Source of the DNA: Hydrogenophaga sp.
GTDB taxonomy: Bacteria; Pseudomonadota; Gammaproteobacteria; Burkholderiales; Burkholderiaceae_C
Length of the DNA: 64,000 nucleotides
Direction of reading: 5' to 3'
Assembly (NCBI RefSeq): GCF_014773545.1
Contig: NZ_SDDV01000005.1
Span: 1-64,000, forward strand
Shown here: positions 1 through 64,000 of the stretch, piece after piece
Position numbering within the stretch: position 1 is the stretch's first letter
How the letters are laid out: every line of letters starts with the position of its first letter
The notes under the pieces: generated by a model
What the model was told of the DNA's origin: nothing
The model's input: the letters and a program-made list of their open reading frames with translations, nothing else
Databases searched by the model: none
Made by a program: the position numbers and the translations under genes

Positions 1-67
1 GCTTCGATTGTAGGCAGGCCAGCGTGGTGGTGGTGGTGGCGCGCTGCTCATCCCGCACAATCGCGCC

Positions 68-2830
68 ATGTCCGATGCAAACCCCATGCCGCCCACCTTG
101 TTGCTGGTCGACGGCTCCAGCTACCTGTACCGTGCTTTTCATGCCATGCCCGATTTGCGCGCACGCCCGGGTGACCCCGGCAGCGCGGCCACCGGCGCCA
201 TTCGTGGCATGGTCAACATGCTGCGCAGCTTGCAGGCCGAGGTGCCGGCCGAGTTCGTCGCCTGCGTGTTCGATGCCCCGGGACCGACTTTTCGGGATGC
301 GCTGTACCCGGCCTATAAAGCCCAGCGCAGCCCCATGCCAGACGATTTGCGCGCGCAGATAGAGCCCATCCACGAACTGGTGCGGCTGCTGGGCTGGAGC
401 GTGCTGAATGTACCGGGTGTCGAGGCCGACGACGTAATTGGCACGCTGGCGCAAATCGCTGCGCGCCAGGGCCTGCAGGTGATCGTCGCCAGCGGCGACA
501 AAGACCTGGCGCAACTGGTCGATCCGCACATCACCATCATCGACACCATGAGCGGCAGGCGGCGCGACCAAGCCGGTGTGCTGACCGAATTTGGCGTGCC
601 CGCGCACCTGATGCTGGACTATCAGACGCTGGTGGGCGACCCGGTGGACAACGTGCCGGGGGTGAACAAAGTGGGGCCCAAGACGGCGGCCAAGTGGCTG
701 ACCGAATACGGCTCACTGGAAGGCGTGCTGGCGCATATCGATCAGATCAAGGGGGCGGCAGGCGAGAGTCTGCGCCAGGCGCGCGACTGGCTGCCGACCG
801 GGCGACAGTTGCTGCGCATCAAGACCGACTGCGATCTGAGCGCCTGGGTCAGTGGCCTGCCAGCGCTTGATGCGCTGCGCCAGGCAGAGCCCCAGTGGGA
901 TGTCTTGCGCGCTTTTTACGAAAAATATGGCTTCAAAAGCCTGTTGCAATCGGTCAGCGCACACACCCGTGTGCCCACCGAATCTGCGCCTGACCAGGCC
1001 GCTGCTGCGCCAGCCGCCCACACGGTCTCGATTGCGTGCCACATCATCTTGAGCTGGCCCGACTTTGACGCCTGGCTTGCGCGCATAGAGGCGGCCGATC
1101 TGGTGGCGTTGGACACCGAGACCAGCTCGCTGGATGAAATGCAGGCCGAACTGGTGGGCATTTCGTTTTGCGTGCAAGCCGCTGCGGCGGCCTACCTGCC
1201 GCTGACCCACTGCGGCCCCGACGCACCCGAGCAACTGCCGCTGGCGCAGGTGCTGGAGAGGCTCAAACCCTGGCTGGAAAACCCGGCACGGCACAAGCTG
1301 GGCCAGCACGTCAAATACGACCGCCACGTATTCGCCAACCACGGCATAGAGGTGCGCGGCTACTTGCACGACACCCTATTGCAGAGCTACGTGCTCGAAG
1401 CCCAGCAGCCGCACAACCTGTCCAGCCTGGCCAAGCGGCACCTGGGGCGCGACGGCATTCAATACCAAGACCTGTGCGGCAAGGGCGCGCACCAGATTCC
1501 ATTTGCGCAGGTCGACGTGGGGCGTGCAGCGGCTTATTCGTGCGAAGACAGCGAGCAAACGCTGGCGCTGCACCAGGTGCTGTGGCCGCGCTTGCAGGCC
1601 GATGCGCCGCTGCGTTTTGTTTACGAGCTGGAAATCGCTTGCAGCGAGGTGCTCTACCGGATCGAACGCAACGGCGTGCTGATCGACGCGCCCACGCTGG
1701 CGCAACAGAGCCACGAGCTGGGCCAGCGCATCGTGGCGCTGGAGCAAGAAGCCTACGCCCTGGCCGGACAGCCGTTCAACCTGTCCTCGCCCAAGCAATT
1801 GGGCGAAATTTTCTTTGACCGGCTGGGCCTGCCGGTGATCAAGAAAACCGCCACCGGCGCGCGCAGCACCGACGAAGAGGTGCTGGAAAAACTGGCCGAA
1901 GACTACCCGCTGCCAGGCAAAATTTTGCAGCACCGCAGCCTGTCCAAACTCAAGGGCACGTACACCGACAAACTCAGCGCGCTGACGCACCCGCGCAGCG
2001 GTCGGGTGCACACCCACTACGCGCAGGCGGTGGCCGTGACCGGGCGGCTGAGCAGCAACGACCCGAATCTGCAAAACATTCCGATCCGCACCGCCGAAGG
2101 CCGGCGCGTGCGCGAAGCCTTCGTGGCCCCAGCGGGCCGCGTGATCGCCAGCGCCGATTACTCGCAGATCGAGCTGCGCATCATGGCCCACATCAGCGCC
2201 GACGCCGCCTTGCTGCGCGCCTTCCAGAGCGGGCAGGACGTGCACCGCGCCACCGCCGCCGAGGTGTTCGGACTGGAGCCGCAGCAAGTCAGCACCGAGC
2301 AGCGGCGCTACGCCAAAGTGATCAACTTTGGCCTGATCTACGGCATGAGCAGCTACGGTCTGGCCAAGGCGCTGGCCATAGACGCGACGGCGGCGAAGAA
2401 TTACATTGCGCGCTATTTCGAACGTTTTGCCGGCGTCAAGCGCTATATGGACGAGATCCGCGCCCAGGCCAAGGCGCAGGGCTACGTGCAAACCGTGTTC
2501 GGCCGGCGCTTATACCTGCCGGAAATCAACAGCCCGAACGGCCCGCGCCGCGCAGCGGCCGAACGCGCCGCCATCAACGCACCGATGCAGGGCACGGCGG
2601 CCGACCTGATCAAACTCAGCATGGTGGCGGTGCAACAGGCGCTGGATGCGCAGCAGCCCGAGATCAAGATGATCATGCAGGTGCACGACGAGTTGGTGTT
2701 CGAGCTGCCGCAGGCGCAGGTGGCGTGGCTGAAAACCGAGATTCCGCGCCTGATGGCAGGCGTGGCCTCGCTGCGGGTGCCGCTGCTGGCCGAGGTGGGC
2801 GTGGGGCCGAACTGGGAACAGGCGCACTGA
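68..2830 (+). CDS. polA: DNA polymerase I
   Basis: Repair and Okazaki-fragment polymerase, 920 aa, close to the E. coli length. The N-terminal 5'-3' exonuclease domain covers about residues 1-280 and begins with LLLVDGSSYLYRAFHA. The 3'-5' exonuclease domain covers about 330-510 and keeps the acidic motif LVALDTETSSLDEMQAELVG, so proofreading is probably active. The polymerase domain shows motif A (ADYSQIELRIMAHIS), motif B (RRYAKVINFGLIYG) and the catalytic motif C HDE at about residues 873-875. ATG at 68 is the first start that keeps the whole exonuclease domain; there is no strong Shine-Dalgarno sequence in front of it. It is a single gene, followed by an unrelated hsdM remnant on the other strand. 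Confidence 0.97.
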   Translation: MSDANPMPPTLLLVDGSSYLYRAFHAMPDLRARPGDPGSAATGAIRGMVNMLRSLQAEVPAEFVACVFDAPGPTFRDALYPAYKAQRSPMPDDLRAQIEPIHELVRLLGWSVLNVPGVEADDVIGTLAQIAARQGLQVIVASGDKDLAQLVDPHITIIDTMSGRRRDQAGVLTEFGVPAHLMLDYQTLVGDPVDNVPGVNKVGPKTAAKWLTEYGSLEGVLAHIDQIKGAAGESLRQARDWLPTGRQLLRIKTDCDLSAWVSGLPALDALRQAEPQWDVLRAFYEKYGFKSLLQSVSAHTRVPTESAPDQAAAAPAAHTVSIACHIILSWPDFDAWLARIEAADLVALDTETSSLDEMQAELVGISFCVQAAAAAYLPLTHCGPDAPEQLPLAQVLERLKPWLENPARHKLGQHVKYDRHVFANHGIEVRGYLHDTLLQSYVLEAQQPHNLSSLAKRHLGRDGIQYQDLCGKGAHQIPFAQVDVGRAAAYSCEDSEQTLALHQVLWPRLQADAPLRFVYELEIACSEVLYRIERNGVLIDAPTLAQQSHELGQRIVALEQEAYALAGQPFNLSSPKQLGEIFFDRLGLPVIKKTATGARSTDEEVLEKLAEDYPLPGKILQHRSLSKLKGTYTDKLSALTHPRSGRVHTHYAQAVAVTGRLSSNDPNLQNIPIRTAEGRRVREAFVAPAGRVIASADYSQIELRIMAHISADAALLRAFQSGQDVHRATAAEVFGLEPQQVSTEQRRYAKVINFGLIYGMSSYGLAKALAIDATAAKNYIARYFERFAGVKRYMDEIRAQAKAQGYVQTVFGRRLYLPEINSPNGPRRAAAERAAINAPMQGTAADLIKLSMVAVQQALDAQQPEIKMIMQVHDELVFELPQAQVAWLKTEIPRLMAGVASLRVPLLAEVGVGPNWEQAH

Positions 2831-2953
2831 GCTTGATCAGGAAAACACAATGTGTCAGCCAGATAAGCACGTCACTTTACATAATACACATCGTAGACTT
2901 TTCCAACGGTAATGCCGACGCTTCTGACGGTTCGCATCAGGCCCACGAACCAG

Positions 2954-3214
2954 TCAGCGTGTCGTCGATGATCTTGCCAATTCGCGGTCTTCCAGCTCGG
3001 CTTTGATGGCTTCGGGCGTGGCGCCGGCAAAGAAGTATTCGTCGTTTGGGTCTTTCAGACGGGCCTCAATCTCGGCGCGGCGGGCGGTGAAGGTGTCGGA
3101 TATGTATTTGAGGAAGATGAGGCCGAGCACCAGGTGCTTGTATTCGGCGGCGTCTACATTGGCGCGCAGCTTGTCGGCCGTGGCCCACAGGGTTTTCTGG
3201 ATGTCTTCGAGCAT
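2954..3214 (-). pseudogene. hsdM N-terminal remnant (type I restriction-modification)
   Basis: The 86-residue reading frame matches the N-terminal helical domain of type I DNA methyltransferase subunits: [17 protein letters not shown], then [18 protein letters not shown], then [20 protein letters not shown]. Intact HsdM proteins are about 500 aa. Here similarity stops near ELEDRE, and the SAM-binding and NPPF catalytic motifs are absent. Another reading frame at the end gives [15 protein letters not shown], which may be a piece of a different gene joined by the rearrangement. No hsdS or hsdR is nearby. I read it as the stump of a lost restriction-modification locus; a short expressed protein cannot be excluded. 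Confidence 0.75.
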
Positions 3215-3232
3215 GCGGCTTGGTTTCTGTTC

Positions 3233-4033
3233 TCAGCTGTCTGCGGCGCCTGGCGCCGTGGCTGCGCGGCCGCCGTTGTCTTGGGGAGCGAGTTGCACGG
3301 ACCAATGACCGCCAGGCTCTTGCTGGGCAACCAACAAGTCGTAGGTCTTGATCATGTCGAGCAATCCGGAATGCCCATAGGTCTGAGGGGAAAACGCGGG
3401 GTCTGTGCGCTTGAGGTAGGAGCCGAGCGCACTCACCGTCACCTTGCCTTCAGGTGTGTCGGCTGCCAGCATGTTGACGGCTTCTACGACAAACTTCGGA
3501 CGCAACTTGGCAGCGGGTTTTGCTGCCTCGGCTTTGGCCACGGGTGCCTTGGACACGGCCTTTTCAGGCGCCGCAGCTGCAACAGCAACAGGCACGGGTT
3601 TTTGCCACTCAAAAAACTGGTCACTGGCGTTTCGAAGCGCATCGGGCGTCTTGGCCTCGCCGACGATGTGCACCGTTGCTCCACGCTCGCGCAGCTTGCG
3701 GCACAGGTAGGCGAAGTCGGAATCGCTGGTGACCAGGCAGAAGGTGTCGGCACGGTCGTCAAAAAGCGCCTCAACAGCGTCCAGCGCAAGAGCGATGTCC
3801 GAAGTGTTCTTGCCCGAGGCGTACTGGTATTGCAGGCAGGGGGTGAACGCTTGGCGTACCAGCGCCTCTTGCCACTTGTTGGCCAAGGTGGTGTGGTTCC
3901 CATACCCACGCCGCAGCACCACGCGGCCGAACTGAGCAACCACGCGCAAGGCGTATTCGAGAATTTCGGGTGATGTGTTGTCGCAGTCCACCAAGACCGC
4001 GACGCGCTTTTCGGCGTCTGCGCTATTGTTCAT
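3233..4033 (-). CDS. NYN domain protein with C-terminal LOTUS/OST-HTH domain
   Basis: 266 aa. Residues about 8-145 form a NYN (PIN-like) nuclease fold with the acidic signatures AVLVDCDNTS and LVTSDSDFAYLCRKL, as in LabA/DUF88-type putative RNases. A low-complexity Ala/Lys/Pro linker (about 150-185) leads to a C-terminal domain of about 65 residues (AVNMLAADTPEGKVTVSALGSYL onward) typical of OST-HTH/LOTUS RNA-binding modules. The combination suggests an RNA-directed nuclease or RNA-binding protein; the substrate is unknown. The start is well supported, with an AGGAGG-type site about 8 bases before ATG. Its neighbour is the hsdM stump, so a remnant of a defence region is possible, although such proteins are widespread as single genes. 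Confidence 0.85.
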   Translation of the reverse strand: MNNSADAEKRVAVLVDCDNTSPEILEYALRVVAQFGRVVLRRGYGNHTTLANKWQEALVRQAFTPCLQYQYASGKNTSDIALALDAVEALFDDRADTFCLVTSDSDFAYLCRKLRERGATVHIVGEAKTPDALRNASDQFFEWQKPVPVAVAAAAPEKAVSKAPVAKAEAAKPAAKLRPKFVVEAVNMLAADTPEGKVTVSALGSYLKRTDPAFSPQTYGHSGLLDMIKTYDLLVAQQEPGGHWSVQLAPQDNGGRAATAPGAADS

Positions 4034-4216
4034 TCGGGCGTCCTCCTACTGGATGGGATCATACGAGTGCGCACGCCCTGCCCTGCGGGCCGAGGACGGC
4101 ATTTGCCCAGGTCATCAGCTGGGCTGTATCAAAACCGGGAGGGACGCATGTCGGCTGTTAATTTTTGCCTGAAATCAACGTGATAGCTCTGATTTATAAA
4201 ACCAAAATCACCAAAA

Positions 4217-6787
4217 TCACGGTGACCCCGCAGTTTCCGTATCCAGTCCCTGATGCTGCCAATAACGGCGCTGCGCCTGCCGCTGGCAATGCATGGCCTC
4301 GGGGGCGGCGCTGCGCCAGGTGGCGGCCCCGCAGTCGGGCGTGTTGACCCAGCGGATGCCGCGCTGGCGGTAGCGCGCCAGCACCTCAGGTGCCGGGTGA
4401 TTGAAACGGTTGCGAAAACCCGACTGCACGATCACCCACTGCGGCTGCAAGGTGTTGAGCAGCACCGGGCTGCTGGAGGTGCGGCTGCCGTGGTGCGGCG
4501 CCAGCATCAGCGTGGCGCGCAGCTCGGGCCGCGCCAGGGCGAGCCGGGTTTCTTGCTGCGCATAAATGTCACCGCTGAGCCAGGCGCTGTGCTGTGCATT
4601 GCTCACGCGCAGCACGCAAGACATGGCGTTGCTGCGCAGCAGGCCCGTGCCGTCAGGCCCATAGTGGTAAGCCTGTGGGTGCAGCAGCTCGAAGTCGACG
4701 CCGTCCCAGCGCCAGCGCTGCCCGGCCTGGCAGCGCTGCGCCGGGTCGGCGTCGAAGGACGACAACCAGCGCGCTTGCGGCAGTTCGGCGCGCAGCGCGG
4801 CCATGCCGCCCGCGTGGTCGCTGTCGCGGTGGCTGACCAGCACCAGGTCGGGCCGCTCGCCCAGGGCGCGCAGCAGAGGTACGATGACGCGTTGACCGGC
4901 GTCACTCTCGGGGCTAAAGCGCGGCCCGGTGTCGTACAGCAAGCTGTGCTGAGCGGTGCGCAGCAGCACCGCACTGCCCTGCCCGACGTCGATGGCCAAC
5001 ACCTCAAACTCACCCGGCGCCGGGCGCGCTGGCGCCCACAGCAGCACCGGCCACAGCAGCAGCAGCCCGGCCGAGCGCAGCGCCCACGGCAGGCGCAGCA
5101 CCAGCAGCACACCACCCAGGACGGCGCCCAGTGCCAGCGGCCAGGGCGGGATCGGTCGCCAGACCGTGGCCCAAGGCCAGTGCGCCATCCAGGCCAGCAC
5201 TGCACTCATGGCTTGCAGCACCAGCGCAGCGGCGTCCCACAGCGGTGCAAACAAAACGCCCAGCAAACCCAGCGGCGTAATCAGCAGCGTGACCAGCGGT
5301 ACGGCAAACAAATTGGCCAGCAAGCCGACCAGCGAGAACTGGCCAAACAGCAGCAGCGTCAGGGGAGCCAGCGCCACCGTCATGACCGCTTGCGTATGCA
5401 ACAGCGCGCGGGCGGCATGCCAGGCGCGCAGGATGAGTGGGACGCCGAGTGAGGCTGAAGCGTGCGCCCAACGCTGGCCGGCGTCGCTGGCAAACAAAAT
5501 GCCAACGGCGACGAAGCTGAGCCAGAAACCGGGCTGCAACAGCGCCCAGGGGTCGAGCAGCAGCACCGCTGCCATGGCAAGCAGCCACACCAGCGGCCAG
5601 GGCCAGTGGCGCACCGACAAGCGCAGCGCCACCACCACCGCCAGCATGATGACGGTGCGCTGCGCCGGCACGCCCCAGCCAGAAAACAAGGCATAAGCGG
5701 CGGCCAGAGCCAGCCCACCCAGGGCGCCCGCCAGCGGCACCGGCAGCGCCAGCAGCGCCTGCGGCCAGACGAAGGCGAGCCGGCGCCAGAGCGCGCCGAT
5801 CAGCAAGCTGGCAAACCAGGCGAACATGGTGACGTGCAGGCCGGAAATGCTCATCAGATGCGCCACGCCGGTGTCACGAAACAGCTCCCAGTCGGCGCGC
5901 TCGATGGCCGACTGATCGCCCACCACCAGCGCGGCGAGTACGCCCGCGCTGCGCACCTCGGCCACCCGGGCCTCGATCCGATCGGCCACCTGTTGGCGCG
6001 CCTGCTGCAAGGGGTGCCAGCCGCTGGCGCCCAAATGCTGCGGGGCCGCACTGCGCGGGCCCAGCCGCACGTAGCCGCTGGCGCCAATGCCCTGCTCCCA
6101 CAGCCAGCGCTCGCGGTCAAAGCCGTGCGGGTTGGCGTTGCCGTGCGGACTGCGCAAGCGCACGCTCAGGCGCCAGCGATCCCCTGCCACCAGCTTGGGG
6201 CGCGCCGGCGTGGCGGCCGCATCAAAGCGGCCACTGTGGTACCAGTTCAGTTGCAGCCGCTGCGGCAGCGGCACGGCGGCGCCGTCCAGGAAAGCCGATT
6301 CGACTCGAAAAATAAAGCGCTCACCGAGTGCACCGCGCTGCGGCAGTGATGCAATGCGGCCGATCACCAGCACGTCTTGTCCCTGCAACTGGGGTTGGAG
6401 CGCCTGCGCCGCAAAGTGGGCGGCGCGCGCGCCGGTCAGGCCAAAACCGCTCAGCGCGCCCGCCAACAGCGCCACAGCCACGAGCAGCGCATGACCAGCG
6501 GGGCCAGCGGGCAGACAGCAGCGCCAGCGGCTCAGTTGAGCTGCCGCTGCCAGCAGCAACCCGAGCGCCAGCAAAGCCAGGTACACACCGCGCGGCCACA
6601 ACGCGGGCTGATACAGTTGCAAGCCCAGGCCAAGCACCCAGGCCAGCAACACGACCACGCCCGCGTGCCTCATGTTCAAGTCGCCGCCGCCGCCAGAGCG
6701 GACGCTGGATGGGGCAGCGGGTAGAGGGTCTGCGTCGGCAAAAAAAGCAGGGAATTCATTGCGATCCATCTGCACCAGATGGGTCAT
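4217..6787 (-). CDS. comEC: DNA internalization competence protein ComEC/Rec2
   Basis: Large polytopic membrane protein of about 856 aa, thought to form the inner-membrane channel for single-stranded DNA in natural transformation. It has N-terminal hydrophobic segments, a DUF4131-like region, then the Competence domain (SISGLHVTMFAWFASLLIGALW and further membrane segments). The C-terminal metallo-beta-lactamase-like domain shows VLAIDVGQGSAVLLRT, LLYDTGPRF and VSHRDSDHAGG, which includes the metal-binding HxDxDH. The start is uncertain: I use ATG 6787, but ATG 6769 and ATG 6673 are also in frame and none has a good ribosome binding site. It is divergent from the RidA-like gene. No other competence genes are in the window, so transformability cannot be judged here. 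Confidence 0.93.
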   Translation of the reverse strand: MTHLVQMDRNEFPAFFADADPLPAAPSSVRSGGGGDLNMRHAGVVVLLAWVLGLGLQLYQPALWPRGVYLALLALGLLLAAAAQLSRWRCCLPAGPAGHALLVAVALLAGALSGFGLTGARAAHFAAQALQPQLQGQDVLVIGRIASLPQRGALGERFIFRVESAFLDGAAVPLPQRLQLNWYHSGRFDAAATPARPKLVAGDRWRLSVRLRSPHGNANPHGFDRERWLWEQGIGASGYVRLGPRSAAPQHLGASGWHPLQQARQQVADRIEARVAEVRSAGVLAALVVGDQSAIERADWELFRDTGVAHLMSISGLHVTMFAWFASLLIGALWRRLAFVWPQALLALPVPLAGALGGLALAAAYALFSGWGVPAQRTVIMLAVVVALRLSVRHWPWPLVWLLAMAAVLLLDPWALLQPGFWLSFVAVGILFASDAGQRWAHASASLGVPLILRAWHAARALLHTQAVMTVALAPLTLLLFGQFSLVGLLANLFAVPLVTLLITPLGLLGVLFAPLWDAAALVLQAMSAVLAWMAHWPWATVWRPIPPWPLALGAVLGGVLLVLRLPWALRSAGLLLLWPVLLWAPARPAPGEFEVLAIDVGQGSAVLLRTAQHSLLYDTGPRFSPESDAGQRVIVPLLRALGERPDLVLVSHRDSDHAGGMAALRAELPQARWLSSFDADPAQRCQAGQRWRWDGVDFELLHPQAYHYGPDGTGLLRSNAMSCVLRVSNAQHSAWLSGDIYAQQETRLALARPELRATLMLAPHHGSRTSSSPVLLNTLQPQWVIVQSGFRNRFNHPAPEVLARYRQRGIRWVNTPDCGAATWRSAAPEAMHCQRQAQRRYWQHQGLDTETAGSP

Positions 6788-6866
6788 TATCGGCAACGGG
6801 CGGCAGCAAAATTTTTACCGCCTTGGCTGTCGATAAAATATCTTGTCGTTTTATCTGGAGCCACAG

Positions 6867-7334
6867 GTGAGCATTTACCAACAACTGTCCGCATTCGGCA
6901 TCGATCTCCCACCCGTGGCCGTACCGGCGGCGGCCTATGTACCGTTCGTGCAAAGTGGAAAGCTGATTTTTCTCAGCGGCCACATTGCCAAAAAAGACGG
7001 CAAGCCCTGGGTCGGTCAGCTGGGTTCGAGCATGAATACCGACGAGGGCAAGCAAGCCGCGCGTTCGATTGCGATTGACTTGCTGGGCACGCTCGACGCC
7101 GCCTGCCGCGCCGCAGGCAAGACGCTCGACGATGTGCGTCGCATCGTCAAGGTCATGAGCCTGGTCAACTCGACGCCGCAGTACACCGAGCAACACCTGG
7201 TGACCAACGGCTGCAGCGAACTGCTGGCTCAGGTGTTTGGCCACGCCGGCGCGCATGCCCGCAGCGCCTTTGGCGTGGCGCAGATTCCGCTGGGCGCCTG
7301 CGTCGAAATCGAATTGATTGCCGAGCTGGCTTGA
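6867..7334 (+). CDS. RidA/YjgF-family protein
   Basis: About 155 aa, of the Rid (YjgF/YER057c/UK114) superfamily, in which RidA hydrolyses reactive enamine/imine intermediates. Visible motifs are YVPFVQSGKLIFLSGHIAKK near the N-terminus and, at the C-terminus, HARSAFGVAQIPLGACVEIELIAEL. The classic RidA motif has an arginine near the end (R-x-x-V...LP-x-x-x-x-VEIE); here the helix reads HARSAFGVAQIPLG, so the substrate-binding arginine is probably R in HARSAFG. This longer form matches Rid subfamilies other than RidA itself, so no symbol is given. GTG 6867 is preferred because TGGAG lies 6 bases upstream; an upstream TTG at 6843 would add VSFYLEPQ-type residues that do not fit the family. Confidence 0.85.
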   Translation: MSIYQQLSAFGIDLPPVAVPAAAYVPFVQSGKLIFLSGHIAKKDGKPWVGQLGSSMNTDEGKQAARSIAIDLLGTLDAACRAAGKTLDDVRRIVKVMSLVNSTPQYTEQHLVTNGCSELLAQVFGHAGAHARSAFGVAQIPLGACVEIELIAELA

Positions 7335-7433
7335 CCGTGCTGCAAACTCGTTTCACTTGAGACAAATCGGGCTGGGGCGAAGCACGCGGCCGCTGTGCGC
7401 CAACCCGAGGTCATAAAAGCAAAGACAATCCTC

Positions 7434-8774
7434 ATGAACACCTCAAAGAACTATCAAGCCGATTTGCAAACCAAGCTGCGCAGCGCTGAACAGGTGGCCG
7501 CCACCGTCCACAGCGGGCAGCGGCTGGACTATGGTTTTGCACTGTGTGAACCCGACGCCTTCGACGCTGCGCTGGCGGCGCGCAAGAGCGAGTTGCGCGA
7601 GGTCGTGATTCGCGGCGCGCTCAGCCTGCGGCCACGCCAGGTGGTCGAGCAAGACCCGCTGCAACAGCACTTCATCAACGAAAACTGGCATTTTTCCGGC
7701 TATGACCGCAAAAAAGGCGAGCAAGGGCTGGTGAGCTACATCCCGTTCAATTTCGGCGAGGGGCCATCGATTTACCGCCGCTTGCTCGAAGTCGATCTGC
7801 TGGTGCTCAAGACCGCGCCCATGGACAGCCACGGCTTCTTCAATTTCGGCGTCAGCAACACCTACACGCGCGCCATTTGCGATGTGGCCAAGCGCATCGT
7901 GGTGGAAACCTGCAGCAGTGTGCCGGTTTGTTATGGGGTGGAAAATGTGGTTCACATCAGCGAGGTGGACGCCGTCATTGAAGGGGGTCACGCCGCGCTG
8001 CCCGAGTTACCCGGCGCCCCCATCACCGACCTCGACCTGCAGGTGGCCGACTACATCGTGCACGAAATCGGCGACGGCATTTGCCTGCAAGTCGGCGTTG
8101 GCGGCATGCCGAACGCGGTTTGTTCGGCCATTGCGCAGTCCAAACTGCACGATCTGGGCATTCACACCGAAATGTTCGTCGACGGCATGGTCGATCTGAT
8201 CGAGGCCGGCAAGGTCTCCGGGCGGCACAAGCAAACACACCCGGGCAAGATCGTTTTCACCTTTGCGGTGGGCACCCAGCGCACTTACGACTTCCTGCAC
8301 CAAAACGAAGCCTGCCTGTCGCTGCCGGTCGATCAGACCAATCTGCCGCACAAAATCGCAGAAAACCACAACGTGGTCTCGATCAACAACTGCATCCAGA
8401 TCGACCTGAGCGGCCAGGTGGCGTCCGAGAGCTCGGGCTATCGGCACATCTCGGGCACCGGCGGGCAGTTGCAATTCGTTCGCGGCGCCTTCATGTCGCC
8501 GGGTGGCAAGTCCTTCATGTGCATGTCGTCGCGCTACATGAAGGGCGCCAGCCCGGCCTCGCGCATCGTCCTCGGGCTCGAGTCCGGCACGGTGGTGACC
8601 ACGCCGCGCACCGACGTCATGCACGTGGTCACCGAGTACGGCCTGGCCAACCTCAAAGGCAAGAGCATCTCCGAACGCGCGCGCGCCCTGATCGCCATTG
8701 CGCACCCGGATGAGCGCGACGCCTTGTATGAAGCCGCGCGCCAGGCGGGCTTGCTTGGACGGCGTTTCCTGTGA
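7434..8774 (+). CDS. Acetyl-CoA hydrolase/transferase family CoA-transferase
   Basis: 446 aa. Family I-type CoA-transferase of the acetyl-CoA hydrolase/4-hydroxybutyrate CoA-transferase group, moving CoA between acyl-CoA and a free carboxylate such as acetate, succinate or butyrate. Seen in the sequence: a glycine-rich CoA-binding loop ICLQVGVGGMPNAVCSAI, then LGIHTEMFVDGMVDLIEAGK, where the HTEM glutamate is the likely residue forming the glutamyl-CoA thioester, and C-terminal TEYGLANLKGKSISERARALI. ATG 7434 is chosen over an upstream start because family members begin at about this point. It lies 99 bp after the RidA-like gene and overlaps the VanZ-like gene by 4 bases, so the two downstream genes are probably cotranscribed. 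The substrate cannot be told from sequence alone. Confidence 0.9.
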   Translation: MNTSKNYQADLQTKLRSAEQVAATVHSGQRLDYGFALCEPDAFDAALAARKSELREVVIRGALSLRPRQVVEQDPLQQHFINENWHFSGYDRKKGEQGLVSYIPFNFGEGPSIYRRLLEVDLLVLKTAPMDSHGFFNFGVSNTYTRAICDVAKRIVVETCSSVPVCYGVENVVHISEVDAVIEGGHAALPELPGAPITDLDLQVADYIVHEIGDGICLQVGVGGMPNAVCSAIAQSKLHDLGIHTEMFVDGMVDLIEAGKVSGRHKQTHPGKIVFTFAVGTQRTYDFLHQNEACLSLPVDQTNLPHKIAENHNVVSINNCIQIDLSGQVASESSGYRHISGTGGQLQFVRGAFMSPGGKSFMCMSSRYMKGASPASRIVLGLESGTVVTTPRTDVMHVVTEYGLANLKGKSISERARALIAIAHPDERDALYEAARQAGLLGRRFL

Positions 8775-9163
8775 AGGGTCTTTCTCTGGCGGGCGGCCCT
8801 GGAAACCGCTGGCTTCGCCATGGCTCTGCCTTTGCCAAACTGGCCTTCTGGCTGGCGCTGGCGCTGGTCTTGCTGCTGTGCTTGCTGCCCGGCCAGTGGC
8901 TGCCGCCGCAGGCTTTCAGCGTGTGGGACAAGGCCCAGCATACACTGACCTTTGCTGCGCTCACCGGACTCGGCTTATGGGCCTACCCTGTCGAGTGGCG
9001 CTGGCGGCTGATGGCAGGCTTGTTGTCGTTCGGTGCCGCGATTGAACTGCTGCAAGCGGCCAGCGGCTGGCGCCACGGGGACGGGCTAGACCTGCTGGCC
9101 AATGCGCTCGGTATAGTGGCGGCGGGTGCGCTCGCATCAATCCTGCGTTGCCCCCCGCGCTGA
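8771..9163 (+). CDS. VanZ-like membrane protein
   Basis: About 130 aa with four hydrophobic segments (roughly residues 22-42, 58-76, 82-98 and 107-125). The motif FSVWDKAQHTLTFAALTGLGLWAY, with an acidic residue and a histidine at the start of a membrane helix, and IELLQAASGWRHGDGLDLLANALG are the VanZ/DUF family signature (D-K-x-x-H...E-x-x-Q...R-x-x-x-x-x-D-x-x-x-N). Function in Gram-negatives is unknown. GTG 8771 overlaps the stop of the CoA-transferase gene (GTGA), which supports translational coupling. Confidence 0.8.
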   Translation: MKGLSLAGGPGNRWLRHGSAFAKLAFWLALALVLLLCLLPGQWLPPQAFSVWDKAQHTLTFAALTGLGLWAYPVEWRWRLMAGLLSFGAAIELLQAASGWRHGDGLDLLANALGIVAAGALASILRCPPR

Positions 9164-9200
9164 ATTTGACTTTCACCACAAGCACCGTTACCCTGCCGCC

Positions 9201-9791
9201 ATGAAAAGACTCCTATCTGCATTTTTCTTCGGTGCTGCACTGACGGTGGCGCAGGCAGCACCCGGCGACTCGACCGGCCCGGCGTTTGAAAACATGGACG
9301 CGCTGCTGGTCGAAAAAGGCCTGATCACCCGTCTGGGCGAGCAACTCCAGAAGGCACAAAATTCGGTCACCGAAAGGGCGTCGCGCCTGGTGTACAACGC
9401 CATGGGCTTTATCGGCGTGCCGTACCGCTTTGGCGGCAACAGCGCCGAAACCGGGTTTGATTGCAGCGGCTTTGTGCGTGCGGTGTTTGCCGAATCGCTA
9501 GGCAAAATGCTGCCGCGCCGCGCCGCTCAGCAAGCCGCCGCCACCCAGGTGATAGACCGCAGCGAACTGCGGCCCGGCGACCTGGTGTTTTTCAACACCC
9601 TGCGCCGCACCTTCAGCCACGTCGGCATCTACATTGGTGACAACAAGTTCATCCACTCGCCCCGGGCCGGCGCCAGCATCCGGATCGAGAACATGGACGT
9701 GCGTTACTGGAACACCCGTTTCGACGGCGCACGCCGGGTGGCCTTGCTCGAGCATCCGCAACAGACTGCAGCCGCGGCGCTGACCTATTGA
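9201..9791 (+). CDS. Secreted NlpC/P60 (C40) peptidase
   Basis: 196 aa. A signal peptide (MKRLLSAFFFGAALTVAQA, probable cleavage after AQA) exports it to the periplasm. The C40 domain covers about residues 65-175: catalytic cysteine in TGFDCSGFVRAVF, histidine in FSHVGIYIGDNKFIHSPRAG, with the spacing usual for gamma-D-glutamyl-diamino acid endopeptidases that cut peptidoglycan stem peptides. The short region before the domain (about 25-60) is helical and without a recognisable cell-wall-binding domain. ATG 9201 is chosen because it directly precedes the signal peptide. It is separated from the VanZ-like gene by 37 bases. Confidence 0.9.
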   Translation: MKRLLSAFFFGAALTVAQAAPGDSTGPAFENMDALLVEKGLITRLGEQLQKAQNSVTERASRLVYNAMGFIGVPYRFGGNSAETGFDCSGFVRAVFAESLGKMLPRRAAQQAAATQVIDRSELRPGDLVFFNTLRRTFSHVGIYIGDNKFIHSPRAGASIRIENMDVRYWNTRFDGARRVALLEHPQQTAAAALTY

Positions 9792-9846
9792 TCCGGCCCG
9801 TGAAGAAACGCAGCGGGGTGCCTAGGCCCCGGCACGCCCAAGCGGC

Positions 9847-11709
9847 TCAGGATTTGCGCGCTGGCGGCAAGTCGGTGCAACTGCCGTGCGCCGCTTCAGC
9901 CGCCATGCCTATGCTCTCGCCCAGCGTCGGGTGCGGGTGAATGGTTTTGCCGATGTCGATGGCGTCGGCCCCCATCTCGATCGCCAGCGCGATCTCGCCT
10001 ATCATGTCGCCCGCGTGCGTGCCGACGATGCCACCGCCCAGAATTTTGCCGTGCCCGTGCGCCTCGGGCGAGTCGTCGAACAGCAGCTTGGTAAAGCCCT
10101 CGTCGCGGCCGTTGGCGATCGCACGGCCCGATGCGCTCCAAGGGAAAAGACCCTTTTTGACCTTGATGCCCTGCGCCTTGGCCTGGTCTTCGGTCAGACC
10201 CACCCAGGCCACTTCGGGGTCGGTGTAGGCCACGCTGGGAATGACGCGGGCGTTGAAGGCGGTCGCCGCCAGCGCCTTGTTGCCCAGCAATTCACCGGCA
10301 ATCACCTCGGCCGCCACGTGCGCTTCGTGCACCGCCTTGTGTGCCAGCATCGGCTGGCCGACGATGTCGCCAATGGCAAAGATGTGCGGCACGTTGCTGC
10401 GCATCTGGGTGTCAACAGGTATGAAGCCACGCTCGGTCACCGTCACGCCGGCCTTGTCGGCGGCTATTTTGTTGCCGTTCGGCGTGCGGCCCACGGCCTG
10501 CAGCACCAGGTCGTAGCTGCCTTCGCTTGGGCTGCCGTCCAAACCCTCGAACTGCACCCGGATGCCGTGTGCCGTGGCTTGCGCGCCCACCGTCTTGGTC
10601 TTGAGCATGATGTGGTCGAAGCGGCCCTGGTTCATTTTTTCCCAGACCTTGACCAAATCGCGGTCGGCCCCTGGCATCAGGCCATCCGTCATCTCGACCA
10701 CGTCCAGGCGCGCGCCCAGCGCGCTGTACACGGTGCCCATTTCCAGACCGATGATGCCGCCACCTACGATCAACATCTTCTTGGGCACGCCCTGCAGCGC
10801 CAGCGCGCCGGTGCTGTCCTGTACGCGCGGATCGTCGGGCATGAAGGGCAGGCGCAGCGCCTGCGAGCCGGCGGCGATGATGCAGCGCTTGAATACCAGC
10901 ACCTGCTTGCTGCCGGTTTTTTCCTGTCCGCTGCCGCTGGTCTGCTCCACCTCGATCTGGTGCGGGCCGATGAAAACGCCGTAACCGCGCACGATGCCAA
11001 GCTTGCGCATCTTGGCCATCGCGGCCAGACCGCCGGTGAGTTTGCCAATCACCTTTTCCTTATGGGTGCGCAGCTTGTCGAGACTGATCGAGGGCTGGCC
11101 AAACTCGACGCCGAGTTCGCTCAGGTGGCTGATCTCGTCCATCACGGCGGCGACGTGCAACAGCGCTTTGGACGGGATGCAACCCACATTCAGGCAAACG
11201 CCGCCGAGCTGCGCATAGCGTTCGACGATGACGACCTTGAGGCCGAGATCGGCGGCGCGGAAGGCGGCCGAGTAGCCGCCCGGGCCAGCACCCAGCACCA
11301 GCAGGTCGCAGTCGATGTCGGCGCTGCCACCGAAAGAGGTAGGGGCTGTTGTCGCGACAGGCGCAACAACATCCGTTCGGGCTGAGCCTGTCGAAGCCCC
11401 GGCCGAGGTGTTGGTGAGCCCTTCGACAGGCTCAGGGCGAACGGGAACCGGGGTCGCAGCAGAACTTGCCCCTTGCGCTTGCAGCGTCAACACAACACTG
11501 CCCTGCTTGACCTTATCGCCCAATTTGACCTTGAGCGCCTGCACCACACCGGCTTGTGGCGAGGGAATTTCCATCGAAGCCTTGTCGGACTCCACGGTGA
11601 TGAGCGACTGCTCGACTTTGACGGAGTCGCCGGGTTTGACCAGCAGCTCGATTACAGCCACTTCGTCGAAGTCGCCGATGTCTGGAATGTGAATGTCTAT
11701 CAGTGCCAT
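9847..11709 (-). CDS. lpdA: Dihydrolipoyl dehydrogenase with N-terminal lipoyl domain (E3 of pyruvate dehydrogenase)
   Basis: 620 aa, about 140 longer than a plain E3 because a lipoyl domain precedes it. Residues 1-80: lipoyl domain with the lipoylated lysine in VESDKASMEIPSPQAG. Residues about 82-125: flexible linker, part of which (VRPEPVEG and the mirrored ASTGSART) is encoded by a dispersed inverted repeat. From about 130: FAD-binding LLVLGAGPGGYSAAFRAADLGL, the redox-active disulfide GGVCLNVGCIPSK, the NAD-binding GGGIIGLEMGTVYSALGA, FAIGDIVGQPMLAHKA, and the C-terminal HPHPTLGE His-Glu pair of the partner active site. It regenerates lipoyl groups of AceF with NAD+ as acceptor. Last gene of aceE-aceF-lpdA, 42 bases after aceF. 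Confidence 0.97.
   Translation of the reverse strand: MALIDIHIPDIGDFDEVAVIELLVKPGDSVKVEQSLITVESDKASMEIPSPQAGVVQALKVKLGDKVKQGSVVLTLQAQGASSAATPVPVRPEPVEGLTNTSAGASTGSARTDVVAPVATTAPTSFGGSADIDCDLLVLGAGPGGYSAAFRAADLGLKVVIVERYAQLGGVCLNVGCIPSKALLHVAAVMDEISHLSELGVEFGQPSISLDKLRTHKEKVIGKLTGGLAAMAKMRKLGIVRGYGVFIGPHQIEVEQTSGSGQEKTGSKQVLVFKRCIIAAGSQALRLPFMPDDPRVQDSTGALALQGVPKKMLIVGGGIIGLEMGTVYSALGARLDVVEMTDGLMPGADRDLVKVWEKMNQGRFDHIMLKTKTVGAQATAHGIRVQFEGLDGSPSEGSYDLVLQAVGRTPNGNKIAADKAGVTVTERGFIPVDTQMRSNVPHIFAIGDIVGQPMLAHKAVHEAHVAAEVIAGELLGNKALAATAFNARVIPSVAYTDPEVAWVGLTEDQAKAQGIKVKKGLFPWSASGRAIANGRDEGFTKLLFDDSPEAHGHGKILGGGIVGTHAGDMIGEIALAIEMGADAIDIGKTIHPHPTLGESIGMAAEAAHGSCTDLPPARKS
11373..11444. repeat. Dispersed inverted repeat (REP-like) inside the lpdA coding sequence
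   Basis: Two arms of about 27 nt, 11373-11399 and 11417-11444, are inverted copies of each other: each contains CTTCGACAGGCTCAG or its complement followed by (G)GGCGAACGG or its complement. The spacer is about 17 nt. On the coding strand both arms stay in frame and encode RPEPVEG and STGSART inside the LpdA hinge. The same translated peptide recurs in unrelated betaproteobacterial genes, which is why I class this as a mobile or dispersed repeat rather than native linker. Confidence 0.8.
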
Positions 11710-11751
11710 TTTTTTTGATCCGGTAAGGGTGAGACTTGCGCCGTCTGTGGC

Positions 11752-13089
11752 TCAAAGCAAGAGGCGACGAAAGTCGCTCAGCATCTGGCCCAGGTAGACA
11801 TTGAAGCGCGCTGCGGCGGCACCGTCGATGACGCGGTGGTCCCAGGTCAGCGACAGCGGCAGCAGCAGACGCGGCGCAAACGCCTGGCCGTCCCAGACCG
11901 GCTCGATCCGGCTTTTGCACACGCCCAGAATGGCAAGCTCGGGCGCGTTGATGATGGGGGTGAAATAACGCCCCCCAATGCCGCCCAGGCTGGAGATGGT
12001 GAACCCGGCACCGCTCATCTCGGCCGGACTGAGCTTGCCCTCGCGCGCCTTTTTCGCCAGTTCTGACATTTCCTGGCTGATTTGCAGCACGCCTTTTTGG
12101 TCGGCGTTTTTCAGCACCGGCACCACCAGGCCATGCGGCGTGTCAGCCGCAAAGCCTATGTGTATGTACTGCTTGTAGATCAGCGCGTCGCCGTCCAGGG
12201 AGCTGTTGAAGTCGGGAAACTTCTTCAGCGCAGCCACGCAGGCCTTGATCAGCAAGGCCAGCATGGTGATCTTGATGCCGCTTTTTTCGTGCTCTTTGTT
12301 GGTGGCCACGCGAAACGCTTCGAGTTCGGTGATGTCGGCGTCGTCAAAGTTGGTGACAGCGGGAATCATTACCGCGTTGCGCAACAGGTTGGCGGCGGCG
12401 ATTTTCTTGATGCGGCTCAGCTCTTTGCGTTCGATCGGACCGAACTTGGCGAAATCGACCTTGGGCCAGGGAATCAGGCCCAGTTCGGCGCCGCCCGCAC
12501 CCGGTGTGGGCGCGGCTTTGGCTGTCTGCGCCTGGGTTTGCACCGCACCGGCCATGACGCACTGGGTAAAGCCTTGCACGTCCAGCAGCGTGATGCGGCC
12601 TTTGGGCCCGCTGCCCTTGACCTCGGCCAGCGGCACACCCAGTTCGCGCGCAAACTTGCGCACCGACGGCGACGCGTGCGGCAGACCGAGCGCCAGCGCC
12701 GTCGGCTGGTGCGCAGTGGCGACCATTGCTACCGGCGCAGGGGGGGCTGCAGCCGCCAGCGGCGCAGGGAGGGCTGCAGCCGCCAGCGGCGCTGCGACAG
12801 CCGCCGCTGGCAGGATCGATTCGAGCGGCGCTGGCGCAGCCGGCAAGGCGGCCGCCGTCTCCAGCAGCAATATCACCGATCCCTGCTTGACCTTGTCGCC
12901 CAGCGCCAGGCGCAACTCCTGCACCACGCCAGACTGGCTGGAGGGAATTTCCATCGAAGCCTTGTCGGATTCGACCGTGATGAGCGACTGCTCGGCGCGC
13001 ACCGTGTCGCCGGGTTTGACCAGCAGCTCGATCACCGTCACTTCGTCTAAGTCACCGATGTCCGGCAGTTTGATTTCTACGATTGCCAT
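11752..13089 (-). CDS. aceF: Dihydrolipoamide acetyltransferase (E2 of pyruvate dehydrogenase)
   Basis: 445 aa. It carries acetyl groups from AceE to CoA. One lipoyl domain (residues 1-80, lysine in VESDKASMEIPSSQSG), an Ala/Pro/Leu linker (about 85-135) partly made of a 27-bp tandem repeat, a peripheral-subunit-binding domain (ASPSVRKFARELGVPLAEVK, then GPKGRITLLDV), and the trimeric catalytic domain from about 210 to the end with the active-site LTWDHRVIDGAAAARF (His and Asp). E. coli AceF has three lipoyl domains; the single one here is compensated by the extra lipoyl domain on LpdA. ATG 13089 starts at MAIVEIKLPDIG, the normal lipoyl-domain start; an in-frame extension to 13164 would overlap the end of aceE and is rejected. 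Confidence 0.97.
   Translation of the reverse strand: MAIVEIKLPDIGDLDEVTVIELLVKPGDTVRAEQSLITVESDKASMEIPSSQSGVVQELRLALGDKVKQGSVILLLETAAALPAAPAPLESILPAAAVAAPLAAAALPAPLAAAAPPAPVAMVATAHQPTALALGLPHASPSVRKFARELGVPLAEVKGSGPKGRITLLDVQGFTQCVMAGAVQTQAQTAKAAPTPGAGGAELGLIPWPKVDFAKFGPIERKELSRIKKIAAANLLRNAVMIPAVTNFDDADITELEAFRVATNKEHEKSGIKITMLALLIKACVAALKKFPDFNSSLDGDALIYKQYIHIGFAADTPHGLVVPVLKNADQKGVLQISQEMSELAKKAREGKLSPAEMSGAGFTISSLGGIGGRYFTPIINAPELAILGVCKSRIEPVWDGQAFAPRLLLPLSLTWDHRVIDGAAAARFNVYLGQMLSDFRRLLL
12734..12787. repeat. 27-bp tandem repeat in the aceF linker
   Basis: Two adjacent 27-bp units (12734-12760 and 12761-12787) differ at one position and are followed by a partial third. They encode Ala/Leu/Pro-rich hinge between the lipoyl and binding domains. 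Because the unit is a multiple of three, copy-number change would alter hinge length without a frameshift. Confidence 0.85.
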
Positions 13090-13156
13090 GGGGGTCTTTC
13101 GGTTGGCTTGCTCGCCGCAGCGCGCGCAGCGCTGCCGGGTCCGGCAAAGCGATGGG

Positions 13157-15865
13157 TCAAGCATGCAAAGGGTTGATTTTCTCGGCGTCGATGCCGTACT
13201 GGCTGATCGCCTGCGCCACCTGGGCCAACGGCAGCTCGCCCTGCTCGCTCAAGGCTTTCAACGCGGCCAGCACGATGTAGTGGCGGTTGACCTCGAAGTG
13301 CTGGCGCAGTTGGCTGCGAAAGTCGCTGCGGCCAAAACCGTCTGTGCCCAGCACCTGGTAGCTGCGACCCTGGGGGATGAAGGGCCGAATCTGCTCGGCG
13401 TAGTTTTTCATGTAGTCGGTCGACGCCACCACCGGCCCGGGGTGGCTTGCCAGTTGCTGCGCCACAAACGACAGCCGCGCCGGCTGCAGCGGGTGCAGCA
13501 GATTCCAGCGCTCGCAGTCCTGGCCCTCACGCGCCAGCTCGTTCAAGCTCGGGCAGCTCCAGACGTCGGCTGCCACGCCCCAATCTGTTGCCAGCAGCTC
13601 CTGTGCCGCCAGCGCTTCGCGCAAGATCGAACCCGAACCGAGCAACTGCACGCGTGGCGCGCCAGCCATGGGGGCGCCGGGCTGGCACAGGTACATGCCT
13701 TTGATGATTTGCTCTTCGGTGCCGGCTTGCAGGCCGGGCATGGCGTAGTTTTCATTCAGCAGCGTGAGGTAGTAAAACACGTTGTCCTGTTGCTCGACCA
13801 TGCGCTTCAAGCCGTGGTGCAGGATCACGCCGACTTCGTGCGCAAAGCTCGGGTCGTAGCTGATGCAGTTGGGAATGGTGCTGGCCAGTATGTGGCTGTG
13901 GCCGTCTTCGTGCTGCAAGCCTTCGCCATTGAGCGTCGTGCGCCCGGAGGTGCCGCCGAGCAAAAAACCGCGCGCCTGCATGTCGCCCGCCGCCCAAGCC
14001 AGGTCCCCGATGCGCTGAAAGCCGAACATCGAGTAATAGACGTAGAACGGCAGCATGATGCGGTTGCTGGTGCTGTAGGAAGTCGCCGCCGCGATCCAAC
14101 TGCTCATGCCACCAGCCTCGTTGATGCCTTCTTGCAGAATCTGGCCCGCCTTGTCTTCGCGGTAGTACATGACCTGGTCTTTGTCGACCGGGGTGTACTG
14201 CTGACCCGCCGGGTTGTAGATGCCGATTTGACGGAACAAGCCCTCCATGCCGAAGGTGCGTGCCTCGTCCACCAGAATCGGCACCACGCGCGCGCCCAGC
14301 ACCGGATCGCGCAGCAACTGGGTCAGAAAGCGCACATAGGCCTGCGTGGTGCTAATCTCGCGCCCGGCGGCGGTGGGTTCGAGCACCGCCTTGAAGGTCT
14401 GCAGCGGCGGCACACCCAGGCGCTCGTCGGCCTTGACGCGGCGCTGTGGCAAATAGCCGCCCAGGGCTTGGCGTCGGGCGTGCAGGTAGCGCATCTCGGG
14501 CGTGTCGTCGGCCGGCTTGTAAAACGGCAGCGCCGCCAGTTCGCTATCGGGTATGGGCAGGTTGAAGCGGTCGCGAAAGGCCTTGATGTCCTCGTCGGTC
14601 AGCTTCTTGATCTGGTGCACGTTGTTTTTACCCTCGCCTGACTTGCCCATGCCGTAGCCCTTGACGGTCTTGATCAGCAGCACGCTGGGCTGACCTTTGT
14701 GCTGCACCGCGCGGTGGAATGCCGCATACACCTTGTGCGGGTCGTGACCGCCACGGCGCAGCGCCCATATTTCGTCGTCGCTCAGCTTGGCGACCAGCTC
14801 CAGCGCCTTGGGGTCGCGGCCAAAAAAATGCTGGCGCACATAGGCGCCGTCGTTGGCCTTGAATGACTGGTAGTCGCCGTCCAGCGTCTGCATCATGACC
14901 TTGCGCAAGGCGCCGTCCTTGTCGCGCGCCAGCAGCGGATCCCAGTTGCTGCCCCAGATCAGTTTGATGACATTCCAGCCCGAGCCGCGAAACTCGCCTT
15001 CGAGCTCCTGAATGATCTTGCCGTTGCCGCGCACCGGGCCGTCGAGCCGCTGCAGGTTGCAGTTGACGATGAAAATCAGGTTGTCCAACTGTTCGCGCGC
15101 CGCCAGGCTGATGGCGCCGAGCGACTCGACCTCGTCCATTTCACCGTCGCCGCAGAACACCCAGACCTTGCGGTTTTCGGTATTGGCGATGCCACGCGCG
15201 TGCAGATATTTCAAGAAGCGCGCCTGGTAGATCGCCATCAGCGGCCCCAGTCCCATGGAGACGGTGGGGAATTGCCAGAATTCGGGCATCAGTTTGGGGT
15301 GCGGGTAGCTCGAGAGGCCGCGTCCGCTGACCTCCTGGCGAAAGTTGAGTAGCTGCTCCTCGCTCAGGCGGCCTTCCAAAAAGGCGCGGGCGTAAATGCC
15401 CGGTGCCACATGACCCTGAATGTAGAGACAGTCACCGCCATGCTGCTCACTCTCAGCGTGCCAGAAGTGGTTGAAGCCTGCCCCCAGCATGTGTGCCAGC
15501 GAGGCAAACGAGCCGATGTGGCCGCCCAGATCGCCCCCGTCGGCCGGGTGGTGGCGGTTTGCCTTGACCACCATCGCCATCGCGTTCCAGCGCATGTAGG
15601 CGCGCAAACGCTCCTCGATCTCGATGTTGCCGGGACAGCGCTGCTCTTCGTCTGGCTCGATGGTGTTGACGTAGCCGGTGGTGGCAGAAAACGGCATGTC
15701 CACGCTGTGCTGACGCGCTTCTTCCAGCAACTGCTCGAGCAAAAAGTGTGCACGCTGCGGCCCTTCGCGCTCGATCACCGCGACCAGCGCCTGCATCCAT
15801 TCGCGGGTTTCCTGGGGGTCTGCGTCTGCGGCGCTGCGCTCAATCGGGGCGTCTGTTGCTGACAT
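13157..15865 (-). CDS. aceE: Pyruvate dehydrogenase E1 component (homodimeric type)
   Basis: 902 aa, the usual size of the homodimeric E1. It decarboxylates pyruvate with thiamine diphosphate and acetylates the E2 lipoyl group. Key segments: HIGSFASLAHMLGAGFNHFW near the N-terminus, the ThDP/Mg motif VWVFCGDGEMDEVESLGAI...NLIFIVNCN at about residues 230-265, IKTVKGYGMGKSGEGKN, and the C-terminal transketolase-type domain ending in ADVWSCPSLNELAREGQDCERWN and VLGTDGFGRSDFRSQLRQHF. AGGAG about 7 bases before the ATG supports the start. It is the first gene of the operon; the upstream 307 bp hold two palindromes that are candidate operators. Confidence 0.98.
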   Translation of the reverse strand: MSATDAPIERSAADADPQETREWMQALVAVIEREGPQRAHFLLEQLLEEARQHSVDMPFSATTGYVNTIEPDEEQRCPGNIEIEERLRAYMRWNAMAMVVKANRHHPADGGDLGGHIGSFASLAHMLGAGFNHFWHAESEQHGGDCLYIQGHVAPGIYARAFLEGRLSEEQLLNFRQEVSGRGLSSYPHPKLMPEFWQFPTVSMGLGPLMAIYQARFLKYLHARGIANTENRKVWVFCGDGEMDEVESLGAISLAAREQLDNLIFIVNCNLQRLDGPVRGNGKIIQELEGEFRGSGWNVIKLIWGSNWDPLLARDKDGALRKVMMQTLDGDYQSFKANDGAYVRQHFFGRDPKALELVAKLSDDEIWALRRGGHDPHKVYAAFHRAVQHKGQPSVLLIKTVKGYGMGKSGEGKNNVHQIKKLTDEDIKAFRDRFNLPIPDSELAALPFYKPADDTPEMRYLHARRQALGGYLPQRRVKADERLGVPPLQTFKAVLEPTAAGREISTTQAYVRFLTQLLRDPVLGARVVPILVDEARTFGMEGLFRQIGIYNPAGQQYTPVDKDQVMYYREDKAGQILQEGINEAGGMSSWIAAATSYSTSNRIMLPFYVYYSMFGFQRIGDLAWAAGDMQARGFLLGGTSGRTTLNGEGLQHEDGHSHILASTIPNCISYDPSFAHEVGVILHHGLKRMVEQQDNVFYYLTLLNENYAMPGLQAGTEEQIIKGMYLCQPGAPMAGAPRVQLLGSGSILREALAAQELLATDWGVAADVWSCPSLNELAREGQDCERWNLLHPLQPARLSFVAQQLASHPGPVVASTDYMKNYAEQIRPFIPQGRSYQVLGTDGFGRSDFRSQLRQHFEVNRHYIVLAALKALSEQGELPLAQVAQAISQYGIDAEKINPLHA

Positions 15866-15966
15866 GTCAGTCTCCTGGTGTTTTGATCAAAGCTTACGAC
15901 GGCAATACCTGTCACAGACTTTGATTCTTTCATGGATTCCATAAAATTTCAATATGTGCTTTCATT

Positions 15967-15981
15967 TTTTGCATTGCAAAA
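15967..15981. promoter_or_regulatory. Candidate operator palindrome upstream of aceE
   Basis: TTTTGC-ATT-GCAAAA is a perfect 6+3+6 inverted repeat, 102 bases upstream of the aceE ATG. Its 11-bp core TTGCATTGCAA is identical (in reverse orientation) to the palindrome at 42719-42729 in front of sdhC. The regulator is unknown; in other proteobacteria GntR-type or similar regulators control pdh. Confidence 0.5.
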
Positions 15982-16103
15982 TTTTTAGGTCAGATAAACC
16001 AAGCGCCTCATCGCCGCCCCATCAGCAAGGCAGCCCGAAACCGGTACTGCCGTAGACTAGGCAAATGGCAAAACACCGAACCGTTCAAACCGAGTCTGGC
16101 GCC

Positions 16104-16162
16104 CGGCGCTGAGGCGCCGCTCCCGATGGAATGGGCGATGTGCCGGCGCCTCAATGAGGCGC
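16104..16162 (+). promoter_or_regulatory. Two GC-rich hairpins in front of the kinase gene
   Basis: First hairpin CGGCGC-TGAG-GCGCCG at 16104-16119, second GCGCCTC-AAT-GAGGCGC at 16146-16162, the latter ending 10 bases before the proposed GTG start. There is no T-run, so a simple terminator is unlikely. They could hide or expose the ribosome binding site or stabilise the 5' end. Confidence 0.45.
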
Positions 16163-16172
16163 GAACGCCGTT

Positions 16173-18752
16173 GTGCAAACCTATTCTGAACTTGTCATGG
16201 ATGTGTTGACCGATTCCTTGACACCTCTGCGATCCGGGGCAAAAAAACTGCCCTTCTGGCAGCGCTGGTGGCAGCGGCAGTCGCCAACGCGGCAAGACCG
16301 CTTTGCCACCCTGGGGCCGTTGCTGGCGGTGCTGCTGTTTCTGTTGGCGATCGGGACCAGCATCAGCTATTTGCACGTTGAAGAGCTGAACCGGGAAAAA
16401 AACACGCTCACACATGACGTCGGCCATGCGCAGCAGCACCTGCGCTTTAGCCTGCTCGAGCGCCAGGAGCAACTCCTGGTGCTGGCACGCGCCATCGACG
16501 GCAAGGCCATGTCCAGCGCCGCTTTCGAACTGCACGCACAGGCGCTGTTGCGCTCACACCCGGAAGTGCTCGGCATCAGTTGGCTCGACGCGCAAGGCCA
16601 GGTGCTGTCCACGCAGGTCTCCGCGCGCGCACCAGTGGCCTTGCTGGGCGCCGATGGCGAAACGCCGACAGCCCTGGCTGGCGATGATTCATTCGAGCGC
16701 GCGCGTGCGCAGATGCAACCGGTTTACTCGCGCCCCGTGGGGTCGGCGTATGGCGGCAGTTTCGCGCTGCACCTGCCTTTGATGGCCCAGGGCCGCTTCG
16801 CCGGCAGCGTCATGGCGCTGTATTCGATCGATGGCCTGCTGCGCTTCGTCGTGCCGCCCGAGCTGATGGCGCGCTACGCGGTGGCGCTGCTCGACCAGCA
16901 GGGTCTGCTGTTGGCCGGCAATCTGCCCCCGCCCCAGACCGCGCCCTCGCTGCTGCCCTGGTCGGGTCAAACGCTGGAGCACCAAGTCGCGCTGGCACCC
17001 CTGGGCGAGAGCCTGGTGCTCAAAGCACAGGCTTATCGCCTGTCGCAAGATCTGGTGGGAAGCAGCTTTTTCTGGCTCAGCGGCGCACTCAGCGCGCTGA
17101 CGGTCTGGATGCTGCTGGGCACCTGGCGTCACACACGCCGACGCGTGCAGGCGCAACAAGCCCTGGTGGCCGAGACCAATTTCCGCCGGGCGATGGAAAA
17201 TTCCATGCCCACCGGCATGCGTGCGCTCGACTTGCAGGGTCGCATCACCTACGTCAATCCGGCGTTTTGCAGCATGACGAACTGGAGCGAAACCGAGCTG
17301 GTCGGTTGCACCGCTCCTTTTCCCTACTGGCCGCAAGAAGACATCGAGCAACTTAAGCAGCGCCTGCGCGAAGAGCTCAGCGGCCACGCGCCGAGCAGCG
17401 GCTTCGAGGTGCGCATAAAACGCCGCGACGCCAGCCTGTTCGATGCCCGCATGTACGTCTCGCCGCTGATCGACTCCCAGGGTCAGCAGACCGGCTGGAT
17501 GACATCGATCACCGACATCACCGAGCCCAAGCGCATCCGCGAGCAGCTCAAAGCGTCGTACCAGCGTTTCACCACCGTGCTGGAGAGTCTGGATTCGGCG
17601 CTGTCGGTAGCGCCGCTGGGCAGCACCGAGCTGCTGTTTGCCAACAAGATGTACCGGCAGTGGTTTGGCGCGCAGGGCAGCGGGCACCGGCACCTGGTCG
17701 ATCTGGCGGGCCACCATCCCGCACCCCATCCCGACGAGGTCGACGCGGTCGACGCTTTTGCGGGCTTGCCGACCGACGCACTGAACGACGCCGGGGTGAC
17801 GAGCGCCGAGGTGTTCGTCAAAGAGATTGATCGCTGGCTGGAAGTGCGAACGCGCTACCTGACTTGGGTCGACGGTCGGCTGGCGCAGATGGTGATTGCC
17901 AGCGACATCACCCCGCGGCGCAGGGCCGAAGAACAGGCGCTGCGTCAAAACGAACGCGCCCAGACCGCCAGCCGCCTGATCACCATGGGCGAAATGGCTT
18001 CGAGCGTGGCGCACGAGCTCAACCAGCCGCTGACCGCCATCAGCAACTACTGCACCGGCATGATCTCGCGTCTGCAAGAGCAGCGCATCAGCCCGCCCGA
18101 ATTGCTCGGTGCGCTGGAGAAAACCGCCCGCCAGGCACAACGGGCCGGGCAGATCGTGCAGCGCATTCGCGCTTTCGTCAAACGCAGCGAGCCCAACCCG
18201 ACGCCGTCGGACGTCGAACAAATGGTCAACAACGCAATCGAGCTGGCCGGCATCGAGCTGCGGCGCCATCAGGTGCGGCTGTCGTCGTACGTGGCGGCAC
18301 GGCTGCCCAGCCTGATGGTGGATCCGATTCTGATCGAACAGGTGTTGATCAACCTGCTCAAAAACGCCGGCGAAGCGATCGCCCAGGCGCAGCGCCCACC
18401 CGGGCAGCGCTACGTCGAACTGCGTGTGCTGCCACGTCGGCTGGACCAGCAGGAGGTGGTCGAATTTTCGGTGCGCGACACCGGCAGCGGCGTGCCAAGC
18501 GAACAGGTCGAGCGCGTCTACGAAGCGTTCTACAGCACCAAGAGCGAAGGCATGGGCATTGGTCTGAAGCTGTGCCGCAGCATCGTCGAGTCGCACCACG
18601 GCCGCATGCACATGCACAACATTTACAATGGCACGCTGGTGACGGGTTGTTGCTTCAGTTTCTGGATTCCGGTGCTTTCGCGGCTGCGCGCAAACGGCAT
18701 GACAGACGATTCAGGCCCGCAGTCGTTGACGGATTCCGAAAGAGCGCCATGA
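16173..18752 (+). CDS. Membrane sensor histidine kinase with PAS domains (DctS-like)
   Basis: 859 aa. Transmembrane helix about residues 44-67 (LGPLLAVLLFLLAIGTSISYL), a periplasmic sensor region to about 285, a second helix (FFWLSGALSALTVWMLLGTW), a PAS domain (FRRAMENSMPTGMRALDLQGRITYVNPAFC, about 330-450), a second PAS-like region (about 460-590), HisKA with phospho-acceptor His at about 614 (SSVAHELNQPLTAISNY), and an HATPase domain (INLLKNAGEAIAQ, VRDTGSGVPSEQ, GMGIGLKLCRSIVESHHG). The layout resembles C4-dicarboxylate sensors such as DctS, but the ligand cannot be read from sequence. The start is uncertain, GTG 16173 or ATG 16197. The stop overlaps the regulator gene (ATGA). It lies divergent to the pdh operon, so a link with pyruvate or organic acid sensing is possible but inferred. 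Confidence 0.9.
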   Translation: MQTYSELVMDVLTDSLTPLRSGAKKLPFWQRWWQRQSPTRQDRFATLGPLLAVLLFLLAIGTSISYLHVEELNREKNTLTHDVGHAQQHLRFSLLERQEQLLVLARAIDGKAMSSAAFELHAQALLRSHPEVLGISWLDAQGQVLSTQVSARAPVALLGADGETPTALAGDDSFERARAQMQPVYSRPVGSAYGGSFALHLPLMAQGRFAGSVMALYSIDGLLRFVVPPELMARYAVALLDQQGLLLAGNLPPPQTAPSLLPWSGQTLEHQVALAPLGESLVLKAQAYRLSQDLVGSSFFWLSGALSALTVWMLLGTWRHTRRRVQAQQALVAETNFRRAMENSMPTGMRALDLQGRITYVNPAFCSMTNWSETELVGCTAPFPYWPQEDIEQLKQRLREELSGHAPSSGFEVRIKRRDASLFDARMYVSPLIDSQGQQTGWMTSITDITEPKRIREQLKASYQRFTTVLESLDSALSVAPLGSTELLFANKMYRQWFGAQGSGHRHLVDLAGHHPAPHPDEVDAVDAFAGLPTDALNDAGVTSAEVFVKEIDRWLEVRTRYLTWVDGRLAQMVIASDITPRRRAEEQALRQNERAQTASRLITMGEMASSVAHELNQPLTAISNYCTGMISRLQEQRISPPELLGALEKTARQAQRAGQIVQRIRAFVKRSEPNPTPSDVEQMVNNAIELAGIELRRHQVRLSSYVAARLPSLMVDPILIEQVLINLLKNAGEAIAQAQRPPGQRYVELRVLPRRLDQQEVVEFSVRDTGSGVPSEQVERVYEAFYSTKSEGMGIGLKLCRSIVESHHGRMHMHNIYNGTLVTGCCFSFWIPVLSRLRANGMTDDSGPQSLTDSERAP

Positions 18753-19375
18753 GTTTGATTCCCAAAAAGGGCAACGTCTATGTGGTCGACGATGACGAGG
18801 CGGTGCGCGACTCCTTGCAATGGCTGCTCGAAGGCAAGGAATACCGGGTGCGCTGCTTTGAGTCTGCCGAGGCGTTTTTGAGCCGCTACGATCCGCGTGA
18901 GGTGGCCTGCTTGCTGGCCGACATCCGCATGACAGGCATGAGCGGCTTGGCGCTGCAAGAGCGCCTGATCGAGCGCCATTCACCGCTGCCTATCGTCTTC
19001 ATCACCGGCCACGGCGACGTGCCGATGGCGGTTGATTCGATGAAAAAAGGCGCGCTCGACTTCATCCAGAAACCGTTCCAGGAAGCAACGCTGCTGGAGC
19101 TGGTCGAACGCATGCTCGAACACGCCCGGCTGGCCTTCTCGACCCAGCAGCAAACGGCCAGCCGCGAAGCCTTGCTGGCCCGACTCACCAGCCGCGAAGC
19201 CCAGGTGCTCGAGCGCATCGTCGCCGGGCGTCTGAACAAACAAATCGCCGATGACCTGGGCATCAGCATCAAAACGGTGGAGGCGCACCGCGCCAACATC
19301 ATGGAAAAGCTGGCCGCCAACACGGTGGCCGACCTGCTGCGGGTGGCACTCGGACCACCCGCCGCCCGAACTTGA
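18749..19375 (+). CDS. FixJ/NarL-type response regulator
   Basis: 208 aa. N-terminal receiver domain with the acidic pocket [13 protein letters not shown], phospho-acceptor Asp at about residue 58 ([14 protein letters not shown]), threonine in [14 protein letters not shown] and lysine in FIQKPF. C-terminal LuxR-type helix-turn-helix ([43 protein letters not shown]). The receiver is of the FixJ/TtrR/DctR type. It is translationally coupled to the kinase by a 4-base overlap, so the two form a cognate pair. Targets are unknown; the divergent pdh operon and dicarboxylate transport genes elsewhere are candidates. Confidence 0.93.
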
Positions 19376-19403
19376 TGCGGCCCGACGCCAGAATGAATCT
19401 GCC

Positions 19404-20255
19404 ATGACCGCCCAACTGATAGACGGCAACGCCCTATCCCGCCAACTGCGTGCCGCTGTCAGCGAACGCGTGCAAGCCCTCAAGGCACGCGGCATCACGC
19501 CCGGCCTGGCGGTGCTGCTGGTGGGTGACAACCCGGCCTCTGCGGTCTACGTGCGCAACAAGGTCAAGGCCTGCGAAGACACCGGCATGCATTCGGTGCT
19601 GCAGACTTGGCCTGCCAGCCTGAGCGAGGCCGCGCTGCTGGAGCAGGTGGCAGCGCTGAACCAGGACGCCAGCGTGCACGGCATTCTGGTGCAACTGCCC
19701 TTGCCGCCGCAGATCGACACGCACAAAGTGATCGAGGCGATCTCAGCCGCCAAAGACGTGGACGGCTTTCACCTCGCCAGCGCCGGCGCCCTGATGACCG
19801 GCGCGCCCGGATTTTTGCCCTGCACGCCACACGGCTGCATGAAGATGCTGGAGGCCATTGGCTTTGATTTGCATGGCAAACACGCGGTGGTGATAGGCCG
19901 CAGCAACATCGTGGGCAAGCCCATGGCCTTGCTGCTGCTGCAGAAAAACGCCACTGTCACCATTTGTCACAGCGCCACGCCAGACCTCAAAGCCTTCACG
20001 CGCAACGCCGATGTGATCGTCGTCGCCGTCGGCAAGCGCAAGTTGCTGCGCGCCGACATGGTCAAACCCGGCGCGGTGGTGCTCGACGTCGGCATGAACC
20101 GCAACGAGGAAGGAAAACTTTGCGGTGACGTGGATTTTGCCAACGTGAAAGAAGTGGCCGGCTGGATCACGCCGGTACCAGGTGGGGTCGGCCCCATGAC
20201 CATCAGCATGCTGCTGGTCAACACCCTGGAAGCGGCCGAGCGCCAAGCGCGCTGA
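19404..20255 (+). CDS. folD: Bifunctional methylenetetrahydrofolate dehydrogenase/cyclohydrolase
   Basis: 283 aa, standard FolD length. It interconverts 5,10-methylene-, methenyl- and 10-formyl-tetrahydrofolate using NADP. Motifs: [17 protein letters not shown] with the catalytic lysine region, [31 protein letters not shown], the NADP-binding [29 protein letters not shown], and C-terminal [19 protein letters not shown]. It follows the response regulator after 28 bases and may be cotranscribed with it, though the functions are unrelated. Confidence 0.97.
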
Positions 20256-20305
20256 GCAGGTGTTGGGACGCGCGCCGCACACACCCCAAGCCCCTTCGGG
20301 CTCGC

Positions 20306-20527
20306 TCAGATCCCTAGCAGCCACTGGATCAGGCTTTTCGCCAAAAAGCCCAGCATGCCAAAAGACAGCACCAGAAACAAAATGAAGCTCCCGAACTTGC
20401 CGGCCTTGGAGTCCAGCGCCAGCTTGAGGACGATGAACAGCATGTACAAGACAAACGCGCCGAGGCCGAAGGTCAGCCCGAACTGGGCGATTTGCGCTTC
20501 TGTAAAACCAAAAACAGTGTTTTCCAT
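20306..20527 (-). CDS. DUF2788 small membrane protein
   Basis: 73 aa with two transmembrane helices (about residues 15-35 and 47-66), matching the DUF2788 pattern FGLTFGLGAFVLYMLFIVLKLALDSKAGKFG. Function unknown. It lies downstream of, and in the same direction as, the DUF2189 gene, separated by 19 bases, so the two probably share a transcript. Confidence 0.8.
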   Translation of the reverse strand: MENTVFGFTEAQIAQFGLTFGLGAFVLYMLFIVLKLALDSKAGKFGSFILFLVLSFGMLGFLAKSLIQWLLGI

Positions 20528-20546
20528 GGATTTGCAAGCGCGCGCT

Positions 20547-21341
20547 TTAGCACTGGCGCTGGGCCGTTGATGCGTGGTCGGATGGGCGGGCGCTCAAATC
20601 GCAGTAGGCGTGCCAGCTCGCGTGGGCCAGCCAGGGGACGATGACGATCAGGCCGATCAAAGCCGTCAGCATGCCCAGGCCCACCAGCAGGGCAATCAAC
20701 ACCGCCCACAACACCGCAGGGCCAGGGTGGTCGGCCACCGCGTGCCAGCTTGCCAGCAGTGCAGCGCTGATCGAAGCAGGCGTGTCAACCAGCATCGGCA
20801 AGGCCACCACGGTGGAGGCGAACACCGGTGCGGCAAGCAGCGCACCGAGCAACAGCCAGACCTCGAACAGGCCGAGTTCGCGCACCAGCACCACGTGGTA
20901 CAAAAAATCCATCGGCCGATGAATCGGCTCGGGTGACCACAGCGTGATCAGCGCCGCCGAAGTCAGCACCCAGCCGGTGCCGGCCAAGCCCAGCAGCAGG
21001 CCAAAGCGCAGCAAGCGGGGTTCGCCTGAACGCCAGAGTTGCAACACGGCAGCGATGCCGATGCGCTGACCTTGGCTGCGGGAGCGACTGATCTGGAGCA
21101 GCCCGCAGACCAAAATCGGCGCCACGATCAGAAAACCAGAGAAAGCACCCGCCAGCAACCAGAATTCGTCGCCCGCCTGCCACAGAAGCAAGCCGCCAAA
21201 GGCCGCCAGCAGCAGGCCGTGCAGCAGACCGGGCAGCGGGTTGCTGCGCAAGTCGGCCCAGCCGCGCGCCAGCCAGCACAGCGGCGAACGCAGCGTGACA
21301 GCCGCACGCGGGGCGCAAGAAGGGGTTGGCCGCTCGTTCAT
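20547..21341 (-). CDS. DUF2189 integral membrane protein
   Basis: 264 aa with about six hydrophobic segments and a short polar N-terminus. The segment PLCWLARGWADLRSNPLPGLLHGLLLAAFG and the final LIGLIVIVPWLAHASWHAYCDL fit the DUF2189 family, found widely in proteobacteria beside respiratory or cytochrome genes. No catalytic residues can be proposed. ATG 21341 is the only plausible start. Confidence 0.8.
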   Translation of the reverse strand: MNERPTPSCAPRAAVTLRSPLCWLARGWADLRSNPLPGLLHGLLLAAFGGLLLWQAGDEFWLLAGAFSGFLIVAPILVCGLLQISRSRSQGQRIGIAAVLQLWRSGEPRLLRFGLLLGLAGTGWVLTSAALITLWSPEPIHRPMDFLYHVVLVRELGLFEVWLLLGALLAAPVFASTVVALPMLVDTPASISAALLASWHAVADHPGPAVLWAVLIALLVGLGMLTALIGLIVIVPWLAHASWHAYCDLSARPSDHASTAQRQC

Positions 21342-21430
21342 GCAAAGGCTCCAAGAAATGAAAACCAGGTCGGCGCAGACGGCTCAACGACAGCCGTGGC
21401 CCGGATGGGCATCGGACCACGGCACACCCA

Positions 21431-23038
21431 TCAGCCCCCCGCTTGCACCAAGGTCTTAGTGTAAGGGTGCTCGGGCGCGTGCAGCAGGCGCTGCACCGGG
21501 CCGCGTTCGACCACCTGCCCGTCCTTCATCACCAGCACCTCGTGCGCCATGGCGGCGATGACGTCGATGTCGTGCGTGATCAGCAAATAACTCAATTCAC
21601 GCTCGCGCTGCAAGCGCTGCAACAAGGCCAACACCTGCTTTTGCACCGTCACGTCCAGCGCGCTGGTGGGCTCGTCGAGCACCAGCAACTGCGGCCCGAC
21701 GATCAGCGCACGCGCAATTGCCAGCCGCTGGCGCTGGCCGCCGGAGAATTCGTGCGGGTAGCGCTGCAACCAGTCGCCGCCGTGGCGCGGGTCATCGACC
21801 AGGCCGACGTCAGCCAGTGCGGCCAGCACCTGCGCACGCCGCTGCGCCAGACTGAGTTCAGGCCGGTGCACCAGCAGCCCTTCAGCGACGATTTGCTCGA
21901 CCGTCATGCGCGGCGAGAGCGAGGAAAACGGGTCTTGAAACACCACCTGGATGCGCTGGCGCAGCGCGCGGTCTTGGCGGCGGCGGCGCGCGCTGGCCCA
22001 ATCGGTGCCCACCACCTGCAGGCTGCCCTGGTGCGCCAGCAAGCCAAGCACAGCCAGCGCCAGGGTGGACTTGCCCGAGCCCGATTCGCCGATGATGCCC
22101 AGCGTCTGACCCGGCTGCAGCGCCAGCTCGAGCCCTTGCACGGCGACAAACTCGCTTTTTTTCAACCAACCGCGCCAGCCCGGGCGCGGCACCGGGTAGC
22201 ACACGCGCAGCGCCTGCGCCTGCAACACCGGCGCCGTGGCCGGCGCAGCGCAAACGCGCTCGGCCAGGTCGCGCTCGGGTTTGCTGGCCAGCAGCATCTG
22301 GGTGTAGGGGTGTTGCGGCGCGGCAAACACCTGCGCCACCGCGCCCTGCTCGACCAGGTGGCCGCGCTCGAGCACCGCCACCCGGTCGGCGAAGCGGCGC
22401 ACCAGATTCAGGTCGTGCGTGATCAGCAGCACCGCCATGCCGTGCTGGCGCTGCAGGTTGGCCAGCAGTTCCAGCATCTGGCCGCGCAGGCTGACGTCGA
22501 GCGCGGTGGTCGGCTCGTCGGCCAGCAGCAGCTTGGGGCTGCTGGCCAGCGCCATGGCGATCATGGCGCGCTGGCGCTGGCCGCCGCTGAGCTGGTGCGG
22601 GTAGGCGCCGGCGCGGCGTGCCGGTTCGGTTATGCCGGTGCTGGCCAGCAGCTCGACCGTGGCGGCTTGGGCCTGGGCCGCGCTCAGCCCTTTTTTCAGT
22701 TGCAGCACCTCGGCGATCTGATTGCCCACCGGATACAAGGGGTTGAGTGCGGTCATCGGCTCCTGGAAAATGACTGCCACCTCGGCGCCGCGCACGCCGC
22801 GCAACTGGCGCTCGCTCATTTGCAGCAGGTCGCGCCCCTGCAATACGGCCTGACCGGATACGCTGGCCTCTGGCACCAGGCGCAGCAGCGACAGGGCTGA
22901 GACCGTCTTGCCCGATCCCGATTCGCCCACCAGCGCGAGCTTTTCACCCGCCGCCAGCGAGAAGTCGATGCCGTGCACGACTTCCTGCGCGCCGAAGGCG
23001 ACGCGCAGGTTTTTCACCTCCAGCAGCGGCGCGCTCAT
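21431..23038 (-). CDS. yejF: Peptide ABC transporter ATP-binding protein, tandem domains (YejF-like)
   Basis: 535 aa, two ABC domains in one chain (about residues 1-260 and 285-530). Each has Walker A (GESGSGKT and GESGSGKS), a signature motif (LSGGQRQRAMIAMA and FSGGQRQRLAIARA) and Walker B (LLLADEPTTALD and LLVLDEPTSALD). It energises import through YejB/YejE, located on the cytoplasmic side of the inner membrane. Its start overlaps the end of yejE by 4 bases. YejABEF systems take up oligopeptides and, in E. coli, microcin C. Confidence 0.93.
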   Translation of the reverse strand: MSAPLLEVKNLRVAFGAQEVVHGIDFSLAAGEKLALVGESGSGKTVSALSLLRLVPEASVSGQAVLQGRDLLQMSERQLRGVRGAEVAVIFQEPMTALNPLYPVGNQIAEVLQLKKGLSAAQAQAATVELLASTGITEPARRAGAYPHQLSGGQRQRAMIAMALASSPKLLLADEPTTALDVSLRGQMLELLANLQRQHGMAVLLITHDLNLVRRFADRVAVLERGHLVEQGAVAQVFAAPQHPYTQMLLASKPERDLAERVCAAPATAPVLQAQALRVCYPVPRPGWRGWLKKSEFVAVQGLELALQPGQTLGIIGESGSGKSTLALAVLGLLAHQGSLQVVGTDWASARRRRQDRALRQRIQVVFQDPFSSLSPRMTVEQIVAEGLLVHRPELSLAQRRAQVLAALADVGLVDDPRHGGDWLQRYPHEFSGGQRQRLAIARALIVGPQLLVLDEPTSALDVTVQKQVLALLQRLQRERELSYLLITHDIDVIAAMAHEVLVMKDGQVVERGPVQRLLHAPEHPYTKTLVQAGG

Positions 23039-24081
23039 CGATCGGCCTTGCGCGGATCGAGTGCGTCGCGCAGCGCATCACCCATGAAGGTCAACAACAA
23101 CAGCGTGCTCACCAGCACCGCGAAGGTGAAGATGGAAATCCACCAGGCGTCGATGTTGTTCTTGCCCTGACTGAGCAGCTCTCCGAGCGAGGGCGTTCCC
23201 GGCGGCACACCCAGACCCAGGAAGTCGAGCGAAGTCAGCGCCAAAATGGCCGCACTCATGCGAAACGGCAAAAACGTCACCACCGGGGTCAGGCTGTTGG
23301 GCAGCACGTGACGCCAGATGATTTGCGCGTTGGACAAGCCCATGGCACGCGCGGCGCGCACGTAGTCGAGCTGGCGGTTGCGCAAAAACTCGGCGCGCAC
23401 GTAGTCAGACAGCCCCATCCAGCCAAACAGGCTGAGCAAGATCAGCAGCAGGCTGACGCTGGGGGCAAAAATGGCAGAAAAAATGATGAGCAAATACAGC
23501 TCGGGCATGGAGCCCCAGACTTCGATGAAGCGCTGGAACAGCAAATCGACCCGACCCCCAAAAAAGCCCTGAATCGCCCCGGTGATGACGCCTAGCAGCA
23601 CGCCGATGGCGGTCAGCGCCAGTGCAAACAGCACGCTGACGCGAAAGCCGTAAATCAGTTGCGCCAGCAGGTCGCGCCCGCGGTCGTCGGTACCGAGCCA
23701 GTTCTGCGCGCTCGGTGGCGCCGGGTTGGGCGAAGCGGCAAAGTAGTTCAGCGTCTTCGCACCATAGGGGTTGAGCGTGAAGATGGCCCAGTTGTCGCCG
23801 CGGCTGATTTGTTCGCGTATGAAGGGGTCGTGAAAGTCGGTCGGGGTTTCAAAGTCGCCGCCGAACACGGTTTCCGGGTAGTCGCGCAGCATGGGAAAGT
23901 GCAACTGCCCCTCATAGCGCAGCAGCAGCGGCCGGTCATTGGAGAGCAGCTCGGCAAACAGGCTCAGCAGCACCAGCGCGGCAAACGCCAGCAAGCTCCA
24001 GTAGCCCAGGCGGTTGCGCTTGAAGCGCTGCCAGGCGCGCGCCCAGGGGCCCAGTGAACGTGGGGCGGCAGACGCGCTCAT
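23035..24081 (-). CDS. yejE: Peptide ABC transporter permease (YejE-like)
   Basis: 348 aa. A long periplasmic loop after the first helix (about residues 45-140), then five further membrane helices typical of the OppC/YejE type. The EAA loop contact with the ATPase is YVRAARAMGLSNAQIIWRHVLPNS. Translationally coupled to yejB upstream and yejF downstream (ATGA overlaps). Confidence 0.93.
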   Translation of the reverse strand: MSASAAPRSLGPWARAWQRFKRNRLGYWSLLAFAALVLLSLFAELLSNDRPLLLRYEGQLHFPMLRDYPETVFGGDFETPTDFHDPFIREQISRGDNWAIFTLNPYGAKTLNYFAASPNPAPPSAQNWLGTDDRGRDLLAQLIYGFRVSVLFALALTAIGVLLGVITGAIQGFFGGRVDLLFQRFIEVWGSMPELYLLIIFSAIFAPSVSLLLILLSLFGWMGLSDYVRAEFLRNRQLDYVRAARAMGLSNAQIIWRHVLPNSLTPVVTFLPFRMSAAILALTSLDFLGLGVPPGTPSLGELLSQGKNNIDAWWISIFTFAVLVSTLLLLTFMGDALRDALDPRKADR

Positions 24082-25109
24082 GCTCGATCAAACCTCACGC
24101 GCGGGTCGACCCAGACGTAGCACAAGTCAGAGATCAATTTGGTGAACAGGCCGATCAGGGTGAAAAAGAACAGCGTGCCCAGCACCACCGGGTAGTCGCG
24201 CCGGATCACGCTCTCAAAGCTCAGCAGGCCCAGGCCGTCGAGCGAAAACAAGGTTTCGATCAGCAGCGAACCCGCAAAAAAGGCGCCAATGAAGGCGGCC
24301 GGAAAACCGGTCACGATCGGGATCAGCGCGTTGCGAAAGACGTGCTTGTACAACACCTGGCGTTCGCTCAAGCCCTTGGCGCGCGCCGTCATCACGTACT
24401 GCTTGCGAATTTCTTCCAGAAAGGCATTTTTGGTCAGCATGGTGGTAACGGCAAAACTGCCCAGCACCATGGCGGTGACGGGCAGCGTGATGTGCCACAA
24501 GTAGTCGACGATGCGCGCGCCCCAGCTCAGCTCTTCCCAGTTGGCCGAGGTCAGGCCGCGCAGCGGAAACCATTCGAGTTGCCCGCCAAAAATCACCAGC
24601 AACGCCACGCCCAGCACGAAACCGGGAATGGCGTAGCCGACCAACACCAGCAGCGTGGTGACGAAGTCAAAGCGCGAACCCGCTCGCACCGCCTTGGCCA
24701 CGCCCAGCGGCACCGCCACCAGGTAGCTGATGAGAAAAGTCCACAGGCCCAGGCTGATCGAGACCGGCAGCTTTTCGATGATGAGTTCGGACACCGACTT
24801 GTTGTGAAAAAAACTGGTGCCCAGGTCGAAGCGGGCGAACTGGCCCAGCATCAGCACAAAGCGCTCGTGCGCTGGTTTGTCAAAGCCGTACAGCGCCTTG
24901 ATTTCCAGCAGCCGCTGCGGATCGACGCCTTGTGCGCCGCGGTAGATCGGGCCGCCTTCGGCACCGCCGGCCAGTCCGGCGCGGGCCTCGGCCAGGTACT
25001 GGTCGACCGGCCCGCCGGGCACGAACTGAATCACCACGAAGGTGACCAGCAAGACCCCGAACAGCGTCGGAATCATCAGCAGCAAGCGCTTGAGGATGTA
25101 AAACCACAT
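24078..25109 (-). CDS. yejB: Peptide ABC transporter permease (YejB-like)
   Basis: 343 aa, OppB/YejB type with six membrane helices. Typical N-terminus ILKRLLLMIPTLFGVLLVTFVVIQFVPGGPVDQ and EAA loop MTARAKGLSERQVLYKHVFRNALIP. It follows the binding-protein gene after 54 bases and overlaps yejE. Confidence 0.93.
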   Translation of the reverse strand: MWFYILKRLLLMIPTLFGVLLVTFVVIQFVPGGPVDQYLAEARAGLAGGAEGGPIYRGAQGVDPQRLLEIKALYGFDKPAHERFVLMLGQFARFDLGTSFFHNKSVSELIIEKLPVSISLGLWTFLISYLVAVPLGVAKAVRAGSRFDFVTTLLVLVGYAIPGFVLGVALLVIFGGQLEWFPLRGLTSANWEELSWGARIVDYLWHITLPVTAMVLGSFAVTTMLTKNAFLEEIRKQYVMTARAKGLSERQVLYKHVFRNALIPIVTGFPAAFIGAFFAGSLLIETLFSLDGLGLLSFESVIRRDYPVVLGTLFFFTLIGLFTKLISDLCYVWVDPRVRFDRA

Positions 25110-25163
25110 GCCCGGTTTGTACCCGATCTCAGTTGCGGCGCCGGGCCGTGCGCAGCCAGCGCT

Positions 25164-27011
25164 TCATCGTCTGGCCCACCAGGTGTCTATGGCCCAGATT
25201 TCGCCGGTGGCATAAGGCGGCATGGTTGCTGGCCGCTCGAGTCGCCAGCGGTTGTAGACCATGCGGTGCGTGTTGGCGCTCCACTGCGGCACCAGATAGT
25301 GGCTGTGGCTGATGACGCGGTCGAGCGCGCGGCAAGCGGCAAGAAATTCAGGCTTGCTGGCGGCGTCGACCATGTGGGCGATGAGCGCGTCCACCGCCGG
25401 CTGGGCCACACCGGCGAAGTTGCCCGAGTCTTCGGTAGCGGCGGCCTGGCTGCCAAACAAGTCGGCGTATTCGGAGCCGGGGTTGTGCGTGCCGCCAAAG
25501 GCCAGCGAGATGATGTCGTAGTCGAACTGGCGCAGACGCTGCTGATAGAGCGCAAAGTCGACCGGACGAAAATTGAGCTCGATGCCCAGCTTGTTGAGGT
25601 TGCGCGCCCAGGGTGCGACCACGCGCGCGCCGCCGGCGGCGCTGTCGAGGTACTCCAGCACCAGCGGCTGGCCCTGGGCGTTGCGCAAGCGGCCGTCCTG
25701 CACGGTCCAGCCGGCTTCGCGCAGCAGCGCCTGCGCGCGGCGCAGGTTGGCGCGCAGCGAGTGTTCGCCGTCGGTGCGCGGCGGCTGCGCCATGGGGCCG
25801 AACACCGCTGCTGGCAGTTGCTCGCGCCAGGGCTGCAGCAGCGCTTGCTCGGCGGGTGCGGGCACACCGCTGGGCGCGCAGTCGGTATTGCCAAACAGCC
25901 CCTGCACGCGCTGGTAGGCGTTGTGGAACAACTGGCGGTTCATCCACTCGTAGTCCAGCGCCAGGCCCAGCGCCTGGCGCACCCGAATGTCGTCCAGCGG
26001 GGGGCGGCGCGTATTGAGCACATAGCTCTGAAAGCCGCTGGGCAGCCGGTGGGTGAATTCGGCTTTGGCCAACTCGCCGCTGTCAAAGCGCCGACCGCTC
26101 AGGCGGCGCGCCCAGTCGCCGGCGGAGAAAAAACGCTTCAGGTCGATTGCACCGGTGCGCAGGGCTTCGAGCCGGGCGGTGTTGTCGCGGTAGATTTTCA
26201 CCACGATGCGGTCGAAATTGGCCTTGCCCCGGCGCACCGGCAGATCGCGCGCCCAATGATTGGGGTCGCGCACATAGGTGATGTCGCGGCCAAAACGCAT
26301 CGAACCGATGCGGTAGGGGCCGCTGCCGATCGGGGTGTCCATCACCACCTGGTCAAAACTTTTGCGCTGGCCGGTTTTGGGGTCGACGACGTCGCCCCAG
26401 GCGCGGCTGAATATCGGCAGGCTGCCGACGATCAGCGGCAGCTCGCGGTTCGCTTGCCTGAAGCGAAAGCGCACCGTGTGCGGGTCCAGCACGTCGAGCC
26501 CGGCGACGTCGCGCAAAATGGTCTTGAAGACCGGCGAGGTGTGCGGCCCCAGCAGGGTGTCAAAGCTGTGCTTGACGTCGGCCGCCCACACCGGCTCTCC
26601 GTTATGAAAGCGCGCCTGCGGTCGCAGCCGAAACGTGACCGACAGGCCATCGGGGGCGGCGCTGACGTATTCGGCCAGCAAGCCATAGCCGGCGCCCGTT
26701 TCGTCCAGCGCGCCGGTCAACAGCGACTCGAACATCAGCTCGGACAAATAAGCCGGTGCGCTACCGCGCATGGTGAAGGGGTTTAATTTGTCGAAGGTGG
26801 AGGCGCGCAGGTTGCTCACCAGCCGCAACTCTCCCCCCTTGGGCGCGTGCGGGTTGACGTAGGCAAAGTGGCTGAAGTCGGGGGGGTACTTCAGCTCACC
26901 CCAGATCGCATAACCGTGCGCGGCAAAGGCCGCCGGGCCTGCCAGCAGCAGGGCCAAGGCAAGGCCCAGCGCGGCCAAACGGGAACGCAGGGGAAGACGG
27001 TGAATGCGCAT
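25164..27011 (-). CDS. yejA: Periplasmic peptide-binding protein (YejA-like)
   Basis: 615 aa, SBP_bac_5 family (cluster C). Signal peptide about residues 1-30 ([23 protein letters not shown]). The mature N-terminus [23 protein letters not shown] and [17 protein letters not shown] match YejA-type oligopeptide receptors. First gene of the yejABEF block. The ATG lies only 38 bp from the divergent fabI ATG, so its promoter must overlap one of the coding regions or be very compact. Confidence 0.93.
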
Positions 27012-27049
27012 GCGACAATTCTGCTGGAATTTTCACTGGAGACGGAACA

Positions 27050-27847
27050 ATGGGTTTTCTCGCTGGCAAGAAATTGCTCATCACGGGCGTGTTGTCAAAC
27101 CGCTCGATCGCCTACGGCATCGCCCGCGCCTGCCACCAGCAAGGCGCCGAGCTGGCGTTTAGCTACGTCGGTGAGCGCTTCAAGGCGCGCATCACCGAAT
27201 TTGCAGCCGAATTCGATTCGACGCTGGTGTTTGACTGCGACGTGGGCGACGACGCACAGATCGAAAAAATGTTTGCCGACCTCGCGCAGGTCTGGCCGCG
27301 CTTTGACGGCTTGGTGCACAGCATCGGTTTTGCACCGCGCGAGGCCATTGCCGGCGACTTTCTGGACGGCTTGTCGCGCGAAAACTTTCGCATCGCGCAC
27401 GACATCAGCGCCTACAGCTTTCCGGCCATGGCCAAAGCCGCGCTGCCGCTGCTCAACCCGAAGGCCGCGCTGCTGACGCTGACCTACCTGGGCGCGCTGC
27501 GCACCATTCCGCACTACAACACCATGGGGCTGGCCAAGGCCAGCCTGGAAGCCTCGGTGCGCTACCTGGCCGAATCGCTTGGCCCGCGCGGCATTCGCGT
27601 CAACGGCATCAGCGCCGGACCCATCAAGACCCTGGCCGCCAGCGGTATCAAAGACTTTGGCAAGCTGCTCGGCATGGTGGCCAGCGCTGCGCCGCTGCGG
27701 CGCAACGTGACGATAGAAGACGTCGGCAACGTGGCGGCCTTTTTGCTCTCTGACCTGGCCAGCGGCGTCACGGCCGAAATCAGCTACGTCGACGGCGGCT
27801 TCAGTCACACGGCCGGCATCAGCCGCGACAGCGAGTCGGTGGCCTGA
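27050..27847 (+). CDS. fabI: Enoyl-ACP reductase, NADH-dependent
   Basis: 265 aa. It catalyses the last step of the fatty-acid elongation cycle. NADH-binding motif [17 protein letters not shown]; catalytic Tyr156 and Lys163 in [19 protein letters not shown], numbered as in E. coli. Gly93 (SIGFAP), Met159 and Phe203, the positions where E. coli triclosan-resistance mutations fall, are all the sensitive residues. GGAGACGG about 9 bases before ATG is the ribosome binding site. It is divergent from yejA and convergent with alaS. Confidence 0.97.
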
Positions 27848-27899
27848 AAGGGGCCGGGCGCGCGCGGCGCCGCCGGGGATGGCCAACCGAGTGCCGCCG

Positions 27900-30533
27900 T
27901 CAAAGCCGCTGCGCCACCCAGCCGCAGACCGATTGCAGCGCAGCGGGCAAGCCGCTGGCGTCATTGCCACCGGCCATTGCCAAGTCGGGCTTGCCCCCGC
28001 CCTTGCCGCCCACTTGCTGCGCCACGAAGTTGACCAACTCACCGGCTTTGACCCGGGCGCAGTGCTCGGGCGTGACGCCGGCGGCCAGTTGCACCTTGCC
28101 GCCATCGACCGAGGCCAGCACGACGACGGCCGACTTGAGTTTGTCTTTGAGCTTGTCCAGCGTCTCGCGCAAGGTTTTGGCGTCGGCACCTTCGAGCCGC
28201 GCCGCCAGCACCTTGACGCCCTTGACGTCGATGGCCTGCGCCAGCAGTTCGTCACCCTGCGCCGAAGCCAGCCGTCCCTTGAGCGCGGCGACTTCTTTTT
28301 CGCTTGCGCGCAGTTGCTCTTGCAAGGCGAGCACGCGCTGCGATACCTCGGACGGCAGCACCCGCAAGCTGTCGGCCACACCACCCAGGGCGGCCTCCAT
28401 GCCCTGCACATAGCTCAGCGCGTTCAGTCCGGTGACGGCTTCGACGCGGCGCACGCCAGCGGCCACGCCGCCTTCGGCGACGATGCTGAACAAGCCAATG
28501 TCGCCGCTGCGCTGCACGTGCGTGCCGCCGCACAGTTCGCGGCTGGAGCCAATTTCCAGCACGCGCACAGTCTGGCCGTATTTTTCACCGAACAGCATCG
28601 CTGCGCCGGATTTCCTGGCGTCATCGATGTCCATCAGGTGCGCCTGGGTGGCGGCGTTGGCCAGCACCTCGGCGTTCACCAGCGCTTCCACCTGACGAAT
28701 CTGGTCTGCGTTCAGCGGCGCGTGGTGGGTGAAGTCAAAGCGGGTGCGCTCGGGCGTGACCAGCGAGCCTTTTTGTTGCACGTGTGCGCCCAGCACCTCG
28801 CGCAGCGCCCGGTGCATCAGGTGCGTGGCGCTGTGGTTGCGCACCGTGGCCAAGCGCAGCGCGGCGTCGACGCGGGCGTGTACCTGGTCTCCCACGGCCA
28901 GGGTGCCTTGCTCCAGGCTGCCGTGGTGGGAAAAAACGTCGGCCTTGATTTTTTGCGTATCGGCGACGCAAAAGCGCGCCAGCACGCATTTTTCACCGCT
29001 GCACAGCTCTCCCTGGTCGCCCACCTGGCCGCCGCTCTCGGCGTAGAACGGTGTCTGATCGAGCACCACCACGCCGCTTTGGCCGGCCTTGAGTTCAGCC
29101 ACCGGGGTGCCGTCTTGGTACAGTGCCAACACCTTGGCCTGGGTTTCGAGCTGTTCATGGCCGACGAAGCGGTTGGCGCTGCCGTGGTATTCCAGTGCGC
29201 GCTCCATCTTGAACTTGCCCGCAGCGCGGGCCTGGTTTTTTTGCTGCGCCATGGCGGCGTGGAAACCGGCCTCGTCGACAGTGACGCCACGTTCGCGGCA
29301 CACGTCGGCGCAGAGGTCGAGTGGGAAGCCGTAGGTGTCGTGCAGCTTGAACGCCACCTCGCCCGGCAGCACGGCTTTTCCACCCTCCAGGGCAAGGTCG
29401 AGAATTTCCATGCCATGGGCGAGGGTTTCAAAAAAGCGCTCTTCCTCGGCCTTGAGCACCTCGGTGATGCGCTGTTGCTGCGCCGCCAGACGGGGGTAGG
29501 CAGCACCCATTTGCCGCACCAGTTCGGCCACCAGCTTATGAAAAAACGGCGTTTTGCAGCCCAGCTTGTAGCCGTGACGGATGGCGCGGCGCACAATGCG
29601 GCGCTGCACGTAGCCGCGCCCTTCGTTGCTGGGCAACACACCGTCGCTGGCCAAAAAAGCGCAGGCGCGAATGTGGTCGGCAATCACTTTGAGCGATGGG
29701 CTGTTCAGATCGCTGCAACCGGTGGCGAGCGCGCCCGCACGAATCAGCGCGGCAAAGATGTCGATCTCGTAGTTGCTGTGTACCTGCTGCAAGATGGCAG
29801 CGAGCCGCTCCAGGCCCATGCCGGTGTCGACGCAGGGCGCGGGCAGCGGCTTGAGCGAACCGTCGGTCTGCATGTCGAACTGCATGAACACGTTGTTCCA
29901 GATTTCGATGTAGCGGTCGCCGTCTTGCTCCGGACTGCCGGGCGGGCCACCGGCCACCTGCGGGCCGTGGTCGTAGAAGATTTCCGAGCACGGACCGCAG
30001 GGGCCGGTGTCGGCCATCATCCAGAAGTTGTCCGACTGGTATTTGCCGCCTTTGTTGTCACCGATGCGCACCACACGCTCGGCGGGCAAGCCGATTTCCC
30101 GCGTCCAGATGTCGTAAGCCTCGTCGTCGTCGATGTAAACCGTGGCCCACAGCCGCTCGGGCGGCAATTGGTAAACCTCGGTCAACAACTCCCAGGCCCA
30201 GGTGAGCGACTCGCGCTTGAAATAGTCGCCAAAGCTCCAGTTACCCAGCATCTCGAAGAAGGTGTGGTGGCGCGCGGTGTAGCCGACGTTCTCCAGATCG
30301 TTGTGCTTGCCACCGGCGCGCAGACAGGCCTGCACCGAAGCCGCGCGCACGTAGGGGCGCTGCTCGCTGCCGAGGAACACGTCTTTGAACTGCACCATGC
30401 CCGAATTGGTGAACATCAGCGTCGGGTCGTTGCCGGGCACCAGCGGGCTGCTGGCCACCACGGTATGGCCCTTGGCGGCGAAGAAGTCCAGAAAAGACGT
30501 GCGAATGTCGGCAACGGAAGCGGGACGGGTCAT
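27900..30533 (-). CDS. alaS: Alanyl-tRNA synthetase
   Basis: 877 aa, same length as the E. coli enzyme. Aminoacylation domain at the N-terminus ([40 protein letters not shown]), editing domain with zinc ligands ([17 protein letters not shown] and [20 protein letters not shown]), and the C-Ala domain with [18 protein letters not shown] 30533 begins [11 protein letters not shown], the normal start; an in-frame extension would run into the divergent dehydrogenase gene. No riboswitch-like leader was seen. Confidence 0.98.
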
Positions 30534-30668
30534 GGTGGTCTGTGGCGGTTCGATGGGAGGCGGGATGACGCACTCAAGCGCCGAACGGCGTATTTTCCAA
30601 CACTTCGGGCCGGCTGCAAGGGCAGCGCTATGCTTGCGGCACTTTGCAAGCAATTGGAGGCCCGCACA

Positions 30669-32159
30669 ATGGACGTCAAGCCCAATCCACTGACCCGGCT
30701 CAAAGACCCGACGCTGCTGAAAACCGACGCTCTCGTCAACGGGCAGTGGCTGGCAGGCCAGCAGCGTTTCGACGTTTTCGACCCCGCCACCGGCGCGCGG
30801 CTGGCCGACGTGGCCAACCTGGGCCCGGCGGCGGCCGAGCAAGCGATTGCCGCCGCCAACGCCGCCTGGCCAGCCTGGCGCAACAAAACCGCCAAAGAAC
30901 GCAGCATTGTTTTGCGCCAGTGGTTCAATCTGCTGCTGGCCAACCAGGACGATCTGGCCACCTTGATGACCGCCGAACAGGGCAAACCCTGGGCTGAAGC
31001 CCGTGGCGAGGTGGCGTACGCTGCCAGCTTCGTCGAGTGGTACGCCGAAGAGGCCAAGCGCGTCAACGGCGAAACCCTGCCGCCGTTTGACAACAGCCGC
31101 CGCCTGCTGGTGCTCAGGCAGCCCATTGGCGTGTGCGCGGCCATCACGCCGTGGAACTTCCCGCTCGCCATGATCACGCGCAAGGTCGCACCGGCGCTGG
31201 CCGCCGGATGCCCGGTGATTATCAAACCGGCTGAACTCACGCCACTGACTGCGCTGGCGGCGGCCGAATTGGCACGGCGCGCCGGGCTGCCGGACGGCGT
31301 GCTCAACCTATTGACCGCCGACAGCGCGAATTCGATTGCGATCGGCCAGGTGCTCTGCGCCAGCGAGGTGGTGCGCCACCTCAGCTTTACCGGCAGCACC
31401 GAAGTCGGTCGTCTTCTGATGGCGCAGAGTGCGCCGACAGTGAAGAAGATGTCGCTCGAGCTGGGCGGCAATGCGCCCTTCATCGTGTTCGACGACGCCG
31501 ACATCGACTCTGCCGTGGAAGGTGCTTTTGCCAGCAAGTACCGCAACGCCGGCCAGACCTGCGTTTGCTCCAACCGCATCTACGTGCAGGCCGGTGTGTA
31601 CGACGCGTTTGTCAGCCGCTTTGCCTCCAAGGTCGCCAGCGTCAAGGTCGGCAACGGCTTCGATGAAGGCGTTAACCTGGGCCCGCTGATCGAACCGGCG
31701 GCGCTGGACAAGGTGCAGCGCCACCTGGACGACGCGCTGGCCAAAGGGGGTCGACTGGTGCTGGGCGGCAAGCGTCTGAGCCACTTAGGCAGCGGCCAGT
31801 TTTTTGAGCCGACCGTGCTGGCGCAGGCCAGCGCCGACATGTTGTGCGCACGCGAAGAAACCTTTGGGCCGTTTGCACCGGTGTTCAAATTTGACACCGA
31901 ACAGCAAGCCATTGACGCTGCCAACGACACCGAATTCGGTCTGGCCAGTTACTTTTACAGCCGCGACGTGGGCCGCATCTTCCGCGTTGCCGAGGCGCTG
32001 GAATACGGCATGGTGGGCGTCAACGTCGGCATTTTGGCCACCGAGCACGTGCCCTTTGGAGGCGTCAAGCAGTCCGGCCTGGGCCGCGAAGGCTCGCGCC
32101 ACGGCATCGACGACTATCTGGAGCTCAAGTACCTCTGCCTAGGCGACATACAGCGCTGA
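30669..32159 (+). CDS. gabD: NAD(P)-dependent succinate-semialdehyde dehydrogenase
   Basis: 496 aa, aldehyde dehydrogenase superfamily. Oxidises succinate semialdehyde to succinate, linking GABA or 4-hydroxybutyrate breakdown to the TCA cycle. Motifs: [27 protein letters not shown], catalytic Glu in [18 protein letters not shown], catalytic Cys298 in [14 protein letters not shown], and the C-terminal [16 protein letters not shown] typical of GabD rather than of other aldehyde dehydrogenases. GGAGG 8 bases before ATG 30669 fixes the start. It stands alone, divergent from alaS. The 4-hydroxybutyrate-type CoA-transferase at 7.4 kb could feed the same route, but that is inference. Confidence 0.9.
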
Positions 32160-32180
32160 GCGCTGGTGTGCTGCGGCACT

Positions 32181-32723
32181 TCAGCGCTTGAGGCCGAGCG
32201 CGGCCAGCATCTTCTCGCTGTTCTTCTGCATTTGCTCTTGCATCTGCGAAAAAACGCCGCGCGACTGCTCCAGATAGTTGCCCATCATGGACTGCATCAT
32301 GGGTGACTGCAGGTTCATGAACTGCTTCCATGCCTCGGGGTTGAAGCCACTGGAATGCTCGGCCATTTTGTGTTGCAAGTCCATGAAGATCTGAACGTTG
32401 CTCTCCAGATATGCGCCCATGAAGTCCTGCATGCTGTGACCATAAAACCGGATGATGTTGGCCAGCACCTGCTCGGTAAAGATCGGCACGCCGGCGGTTT
32501 CTTCTTCCAGAATGATTTGCAGCAAGATGCTGCGCGTGAGGTCGGTGTTGCTTTTTGCATCGCGCACCACGAAAGGCTTGCTGTCCATCACCAGCGACTT
32601 GACTTCCGTCAGCGTGATGTAGGTCGAGGTGTTGGTGTCGTAGAGTCGTCGATTCGGATATTTTTTGATCACCCGCACGCCATCCTGGCTGCTGGAGTCG
32701 AGATCGGTTTGCTTGCTTTGCAC
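32181..32723 (-). CDS. phaR: Polyhydroxyalkanoate synthesis repressor PhaR
   Basis: About 180 aa. N-terminal PHB/PHA accumulation DNA-binding domain (VRVIKKYPNRRLYDTNTSTYITLTEVKSLV), followed by the PHB-accumulation regulatory segment (TRSILLQIILEEETAGVPIF...MQDFMGAYLESNVQIFMDLQ), and a Met/Gln-rich C-terminus. PhaR binds PHB granules and represses phasin and its own gene. The start is uncertain: GTG 32723 is preceded by GAAAGAA, while GTG 32777 is possible but lacks a good binding site. No phaC, phaA or phaB genes lie in the window. Confidence 0.9.
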   Translation of the reverse strand: MQSKQTDLDSSSQDGVRVIKKYPNRRLYDTNTSTYITLTEVKSLVMDSKPFVVRDAKSNTDLTRSILLQIILEEETAGVPIFTEQVLANIIRFYGHSMQDFMGAYLESNVQIFMDLQHKMAEHSSGFNPEAWKQFMNLQSPMMQSMMGNYLEQSRGVFSQMQEQMQKNSEKMLAALGLKR

Positions 32724-33007
32724 GACAGTTCTTTCAGAATGGGACGGCTCATGGGCCGTCGACACCACGCAACGCACCGGCTGACATTGTAAAAAACCAA
32801 GCGTCGCAGATCAGCAGGGGTGTTGCGGCAAGCCCGCCAAGGGCTGGAATGCGCGCACGCGCAGCAGTAAGAAGACCTCGACCCGGCCAGGGCCGCTTGT
32901 GAGTGCGTCAAGCACGAAGCCGCCGCGTCGCACAGCAGAACGCGGCAATCAATGTATGGCACTTGAGGGCAGCCCGATCTGGCCGGCTCGAACGACAGCC
33001 AGGGCTT

Positions 33008-33082
33008 TGGTGGGCGGTGCAGGGTTCGAACCTGCGACTTCCACCGTGTGAAGGTGGCACTCTACCGCTGAGTTAACCGCCC
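33008..33082 (-). tRNA. tRNA-Val (CAC)
   Basis: A full cloverleaf reads on the minus strand: acceptor GGGCGGT pairs with ACCGCCC, D arm TAACTCAGCGGTAGAGT, anticodon stem CCACC/GGTGG enclosing TTCACAC with anticodon CAC (reads GUG), T arm CGCAGGTTCGAACCCTGCA, discriminator A and an encoded CCA end. It lies alone between phaR and the rpsU promoter. Confidence 0.95.
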
Positions 33083-33170
33083 AACTGACTGGATTGATCA
33101 GATGGAAGCCTTGGATTCTATAGCGCTTTTTTCAGCTTGGCAGAAGCAGGGAATCAAAATGCCGAGATTT

Positions 33171-33249
33171 TTTCAACCCAAGCTTCGGGGCGCTATAATG
33201 CACGGCTTTTCTGGCACCCCCCGCCGGCCATACCAGTCAACAGGCGGGG
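33171..33249 (+). promoter_or_regulatory. rpsU promoter and structured leader
   Basis: A perfect TATAAT at 33194-33199 with TTTCAA at 33171-33176, 17 bp apart, forms a sigma-70 type promoter. The leader of about 115 bases contains CCCCGCC (33219-33225) and GGCGGGG (33243-33249), which can form a stem. That leaves a long 5' UTR before rpsU with no strong Shine-Dalgarno, consistent with structure-based control of an S21 gene, but this is inference. Confidence 0.65.
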
Positions 33250-33324
33250 AGCTTTGCAGAAACCTTGTCCGGGCCCGATCTTCCCGACATCTGTGTTCTG
33301 CTCATTCTGGAAACCAATCTTTCA

Positions 33325-33537
33325 ATGACGACCGTCCGTGTAAAAGACAACGAACCCTTTGACGTCGCGCTGCGCCGCTTCAAACGCACCATCGAAAAAC
33401 TCGGCCTGCTGACCGATCTGCGCGCACGCGAGTTTTACGAAAAGCCGACCGCCGAGCGCAAGCGCAAAAAAGCCGCAGCCGTCAAGCGCCACTACAAGCG
33501 GGTTCGTTCCATGCAGTTGCCCAAGAAGCTGTTCTGA
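33325..33537 (+). CDS. rpsU: 30S ribosomal protein S21
   Basis: 70 aa, highly basic: [20 protein letters not shown], then [22 protein letters not shown], the S21 signature. Late-assembling small-subunit protein near the anti-Shine-Dalgarno region. A clear promoter lies upstream and a terminator follows, so it is at least partly a single-gene transcript; yqeY comes 91 bases later as in many proteobacteria. Confidence 0.97.
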
Positions 33538-33553
33538 GCGTCGAAGTCGCCGC

Positions 33554-33590
33554 AAAAGCCCGCCCCAGGACCTTGTGGCGGGCTTTTTTG
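33554..33590 (+). terminator. Rho-independent terminator after rpsU
   Basis: Stem AGCCCGCC (33557-33564) with GGCGGGCT (33577-33584), 12-base loop, followed by a run of six T. Some read-through to yqeY is likely because no separate promoter is obvious. Confidence 0.85.
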
Positions 33591-33628
33591 TTGTTCCTTC
33601 GTTTCCATTCCATCACCGCAGACCTGCT

Positions 33629-34090
33629 ATGAACCTGAAAGAACGCATCACCGAAGACATGAAAGCCGCCATGCGCGCGCGCGACAGCCAACGCCTGGGC
33701 GCGATCCGCCTGCTGACGGCAGCGCTCAAGCAAAGGGAAGTCGACGAGCGCGTCGTGCTGGATGACGCGGCGGTGGTCGGTGTCGTTGACAAACTCATCA
33801 AGCAGCGCAAAGACAGCATCGAAGCCTTTACCCAGGCCGCGCGCCTGGATCTGGCCGATAAAGAGCGCGCCGAACTGCTGGTTCTGCAGGCCTATCTGCC
33901 GCAACGGCTGTCGGCTGAAGAAGTGAAAGCGGCCGTTGCGGCTGTCGTGGCCGAGGTGGCGACTGAATTCGGGCGCCAGCCGGGCGCTGCCGACATGGGT
34001 CGGGTCATGGCTGAGGTGAAAACCCGGCTGGCCGGACAGGCCGACATGGCGCTGGTGTCGGCTGCCGTCAAGGCGGCACTGGCGCGCTGA
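33629..34090 (+). CDS. GatB/YqeY domain-containing protein
   Basis: 153 aa. Whole length matches the YqeY family (tRNA-binding-like helical domain related to the tail of GatB): MNLKERITEDMKAAMRARDSQRLGAIRLL at the N-terminus and MGRVMAEVKTRLAGQADMALVSAAVKAAL at the end. Exact role unknown; its place after rpsU in many genomes suggests a link to translation. Confidence 0.9.
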   Translation: MNLKERITEDMKAAMRARDSQRLGAIRLLTAALKQREVDERVVLDDAAVVGVVDKLIKQRKDSIEAFTQAARLDLADKERAELLVLQAYLPQRLSAEEVKAAVAAVVAEVATEFGRQPGAADMGRVMAEVKTRLAGQADMALVSAAVKAALAR

Positions 34091-34115
34091 GACGCCCGCC
34101 CGGTTATTGAGAACT

Positions 34116-35573
34116 TCAACTGCCGGCCAGCTTCATGCGGTTGATCAGTATCGATCCAACCGTTTTGGCACCGTAGTTGTACTCATCGGCGCCCACCGCC
34201 TCTATGCCCAGAAACATGTCTTTCAGGTTGCCGGCGATGGTGATCTCATGCACCGGATAGACAATGACACCGTTTTCCACCCAGTAGCCGCTGGCGCCGC
34301 GCGAGTAGTCGCCGGTGACGTAGTTGACGCCCTGCCCCATCAGCTCGGTCACGAACAGGCCGCGCCCGAGTTTTTTCAACATGGCACATAAGTCATCGGC
34401 CGGGTCTGTCAGGCGGCTGCTCAGTCTGAGGTTGTGCGAGCCGCCCGCATTGCCACTGGTGCGCAGGCCGAGCTTGCGCGCCGAGTAGCTGGACAGAAAA
34501 TACCCCTGCACCTGACCGCTGGCGAGTACCTTGCGCGGCACCGTGCGCACGCCCTCGTCGTCAAACGGCGCACTGCCCTTGCCGCTGCGGATGTGCGGGT
34601 CTTCGTCGATGTCCAGGTGTTCGGACAGCACCCGTTGACCCAGGCTGTCGTGCAAGAAAGTGGTCTTTCGATACAGCGCGCCACCGCTGGTGGCTTGCAC
34701 ATAAGCGCCCAGCAAGCCGGCCGCCAAGGGCGACTCAAACAACACCGGGCACTCGGTGGTGGCGATTTTTCTCCCCCCCAGGCGCGCCAGCGCGCGTTGC
34801 GCGGCGTAGCGCCCGACCGCTTGCGGGCTGGCCAGGTTCTGGGGCGCGCGCTGCGAGCTATGCCAGTAATCGCGCTGCATCTGATCGCCCTTGCCGGCAA
34901 TGGGCGCGACCGACAAGCTGTGCCGCGAACTGGCGTAGCCGCCGCTGAAAATGCCGGGCCGAGCGCGTTCACCGCCGCGCATGTGGGCGCTGAAAAAATG
35001 CGATTGCTGCGCCGAGATGCCGGCGCCTTCGCTGTTGCTGATTTTTTTGCTGGTGGCAAAGGCTGCCGATTCGCACTCGAGCGCGATGCGAAGCGCCTGT
35101 TCGGCGTCGATGACCCAGGGGTGAAACAAATCCAGATCGGGATAATCGTCGGCCACGTCGGCCGCGTCGGGCAGGCCCGCCACCGGGTCTTCAGCGGTGA
35201 AGCGGGCAATGTCGTAAGCGGCTTGCACGGTTTGGCAAATCGCTGCCGGGGAAAAATCGGAGCTGGAGGCATTGCCGCGTTTTTGTCCCAGATACACCGT
35301 CACGCTCAGCGCTTTGTCGCGGTTGCGTTCGACGTTTTCCAGCTCGCCTTTGCGCACCGACACGCTCAAGCCCGCGCCTTCCGACACGTCGACCGCAGCA
35401 TCGGCTGCACCGAGTTTTTTTGCCTGCGCCAGTGCCAGATCAGCCAGTTGCTCGAACTGGCTGCGGGCGTACTGGAAGCCGACCAAAGGGGTTCTTTCGT
35501 CGGCGCTCAGGTCAGCAGCAGGCAAGGCTTGGGTGGCGCGGGCACGCTGGTTGGGTCGCTGTGTGTTTTTCAT
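34116..35573 (-). CDS. pmbA: Metalloprotease-like protein PmbA/TldE
   Basis: 485 aa, the usual length is about 450. TldE partner of the TldD/TldE protease, which in E. coli processes microcin B17 and degrades CcdA. Typical segments are GAADAAVDVSEGAGLSVSVRKGELENVERNRDKALSVTVYLGQKRGNASSSD and C-terminal NYVTGDYSRGASGYWVENGVIVYPVHEITIAGNLKDMF. TldE itself lacks the HExxxH metal site and relies on TldD, which is not in this window. The N-terminal 30 residues are a poorly conserved extension, so the true start may be further in. Confidence 0.93.
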   Translation of the reverse strand: MKNTQRPNQRARATQALPAADLSADERTPLVGFQYARSQFEQLADLALAQAKKLGAADAAVDVSEGAGLSVSVRKGELENVERNRDKALSVTVYLGQKRGNASSSDFSPAAICQTVQAAYDIARFTAEDPVAGLPDAADVADDYPDLDLFHPWVIDAEQALRIALECESAAFATSKKISNSEGAGISAQQSHFFSAHMRGGERARPGIFSGGYASSRHSLSVAPIAGKGDQMQRDYWHSSQRAPQNLASPQAVGRYAAQRALARLGGRKIATTECPVLFESPLAAGLLGAYVQATSGGALYRKTTFLHDSLGQRVLSEHLDIDEDPHIRSGKGSAPFDDEGVRTVPRKVLASGQVQGYFLSSYSARKLGLRTSGNAGGSHNLRLSSRLTDPADDLCAMLKKLGRGLFVTELMGQGVNYVTGDYSRGASGYWVENGVIVYPVHEITIAGNLKDMFLGIEAVGADEYNYGAKTVGSILINRMKLAGS

Positions 35574-35666
35574 ATGGGCGGCTATGATACTTGCCGGCCC
35601 GTGCCGCGCAGCAAAATCTGCGCCACGAGGACGCCCTCAAAGACATTTTGTAGTTGAAATTTTTTC

Positions 35667-36341
35667 ATGTCACGCAAACCCGCCAAAGGCTATTTCGTCC
35701 GGGGTCAGTTTGTTGCCGAAGGCAGCGAGCTGGATCTGGAGCTCAAACGCGAACTCAAGGGTTCGGTTGACATGAGCAAAACCGATCTCAAGAAGCACAG
35801 CGACCAGTTGCAAGCACTGGGTGAAGGCCTGTTGACGCTGGGCGGCAGCTTGATGGCTGCTTTGCTTGATGCGCACCAGTTGCCGGAAAAACTGCTCGAC
35901 GCCGTGGCCGAAGCCAAGCGCATCAGCAACTTCGAGGGACGACGCCGACAGATGCAGTATATCGGCAAGCTGATGCGTCGGCTAGACCCGAGCGCTGTCG
36001 CGGCGATCGAGGCCGCGCTGCAGGAGCAGCACAAACCCTCGGCGCTCGCCACGCTGGCGCTGCACCAGGCCGAGCAGTGGCGCGATCGCCTGCTGGCCGA
36101 CGACGCCGCGCTAACGCACTGGCTAGAGATCGACCCACAAGCCGATGCGCAGCAACTGCGCGCGCTGATTCGGCAGGCGCGCAAAGACGTGCAGACGGCG
36201 CCTGCGCAGCAGCACGCGGGCGCCGCATTGCGCCACGGAAAAGCCTATCGCGATATTTTTCAGCTCGTCAAGGCCTCGCTGGCGCAAGACAGCGCCGACG
36301 CCAGTGCAGCCTTTGTCGCGCACGAGGATCACCTGCCATGA
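35667..36341 (+). CDS. darP: Ribosome biogenesis factor DarP (YjgA)
   Basis: 224 aa, DUF615/YjgA family, a factor of late 50S subunit assembly. Recognisable by MSKTDLKKHSDQLQALGEGLLTL, EAKRISNFEGRRRQMQYIGKLMRRLD and the C-terminal LRALIRQARKDVQ. In many proteobacteria it is encoded next to pmbA in divergent orientation, as here, which adds confidence. It overlaps mog by 4 bases. Confidence 0.95.
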   Translation: MSRKPAKGYFVRGQFVAEGSELDLELKRELKGSVDMSKTDLKKHSDQLQALGEGLLTLGGSLMAALLDAHQLPEKLLDAVAEAKRISNFEGRRRQMQYIGKLMRRLDPSAVAAIEAALQEQHKPSALATLALHQAEQWRDRLLADDAALTHWLEIDPQADAQQLRALIRQARKDVQTAPAQQHAGAALRHGKAYRDIFQLVKASLAQDSADASAAFVAHEDHLP

Positions 36342-36952
36342 CCCCCCCTGCCCCGCACCGCTCTGAAGCCGCTGCGCCGGTTCGCATCGGCATCGTCTCG
36401 ATCAGCGACCGCGCCAGCAGCGGCGTCTATCCCGACCTGGGCCTGCCGGCCCTGCAAGACTGGCTGCGCCGGGCGCTGAAAAACCCGATTCACTTTGAGC
36501 CGCGTCTGATCCCGGACGATCAAGCCGGCATCAGCGCCACCCTGATCGAATTGGTAGACGCTGCTTGCGCGCTGGTGCTGACCACCGGCGGCACCGGCCC
36601 CGCGCCGCGCGACCTCACACCCGAGGCCACATTGGCGGTGGCAGAAAAAGAAATGCCAGGCTTTGGCGAACAGATGCGACGCATCAGCCTGGCCTTTGTG
36701 CCCACCGCCATTTTGTCGCGCCAGGTGGCGGTGATTCGTGGCCACTGCCTCATCATCAACCTGCCGGGCCAGCCCAAGGCGATTGCCCAGACACTGGAAG
36801 GTCTGAGAGACGGCGACGGAAAATCGGTCCAGGACGGCATTTTTGCCGCCGTTCCGTACTGCATAGACCTGATCGGCGGACCCTATCTGGAAACCCACGA
36901 CGAGGTCTGCGCCGCTTTTCGTCCCCAGTCGGCACGGCAGCCAAAGCCTTAA
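36338..36952 (+). CDS. mog: Molybdopterin adenylyltransferase
   Basis: 204 aa. MoCF_biosynth domain: RIGIVSISDRASSGVYPDLGLPALQDWL at the N-terminus, the substrate-binding TTGGTGPAPRDLTPEAT, and KEMPGFGEQMRRISL. It adenylates molybdopterin before metal insertion. ATG 36338 overlaps the darP stop, showing translational coupling. A second MoCF-domain protein occurs at 60.0 kb but has the CinA-type layout. Confidence 0.93.
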   Translation: MTPPAPHRSEAAAPVRIGIVSISDRASSGVYPDLGLPALQDWLRRALKNPIHFEPRLIPDDQAGISATLIELVDAACALVLTTGGTGPAPRDLTPEATLAVAEKEMPGFGEQMRRISLAFVPTAILSRQVAVIRGHCLIINLPGQPKAIAQTLEGLRDGDGKSVQDGIFAAVPYCIDLIGGPYLETHDEVCAAFRPQSARQPKP

Positions 36953-36970
36953 TCAGAGCCCAAGCTTCGT

Positions 36971-37447
36971 ATGAAAATCTGCAAAGATAGCGTCGTCACC
37001 CTCAGCTTTCGCGCCAGCGACACGCAGGGCAATCTGTTGGAATACGGCAAGGAGCCGCGCGCCTACTTGCATGGCGGCTACCACAACACCTTGCCCGGCA
37101 TTGAAAAAGCCCTTGAAGGACAAGAAAAAGGCTATCAAGCCAGGCTGGTGTTGGCGCCTGAAGACGCCTTTGGCCTGCGCGATGAAAGCCTGCTGCGCAG
37201 CATTCCCAAAAGCAGTTTTCCACCCGGCGTCAAAGTGGGTGGTCAACTTGAGGGCAGAGACGAGAACGGCCGCGAACAGGTTTTTACGGTGCAAAAAATC
37301 AAGGGCGATACGGTGCTGCTGGACGGCAACCACCCGCTGGCCGGGCAGACGCTGCGCTTGGCGGTGACGGTGATCGACGTGCGCCCCGCCAGCGCCGACG
37401 AAATCAGGCACGGACACGCGCACGGCGCCCACGGACACCGGCACTGA
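36971..37447 (+). CDS. slyD: FKBP-type peptidyl-prolyl isomerase, SlyD-like
   Basis: 158 aa. FKBP domain split by an insert-in-flap chaperone domain (about residues 72-120), the SlyD layout. Segments: LEYGKEPRAYLHGGYHNTLPGIEKALEGQEKGYQARLVLAPEDAFG and a histidine-rich tail (HGHAHGAHGHRH) that probably binds Ni or Zn. The tail is shorter than in E. coli SlyD and lacks its cysteines. It is 18 bases after mog and probably in the darP-mog-slyD transcript. Confidence 0.9.
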   Translation: MKICKDSVVTLSFRASDTQGNLLEYGKEPRAYLHGGYHNTLPGIEKALEGQEKGYQARLVLAPEDAFGLRDESLLRSIPKSSFPPGVKVGGQLEGRDENGREQVFTVQKIKGDTVLLDGNHPLAGQTLRLAVTVIDVRPASADEIRHGHAHGAHGHRH

Positions 37448-37529
37448 CACAGAAACAAGCGCTGCTTGAGACCTGGCGTGGTGTTGCCCGCAGCGCGTGC
37501 GGGCCGCTGCAGCCGCGCTGTGGGCAGAC

Positions 37530-37556
37530 CCGCACACGGGCTTGGCCCGTGTGCGG
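37530..37556. terminator. Strong hairpin between convergent slyD and gltA
   Basis: CCGCACACGGGC (37530-37541), loop TTG, GCCCGTGTGCGG (37545-37556): a perfect 12-bp stem between two convergent stops. It lacks a T-run on either side, so it may act as a Rho-linked stop or an mRNA 3' end stabiliser for both genes. Confidence 0.6.
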
Positions 37557-37569
37557 CGGGGAAGAAAAA

Positions 37570-38880
37570 TCAGCGCTGCGCCAGAGGCTGCACGTCCCGG
37601 CGGCTGGCGCCGGTGAAAAGCTGGCGCGGACGGCCGATTTTGTACTCGGGGTCGCTGATCATTTCGTTGAGCTGCGCGATCCAGCCGACGGTGCGCGCCA
37701 GCGCAAAAATGCCGGTGAACAGATTGACTGGAATGCCTATCGCGCGCTGCACGATGCCGGAGTAGAAGTCCACGTTCGGGTACAGCTTGCGCGAGACGAA
37801 GTAATTGTCTTCCAGCGCAATTTTTTCCAGCTCTTTGGCCAGTTTGAACAAGGGGTCATTTTCCAGCCCGAGTTCGCCCAGCACCTCGTTGCAGGTTTCT
37901 TGCATCAGCTTGGCGCGCGGGTCGTAGTTTTTGTAAACGCGGTGACCAAATCCCATCAGTTTGACGCCGGAATTTTTGTCCTTCACCTTCTCCATGAACT
38001 CGCCCACTTTGGCCACGCCGCCGTTGCGCTGGATGTCTTCCAGCATGTTCAGGCAGGCCTCGTTGGCGCCGCCGTGGGCCGGGCCCCACAGACAGGCCAC
38101 ACCAGCGGCAATGGCGGCAAACGGGTTGGTGCCGGAGGAGCCGCACAGGCGCACGGTGGAGGTGGAAGCGTTTTGCTCGTGGTCGGCGTGCAGAATGAAG
38201 ATGCGGTCCAGCGCGCGTTCCAGCACCGGGTTGACCACGTACTCTTCGCAGGGCGTGCCAAACATCATGCGCAGGAAGTTGCCTGCGTAGCTCAGGTCGT
38301 TGCGCGGATACATATAGGGCTGACCGACGCCGTATTTATAGGCCATGGCCACCAGGGTCGGCATTTTTCCGATCAGGCGGATGGCTGCGACTTTGCGGTG
38401 CTCGGGGTTGTTGATGTCGGTGCTGTCGTGGTAGAAGGCAGAGAGCGCGCCGATCAGACCGGTGAGGACCGCCATCGGATGCGCGTCGCGACGAAAACCA
38501 CGCAAGAAGAACTGCATCTGCTCATGCACCATGGTGTGGTTGATCACCAGCTTGTGAAAATCTTGGCGCTCTTGAGCGCCGGGCAGATCGCCATTGAGCA
38601 GCAGGTAGCAGGTATCAAGGTAGTCGCACTGGGTGGCCAGTTGCTCGATCGGGTAGCCGCGGTACAGCAGCTCGCCCTTGTCGCCGTCGATGTAGGTGAT
38701 GGCCGACTGGCACGAAGCGGTAGAGAGGAAACCGGGGTCGTAGGTGAACAGGCCGGTTTGCCCGTAGAGCTTGCGGATGTCTATCACGTCCGGGCCGATA
38801 CTGCCGCCGTACACAGGCAGCTCCATGCTGGGGCTGCCGTTGGAGAACGACAGGGTGGCTTTGTTGTCTACGAGTTTCAT
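37570..38880 (-). CDS. gltA: Citrate synthase (type II)
   Basis: 436 aa, the NADH-sensitive Gram-negative type. Active-site histidines in [12 protein letters not shown] and [17 protein letters not shown], catalytic aspartate near [10 protein letters not shown]. First step of the TCA cycle, oxaloacetate plus acetyl-CoA. It ends the sdhCDAB-sdhE-gltA gene string, 23 bases after sdhE, with a good AGGAG site before the ATG. Confidence 0.98.
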
Positions 38881-38903
38881 GCGATTTCCTCCTGGGTGGT
38901 TTT

Positions 38904-39209
38904 TTAAACGGGTTGCACTGAGGCGCGCAGCAACGCCAATACGCGGATCACATCGTCACGGGCCAAATCATCTGGCGCAACCGTTCTTGCGAGCAGCAAA
39001 TCAAGCAAATCGTGATCAGATAAATCCATCAACTCGCCCAGGGCATGGGCTTGTCTGACGGTCAGGCTGGCTTCGTGTCGGGCAAAAAAACGCTGGATGA
39101 ACAGGTCGTTCTCCAGCAGCCCGCGGCGGCAGCGCCAGCGCAGCTTGCTCAAGGCACGCGGGTCGAGCAAGGCGTCGGGTTCGGTGTTGCCAGTCATGAA
39201 GCGGGACAT
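38904..39209 (-). CDS. sdhE: Succinate dehydrogenase assembly factor SdhE
   Basis: 101 aa. Contains the RGxxE flavinylation motif in [18 protein letters not shown] and the following helical domain ([19 protein letters not shown]). It helps attach FAD covalently to SdhA. It sits 7 bases after sdhB, in the operon of its target. ATG 39209 or the internal ATG 39197 could be the start. Confidence 0.93.
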
Positions 39210-39216
39210 GCAGGTT

Positions 39217-39921
39217 TCAGATCGCGCGTTTGACCATCATTTCTTTGATTTTGCCAATCGCCTTGGTCGGGTTCAGGCTCTTGGGGCAAACGTCGACGCA
39301 GTTCATGATGGTGTGGCAACGGAACAGGCGGTACGGGTCTTCCAGATTGTCCAGCCGCTCGGCGGTGCCCTGGTCGCGGCTGTCGGCGATGAAACGGTAA
39401 GCCTGCAACAGGCCGGCCGGGCCGACGAATTTGTCCGGATTCCACCAGAAGCTGGGGCAACTGGTGGAGCAACTGGCACACAAAATGCATTCATACAGAC
39501 CGTTGAGTTCCTCGCGCTCCTCGGGGCTTTGCAGCCGCTCCTTCTCAGGTGCGATGCTGTCGTTGATCAAATAAGGCTTGATGCTGTTGTACTGCTGGAA
39601 GAACTGCGTCATGTCGACGATCAGGTCGCGCACCACCGGCAGGCCGGGCAGCGGCTTGAGCACGATGTCGCCCTTGAGCGTGTTCATATTGGTCAGGCAG
39701 GCCAGGCCGTTCTTGCCGTTGATGTTCATGGCGTCCGAGCCGCACACCCCTTCGCGGCACGAGCGGCGAAAAGAGATGGACGGATCGACCGCCTTGAGCT
39801 TCATGAGCGCGTCCAGCAACATGCGCTCGTGGCCGTCGAGCTCGACCTGAATCGTCTGCAGGTAGGGCTTGGCGTCCTTTTCCGGGTCGTAGCGGTAAAT
39901 TTTGAAAGTGCGTAGGGCCAT
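39217..39921 (-). CDS. sdhB: Succinate dehydrogenase iron-sulfur subunit
   Basis: 234 aa. Three cluster-binding cysteine groups: SCREGVCGSDAMNINGKNGLAC for [2Fe-2S], CILCASCSTSCPSFWW for [4Fe-4S], and CHTIMNCVDVCPKSLNP for [3Fe-4S]. Passes electrons from SdhA to quinone at the SdhC/SdhD membrane anchor. Confidence 0.98.
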   Translation of the reverse strand: MALRTFKIYRYDPEKDAKPYLQTIQVELDGHERMLLDALMKLKAVDPSISFRRSCREGVCGSDAMNINGKNGLACLTNMNTLKGDIVLKPLPGLPVVRDLIVDMTQFFQQYNSIKPYLINDSIAPEKERLQSPEEREELNGLYECILCASCSTSCPSFWWNPDKFVGPAGLLQAYRFIADSRDQGTAERLDNLEDPYRLFRCHTIMNCVDVCPKSLNPTKAIGKIKEMMVKRAI

Positions 39922-39963
39922 GTGTTTTTCTCCGTGCGTCGGGGCTGCGATCTGCAGTCGGCC

Positions 39964-41769
39964 TCAGAAAGTGCGAACCTTGGGCGGCACCGACGCCACC
40001 GTCAGCGGCTGCAGGTTGACCGGCTTGTACGTCAGGCTGTTGTCGGCGCTGTGCCACAGCGTGTGCTTCATCCATTCGGCGTCGTTGCGGCCCAGCGGGA
40101 ACTGCGCGTCATCGGCCGCCCGCTCATAGTCGTTCACGGTGTGCGCGCCACGGCACTCGCGCCGTGCCGCCGCCGAGGTCATGGTGGCCTGTGCCGCCTC
40201 GATCAGGTTTTCCACCTCGAGCGCTTCGATGCGCGCGGTATTGAACACGCGCGACTTGTCTTGCAGGCCGATCTGCGCCACGCGCTCACGCAAGGCGTTG
40301 ATTTTGACCACGCCCGCATCCATCACGGCTTGTGTACGGAACACGCCAGCGTGCTGCTGCATGGCGGCACGCAAGTCGTCGGCAACCGCCTGCGCGTACT
40401 CGCCGCCGCTGGCGCTGTCCAGCCGCGCCAGCCGCGCCAGCGTTTTGTCGGCAGCATCAGACGGCAGCGCTTTGCGGTTTTTCTGCTGGTCGTTGAACTG
40501 CACGATGTGGTTGCCGGCCGCACGGCCGAACACCAGCAGGTCGAGCAAGGAGTTGGTGCCCAGGCGGTTGGCGCCGTGCACGCTGACACACGAGCATTCG
40601 CCCACCGCGTACAGGCCGTTGACCACCTGTTGGCTGCCCGCTCCGTCGGGCACAAGGACCTGGCCGTTGATATTGGTCGGAATGCCGCCCATTTGGTAGT
40701 GAATGGTCGGCAGCACCGGGATGGGTTCGCGCGTGATGTCGACGTTGGCGAAGTTGACGCCAATTTCATAGACCGACGGCAGGCGCTTGTGAATCGTCTC
40801 GGCGCCCAGGTGGTCGAGCTTGAGCAGCACGTAATCCTTGTTGGGGCCGCAACCACGACCTTCCTTGATTTCCTGGTCCATGCAGCGGCTGACGAAGTCG
40901 CGCGGCGCCAAGTCTTTCAAGGTGGGCGCATAACGCTCCATGAAGCGCTCGCCGTTGCTGTTGAGCAAAATGGCACCTTCGCCCCGGCAACCTTCGGTCA
41001 GCAACACGCCCGCGCCGGCCACGCCGGTGGGGTGAAACTGCCAGAACTCCATGTCTTGCAAGGGAATGCCGGCGCGCGCTGCCATGCCCAGACCGTCACC
41101 GGTGTTGATGAAGGCGTTGGTGGAGGCGGCAAAGATGCGACCAGCGCCGCCGGTGGCCAGCAGCGTGGTTTTGGCTTCCAGAATGTAAGTCTCGCCGGTT
41201 TCCATCTCCAGCGCGGTCACGCCCAGCACGTCGCCGCTGGCGTCGCGGATCAAGTCCAGCGCCATCCACTCGACGAAGAAAGTGGTGCGGGCAGCCACGT
41301 TTTGCTGGTATAGCGTGTGCAGCATGGCGTGGCCGGTGCGGTCGGCGGCGGCGCAGGCGCGCTGCACCGGTTTTTCACCGTAGTTGGCGGTGTGACCGCC
41401 GAAGGGGCGCTGATAAATCGTGCCGTCGGGGTTGCGGTCGAACGGCATGCCAAAGTGTTCCAGCTCGTAGACCACTTTGGGTGCTTCACGGCACATGAAC
41501 TCGATGGCGTCCTGGTCGCCCAGCCAATCCGAGCCCTTGATGGTGTCGTAGAAGTGGTAGTGCCAGTTGTCCTCGCTCATATTGCCCAGCGAAGCACCAA
41601 TGCCGCCTTGCGCCGCCACGGTGTGCGAGCGGGTCGGGAACACTTTGGAGAGCACGGCGACTTTGAGGCCGGCGCGAGCCAGTTGCAAAGAGGCACGCAT
41701 GCCGGAGCCGCCAGCTCCGACGATCACCACGTCAAACTGACGCTTGGGGAGTTTGCTGGTCATGGTCAT
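39964..41769 (-). CDS. sdhA: Succinate dehydrogenase flavoprotein subunit
   Basis: 601 aa. FAD-binding VVIVGAGGSGMRASLQLARAGL, the histidine for covalent FAD in RSHTVAAQGGIGASLGN, substrate-binding QFHPTGVAGAGVLLTEGCRGEGA, and HGANRLGTNSLLDLLVFGRAAG. ATG 41769 has GGAGA upstream; ATG 41763 is a close alternative. An in-frame extension upstream overlaps sdhD and is not real. Confidence 0.98.
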   Translation of the reverse strand: MTMTSKLPKRQFDVVIVGAGGSGMRASLQLARAGLKVAVLSKVFPTRSHTVAAQGGIGASLGNMSEDNWHYHFYDTIKGSDWLGDQDAIEFMCREAPKVVYELEHFGMPFDRNPDGTIYQRPFGGHTANYGEKPVQRACAAADRTGHAMLHTLYQQNVAARTTFFVEWMALDLIRDASGDVLGVTALEMETGETYILEAKTTLLATGGAGRIFAASTNAFINTGDGLGMAARAGIPLQDMEFWQFHPTGVAGAGVLLTEGCRGEGAILLNSNGERFMERYAPTLKDLAPRDFVSRCMDQEIKEGRGCGPNKDYVLLKLDHLGAETIHKRLPSVYEIGVNFANVDITREPIPVLPTIHYQMGGIPTNINGQVLVPDGAGSQQVVNGLYAVGECSCVSVHGANRLGTNSLLDLLVFGRAAGNHIVQFNDQQKNRKALPSDAADKTLARLARLDSASGGEYAQAVADDLRAAMQQHAGVFRTQAVMDAGVVKINALRERVAQIGLQDKSRVFNTARIEALEVENLIEAAQATMTSAAARRECRGAHTVNDYERAADDAQFPLGRNDAEWMKHTLWHSADNSLTYKPVNLQPLTVASVPPKVRTF

Positions 41770-41773
41770 GGCT

Positions 41774-42139
41774 TCAGAGTCTCCAGAGAACTTCAATGGC
41801 CCAGCCCAGGCAGGCCACAAGCCAGACGATGGTGAACACATGCAGCGCCAGCCGCACGCCGGTAATCTTGACGTAATCCATCCAGACGTCGCGCATTCCG
41901 ACCCAGGCATGCCAGGCGAGTGCGATAAAGACGGCCAGCGTCAGGCCCTTCATCCAGTGCGGCACAAAAATGCCGGCCCAGGCTTCGTAACCGATCGGGC
42001 CGCTGGTGAAAATCACCTGCAGCACAACAATCAGGGTCCAAAGCGCCATCAGGGCGGCGCTGACGCGCTGCGCGAGCCAGTCGCGCAATCCGTAGCGCGC
42101 GCCGGTGACGACGCGCTGCGTACCGTGGTTGACAGTCAT
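41774..42139 (-). CDS. sdhD: Succinate dehydrogenase membrane anchor subunit
   Basis: 121 aa with three transmembrane helices (about residues 27-47, 58-79 and 93-115). Typical YGLRDWLAQRVSAALMALWTL, with the arginine and serine of the quinone site, and ALAWHAWVGMRDVWMDYVK, carrying the haem-ligand histidine. ATG 42139 starts MTVNHGTQRVVTGARYGLRDW. It ends 4 bases before the sdhA ATG. Confidence 0.95.
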   Translation of the reverse strand: MTVNHGTQRVVTGARYGLRDWLAQRVSAALMALWTLIVVLQVIFTSGPIGYEAWAGIFVPHWMKGLTLAVFIALAWHAWVGMRDVWMDYVKITGVRLALHVFTIVWLVACLGWAIEVLWRL

Positions 42140-42203
42140 GGTGTTTTTCCTTGTGAACGCGGGGAGAAATCGCTTGGGCAGGGCGTGGAAGTTGCAGCCC
42201 GGA

Positions 42204-42635
42204 TTAATAAAGCCCAAACAGTTTGGCACCCAGCAGCAGCGTCAAGCCCAGACTGAGCACCAAAGTGAAAATGGCCGACGAGCGCCCGAACGCCTTGCTC
42301 ACCGCGTGGGTCGCGTCCATGTACAGGTGGCGCAGACCGGCGATCAGGTGGTGCAGGAAGGCCCAGATCAGCGCCAGCACGACCAGTTTGAACAGCCAGC
42401 CGGGCACCAAGCCCAGGCCGACGACGAAAGCCGCAGCGAAACGATCAAATGAAATTTCGGACGACGCCGAGGTATCGAACAACCAGACGATCAGCGGCAG
42501 AAGTAAAAACATCAGGACGCCGCTGACGCGGTGCAGGATAGACACCCAGCCAGCCGCTGGCAAACGGTAGCTGGGTAGGTCGGTCACGGCGTTGATGTTG
42601 CGAAATTCGGGCCGCTTGTGGGTCAACTCGGGCAT
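42204..42635 (-). CDS. sdhC: Succinate dehydrogenase cytochrome b556 subunit
   Basis: 143 aa. N-terminal RPEFRNINAVTDLPSYRLPAAGWVSILHRVSGVLMFLLLP contains the SILHRxSG quinone-site motif; HHLIAGLRHLYMDATHAV carries the haem histidine. Three membrane helices. First gene of the sdh operon, 225 bp downstream of gntR in the same direction. Confidence 0.96.
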   Translation of the reverse strand: MPELTHKRPEFRNINAVTDLPSYRLPAAGWVSILHRVSGVLMFLLLPLIVWLFDTSASSEISFDRFAAAFVVGLGLVPGWLFKLVVLALIWAFLHHLIAGLRHLYMDATHAVSKAFGRSSAIFTLVLSLGLTLLLGAKLFGLY

Positions 42636-42718
42636 GGTGGGGCTTTCTTGCGGATGGTGCGGTGCTTGTACCGGGGCTGTAACTTGGTGGTAACTCTGGC
42701 CGACAGCCAGGAATTCTA

Positions 42719-42729
42719 TTGCAATGCAA
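42719..42729. promoter_or_regulatory. Candidate operator palindrome upstream of sdhC
   Basis: TTGCA-A-TGCAA, a perfect 5+1+5 inverted repeat 84 bases before the sdhC ATG. On the coding strand it overlaps the -10 of a possible promoter TTGTCA-N18-TGCAAT, a position that would suit a repressor. The identical 11-mer, read on the opposite strand, lies upstream of aceE. Confidence 0.5.
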
Positions 42730-42860
42730 CAAGGAGTTTGCTGACAAGGTCGGGATTTCAGTTGAACTAAATGGCTTGGCCGCCGTCATGAGCGCTTGTT
42801 GCAAGAGGCCAAGCCTGCTGCTGGCACACCCAAAGAGCGTTTCCACATTCTCGGCTCGGC

Positions 42861-43682
42861 TCAGCTCAATTCGTTGCGGTAATGGTGCGCGTCGGTGCGG
42901 TAGATGCCGCGGCGCAGCTCCATCGGCGCGTCGTCGTAGGTATAGGCCAGGCGCTCGACGCTCAGCAGCGGATGGCCCTCGGGAACGCCCAGCCACTGGG
43001 CGGCGTCGGCGTCGGCGCTCACCGCCTTGATTTTTTCCCAGGCACGCACCATGCAGACGCCAAACCGGGTTTCGAACAAGGCGTACATCGGGCTCTGATC
43101 GCCAGACAGCAGCTCCAGTGTCAAACCCTTGAACGGCAGGCCGGGCAGCCAGATGTCTTCCAGAATGGTCGGCTGGCCGCCAAACGACAGCATGCGCCTG
43201 AGTTGCACAATCGGGTCGCCGCTGCGCAGCGCCAACAGACGCGCCACCTCGGCGCTGGCGCGCAGGCGGCGGCATTCGATGATGTGGCGCTCGGCCGGCC
43301 CTTGTTCATCGAGCGTACCGGTATCGGGCAGCAAGCGCAAAAAACGGTACGGGATGTGACTCTCAGCATGGGTGGTGACGAAAGTACCCTTGCCCTGGCG
43401 GCGCACCAGCAAGTTGTCGCCAGCGAGTTCATCGATGGCCTTGCGCACCGTTCCCTGACTGACCCGGTAGCGCGCCGCCAGTTCGACTTCGCTCGGAATA
43501 CTGTCGCCCGGCTTCCATTCACCCGCTTGCAAACTGCGCAAAATCAAGGTCTTGATTTGCTGGTAGAGCGGACTGAAAGCAGGCACTGCCAGCGCGCCGG
43601 CGTCCCCGCCTGCTGGCGCGGCAATCGTGTTGCCGGCGTCCTTGACGGGTGAATCGATCGAGACGGCGGGCGGTGTAGCCAT
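42861..43682 (-). CDS. GntR-family (HutC subfamily) transcriptional regulator
   Basis: 273 aa. After a variable N-terminus, a winged helix-turn-helix domain (PLYQQIKTLILRSLQAGEWKPGDSIPSEVELAARYRVSQGTVRKAIDELAGDNLLVRRQGKGTFV, about residues 35-100) and a C-terminal UTRA ligand-binding domain (to the end, finishing APMELRRGIYRTDAHHYRNELS). It lies between sdhC and the divergent mdh, so it probably controls TCA genes in response to a small acid; the ligand is unknown. An upstream in-frame TTG at 43751 lies on top of the proposed -10 box, so ATG 43682 is the likely start. Confidence 0.9.
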   Translation of the reverse strand: MATPPAVSIDSPVKDAGNTIAAPAGGDAGALAVPAFSPLYQQIKTLILRSLQAGEWKPGDSIPSEVELAARYRVSQGTVRKAIDELAGDNLLVRRQGKGTFVTTHAESHIPYRFLRLLPDTGTLDEQGPAERHIIECRRLRASAEVARLLALRSGDPIVQLRRMLSFGGQPTILEDIWLPGLPFKGLTLELLSGDQSPMYALFETRFGVCMVRAWEKIKAVSADADAAQWLGVPEGHPLLSVERLAYTYDDAPMELRRGIYRTDAHHYRNELS

Positions 43683-43750
43683 GATTTGCTGGTTTGCAAT
43701 GGTGGCGTCAGAGACGTTTGACGACAAGGCCAAGCTTGACGAAAAGGCCA

Positions 43751-43778
43751 ATCATATCTTATATAAGACATAAGACAA
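43751..43778 (-). promoter_or_regulatory. gntR promoter with operator in its spacer
   Basis: On the minus strand TTGTCT (43778-43773) and TATGAT (43756-43751) are 16 bp apart. The spacer contains the perfect palindrome TCTTATATAAGA (43757-43768), followed outward by a second half-site so that ATAAGAC occurs twice in tandem (43763-43776). Binding there would block RNA polymerase, so autorepression by the GntR protein is the simplest reading. Confidence 0.65.
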
Positions 43779-43779
43779 A

Positions 43780-43808
43780 TTGACGCAAGCGGCGCGTCAG
43801 AGTACACT
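43780..43808 (+). promoter_or_regulatory. mdh promoter
   Basis: TTGACG (43780-43785) and TACACT (43803-43808) with a 17-bp spacer. The tandem ATAAGAC half-sites end 4 bases upstream of the -35 box, so the same regulator could act on mdh from this position. Confidence 0.6.
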
Positions 43809-43835
43809 TCGTGTCCGGTGCGGCTCGGCTGCTTG

Positions 43836-43888
43836 GCGGGGCTTCCCTTACCTTCGGGTTCGTGTTTTGCGGGGTTTTCATTCCCCGC
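43836..43888 (+). promoter_or_regulatory. mdh leader with alternative hairpin arms
   Basis: The leader of about 110 bases carries GCGGGG twice (43836-43841 and 43869-43874) and CCCCGC once (43883-43888). The second copy forms a 6-bp stem with an 8-base loop; the first could compete for the same partner. A pyrimidine-rich stretch follows before the GGAGTC ribosome binding region. It could be an attenuator or a stability element. Confidence 0.4.
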
Positions 43889-43924
43889 TTTCTTCTTCCA
43901 CCGTCATTTTATGGAGTCTCCCCC

Positions 43925-44911
43925 ATGAGCAAGAAGCCCGTTCGCGTTGCCGTCACCGGTGCCGCCGGTCAAATCGGTTACGCCCTGTTGTTTCGCATCG
44001 CCTCGGGCGAAATGCTGGGCAAGGACCAGCCCGTGATCCTGCAACTGCTGGAAATCCCCGACGAAAAAGCCCAGAAAGCGCTCAAGGGCGTGATGATGGA
44101 GCTGGACGACTGCGCCTTCCCGCTGCTGGCCGGCATGCAAGCCCATAGCGACCCGATGACCGCCTTCCAGGACACCGACTACGCGCTGCTGGTCGGCTCG
44201 CGTCCGCGTGGCCCTGGCATGGAGCGCGCCGAGCTGCTCGCCATCAACGGCGCCATCTTCACCGCCCAGGGCAAGGCCCTGAACGCCGTGGCCAGCCGCG
44301 ACGTCAAGGTGCTGGTGGTCGGCAACCCAGCCAACACCAACGCCTACATCGCCATGAAGAGCGCGCCCGACCTGAAGCCGGGCAACTTCACCGCCATGCT
44401 GCGCCTGGACCACAACCGCGCCGCCAGCCAGCTCGCCGCCAAGACCGGCAAGCCTGTCTCCAGCATCAAGAAGCTGGCCGTGTGGGGCAACCACTCGCCC
44501 ACCATGTACGCCGATTACCGCTTCGCCACCATAGCCGGCGCATCGGTCAAGGACATGATCAACGACCAGGAATGGAACGCCAACGTGTTCCTGCCCACCG
44601 TGGGCAAGCGCGGTGCCGCCATCATCGAAGCGCGCGGTCTGTCCAGCGCCGCCTCGGCCGCCAACGCCGCCATCGACCACATGCGCGACTGGGCCCTGGG
44701 CACCAGCGGCGAATGGGTCACCATGGGCATCCCCTCGCAAGGCTGGTACGGCATCCCCCAGGACGTGATGTTCGGCTTCCCCGTCACCTGCGCCAACGGC
44801 GAGTACACCGTGGTGGAAGGCCTGGCCATCGACGCTTTCTCGCAAGAGTGCATCAACAAGACCCTGGCCGAGCTGCAGGGTGAGCAAGATGGCGTCAAAC
44901 ACCTGCTGTAA
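43925..44911 (+). CDS. mdh: Malate dehydrogenase
   Basis: 328 aa. NAD-binding [25 protein letters not shown]; substrate arginines in [14 protein letters not shown]; catalytic His in [24 protein letters not shown]. This is the long form close to cytosolic/Thermus-type enzymes, common in betaproteobacteria. GGAGTC before the ATG. Divergent from gntR and followed after 18 bases by the CitE-like gene. Confidence 0.98.
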
Positions 44912-44929
44912 TTCGTTGGTAACTACGGC

Positions 44930-45910
44930 GTGATTCATCCGCGCGACATTCTCCTCGGTGCCCAGGCTGGCGCGTTCGCGCTGCCGGTCTGCGATCACTA
45001 CAGCGGGGTGGAGGCGCGGATGAAGAAAAGCCTGCGGCTGCAAGCCGACCTCACGGCCGAATTCGGCACCTGCGTCTTTGATGTCACGCTCGACTGCGAA
45101 GACGGCGCGCCCGCTGGCGGCGAGACCGAACACGCAGCCCTGGTGGCCGAGCTGGTGCTGGGCGCGCCGGTGGGCGCGCGTGTCGCGGTCCGGGTACACC
45201 CGGTCGATCACCCGCACTTTGACGCCGACATCGCCCAGATTGCAGGCAGCGCGGCGGCGCGCCTGTGTCATGTGATGCTGCCCAAGGTCGAATCGGTGGC
45301 CGACGTGCAACGCGCCGCAGCCGCACTCGACGCCGTCGGTGCCCGTGCCCTGCCGCTGCACGTCTTGATCGAATCCCCCGCTGCGGTGCAGCGCGCCTTT
45401 GACATCGCTGCGCAGCCGCGTGTGCAGTCGCTCAGCTTCGGGTTGATGGACTTTGTTTCGGCCCATGGCGGCGCCATTCCTGCCTCGGCCATGACGCTGG
45501 CCGGACAGTTCAGCCACCCGCACGTATGGCGCGCCAAGCTGGACATAGCGGCCGCCTGTCACGCGCACGGCAAGGTGGCTTCGCACAACGTAGTCACCGA
45601 GTTGAAAGACCTGGCGGCGTTGCAACACGCTGCCAGGCGTGCCGCTGCAGAGCTGGCTTACACGCGCATGTGGAGCATTCACCCGGATCAAATCCGACCC
45701 ATCATCGCGGCCTTTACACCCGACGAAGCTGCCATCGAAACGGCGACGGCGATCATAGAGCGCGCCGCCGCTTCCGACTGGGCGCCGGTGCAGCACGAAG
45801 GATGCCTGCACGACCGTGCCAGCTACCGCTACCACTGGCAAGTGATCGAACGCGCACACCAGACCGGGCACACCCTGCCCGCAAATGTGCGCGCCTGGTT
45901 TCCTGCTTGA
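44930..45910 (+). CDS. HpcH/HpaI-family CoA ester lyase (CitE-like)
   Basis: 326 aa. TIM-barrel family of CitE, malyl-CoA lyase and citramalyl-CoA lyase. Visible: FDVTLDCEDGAPAGGE (metal-site acidic residues), RVHPVDHPHFDAD, VMLPKVESVADVQ, LIESPAAVQRAF (metal-binding Glu) and FGLMDFVSAHGG. The substrate is not known; without CitD/CitF nearby it is not a citrate lyase. GTG 44930 starts 18 bases after mdh, and acnB follows after 49 bases, so mdh, this gene and acnB form one transcription unit. Confidence 0.85.
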   Translation: MIHPRDILLGAQAGAFALPVCDHYSGVEARMKKSLRLQADLTAEFGTCVFDVTLDCEDGAPAGGETEHAALVAELVLGAPVGARVAVRVHPVDHPHFDADIAQIAGSAAARLCHVMLPKVESVADVQRAAAALDAVGARALPLHVLIESPAAVQRAFDIAAQPRVQSLSFGLMDFVSAHGGAIPASAMTLAGQFSHPHVWRAKLDIAAACHAHGKVASHNVVTELKDLAALQHAARRAAAELAYTRMWSIHPDQIRPIIAAFTPDEAAIETATAIIERAAASDWAPVQHEGCLHDRASYRYHWQVIERAHQTGHTLPANVRAWFPA

Positions 45911-45959
45911 CGCTCACCCACCCCACAAACCATAACCATCAACCCCGCCGGAGAACACC

Positions 45960-48157
45960 ATGTCGACCTTCCTGACCGACTACCGCGCCCACACCGCTGA
46001 ACGCGCCGCCCTGGGCATACCGCCGCTAGCGCTCGACGCCAAACAAGTCGCGGCCCTGATCGAGCTGATCAAGGCCCCGCCCGCAGGCGAAGACGCTTTC
46101 CTGATGGACCTGCTGACGCACCGCGTGCCGCCAGGCGTGGACGACGCCGCCAAGGTCAAGGCCAGCTTCCTGGCGGCCGTGGCGCATGGTGACATCCAGG
46201 TCGGCCTGATCTCCAGGCCTAAGGCCACCGAGCTGCTGGGCACCATGGTGGGTGGCTACAACGTGCACCCGCTGATCGAGCTGCTGGACGACGCCGAGGT
46301 GGCGGCCGTGGCCGGCGCAGCGCTGAAGAAGACGCTGCTGATGTTCGATTACTTCAACGACGTGGCCGAGAAGGCCAAGGCCGGCAACGCGGTGGCCAAG
46401 GAAGTGATGCAGAGCTGGGCCGACGCCGAGTGGTTCACCAGCCGCCCCGAAGTGGAAAAGAAGATCACCGTCACCGTCTTCAAGGTGCCCGGTGAAACCA
46501 ATACCGACGACCTGTCTCCCGCGCCGGACGCCACCACGCGCCCGGACATCCCGATGCACTATCTGGCGATGCTGAAGAACACGCGCCAGGATTTTGGTAC
46601 TCCGGGTGGTGCGGCCTTCAAGCCCGAGGAAGACGGCAAGCGCGGCCCGATGCAGTTCATCGAAGACCTGAAGAAAAAGGGCCACCTGGTCGCCTACGTG
46701 GGCGACGTGGTCGGTACCGGCTCCAGCCGCAAATCGGCCACCAACAGCGTGATCTGGGCCACCGGCCAGGACATCCCCTTCGTGCCGAACAAGCGCTTTG
46801 GTGGCGTCACCCTGGGCGGCAAGATCGCCCCGATCTTCTTCAACACGCAGGAAGACTCGGGCTCGCTGCCGATTGAAGTGGACGTGTCCAAGCTGGAAAT
46901 GGGCGACGTGGTCGACGTGCTGCCCTACGACGGCAAGCTGGTCAAGAACGGCCAGACCGTGGCCGAGTTCAAGCTCAAGAGCGAGGTGCTGTTCGACGAA
47001 GTGCGCGCCGGCGGCCGCATCAACCTGATCATCGGCCGCTCGCTCACCGCCAAGGCGCGTGAATTCCTGGGCCTGGCAGCAAGCACGCTGTTCCGTCTGC
47101 CCGCTGTGCCTGCGCAAACCAAAGCCGGTTTCACGCTGGCGCAGAAGATGGTGGGCCGCGCCATCGGTCTGCCCGAGGGCCTGGGCGTGCGCCCCGGCAC
47201 CTACTGCGAGCCACGCATGACCACCGTGGGTTCGCAGGACACCACCGGCCCGATGACCCGCGACGAGCTGAAAGACCTGGCCTGCCTGGGTTTTTCCGCC
47301 GACCTGGTGATGCAGTCCTTCTGCCACACCGCGGCCTACCCCAAGCCGGTCGACGTGAAGACGCACCGCGAGCTGCCCAAGTTCATCAGCAGCCGCGGCG
47401 GCGTGGCCCTGCGCCCGGGCGACGGCGTGATCCACTCATGGCTGAACCGTCTGTTGTTGCCGGATACGGTTGGCACCGGCGGTGACTCGCACACCCGCTT
47501 CCCCATCGGCATCTCCTTCCCCGCAGGCTCGGGCCTGGTGGCCTTTGGCGCCGCCACCGGCGTGATGCCGCTGGACATGCCCGAGTCGGTGCTGGTGCGC
47601 TTCAAGGGCCAGATGCAGCCCGGCGTGACGCTGCGCGACCTGGTGCACGCGATTCCGCTGTACGCCATCAAGGCCGGTCTGCTGACGGTGGCCAAGGCCG
47701 GCAAGATCAACGCCTTCTCGGGCCGCATCCTGGAGATCGAAGGCCTGCCCGACCTGAAGGTCGAGCAGGCGTTTGAACTATCCGACGCGTCGGCCGAGCG
47801 CTCCGCCGCCGGTTGCACCATCAAGCTCAACCCCGCGCCGATCAAGGAGTACCTCAGCAGCAACATCGTGCTGATGAAGAACATGATCGCCGACGGCTAC
47901 GAAGACAAGCGCACCTTGCAGCGCCGCATCGAAAAGGTCCAAGCCTGATCGACCTGGCCGACATCAAGGAACCCATCCTGTGCTGCCCGAACGATCCGGA
48001 CGACGCCAAGTTCTTGAGCGAGGTGGCGGGCACGAAGATCGACGAAGCCTTCATCGGCTCGTGCATGACCAACATCGGCCACTTCCGCGCCGCCGCCAAG
48101 CTGCTCGGCGGCCAGCGCGACATCCCGGTCAAGCTGTGGGTCGCGCCGCCGACCAAA
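45960..48157 (+). pseudogene. acnB: Aconitate hydratase B, truncated and frameshifted
   Basis: Intact AcnB is about 860 aa. The open frame 45960-47948 gives 662 aa that match from the start ([32 protein letters not shown]) through the HEAT-like and swivel domains into the catalytic region, ending [12 protein letters not shown] and a stop. The expected next segment, about 20 residues beginning WLA, is missing. The match resumes at 47948 in another frame with IDLADIKEPILCCPNDPDDAKF and FIGSCMTNIGHFRAAAKLL, then stops at VAPPTK (about 48157). The CSLCMGN motif with two of the three cluster cysteines and the last 120 or so residues are absent. No active aconitase can come from this locus. Confidence 0.93.
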
Positions 48158-48324
48158 TCAGAAAAACTTTCCACGTATCCATGTTTCAGTGGCTCGGGAA
48201 ATTACAGAACGAATATTGCACTACCGAAAAAATCCACGAGTTCGATCTGGTGGTGGCCAAAAACTTTCTGCAGACGCCGAATGGGCACAGAGACAAAGAC
48301 TGGTGTCTGCCTGCCGCGGGTTGT
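48158..48324. other. Unidentified lower-GC DNA at the acnB break
   Basis: About 167 bp that replace the acnB 3' end. The first 90 bases are clearly AT-richer than the surroundings. Plus-strand translation contains WLGKLQNEYCTTEKIHEFDLVVAKNFLQT, which has a protein-like composition, but I recognise no family and the frame is open at neither end. Probably the end of an inserted element. Confidence 0.5.
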
Positions 48325-48755
48325 CATAGACGTCTCGTGGGCCCGGTCCATCTCCACCAGCAACGCCACGTTGGCGGCCGTGTACTTGCGCGCGGCCGTA
48401 GCCGCTGGTAGGGCGCAGGTAGGTCAGCACCACACCGCGTTCGCGCTTGTGCGCTGGGGGTGGTCAAACCGAGTCAGCACCCGACTGATGTGTTCGTAGC
48501 GCTGGTTATCGGCCGCACTACCTGGGGCTGGGCTGTGAACGCCAGCTGCGGCGTTGCGCTGAGAAACAGTTGCAACTGCTCAAGGCTTCGATAGGGCCTG
48601 ATGGTCTGCGCAGGCAAGTCATTCAAAAAGCCCACGGCGTCCCTAAGCTGCCATCTCAAATCCTCGTAGCCGACGCGCCCGCTGCCGACAACCCATAGGC
48701 GCCGCCGCGTACCGACGACAATCTCGGATAATTCGCTTTTCTGAACACCCGCCAT
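48325..48755 (-). pseudogene. Decayed integrase/transposase-like gene
   Basis: Read on the minus strand from ATG 48755, pieces in different frames follow one another in order. First GTRRRLWVVGSGRVGYEDLRWQLRDAVGFLNDL up to QPQVVR, then NQRYEHISRVLTRFDHPQ, then RGVVLTYLRPTSGYGRAQV, then RKYTAANVALLVEMDRAHET. The last three resemble the N-terminal helix-turn-helix part of integrase-core (IS481-like) transposases as I recall them. Two frameshifts and an internal deletion separate the pieces, and the DDE catalytic core is missing. The 93-residue first frame could be called as a gene, but it looks like the front end of this wreck. It abuts the acnB break. Confidence 0.5.
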
Positions 48756-49233
48756 GACCGAGCCGATCGACTACCCCAGCACCTCGCCCCAGGTTTTGTC
48801 TGCCGTCAGGCGCACGCGCTGGCTCGCCGTGGGCAGCCTGCTGGGCCTGATCGTGCTCGGCTTGGCCTGGGAGCTGTGGCTGGCCCCGCTGCGCCCAGGT
48901 GGCTCGTGGTGGGCGATCAAGGTGTTGCCGCTGACGCTGCCGCTGATTGGCTTGCTGAAAAACCGCATGTACACCTACCGCTGGGTCAGCCTGTTGGTGT
49001 GGTTGTATTTTGCCGAAGGTGTCATGCGCGTCTACAGCGACGCCGGCTTGTCGGCGTGGCTGGCCGGGCTGCAGGTGTTGCTGTGCGTGTGCTTGTTTGT
49101 CGCTTGCGCGCTGCACGTGCGCATCCGGCTGCGCGGCGCGGGCAAAGCCGCTGTGGCAGCCGACCAGGTGCGCCATGCCGCCGCCATTGGCGCCGCCACC
49201 GACCCGGTGGCGGCGCCCGCCGAGCGGCCATGA
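48754..49233 (+). CDS. DUF2069 membrane protein
   Basis: 159 aa with four hydrophobic segments (about residues 22-42, 54-70, 78-95 and 103-122). SWWAIKVLPLTLPLIGLLKNRMYTYRWVSLLVWLYFAEGVMR is the DUF2069 pattern. Function unknown. The ATG shares bases with the start of the decayed gene on the other strand, so its promoter must lie in that remnant. It overlaps the next gene by 4 bases. Confidence 0.85.
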   Translation: MTEPIDYPSTSPQVLSAVRRTRWLAVGSLLGLIVLGLAWELWLAPLRPGGSWWAIKVLPLTLPLIGLLKNRMYTYRWVSLLVWLYFAEGVMRVYSDAGLSAWLAGLQVLLCVCLFVACALHVRIRLRGAGKAAVAADQVRHAAAIGAATDPVAAPAERP

Positions 49234-50651
49234 ACGAGTTGCTGGCGCTGTTGCGCCAGACCGTGGGCGCGCACCACGTGCTCACGCATGAGGATCCGAA
49301 CGCCGACCTGAGCGCCTGGGAGCAAGACTGGCGCGGCCGCAGCCGGGGCCGCGCGCTGGCGGTGGTGCGCCCGGCCAACACCGAAGAAGTCGCCGCCGTG
49401 CTGCGCGCCTGCGCCGGCGCCGGTGCGGCGATCGTGCCGCAAGGCGGCAACACCGGGTTGGTGCTGGGTTCGGTGCCCGACGCCTCGGGCACACAAGTGC
49501 TGCTCAGCCTTGGACGCATGGACGCGGTGCTCGAGCTCGACGCGGCCAACGCCAGCGTCACGGTGCAAGCCGGCTGCGTGTTGCAAAACCTGCAACAAGT
49601 GGCCGCCCAAGCCGGTTTTCTGTTCCCCTTGCGCCTGGCCTCTGAGGGCAGTTGCACCATCGGCGGCAACTTGGCCAGCAACGCTGGCGGCACCCAGGTG
49701 CTGCGCTACGGCAACGCACGCGAGCTCTGTCTGGGGCTGGAACTGGTGACGGCGCAAGGCGATGTCTGGCACGGCCTGTCGGGTCTGCGCAAAGACAACA
49801 GCGGCTACGACTTGCGCAACCTCTTCATTGGCAGCGAAGGCACGCTGGGGGTCATCACCGCCGCCACCCTCAAGCTCTACCCGCTGCCAGCGGCGCAGTT
49901 GTGCGCCTGGGCCGCCGTGCCCAGTCTGGGCGCTGCGCTGGAACTGCTCAGCCACGCGCAGCGGCAACTGGGCGCTGGCCTGACGGGTTTTGAAATCATG
50001 GGCCAGTTCGCACTCAGCCTGGTGGCCCGGCACTTCCCGCACTTGCGCGTGCCGCCGTGGCAAGGCGCGCCCTATGGCGTGCTGCTGGAATGCAGCGACA
50101 ACGAATCTCAAAGCCATGCCCAGGCCAGCCTGGAGCGCCTGCTGGGCTGCGCGCTCGAACTCGGCACGGTCAGCGACGCCGTCTTGCCGACCAGCCTGGC
50201 GCAGGCGCAGCAGCTCTGGCAGGTGCGCGAGCACATTGCACTGGCGCAGGCCAAAGAAGGGCCTAACATCAAGCACGACATCGCGCTGCCGGTCTCGCGC
50301 ATTCCGGCCTTTTGCGCCGAGACCGATGCCCTGCTGCAACGCGAATGGCCCGGTGTGCGGCTGGTCACTTTCGGTCACCTGGGCGACGGCAACCTGCACT
50401 ACAACGTGCAAGCCCCTGCCGGGGTGGATGCAGCCGTTTTTTTGCGCGACTGGGAAGCGCGCATCAACACTCTGGTGTTTGACGCCGTGACGCGCTACCA
50501 TGGCAGCGTCAGCGCCGAGCACGGCATTGGCAGCCTGAGAGCGGGCTTGCTGCCGCAGTACAAAGACCCGGTGGCGCTCAGGCTGATGCGCGCTGTCAAG
50601 CAAGCACTAGACCCGCAAGGGATCATGAACCCCGGTCGCGTCCTGTCATGA
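49230..50651 (+). CDS. FAD-binding oxidoreductase, D-2-hydroxyacid dehydrogenase (GlcD-like)
   Basis: 473 aa. PCMH-type FAD-binding domain (residues about 40-220: VRPANTEEVAAVLRACAGAGAAIVPQGGNTGLV, GCTIGGNLASNAGGTQVLRYGNARE), and a C-terminal FAD-oxidase domain with VTFGHLGDGNLHYNV and SAEHGIGSLRAGLL, which hold the metal-site and catalytic histidines of D-lactate and D-2-hydroxyglutarate dehydrogenases. The substrate is probably a D-2-hydroxyacid. ATG overlaps the DUF2069 stop; the next gene overlaps its own stop. Confidence 0.88.
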   Translation: MNELLALLRQTVGAHHVLTHEDPNADLSAWEQDWRGRSRGRALAVVRPANTEEVAAVLRACAGAGAAIVPQGGNTGLVLGSVPDASGTQVLLSLGRMDAVLELDAANASVTVQAGCVLQNLQQVAAQAGFLFPLRLASEGSCTIGGNLASNAGGTQVLRYGNARELCLGLELVTAQGDVWHGLSGLRKDNSGYDLRNLFIGSEGTLGVITAATLKLYPLPAAQLCAWAAVPSLGAALELLSHAQRQLGAGLTGFEIMGQFALSLVARHFPHLRVPPWQGAPYGVLLECSDNESQSHAQASLERLLGCALELGTVSDAVLPTSLAQAQQLWQVREHIALAQAKEGPNIKHDIALPVSRIPAFCAETDALLQREWPGVRLVTFGHLGDGNLHYNVQAPAGVDAAVFLRDWEARINTLVFDAVTRYHGSVSAEHGIGSLRAGLLPQYKDPVALRLMRAVKQALDPQGIMNPGRVLS

Positions 50652-51580
50652 ACACATGGGCCAAGCTGTTGTACATACTGGGTGCTGCGCTTGTGCTGCA
50701 CGGCGCGGCGCTGGCCACGCCGGTCGCGTCGCAGCCAGCGGTGGCCGCGTGGCGCGAGCAGGCGCGTGCACTCGAACACGGCGAAGGTGTCACGCGCGAC
50801 ATTGAAAGCGCCATCGAGCTGTATTGCAAAGCCGCCCTGGCGGGCGACGCCCAGGCCCAGTACGACCTGGGTTGGATCTACGCCAACGGCCGTGGCGTGG
50901 CGCGCAGCGATGCCTATGCCGCTCATTTCTTTCAGCAAGCCGCCCACCAGGGCGACGCCCCGGCGCAGCGCATGCTGGCGCGCATGACCGAAAACGCCGC
51001 TCCACCGCCTTGCGTGCTGGCGGCCCAGCAGGCTGCAGAGATCGAACGACTGCGCCGCATCGAAGCCGATCTGGCCGACCAGCAGCAGCAGATGGCGAAC
51101 GGGTTTGAACGCCTCATAGACAGCGCCCGCGAGCAACAGGTAATGGCGATCGTGCGCCGTCTGGCACCCGAATACGGCATACACCCCGGCCTGGCGTTTG
51201 CCGTCATCCGCGCCGAATCCAATTTCAACCCGCTGGCGGTATCGAACAAAAACGCCCAGGGCCTGATGCAGCTCATTCCTGAGACCGCCGCGCGTTTTAA
51301 CGTGCGCAAACCCTTTGACCCAGAGCAAAACATCCGCGGCGGGCTGGCCTATCTGCGCTGGCTGCTGGCCTACTTCAGGGGTGACGTGTCGCTGGCGCTG
51401 GCGGCTTACAACGCGGGCGAAGGTGCGGTCAACCGCCACCGCGGCGTGCCGCCGTTCCAGGAGACCCAGAACTACCTGCGTCGCATCCGGGAAGTGTTCC
51501 AACTGCCCTACCACCCGTTTGATGCCCGCGTCACGGCGCCATCGCCTGAACTGGCGCGCATCCGCGCGGCACGGCGCTGA
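50648..51580 (+). CDS. Lytic transglycosylase with Sel1 repeats
   Basis: 310 aa. N-terminal signal sequence (LLYILGAALVLHGAALA). Two Sel1-type repeats at about residues 35-110 (ALEHGEGVTRDIESAIELYCKAALAGDAQAQYDLGWIYANGRGVARSDAYAAHFFQQAA), a coiled stretch rich in Glu/Gln (about 125-160), then a GH23 SLT domain with catalytic Glu in FAVIRAESNFNPLAVSNKNAQGLMQLIPETA and the AAYNAGEGAV motif. It cuts peptidoglycan glycan chains. Overlaps the oxidoreductase gene by 4 bases. Confidence 0.9.
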   Translation: MNTWAKLLYILGAALVLHGAALATPVASQPAVAAWREQARALEHGEGVTRDIESAIELYCKAALAGDAQAQYDLGWIYANGRGVARSDAYAAHFFQQAAHQGDAPAQRMLARMTENAAPPPCVLAAQQAAEIERLRRIEADLADQQQQMANGFERLIDSAREQQVMAIVRRLAPEYGIHPGLAFAVIRAESNFNPLAVSNKNAQGLMQLIPETAARFNVRKPFDPEQNIRGGLAYLRWLLAYFRGDVSLALAAYNAGEGAVNRHRGVPPFQETQNYLRRIREVFQLPYHPFDARVTAPSPELARIRAARR

Positions 51581-51700
51581 CTGTCGCCACCAGCGCAGGT
51601 GTAGGCTCGAAATCCCGCACAATCACGGCTTTCTGACGCTGGCGGCGGCCGCCCTGCTTGATGCCCACGGCTGCCGTCAGAAAGCAAGAAAGAAGCCTTG

Positions 51701-52531
51701 ATGACCCGCCCGATCCGCTCCCAATACGAAGACTTCGTTCGTCACGTGCTTGCCCAGGGCGTACAAAAAACCGACCGCACCGGCACCGGCACCACCAGCG
51801 TGTTCGGCTACCACATGCGCTTTGACCTGAGCGAAGGTTTTCCGCTCATCACCACCAAAAAAGTCTTTTGGCGCGCCATCGTGGTCGAACTGCTGTGGTT
51901 TTTGCGCGGTGACAGCAACGTCAAGTGGCTGCAAGAACGCGGCTGCACCATCTGGGACGAATGGGCCGACCCGCACGGCGAGCTCGGCCCGGTCTACGGC
52001 GTGCAGTGGCGCAGTTGGCCCACGCCCGAAGGGGGCCAGATCGACCAGATGGCCGAGCTGATTCAGAGCCTGAAAACCAACCCGGACTCGCGCCGCTTGC
52101 TGGTCAGTGCCTGGAACGTGGCCGACCTGCCCAAAATGGCTCTCATGCCCTGCCACGCGCTGTTTCAGTTCTATGTGGCGCCGCCGACCAGCCCGCAAGG
52201 ACGCGGCAAGCTGAGCTGCCAGCTCTACCAGCGCAGCGCCGACGTGTTTCTGGGCGTGCCATTCAACATTGCCAGCTACGCCCTGCTGACGCATCTGGTG
52301 GCGCAGCAATGCGAACTCGATGTGGGTGACTTCATCTGGAACGGTGGCGACTGCCACATCTACCACAACCACCAGCAGCAAGTGGCGCTGCAACTGAGCC
52401 GAACGCCGCTGGCCTACCCCAGGCTGAACATCGCGCGCCGACCTGCCAGCCTGTTCGAATACGAACCGGAAGACTTCGAGCTGCAGGACTACCAGTGCCA
52501 CCCGGCCATCAAGGCGGCGGTGGCGGTGTGA
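51701..52531 (+). CDS. thyA: Thymidylate synthase
   Basis: 276 aa. Catalytic Cys151 in [13 protein letters not shown], dUMP-binding [11 protein letters not shown] and [27 protein letters not shown], and [11 protein letters not shown]. It makes dTMP with methylene-THF. Slightly longer than the 264-aa E. coli enzyme owing to a short insert after FYV ([11 protein letters not shown]). ATG 51701 has AAGAAAGAAG upstream. thyA and folA are near neighbours, as is common, here with a transporter gene between. Confidence 0.97.
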
Positions 52532-52553
52532 TCAAACACCAGCCGCAGCGCGC

Positions 52554-53453
52554 ATGATTTCACGCCGCCAACTCTGGGCCCTGCTGGCTCTGACGCTGAT
52601 GTGGGGCGTCAACTGGCCGATGATGAAGCTCTCTTTGCAAGAGCTGACCCCGCTGTATTTCCGCGCCAGCACCATGCTGCTGGGCGCGGCCTGGCTGTTT
52701 GCCTATGTGGCGCTGCGCGGCGAGCGCATGTGGCCACGCGGACGCGAATGGCTGGTGATTGCGCTGCTGGGCCTGCCCAATGTGCTGGGCTGGCACACGC
52801 TGTCGATTTACGGCGTGCAAGAACTCGCCTCCGGGCGCGCCGCCATCCTGGGCTTTACCATGCCGATCTTCACGGTGCTGATCGGCGCCTTGTTTTTTGG
52901 CGAACGCATCACGCCGCGCGTGCGGCTGGCGGTGCTCAGCGCCAGCATCGCCATCGGCTTGCTGCTGTGGCACGAGCTGCAGCGCCTGAGCGGGCGCCCG
53001 GTCGGCATCGCCTGGATGCTGAGTGCGGCGTTTTGCTGGGCGCTGGGCACTTTGCTGTTTCGGCGTGCCCGTCTCACGCTCGCGCCCATGGTGGTGCTGG
53101 TTTGGATGCTGCTGCTGGGCAGCGCTGTGCTCTGGGTGCTGGCGCTCTCGCTCGAACCGCTGCCGCAACCGAGCGGCTTTTCGCTGCCGATGTGGATCAG
53201 CCTGGCCTACGGCGTGTTCATCAACTACGGGCTGGCGCAACTGATCTGGTTTGCCATGGCGCGCAACCTGCCCCCGGCCACCAGCGCCATGAGCATCATG
53301 GCGATTCCGCTGGTCGGCACGCTCAGTGCCACCGCCATCGTCGGCGAAGTGCCGCACTGGCAAGACTGGCTGGCGATCGTGTTTGTGATGCTCGCCATCG
53401 CCAGCGTGCTGTGGCCTCAGCGCAGCGTGGCGGCCCCAGCGGATCGGCCCTGA
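52554..53453 (+). CDS. EamA/DMT-family transporter
   Basis: 299 aa with ten hydrophobic segments in two EamA repeats (about residues 8-135 and 150-285). N-terminal LWALLALTLMWGVNWPMMKLSLQEL and the mid-protein GIAWMLSAAFCWALGTLLFRR start each repeat. Drug/metabolite transporter superfamily; substrate unknown. It lies between thyA and folA with gaps of only 22-24 bases, which suggests cotranscription. Confidence 0.9.
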   Translation: MISRRQLWALLALTLMWGVNWPMMKLSLQELTPLYFRASTMLLGAAWLFAYVALRGERMWPRGREWLVIALLGLPNVLGWHTLSIYGVQELASGRAAILGFTMPIFTVLIGALFFGERITPRVRLAVLSASIAIGLLLWHELQRLSGRPVGIAWMLSAAFCWALGTLLFRRARLTLAPMVVLVWMLLLGSAVLWVLALSLEPLPQPSGFSLPMWISLAYGVFINYGLAQLIWFAMARNLPPATSAMSIMAIPLVGTLSATAIVGEVPHWQDWLAIVFVMLAIASVLWPQRSVAAPADRP

Positions 53454-53477
53454 TCGGCGCAGCGGCACAATCACCCC

Positions 53478-53981
53478 ATGGCAAGCAAACCGACCCGTCT
53501 GAACCTGATCTACGCGCGCGCCGCCAACGGCGTGATCGGCTACCACAACGCCCTGCCCTGGCAACTGCCGGAAGATTTGGCGCACTTCAAGCGCCACACG
53601 CTGGGCTGCCCGGTCATCATGGGACGCAAAACCTGGGACTCTCTGCCGCCGCGGTTTCGCCCGCTGCCGGGCCGCTCTAACATCGTTCTCACGCGCGACA
53701 GCGGCTGGCGCGAGGCAGGCGCGCGGCGCGCCGACTCGCTGCCCGCCGCGCTGGCGCTGTGTGCCGACGCCGCCGACGCCTGGGTGATTGGCGGCGCTCA
53801 AGTCTATGCGCAGGCGCTGGCGCTGGCGCAGCGCGTGCTGGTGACAGAAATCGACCAGGCGTTCGAAGGCGATGCCTTTGCGCCCGCGCTCGGCCCGCAG
53901 TGGCAAGAGAGCGCGCGCGAATGCCAGCGCAGCGCCACGGGTTTGTCGTTTGCCTTTGTCGAATACCGCCGCGCGGGTTGA
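53478..53981 (+). CDS. folA: Dihydrofolate reductase
   Basis: 167 aa. LNLIYARAANGVIGYHNALPWQLPEDLAHFKRHTLG holds the catalytic acidic residue after the W; PVIMGRKTWDSLPPRFRPLPGRSNIVLTR and WVIGGAQVYAQAL bind NADPH. It regenerates tetrahydrofolate after ThyA. Residues appear normal for a trimethoprim-sensitive enzyme, but that cannot be concluded from sequence alone. Confidence 0.96.
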   Translation: MASKPTRLNLIYARAANGVIGYHNALPWQLPEDLAHFKRHTLGCPVIMGRKTWDSLPPRFRPLPGRSNIVLTRDSGWREAGARRADSLPAALALCADAADAWVIGGAQVYAQALALAQRVLVTEIDQAFEGDAFAPALGPQWQESARECQRSATGLSFAFVEYRRAG

Positions 53982-54013
53982 ACCGCGCTTGAACCGAAAT
54001 TGAAGGCTGCCGC

Positions 54014-54787
54014 ATGCAACTGGCCACCTGGAATATAAATTCGCTCACCGTGCGCCTGCCGCAGGTGCTGGACTGGCTAGGCGCACACCCGGTCGACGTG
54101 CTGGCGCTGCAAGAACTCAAACTCAGCGACGATAAGTTTCCCGTCCAGGCCTTTGCCGACGTCGGCTATCAGGCGCAGTGGCACGGGCAGAAAACCTACA
54201 ACGGCGTGGCCTTGCTGAGCCGTTCGGCGGCGACCGAGGTGGTGAAAAATATCCCCGGTTTTGCCGATGAGCAGGCGCGCGTGCTCAGCGCCAGCATTGC
54301 CGGGGTGCGCGTGATTGGCGCCTACTTTCCCAATGGCCAAGCGCCGGGCAGCGATAAATTCGCCTACAAAATGCGCTGGCTCGACGCGCTGCACGATTGG
54401 GTGCGCAGCGAAATGGCGGCGCACCCCCATTTGGTGCTGCTGGGCGACTACAACATCACCTTTGACGACGCCGACGTCTGGGACCCGGTCGGCTTGGTCG
54501 GCAGCATCCACTGCACGGACGAAGAGCGCGCGCAGTTGCAGCGCCTGCTTGACCTGGGCTTGCACGACGCGCTGCGCTTGTTTGCGCCAGCAGAAAAAAG
54601 CTTCACCTGGTGGGACTACCGCGAATTCGCTTTTAGGCGCAACCGCGGGCTGCGCATCGACCACATCTTGATCAGCAAGGCGCTCGCCGCCCGCGCCCGC
54701 GCCTGCGTTATCGACAAAACCCCACGCAAAAACGAACGTCCGAGCGACCACGCGCCGGTGCTGCTGACGCTGGATGCAGTGCCTTAA
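54014..54787 (+). CDS. xth: Exodeoxyribonuclease III
   Basis: 257 aa. AP endonuclease/exonuclease family: LATWNINSLTVRLPQVLDWL, DVLALQELKLSDDKFP (metal Glu), LLGDYNITFDDADVWD, and RNRGLRIDHILISKAL with the C-terminal PSDHAPVLLTL (catalytic Asp-His). Acts in base-excision repair. Gene ends shortly before a pair of inverted repeats, and is convergent with ntrC. Confidence 0.96.
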   Translation: MQLATWNINSLTVRLPQVLDWLGAHPVDVLALQELKLSDDKFPVQAFADVGYQAQWHGQKTYNGVALLSRSAATEVVKNIPGFADEQARVLSASIAGVRVIGAYFPNGQAPGSDKFAYKMRWLDALHDWVRSEMAAHPHLVLLGDYNITFDDADVWDPVGLVGSIHCTDEERAQLQRLLDLGLHDALRLFAPAEKSFTWWDYREFAFRRNRGLRIDHILISKALAARARACVIDKTPRKNERPSDHAPVLLTLDAVP

Positions 54788-54817
54788 CGTGAAAGTCGGG
54801 CCGCGACTCACTTCGCT

Positions 54818-54843
54818 CCCCTCTCCCGCGTGCGGGAGAGGGG
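54818..54843. repeat. REP-like hairpin after xth
   Basis: CCCCTCTCCCGC - GT - GCGGGAGAGGGG, a perfect 12-bp stem. It is followed by TTGGGGGTGAGGGAGA, a layout I recognise from dispersed intergenic repeats in many proteobacteria. It lies between convergent genes and could also serve as a transcript end. Confidence 0.7.
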
Positions 54844-54858
54844 TTGGGGGTGAGGGAG

Positions 54859-54908
54859 AACGGGCATGACTTTCATTTTTTGGGGCGCCTTTTAAAGTCA
54901 TGCCCGTT
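54859..54908. repeat. 15-bp perfect inverted repeat between xth and ntrC
   Basis: AACGGGCATGACTTT (54859-54873) and AAAGTCATGCCCGTT (54894-54908) with a 20-base spacer. The flanking T-run of the spacer (TCATTTTTT) suggests a bidirectional terminator, or the ends of a tiny inserted element; the copies are exact, so it is recent or under selection. Confidence 0.7.
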
Positions 54909-54950
54909 AGGTCGGTCGGCCTTGGCAACTGCAAGCGGCAAGCTGTGGCC

Positions 54951-56447
54951 TTACTCCAGGTCCAACTCCTGAATTTTGCGCGTGATGGTGTTGCGCCCAA
55001 TGCCCAGCTTTTGCGCCGCCTCGATGCGCCGGCCGCGGGTGCTGGTCAGTGCGGTCTGAATCAAACAGGTTTCCACACGGCGCATCAGCACGTCCCACAC
55101 GTCGCTGCGGTCTTGCTCCAGCAAGGCCTGGGCCTCGGCCCGCAAGCCCTGCTCCCAGGTGGCGGTGCCAGGCACGCACGGGTGCGCCGCCGAATCAGCA
55201 TCCGCCAGCGCGAGGAGTTGCGCCGGCTCGGCGGGCGGCGCAGCCGCGGGCACGGCGGCGGCGCCAACTGATTCGGCGCCGGGTTGTGCCAGCACCTCGG
55301 GCGGCAGATCCTTGGGTTCAATCACCTGGGCCGGCGCCATCACGCTCAGCCAGTGACAAATGTTTTCCAACTGGCGCACGTTGCCGGGAAAATCGAACGC
55401 CGCCAAGCGCTGGAGCGCGGCGTCGCTGATGCGCTTGGGCTCCACACTCAACTGGCTGGCACTGTGCTGCAGAAAAAAACGTGTCAGCAGCGGCACATCC
55501 TCACGCCGCTCGCGCAGCGCCGGCAAGCGCAGGCGAATGACGTTGAGGCGGTGAAACAAGTCTTCGCGAAAGCCACCTTCCTTGACGCGTTGCTCCAGAT
55601 TCTGGTGCGTGGCGGCAATGACGCGCACCTGGGCTTTGACGGCGCTGTGGCCGCCGACGCGGTAGAACTGCCCGTCCGAGAGCACGCGCAGCAGCCGGGT
55701 TTGCAAGTCATACGGCATGTCGCCGATTTCGTCCAAAAACAGGGTGCCGCCGTCGGCCTGCTCGAAGCGACCACGCCGCAGCGTCTGCGCACCGGTGAAG
55801 GCGCCGCGCTCGTGGCCGAACAGTTCGGATTCCAGCAGGTCTTTGGGAATGGCGGCGGTATTGATCGCCACGAAAGGCCCGCGCGCGCGCGACGAGTGCC
55901 GGTGCAGCGCGCGCGCCACCAGCTCCTTGCCAGAACCAGACTCGCCGGTGATCAACACCGTCACCTGACTCTGGCTCAGACGGCCAATGGCGCGAAACAC
56001 GTCCTGCATGGCCGGCGCCTGACCCAGCATTTCGGGCGCAGCCGTCATGCGCTCTTCAGCCACGGCTTCGACCTGGCTTTCCTGCAGCGCGCGGCGAATC
56101 AGATCGACCGCACGGTGCAGATCGAAGGGCTTGGGCAGGTACTCGAAGGCCGCGCCCTGAAAGGCCGCGACCGCGCTGTCGAGGTCAGAAAATGCGGTCA
56201 TGATGATGACCGGCAATCTGGGCCGTCGTTTCTTGAGCTGCTCCAACAGATCCAGACCCGAACCACCCGGCATGCGGATGTCGCTCACCAGCACGTGCGG
56301 CCCATCCTCTTCGGGCGCCTGATCCAGCGCCCGCAACACGTCTTGCGGGTTGGTGAAACTGCGGGTTGGCAGGTTTTCGCGCAGCAAGGCTTTTTCCAGC
56401 ACGAAGCGGATCGATTGATCGTCATCCACTATCCATATCGACTTCAT
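54951..56447 (-). CDS. ntrC: Nitrogen regulation response regulator NtrC
   Basis: 498 aa. Receiver domain (IWIVDDDQSIRFVLEKAL; phospho-Asp in VLVSDIRMPGGSGLD), sigma-54 AAA+ domain (VLITGESGSGKELVARALH, GAFTGAQTLRRGRFEQADGGTLFLDEIGD) and a C-terminal Fis-type helix-turn-helix (TRGRRIEAAQKLGIGRNTITRKIQELDLE). It activates sigma-54 promoters, such as that of glnA here, under nitrogen limitation. It lies 44 bases after ntrB. Confidence 0.97.
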   Translation of the reverse strand: MKSIWIVDDDQSIRFVLEKALLRENLPTRSFTNPQDVLRALDQAPEEDGPHVLVSDIRMPGGSGLDLLEQLKKRRPRLPVIIMTAFSDLDSAVAAFQGAAFEYLPKPFDLHRAVDLIRRALQESQVEAVAEERMTAAPEMLGQAPAMQDVFRAIGRLSQSQVTVLITGESGSGKELVARALHRHSSRARGPFVAINTAAIPKDLLESELFGHERGAFTGAQTLRRGRFEQADGGTLFLDEIGDMPYDLQTRLLRVLSDGQFYRVGGHSAVKAQVRVIAATHQNLEQRVKEGGFREDLFHRLNVIRLRLPALRERREDVPLLTRFFLQHSASQLSVEPKRISDAALQRLAAFDFPGNVRQLENICHWLSVMAPAQVIEPKDLPPEVLAQPGAESVGAAAVPAAAPPAEPAQLLALADADSAAHPCVPGTATWEQGLRAEAQALLEQDRSDVWDVLMRRVETCLIQTALTSTRGRRIEAAQKLGIGRNTITRKIQELDLE

Positions 56448-56491
56448 GCGCTGTGTGTCCCTTCGTCAGCAAACGGCGTTGTGGTTCAGTC

Positions 56492-57616
56492 TCAGGGCAG
56501 GGGAAGCAAAATTTTGAATTCGGTTTGCCCCGGCTCGCTTTTGCACTCGATCAGGCCATGATGCCGCTGGACAAAAGTCTGCGCCAGCGTGAGCCCAAGA
56601 CCCGAACCGCTTGCGCGCCCTGAGACCAGCGGAAAAAAAATACGGTCTTTGATCGAATCTGGCACGCCTGGCCCGTTGTCGATTACAAGCAATTCCAATG
56701 CCAACCGGTAGCGCTGCTTGCAAAAAGTAATCTGACGGTTGACGCGCGTCTTGAAAATGATTCGCCCATCGCCAACGGCAATGAGCGGCGCGAGTGCCTG
56801 CGCGGCGTTTTGAGCGATGTTGAGCAGCGCCTGAATGAGCTGTTCGCGGTCGCCGCGGAACTCGGGAATCGAGGTGTCGTAGTCGCGCAGCACGCTCAGA
56901 CCGACGGGGAACTCGGCCACAATCAGGGCCCGCACGCGCTCGCAGACCTCGTGGATGTTGACGTCGCCCACCACATGCGCGCGGCGATGCGGCAGCAACA
57001 GCCGATCGACCAGCGACTGCAAGCGGTCCACCTCGTCGATGATGACCTGGGTGTATTCGTTCAGCGCCCTGGAATCGATCTCCATCTGCAGCAATTGCGC
57101 CGCGCCCCGAATACCACCCAACGGGTTTTTGATTTCGTGTGCCAGGTTGCGAATCAGCTCCTTATTGGTCTGGGCCTGGTCGATCAGGCGCTCCTCGCGC
57201 TCTTGGCGCGCTTGCTGCTCCAGCGGCAACATTTCGACCACCACTTCACCCGCCGCTTCGGTCTGCGCCACCAGCACGTGCACCGGCAGCGGTTCATGCT
57301 GCAGCCGCTTGAGCCGGGCGTCATAGCGCAGCACGGCGAATTCGTTGCTGCGCACGCCCAACAAGGCCTTGCGCAACAGCCCCGGGTCGGTGAAGCAGTC
57401 TTGCAGCAAGCCGTTCACGATGCTGCGGCGCGACAAGCCCAGCGCGTCTTCCAGCGCAGCGTTGGCGTACAACACCGCACCGTCAGCAGCGACCACGGCC
57501 ACCAGCGTGGCCAGCAAATCAAGCGCCTGAAAGCGCTGCGCAGCGCTTTCAGATGTTGGGGATGGCAGGGATGGCAGGGATGGCGGGGACGCCACGAGCG
57601 GCAGCAAACCCCTCAT
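56492..57616 (-). CDS. ntrB: Nitrogen regulation sensor kinase NtrB
   Basis: 374 aa, soluble. PAS domain (about residues 25-130), HisKA with phospho-His in IRNLAHEIKNPLGGIRGAAQLLQ, and HATPase (LLNIAQNAAQALA, VIDNGPGVPDSIKDRIFFPLVSGRASGSGLGLTLAQTF). It phosphorylates NtrC when PII signals low nitrogen. Codons about 10-20 carry a 9-bp tandem repeat (SLPSLPSP), and codons about 22-31 form a 26-bp palindrome. It overlaps the stop of the small secreted protein gene by 4 bases. Confidence 0.95.
   Translation of the reverse strand: MRGLLPLVASPPSLPSLPSPTSESAAQRFQALDLLATLVAVVAADGAVLYANAALEDALGLSRRSIVNGLLQDCFTDPGLLRKALLGVRSNEFAVLRYDARLKRLQHEPLPVHVLVAQTEAAGEVVVEMLPLEQQARQEREERLIDQAQTNKELIRNLAHEIKNPLGGIRGAAQLLQMEIDSRALNEYTQVIIDEVDRLQSLVDRLLLPHRRAHVVGDVNIHEVCERVRALIVAEFPVGLSVLRDYDTSIPEFRGDREQLIQALLNIAQNAAQALAPLIAVGDGRIIFKTRVNRQITFCKQRYRLALELLVIDNGPGVPDSIKDRIFFPLVSGRASGSGLGLTLAQTFVQRHHGLIECKSEPGQTEFKILLPLP
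57527..57587. repeat. 26-bp perfect palindrome and 9-bp tandem repeat in the 5' part of ntrB
   Basis: CTGAAAGCGCTGC (57527-57539) is followed immediately by GCAGCGCTTTCAG (57540-57552), with no spacer. Then come three units of GATGGCAGG or a close variant at 57561-57587, preceded by a degenerate fourth. All of it is coding, in frame, near the start of ntrB. Confidence 0.85.
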
Positions 57617-58176
57617 TGCAGAGTGGCATTGGCCACGCCCGCCGCACCGCCCAGACGATCGAGTTCGCGCCGCAGACCATCGACATCGCTTTGCGCCCGC
57701 TCGAGCGCTGCTTTGAGTCCAGCCACGCGTTCGAGGTAGAGCTGACGGTTGCGAAATTCAATGCCCTGCAACGGCGGCTCGCCACCGGCGTACGCCTGCT
57801 GCGCCTGCGCCAACCGCTCTTGCGCGCGATTGAGCTCGGTTTGCAGAATCAGCCGCGCATCGCTGTCACGCGCGCGCTGCGCCGCCGCGTCGGTGCGCGC
57901 AGCCGCCGGACGTGCAGCCGGCGCCGCAGCGGCGGCGTTGCGCGTCGCCTGCGGCACACGCGCTTCGGCGGCGCGCTGGGGTGTGGTGCCATGCACGATG
58001 GTGACGTTACCGCCTTCCATCAGGACGCAGCCCCTGCTGATGGCCACTTGAGCGTCGTTGATGTACTCCACCGGCGTGCCCGGGCAGCGGTAAATGCGCT
58101 CCTGCGCCTGAACTGGCGCCAAGCCCAGCGCAGCAACGCCAACGAGCAGCCAGCGCCAGCTTGCGGTCGATGTCAT
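57613..58176 (-). CDS. Small secreted DUF4124-like protein
   Basis: About 187 aa. Signal peptide (residues 1-24, WRWLLVGVAALGLAPVQAQ), a short domain IYRCPGTPVEYINDAQVAISRGC of the kind found in DUF4124-type periplasmic proteins, an Ala-rich middle part, and a coiled-coil-like C-terminus (LILQTELNRAQERLAQAQQAY...LERVAGLKAALERAQSDVDGLRREL). ATG 58176 is preferred over the upstream GTG at 58188 because it directly precedes the signal peptide. It lies between glnA and ntrB and is coupled to ntrB. Function unknown. Confidence 0.75.
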   Translation of the reverse strand: MTSTASWRWLLVGVAALGLAPVQAQERIYRCPGTPVEYINDAQVAISRGCVLMEGGNVTIVHGTTPQRAAEARVPQATRNAAAAAPAARPAAARTDAAAQRARDSDARLILQTELNRAQERLAQAQQAYAGGEPPLQGIEFRNRQLYLERVAGLKAALERAQSDVDGLRRELDRLGGAAGVANATLQ

Positions 58177-58316
58177 GATGGAAAACACGAATACTCCCGT
58201 TGCACGATTTCGAACTCCCAGCCCACGGCCACGCCGCGTATTTTGAGTATGACCGAAAACCAGCGCTGAAGTGCCACGGGTCAGAGCGAAAGCGACGCAA
58301 GCAGAGCAGCCGGCGC

Positions 58317-58346
58317 AAAAAAAGGACGGCCTGAGCCGTCCTTTTT
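58317..58346 (-). terminator. Rho-independent terminator after glnA
   Basis: On the minus strand AAAAAGGACGGC, loop TCAG, GCCGTCCTTTTT followed by more T, a 12-bp perfect stem. It lies 38 bases after the glnA stop and would separate strong glnA transcription from the downstream ntrB-ntrC genes. Confidence 0.9.
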
Positions 58347-58383
58347 GTCATCGTGCCCAGGCGCGCCGGGCGTGGTCAAGGCA

Positions 58384-59799
58384 TCACAGGCTGAAGTACA
58401 TGTCGTACTCGACCGGGGCCACCTCGATGCGGCCACGCGTGACCTCACCCATCTTCAGTTCGATATAGGCGTCAAGCATGGTATCGGTGAACACGCCACC
58501 CCGGGTCAAAAAGGCGCGGTCTTGATCCAGGTGTGCCAGCGCCTGATCGAGGCTGTGGCAGACCGTTGGCACCAGGCGATCTTCTTCCGGCGGCAGGTGG
58601 TAGAGGTCTTTGGTTGCAGCTTCGCCCGGGTGAATCTTGTTTTCCACACCGTCCAGACCGGCCATCAGCAGCGCAGAAAAGCCCAGGTAGGGGTTCATCA
58701 GCGGATCCGGGAAGCGCGCTTCCACGCGCCGACCCTTGGGGTTGGCCACGTAGGGGATGCGGATCGCGGCCGAGCGGTTCTTGGCCGAATAGGCCAGTTT
58801 GACCGGTGCTTCGAAGTGCGGCACCAGGCGCTTGTACGAATTGGTGCCGGGGTTGGTGATGGCATTCAGTGCCCGCGCATGCTTGATCAAGCCGCCAATG
58901 TAGTACAGCGCAAACTCGCTCAGGCCGGCGTAACCGTCGCCGGCAAACAGATTTTTACCGTCTTTCCAGACCGACTGATGCACGTGCATGCCCGAGCCGT
59001 TGTCACCGGCATAGGGCTTGGGCATGAAGGTGGCGGTCTTGCCGTAGGCGTTGGCGACGTTATGCACCACGTATTTTTGCAGCATGGTCCAGTCGGCGCG
59101 CTGCACCAGGGTGCTGAAGCGGGTGCCGATTTCGTTCTGGCCCGCACCGGCCACCTCGTGGTGGAACACCTCGACCGGGATGCCCAGCGACTCGAGGATC
59201 AGCGCCATCTCGGCACGCATGTCTTGTGTGCTGTCGACCGGCGGCACGGGGAAATAGCCCCCTTTGACGCTGGGGCGGTGGCCGCGGTTGCCGCCTTCGA
59301 GCTTGGCGCCCTTGTTCCAGGGCGCTTCGTACTCTTCGATTTCGTAGAAGGTGTGACCCGGCGCGGTGCTCCAGCGTACACCGTCAAAAATGAAAAACTC
59401 GGGCTCCGGGCCGAAGAAGGCGGTGTCGCCCAGACCGGTTGACTTGAGGTAGGCCTCGGCGCGCCTGGCGATGGAGCGCGGATCGCGGTCGTAGGCCTTG
59501 CCGTCGGTCGGCTCGATCACGTCGCAACTCAGAATCAGCGTGGTCTCTTCGTAGAAGGGATCGATGTTGGCCGTGTTCGGGTCGGGGATCAGTTGCATGT
59601 CCGAGGCTTCGATGCCTTTCCAACCCGCAATGGACGAACCATCGAAGGCGTGGCCCGAGATGAATTTCTCTTCGTTGAAATGCGACACCGGCACGGTGGT
59701 GTGATGCTGCGCACCACGGGTATCGGTGAAGCGAAAGTCAATGAACTTGACTTCGCTGTCTTGCACCATTTGCATCACGTCTGCGACGGTCTTGGCCAT
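58384..59799 (-). CDS. glnA: Glutamine synthetase type I
   Basis: 471 aa. Metal and glutamate-binding [29 protein letters not shown], the loop [30 protein letters not shown], and the adenylylation loop [10 protein letters not shown] with Tyr about 400. Assembles as a dodecamer making glutamine from glutamate and ammonia. AGGAG before ATG 59799. It is expressed from a sigma-54 promoter and ends at a strong terminator. Confidence 0.98.
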
Positions 59800-59845
59800 C
59801 AAATGCTCCTGTAACTGGGTAAGTGAAAAAGTGACTTCATTCTCT

Positions 59846-59861
59846 AGCAGCATCCGTGCCA
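59846..59861 (-). promoter_or_regulatory. Sigma-54 promoter of glnA
   Basis: On the minus strand TGGCACGGATGCTGCT: GG and GC are 12 bases apart (-24/-12), near-perfect against TGGCACG-N4-TTGCT. The predicted start near 59835 gives a 5' UTR of about 36 bases. NtrC half-site-like TGCACC or its complement occurs at 59931-59936 and 59952-59957, about 70-100 bases upstream, the usual enhancer distance, but these are weak. Confidence 0.88.
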
Positions 59862-59997
59862 GATAAGCGTCATGCGACGGCTATCTGCACGATCTGCTCG
59901 AATTATGACCGAGTCAACTGCAGCGGCAGCGGTGCAGCCATCAGCCGCAGATGCACCAAAAAAAACGAACGCTACGGCACCAACAGCAGGCAAATCC

Positions 59998-60831
59998 TCA
60001 ATGTCGCACCAATTCAGGGCCAAGCAAGGCACCATTTTTGTGCAAACCCGCGCGCAGATCGGCAAAAGCCCGCTGCACCGCCTGTGGATCGCCTTTGACA
60101 CCGAGTTCGATGTGCGACCCAAACTCAGGATGGTCCACGCAGGGCAGGCTGAACACCTTGACCGGGTGCGTGCGCTCAATGTCTTGCATCAGCGGCGTGA
60201 GCGCAGCCTCCTGCCCGCCGATGACCAGCACCGAACGTTCCAGCCGAGCACCTACGCGCTGGCAGTAGCGATATTGCTGATCCAGCACAGCCTCTATCAT
60301 GGGCCAGGCCATGACCGGGAAGCCAGGCACGAAGTGCACCACGGCGCCGCCTGGACCATCGCAACTGAAGCCGGGTATCTGGTTGTACGGGTTGTGAATC
60401 AGGCGCGCACCGGCGGGAAAGACACCCATGTTGTAGCGGTGCACGTTCTCAGGGCGGTCGGGATCAAAAGTCTGGCCCTGTTCAGCGGCGCGCTGGCGCA
60501 TGCGCTGCTCGATCAAAACCTTGGCCTGCGGGTGTAGCACCAGCTCGACGCCCAGCGCCGCCGCAGCGCTCTGGCGGGTATGGTCGTCGGGCGTGGCACC
60601 TATGCCGCCGCAGGAAAAAACCACGTCACTGCTGGCGAAGGCCTGACGCAAGATGGCGCTGATGCGCGCCGGGTCGTCGCCCACACCCTGCACCCAGGCC
60701 AGCGCCAAACCACGCGCGCCCAGCAGTTCGATCACCTGTGGCAGGTGCTTGTCAGCCCGTTTGCCGGAGAGAATTTCGTCGCCGATAACGATCAGGCCGA
60801 AAGCGGGTGGGCATGTGGTTTCAGCAGTCAT
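59998..60831 (-). CDS. MoCF-domain protein, CinA N-terminal type
   Basis: 277 aa. FGLIVIGDEILSGKRADKHLPQVIELLGARGL, VFSCGGIGATPDDHTRQSAAAALG and GVFPAGARLIHNPYNQIPGFSC form the COG1058 molybdopterin-binding domain found at the N-terminus of CinA. The C-terminal deamidase domain of full CinA is absent, so it is not a complete CinA/PncC protein. In other bacteria this domain is linked to ADP-ribose pyrophosphatase activity. ATG 60831 overlaps the previous gene's stop. Confidence 0.85.
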   Translation of the reverse strand: MTAETTCPPAFGLIVIGDEILSGKRADKHLPQVIELLGARGLALAWVQGVGDDPARISAILRQAFASSDVVFSCGGIGATPDDHTRQSAAAALGVELVLHPQAKVLIEQRMRQRAAEQGQTFDPDRPENVHRYNMGVFPAGARLIHNPYNQIPGFSCDGPGGAVVHFVPGFPVMAWPMIEAVLDQQYRYCQRVGARLERSVLVIGGQEAALTPLMQDIERTHPVKVFSLPCVDHPEFGSHIELGVKGDPQAVQRAFADLRAGLHKNGALLGPELVRH

Positions 60832-61700
60832 GTGGAACTTGATGGGAGAACGGAACCTGGGGGTAGGTCCGGCGGCTTCTCCTGCGCGACTGACAGGTCG
60901 AGCGGCACAGCAGCACGCAAGTGCTGCAAAGCGGCCAGCGCGTAGTGCGTGAACCAGAGCGCGGTAAAGATCAGCACCAGCGTGTAGACCCAGACCGCCA
61001 CCGGCACCAGCAACGGGGCCAGTGCAATGAACATGGCGCCCGAAGCCCACAGCAAACTGGGTGCGGCACTCAAAAAACCGCTGATCACACCCATCAGCAG
61101 CAGCGCGCTGCGGTGCTGGCGGATAATGAATTGGCGCTCGGCTGGGCTCGCATGTTCGGCCAGCGCGTCGAAAACGAAGACCCGGTAAGCCAGCCAACCC
61201 CAGATCAGCGGGGGCAGGATGAGCACCAGCGGCGGAATCAGCCACAGCGGCATCGAAACCAGCAGCGCCAGCAAGGCCAGCAGGGTCGAGCCCAAGGCCC
61301 AGAGCAAACCGTGCAAAAAAGAGGCGCCACGCTTGCGCTCCAAGCGGGCAAAACGACGCTGACCGACCAGATCGGCCAGCGCCGAACCCATGAAGACAGC
61401 CACCAAGAGCAAGCACAGCAGCACGATCAGCGGCGTCACCAACACCAACACCAAGAGCGGCGCCAACACGGCGCTCAGTTCAGCCAGGCCGATGCGCTCG
61501 AGCCAGGCAAGCAAAGCCTGCACCAGTTGGTAGGCCTCCAGCCAGGCCGTCACCGAAGCGACGGCTGCGTCCCAAAAAAAGTAGCCCAACGCAAAAGACA
61601 AGACCACCATTAACAGCAGCGGCAGAAACGACAGGGCAATCACGCGCGGATGCACGCAATAAGCCAGGGCACGCCAGAATGAATCGAGCAACAGACTCAT
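60828..61700 (-). CDS. EI24/CysZ-like membrane protein
   Basis: 290 aa with about seven hydrophobic segments. N-terminal SLLLDSFWRALAYCVHPRVIALSFLPLLLMVVLSFALGYFFW and HGLLWALGSTLLALLALLVSMPLWLIPPLVLILPPLIWGWLAYRVFVFDALAEHAS fit the EI24 domain of the sulfate-permease CysZ family. No clear cys genes are nearby, so the sulfate role is not supported by context. ATG 61700 is chosen because the in-frame extension upstream is not conserved-looking. Confidence 0.8.
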   Translation of the reverse strand: MSLLLDSFWRALAYCVHPRVIALSFLPLLLMVVLSFALGYFFWDAAVASVTAWLEAYQLVQALLAWLERIGLAELSAVLAPLLVLVLVTPLIVLLCLLLVAVFMGSALADLVGQRRFARLERKRGASFLHGLLWALGSTLLALLALLVSMPLWLIPPLVLILPPLIWGWLAYRVFVFDALAEHASPAERQFIIRQHRSALLLMGVISGFLSAAPSLLWASGAMFIALAPLLVPVAVWVYTLVLIFTALWFTHYALAALQHLRAAVPLDLSVAQEKPPDLPPGSVLPSSST

Positions 61701-61894
61701 GGCGGCGAGGATACAGGGCTTTTGGCCTGCACAGCGGCACTCCGTCGCAGGACCCGGTCGACACGCGCACTGCAACAGACCTCGCAAAACCGACAAGAGT
61801 GCAGCTTTGTACAGATAAAACCAATGAGTCACACAAAATATATTAAACCTTAGCTTACACTTTAACGAAACATTAACCTATTAAGTTCACACTT

Positions 61895-62629
61895 GTGACC
61901 GACTGGACCAACCCCTGGCTGATGGCTGCTCTGGCGCTGCTTTTGCTGGCACTGGGTGCTTGGCTGCTGCATGCCTGGCAGATTCGGCAACAGCGTGAGC
62001 GGCGCCGTATTCCGAAACACTGGCCCTTGGGCACTCGCGCCTTGACCAACAGCGAGGAGCTCCGGGTCTGGCACTGGTTGTGTCGGGCTTTTTACGACCA
62101 CCACGTCATGATCAAGCTGCCGGTGACGCGCTTTACGCTGCCGCGCCAGCGCGAGCAAAGCATGCATTGGTACCAGTTGCTCGGCAGCGTGTACTGCACC
62201 TTCACCATTTGCACGGCCAACGGTCGGGTGCTTGCCTGTCTGGACCTTGTGGGGCCGTCCGGCCTGCCGCGCGGCACGCGCGCGCTCAAGCAATCCCTGC
62301 TGGCGCAGTGTGGTCTGCCCTACAAGGTGGTGCAAGCCGATCACCTGCCCTCCGCGGCCGAGATCCGCTTTCAGTTTCTTGGAGAGTCACCTTCCAACCA
62401 GGCCATGCGTGAACGCGAACAGGAAGAACGAGCCATGATCGCCGCGCAGGCCAAGCTGCGCACGGTGCTGACGCGCCAGCGCAACAAGCGCGGCCAAAGC
62501 GACTTCAGCCCACTGTCGAACTGGCCGCACAGCGCCGGCGGCGGCCTACGCAGCGATCTGGATTCGCAGTGGCAGGATGACAACTCTTTTTTGCTGCCGC
62601 TGGACAGCCGCAAGGGCGAGCTGCGCTGA
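61895..62629 (+). CDS. DUF2726-like protein with N-terminal membrane anchor
   Basis: 244 aa. A transmembrane helix (about residues 8-29), then a soluble domain: ALTNSEELRVWHWLCRAFYDHHVMIKLPVTRFTLP and CTFTICTANGRVLACLDLVGPSGLPRGTRALKQSLLAQCGLPYKVVQ follow the DUF2726 pattern, a restriction-endonuclease-like fold in which some members have a catalytic D-x-K; here the LDLVGP and LKQSLLAQ segments would be the positions. The C-terminal 60 residues are polar. GTG 61895 has no strong binding site; the upstream region is AT-rich and may hold the promoter. Confidence 0.65.
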   Translation: MTDWTNPWLMAALALLLLALGAWLLHAWQIRQQRERRRIPKHWPLGTRALTNSEELRVWHWLCRAFYDHHVMIKLPVTRFTLPRQREQSMHWYQLLGSVYCTFTICTANGRVLACLDLVGPSGLPRGTRALKQSLLAQCGLPYKVVQADHLPSAAEIRFQFLGESPSNQAMREREQEERAMIAAQAKLRTVLTRQRNKRGQSDFSPLSNWPHSAGGGLRSDLDSQWQDDNSFLLPLDSRKGELR

Positions 62630-62756
62630 CGCTGGCTGGCGTGGGCGTGCATCCATCGAATGACACCAATGCGTGTGGATCTGCGCCAACGCGGCAGCAG
62701 AAAGTCATCTCAATGCTGACCAGGAGCTGTTGCCAAGCCGATGCTCATAAGCCAAA

Positions 62757-63509
62757 CTAACAGCCGGCGGGCGCTGGCATTTTCTGCGTCAAACCGGCCA
62801 CCTCGGCGGCGCTGAGCCAGCGCCACTGCCCCGGCAGCAGATCGGCCGGCAAGTCCACGCGGCCAATCGACGAGCGGTGCAAGCCCTCGACCCGGTTGCC
62901 CACCGCCGCCAGCATGCGCTTGACCTGGTGGTATTTGCCCTCGGTCAAGGTCAGTTGCATTTGATTTTCTGCCAGCGCCTGACAGGCGGCGGCCCGCACC
63001 GGCCGGGGGTCATCGTCGAGCACCACGCCCTGCAACAGACGCGAGATCATGCGCTCATCGAGCGCGTGCTTGAGGCGAACCTGATACACCTTGGCCACAT
63101 GGTGGCGCGGCGAGGTCAGGCGGTGGATGAAGGCGCCATCGTCTGACAGCAGCAGCAAGCCGGTGCTGTCCTGATCGAGTCGACCCACCGCCTGCACCCC
63201 GGCGGCCGCCGCCCCGCCGCGTCTGCGCAGCGGCGCCGGCAGCAAGGTGTAAATGCTGGGGTAGGCAGCGGGCTTTTGCGAGCACTCGAAACCGGCCGGC
63301 TTGTGCAGCATCAGATAGGCCAGCGCGTAGTAGCGCCAGCTTTGGCCTTGCACATGAAACAGCAGCTCGCGTTCGTCAAAAACGGCGCCCGGGTTGTCAC
63401 AAGGGGTCCGTTCAGGTCCGACCTGCACCAGGCCCTGCTGCACCAGACCGCAGCACACGCGGCGCGTGCCAAAACCTTGCGAAAAAAGCATGTCTTGCAA
63501 TTCCATCAT
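62757..63509 (-). CDS. rsuA: RsuA-family pseudouridine synthase
   Basis: 250 aa. N-terminal S4-like segment (LQDMLFSQGFGTRRVCCGLVQQGLVQVGPERTPCDNPGAVFDERELL), then the synthase domain: YLMLHKPAGFECSQKP, catalytic Asp in VGRLDQDSTGLLLLSDDGAFIHRL, and LTEGKYHQVKRMLAAVGNRVEGLHR. The layout fits RsuA (16S rRNA U516) better than RluB/E/F, but this is a judgement. Start ATG 63509. Confidence 0.88.
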   Translation of the reverse strand: MMELQDMLFSQGFGTRRVCCGLVQQGLVQVGPERTPCDNPGAVFDERELLFHVQGQSWRYYALAYLMLHKPAGFECSQKPAAYPSIYTLLPAPLRRRGGAAAAGVQAVGRLDQDSTGLLLLSDDGAFIHRLTSPRHHVAKVYQVRLKHALDERMISRLLQGVVLDDDPRPVRAAACQALAENQMQLTLTEGKYHQVKRMLAAVGNRVEGLHRSSIGRVDLPADLLPGQWRWLSAAEVAGLTQKMPAPAGC

Positions 63510-63573
63510 GATCGGCCGATTGTCGCTGCCAGCGAGCAAGGCCCCACAGCCCACGCGCGACCTGGTATGCCGC

Positions 63574-63900
63574 TCAAGGCGGTGGATCGGCCAGCAGGCA
63601 AGCCTCTGCCACCTGCAGCTCGTTGTCGCGCGCAAAGTTCAGACAAAATTCCCAGGCCATGGGATGGGCCTGCTGCAAATCGACGTGCAACACCACGCAC
63701 TTGACGCCGTTGATGGTGTTGGGCACGCACCAGGGTGAATAACTCAGGTGACTGCCTGGCTGCGCACCGCCGGGCCGAAAGGGACTCATCACCCCGGCTA
63801 GGCGTTCGGCCCAGTCGCTCGGACGAAAGGCCCGCCCGCTGTGGGTGACGCCCTGAATAAAAATGTGCTTCGCCGTCGGCGCAGCCATCGGGGTAGCCAT
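63574..63900 (-). CDS. DUF3579 family protein
   Basis: 108 aa. IFIQGVTHSGRAFRPSDWAERLAGVMSPF, then SPWCVPNTINGVKCVVLHVDLQQAHPMAWEFCLNFARDNELQV, match the DUF3579 family of betaproteobacteria; function unknown. Two ATGs (63900 and 63888) are possible starts. Its promoter carries the same palindrome as the gntR promoter, so it may belong to that regulon. rsuA lies 64 bases downstream and is probably cotranscribed. Confidence 0.85.
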   Translation of the reverse strand: MATPMAAPTAKHIFIQGVTHSGRAFRPSDWAERLAGVMSPFRPGGAQPGSHLSYSPWCVPNTINGVKCVVLHVDLQQAHPMAWEFCLNFARDNELQVAEACLLADPPP

Positions 63901-63975
63901 CGGATGGAGGTCCCTGAAGTGAAGGGTTTACAGCAAGGTCCGGCGGAGGATCGCTCCTCGGAATGCATAGTGTGT

Positions 63976-64000
63976 ATTATATCTTATATAAGACTTGTCG
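63976..64000 (-). promoter_or_regulatory. Promoter with GntR-type operator at the window edge
   Basis: A perfect TATAAT on the minus strand (63981-63976) is immediately preceded by the palindrome TCTTATATAAGA (63982-63993), the same arrangement as in the gntR promoter. The -35 box would lie at or beyond the window end. The 16-mer ATATCTTATATAAGAC here (63979-63994) is identical to 43754-43769. Confidence 0.65.

Follow-up and report, generated by a model that had tools for sequence, protein, structure and literature searches.

The window, a stretch of 64,000 nucleotides, corresponds to bases 1-64000 of contig C15 in a 19-contig genome assembly that totals 2,209,803 bases and is 99.98% complete and 0.02% contaminated. 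It carries a block of TCA cycle genes. On the minus strand, domain searches identified an open gltA, encoding citrate synthase (37570..38880), and a gene for a GntR-family regulator (42861..43751). Between them, on the same strand, lie a gene for an sdhE-type protein (38904..39209; Pfam Sdh5), an open gene at 39217..39921 that we take to be sdhB, based on the ORF list and its similarity to relatives, an open sdhA (39964..41910 as listed, its true start probably being downstream), and 2 genes for succinate dehydrogenase membrane anchors (41774..42635; Pfam Sdh_cyt). On the plus strand, domain searches identified an open mdh, encoding malate dehydrogenase (43925..44911), followed by an HpcH/HpaI (CitE-like) lyase-family gene (44930..45910) located immediately upstream of acnB. 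An earlier note on this DNA had described a broken acnB within an otherwise intact TCA gene block, and the open reading frames of the neighboring genes agree with that description.

The 5' part of acnB occupies 45960..47948 on the plus strand. According to the ORF list it is an open frame of 662 codons, encoding 662 amino acids, that terminates at a frameshift stop. Pfam and a full-length AcnB query resolved HEAT-like, swivel and partial catalytic domains in its product: the HEAT-like domain (Aconitase_B_N, PF11791; residues 7-159) and the swivel domain (Aconitase_2_N, PF06434; residues 171-391) are complete, while the catalytic Aconitase domain is represented by profile positions 96-245 of 463 only. 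Nucleotide matches to the acnB genes of relatives halt at 47947 and restart at 47947/48, leaving ~60 bases of the relatives unmatched in between. Counted by eye against one such relative (L103), the gap measures 61 nt, and a missing stretch of this length accounts for the frameshift. The deletion site maps to 47946..47949 (plus strand), where the out-of-frame stop TGA is found. Beyond it, acnB continues out of frame for 209 nt (47948..48156, plus strand), a piece of 69 codons that is free of additional stops or indels, reads IDLADIKEPIL...FIGSCMTNIGHF...VAPPTK and contains GSCMTN, which bears one of the 3 presumed cluster cysteines. Since the acnB matches in all 44 listed loci from other genomes end at 48156 (41/44) or 48157 (3/44), a count that leaves out the window's own genome (n=1) from the 45 loci listed, we place the last base of acnB at 48156.

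The cysteines of GSCMTN and CSLCMGN, which we presume to be the [4Fe-4S] cluster ligands of AcnB, occupy positions 716, 774 and 777 of the Serpentinimonas barnesii protein. The only cysteines of the 662-residue product are at 416, 442, 455 and 619, and all 3 presumed ligands fall outside of it, GSCMTN being out of frame and CSLCMGN being absent. When the whole assembly was searched with full-length AcnB, residues 4-658 and 677-750 were recovered together with a single LeuC match and nothing else; the CSLCMGN motif was not found anywhere in the assembly, and the last 116 residues (751-866) are lost from this acnB. The combination of a frameshift with loss of the 3' end is far beyond chance. Set against the intact AcnB of many relatives, these lesions are predicted to be inactivating, and on sequence grounds they class acnB as a probable pseudogene. 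The 662-codon frame retaining its HEAT and swivel domains, the shift of frame caused by ~60 missing nucleotides, the short out-of-frame continuation with GSCMTN, the missing CSLCMGN and the replacement of the 3' end by unrelated DNA of lower G+C content had each been put forward in the earlier note, and each was confirmed here; the extent it gave for the region, up to 48324, required correction to 48156.

Based on its composition and on searches against relatives and plasmids, the DNA that replaces the 3' end of acnB (48157..48753) is unrelated to the gene. Its G+C content is 58.6%, and that of its first 174 nt is 47.7%, compared to 65.7% for acnB and 63.7% for the window. It begins with a dispersed stretch of ~70 nt (48157..48226) that is 81-82% identical to an intergenic sequence elsewhere in the same genome, located between clpS and another gene (G000:C1:61784-61854, L120). 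Further along, 48331..48442 (minus strand) contains degenerate pieces with broken frames that resemble a transposase of the rve type. Positions 48341-48393 of this strand share 83% DNA identity over 53 nt with a gene of another genome (G008) for a 425-residue protein carrying an rve integrase core, and two 20-residue pieces match that protein at 60% and 70%. The resemblance is short and weak. Because the pieces sit in different frames, they suggest an old, decayed element; no terminal repeats of a mobile element were recognized at the junction. Searches of 48157-48753 against plasmids returned no DNA match. The 93-residue ORF of this DNA matched no plasmid and no Pfam or NCBIfam family, and a 41-residue piece gave a single weak plasmid match (E = 3). 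DNA spanning 47700-48760 matched 47 plasmid records, and the 5 listed of these 47 all cover the acnB part only. The first gene past the break encodes a DUF2069 membrane protein (48754..49233, plus strand). In 10/10 relatives searched, the block containing this gene lies away from acnB, being distant on the same contig in 7 and on another contig in 3, indicating that the junction represents a synteny break.

Two regions of the window lying apart from this locus are recorded here as separate observations. An 86-residue ORF at 2954-3214 (minus strand) matches only positions 1-49 of 135 of PF12161, the HsdM N-terminal domain, and appears to come from a type I methylase gene that has been truncated. 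A dispersed repeat of ~125 nt (54754-54878), located downstream of an exonuclease-like gene, is 90% identical to a copy on contig C14 of the same genome (L143 1366-1488).

The enzymatic steps on either side of aconitase remain encoded. Elsewhere in the genome are open genes for an NADP-dependent and a TIGR02924-type isocitrate dehydrogenase, as well as for the E1 (SucA) and E2 (SucB) components of 2-oxoglutarate dehydrogenase, together with a glutamate synthase-type protein in an open frame of 1620 residues. Tartrate dehydrogenase and LeuB are likewise present, and no monomeric isocitrate dehydrogenase was found in the genome. An IS4-type transposase ORF of 341 residues (DDE_Tnp_1, Nterm_IS4; G000:C1, L137 3028-4053, minus strand) lies just past the NADP-isocitrate dehydrogenase gene, near a contig end.

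The earlier note had reasoned that loss of AcnB should be tolerated only if another aconitase (AcnA, AcnD or a second AcnB) were functional. Our search for such an enzyme covered PF00330, AcnA, AcnB and MmgE/PrpD. The PF00330 profile detected only LeuC (contig C18) and the acnB remnant in the assembly, in a search for which the control was positive in 14/14 genomes. The best match to an AcnA query was 1.3e-14, in the same range as LeuC in other genomes. Across 67 genomes of the genus, that of the window included, 56/67 matched this query at 1e-70 or better; besides the window genome, the ten lacking such a match are 59-93% complete. No AcnA- or AcnD-type protein was found in the 2.21-Mb assembly, AcnB residues 751-866 occur nowhere in it save for the LeuC match, and MmgE/PrpD is absent from it (control positive in 7/14 genomes). 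These searches rule out a second aconitase of the families covered elsewhere in this assembly, leaving the break without the backup that the earlier note had considered necessary. The aconitase-family protein on C18 scored 729.6 bits as LeuC (cut-off 560.25) and 234.4 bits as aconitate hydratase NF005558 (cut-off 612), and leuD adjoins its gene. Invariant columns were changed at 1/239 positions in LeuC and 0/74 in LeuD, the latter result holding whether or not the genome's own copy (L135) was among the sequences compared. These ordinary scores and columns, which contain nothing unusual, led us to reject an altered LeuCD. One member of the genus that is 92% complete (G016) gave no aconitase-family match at all, LeuC included, and is perhaps an incomplete bin.

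Relatives place these findings in context. A tree built from concatenated GltA, SdhB, SdhA and Mdh, using the 24/31 rows with at least 1000 residues, recovered S. barnesii H1 as the sister of the window genome (support 99/97). Genome sizes of 2.48-2.62 Mb are given for Serpentinimonas in PMC8513617. The AcnB of S. barnesii is 89% identical to the remnant over residues 4-658. The window gene resembles the AcnB family in its order of HEAT-like, swivel and catalytic domains and in a neighborhood of mdh, sdh and gltA; it differs in being frameshifted at codon 663 and in lacking the last 116 residues with the CSLCMGN cysteines. By the same family search, S. barnesii and a further genome (G009) possess LeuC and AcnB only. 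Reliance on AcnB alone therefore looks older than the break, and since AcnB is the only aconitase of S. barnesii by this search, the sole aconitase of the window genome seems to be the one that is broken. In another small genome (G047), acnB is distributed over two contig ends (G047:C49 and G047:C9; L139, L140), with residues 1-615 and 724-866 present and 616-723 missing, a pattern that may simply reflect a gap in the assembly.

We then asked how well the remnant has been preserved. Relative to 90 intact AcnB homologues, 0/303 invariant columns are changed in the remnant, a test of low power in that 65/90 intact rows likewise have 0 changes and the maximum is 5. Residues unique to the window number 4/388 in the HEAT and swivel region, two of these four being in an insertion, and 1/259 in the partial catalytic region. 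An in-frame insertion lies in the swivel region at about codons 213-218; at two residues tested, 89/90 homologues have a gap. The 69 codons of the out-of-frame piece contain 0 unique amino-acid changes and 2 unique synonymous changes. One result leans toward relaxed constraint: for the 662-codon part, the ratio of unique amino-acid to synonymous changes is 8:16, the highest among five genes compared in this genome; the other four together give 28:107, a difference that is not significant (Fisher p = 0.19), and the 8:16 ratio falls inside the range of intact acnB genes. The remnant thus exhibits no clear decay, which means that the break is either very recent or not real.

These measurements bear directly on the regulatory leftover that the earlier note had considered conceivable. 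In this reading, selection would retain the 662-residue HEAT/swivel product as a regulator that binds RNA or protein and is devoid of enzyme activity. Its HEAT and swivel domains are indeed complete and undecayed, and one useful fragment of AcnB is already known: as described in PMC7336809, AcnSP of Synechocystis is a 44-residue peptide resembling the AcnB N-terminus that raises the efficiency of aconitase. Like the window fragment, AcnSP derives from acnB, in its case by duplication and frameshift; unlike the 662-residue fragment, for which no full AcnB was found, it is 44 residues long, plasmid-borne and accompanied by full AcnB, according to the same paper. As portrayed there, moreover, AcnSP acts on a working aconitase, none of which was found in the window genome, and the HEAT-like domain carries hardly any surface charge that would suit RNA (PMC7336809). 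Equal preservation is seen in the partial catalytic region and the N-terminal domains (1/259 vs 4/388 unique residues), and it extends to the out-of-frame piece, which is not translated; the state of the N-terminal domains can therefore be explained without selection acting on them. Retention as a regulator is consequently very improbable in our view, and the equal preservation of dispensable parts favors a very recent break over prolonged retention. No Rfam element was found in 45000-50000, a further point against this reading and the reason for rejecting a regulatory RNA at the locus. In another explanation, loss of acnB is tolerated and the cycle still runs by way of LeuCD of relaxed specificity or an unrecognized, non-homologous aconitase. 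Either would account for the open genes of citrate synthase, two isocitrate dehydrogenases and 2-oxoglutarate dehydrogenase, yet the LeuC profile scores are typical of leuC and below the aconitate hydratase cut-off, the invariant columns of LeuC and LeuD are ordinary, and MmgE/PrpD is absent, making this explanation quite improbable. We regard as improbable, too, that the last aconitase has been lost while citrate is converted to isocitrate by an enzyme outside the known aconitases, LeuCD of widened specificity or an unrecognized protein, or while neighbors pass on isocitrate or 2-oxoglutarate.

More serious, although still unlikely, is an artefact or mixture: acnB would be intact in the living organism, and the broken form would stem from misassembly, from a chimera formed during amplification or from a minority strain variant taken up into the assembly. 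All other tested pathway genes are open and the remnant lacks clear decay, as would be expected of an acnB that functions in the organism, and the split acnB of G047, with its missing residues 616-723, provides a second case of an interrupted gene in a small-genome member. Had the loss of so important an enzyme been settled, a less healthy remnant and a less complete set of neighboring enzymes would be expected, and the picture seen here also fits an artefact. Against an artefact stand two separate lesions within about 210 nt. In addition, the ends of the deletion share almost no sequence and the relatives diverge immediately past 48156, such that a k-mer misjoin has nothing to act on. The 14-mers across both junctions do not recur in 181,836 bases of the same genome (at most 8% of it, partly overlapping), the missing end of AcnB is not on any other contig, and a weak relative of the joined foreign DNA occurs both in this genome and within the genus.

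Taken together, these findings make it probable that acnB is a very recent pseudogene, formerly the last true aconitase of a small-genome lineage, broken by deletion and rearrangement. Judging from its kin, the ancestor probably already lacked AcnA. Loss of 61 nt would have put the gene out of frame from codon 663 onward. The last fifth of acnB would have been replaced, and its flank joined to a locus situated elsewhere in relatives, when the DNA was rearranged at a decayed mobile element; the part assigned to the mobile element and the order of the two lesions are both conjectural. Because the 662-residue product could not hold the [4Fe-4S] cluster, citrate would not reach isocitrate by way of aconitase, and the TCA cycle would be cut between citrate synthase and isocitrate dehydrogenase. 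Growth would presumably need 2-oxoglutarate, glutamate or a neighbor supplying them.

Recent pseudogenes at mobile-element scars share with this locus a truncation by deletion, a foreign flank, debris weakly resembling a transposase and a small genome. Those usual in shrinking genomes involve the loss of dispensable or already redundant genes. The window gene, in contrast, seems to be the only aconitase, and both neighboring steps are still encoded. Gene loss of this kind is ordinary, the unusual feature being how essential the affected step is, and we found no published report of the case in the open literature. If the break were an artefact, pathway calls made automatically on a genome like this one would go wrong at the aconitase step. 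If it is real, the locus would capture a central TCA enzyme being lost while the adjacent enzymes have yet to decay, and would provide a test of whether isocitrate dehydrogenase only briefly outlives aconitase. For this small-genome lineage near hydrogen-using Comamonadaceae, it would forecast a need for glutamate or 2-oxoglutarate and a build-up of citrate.
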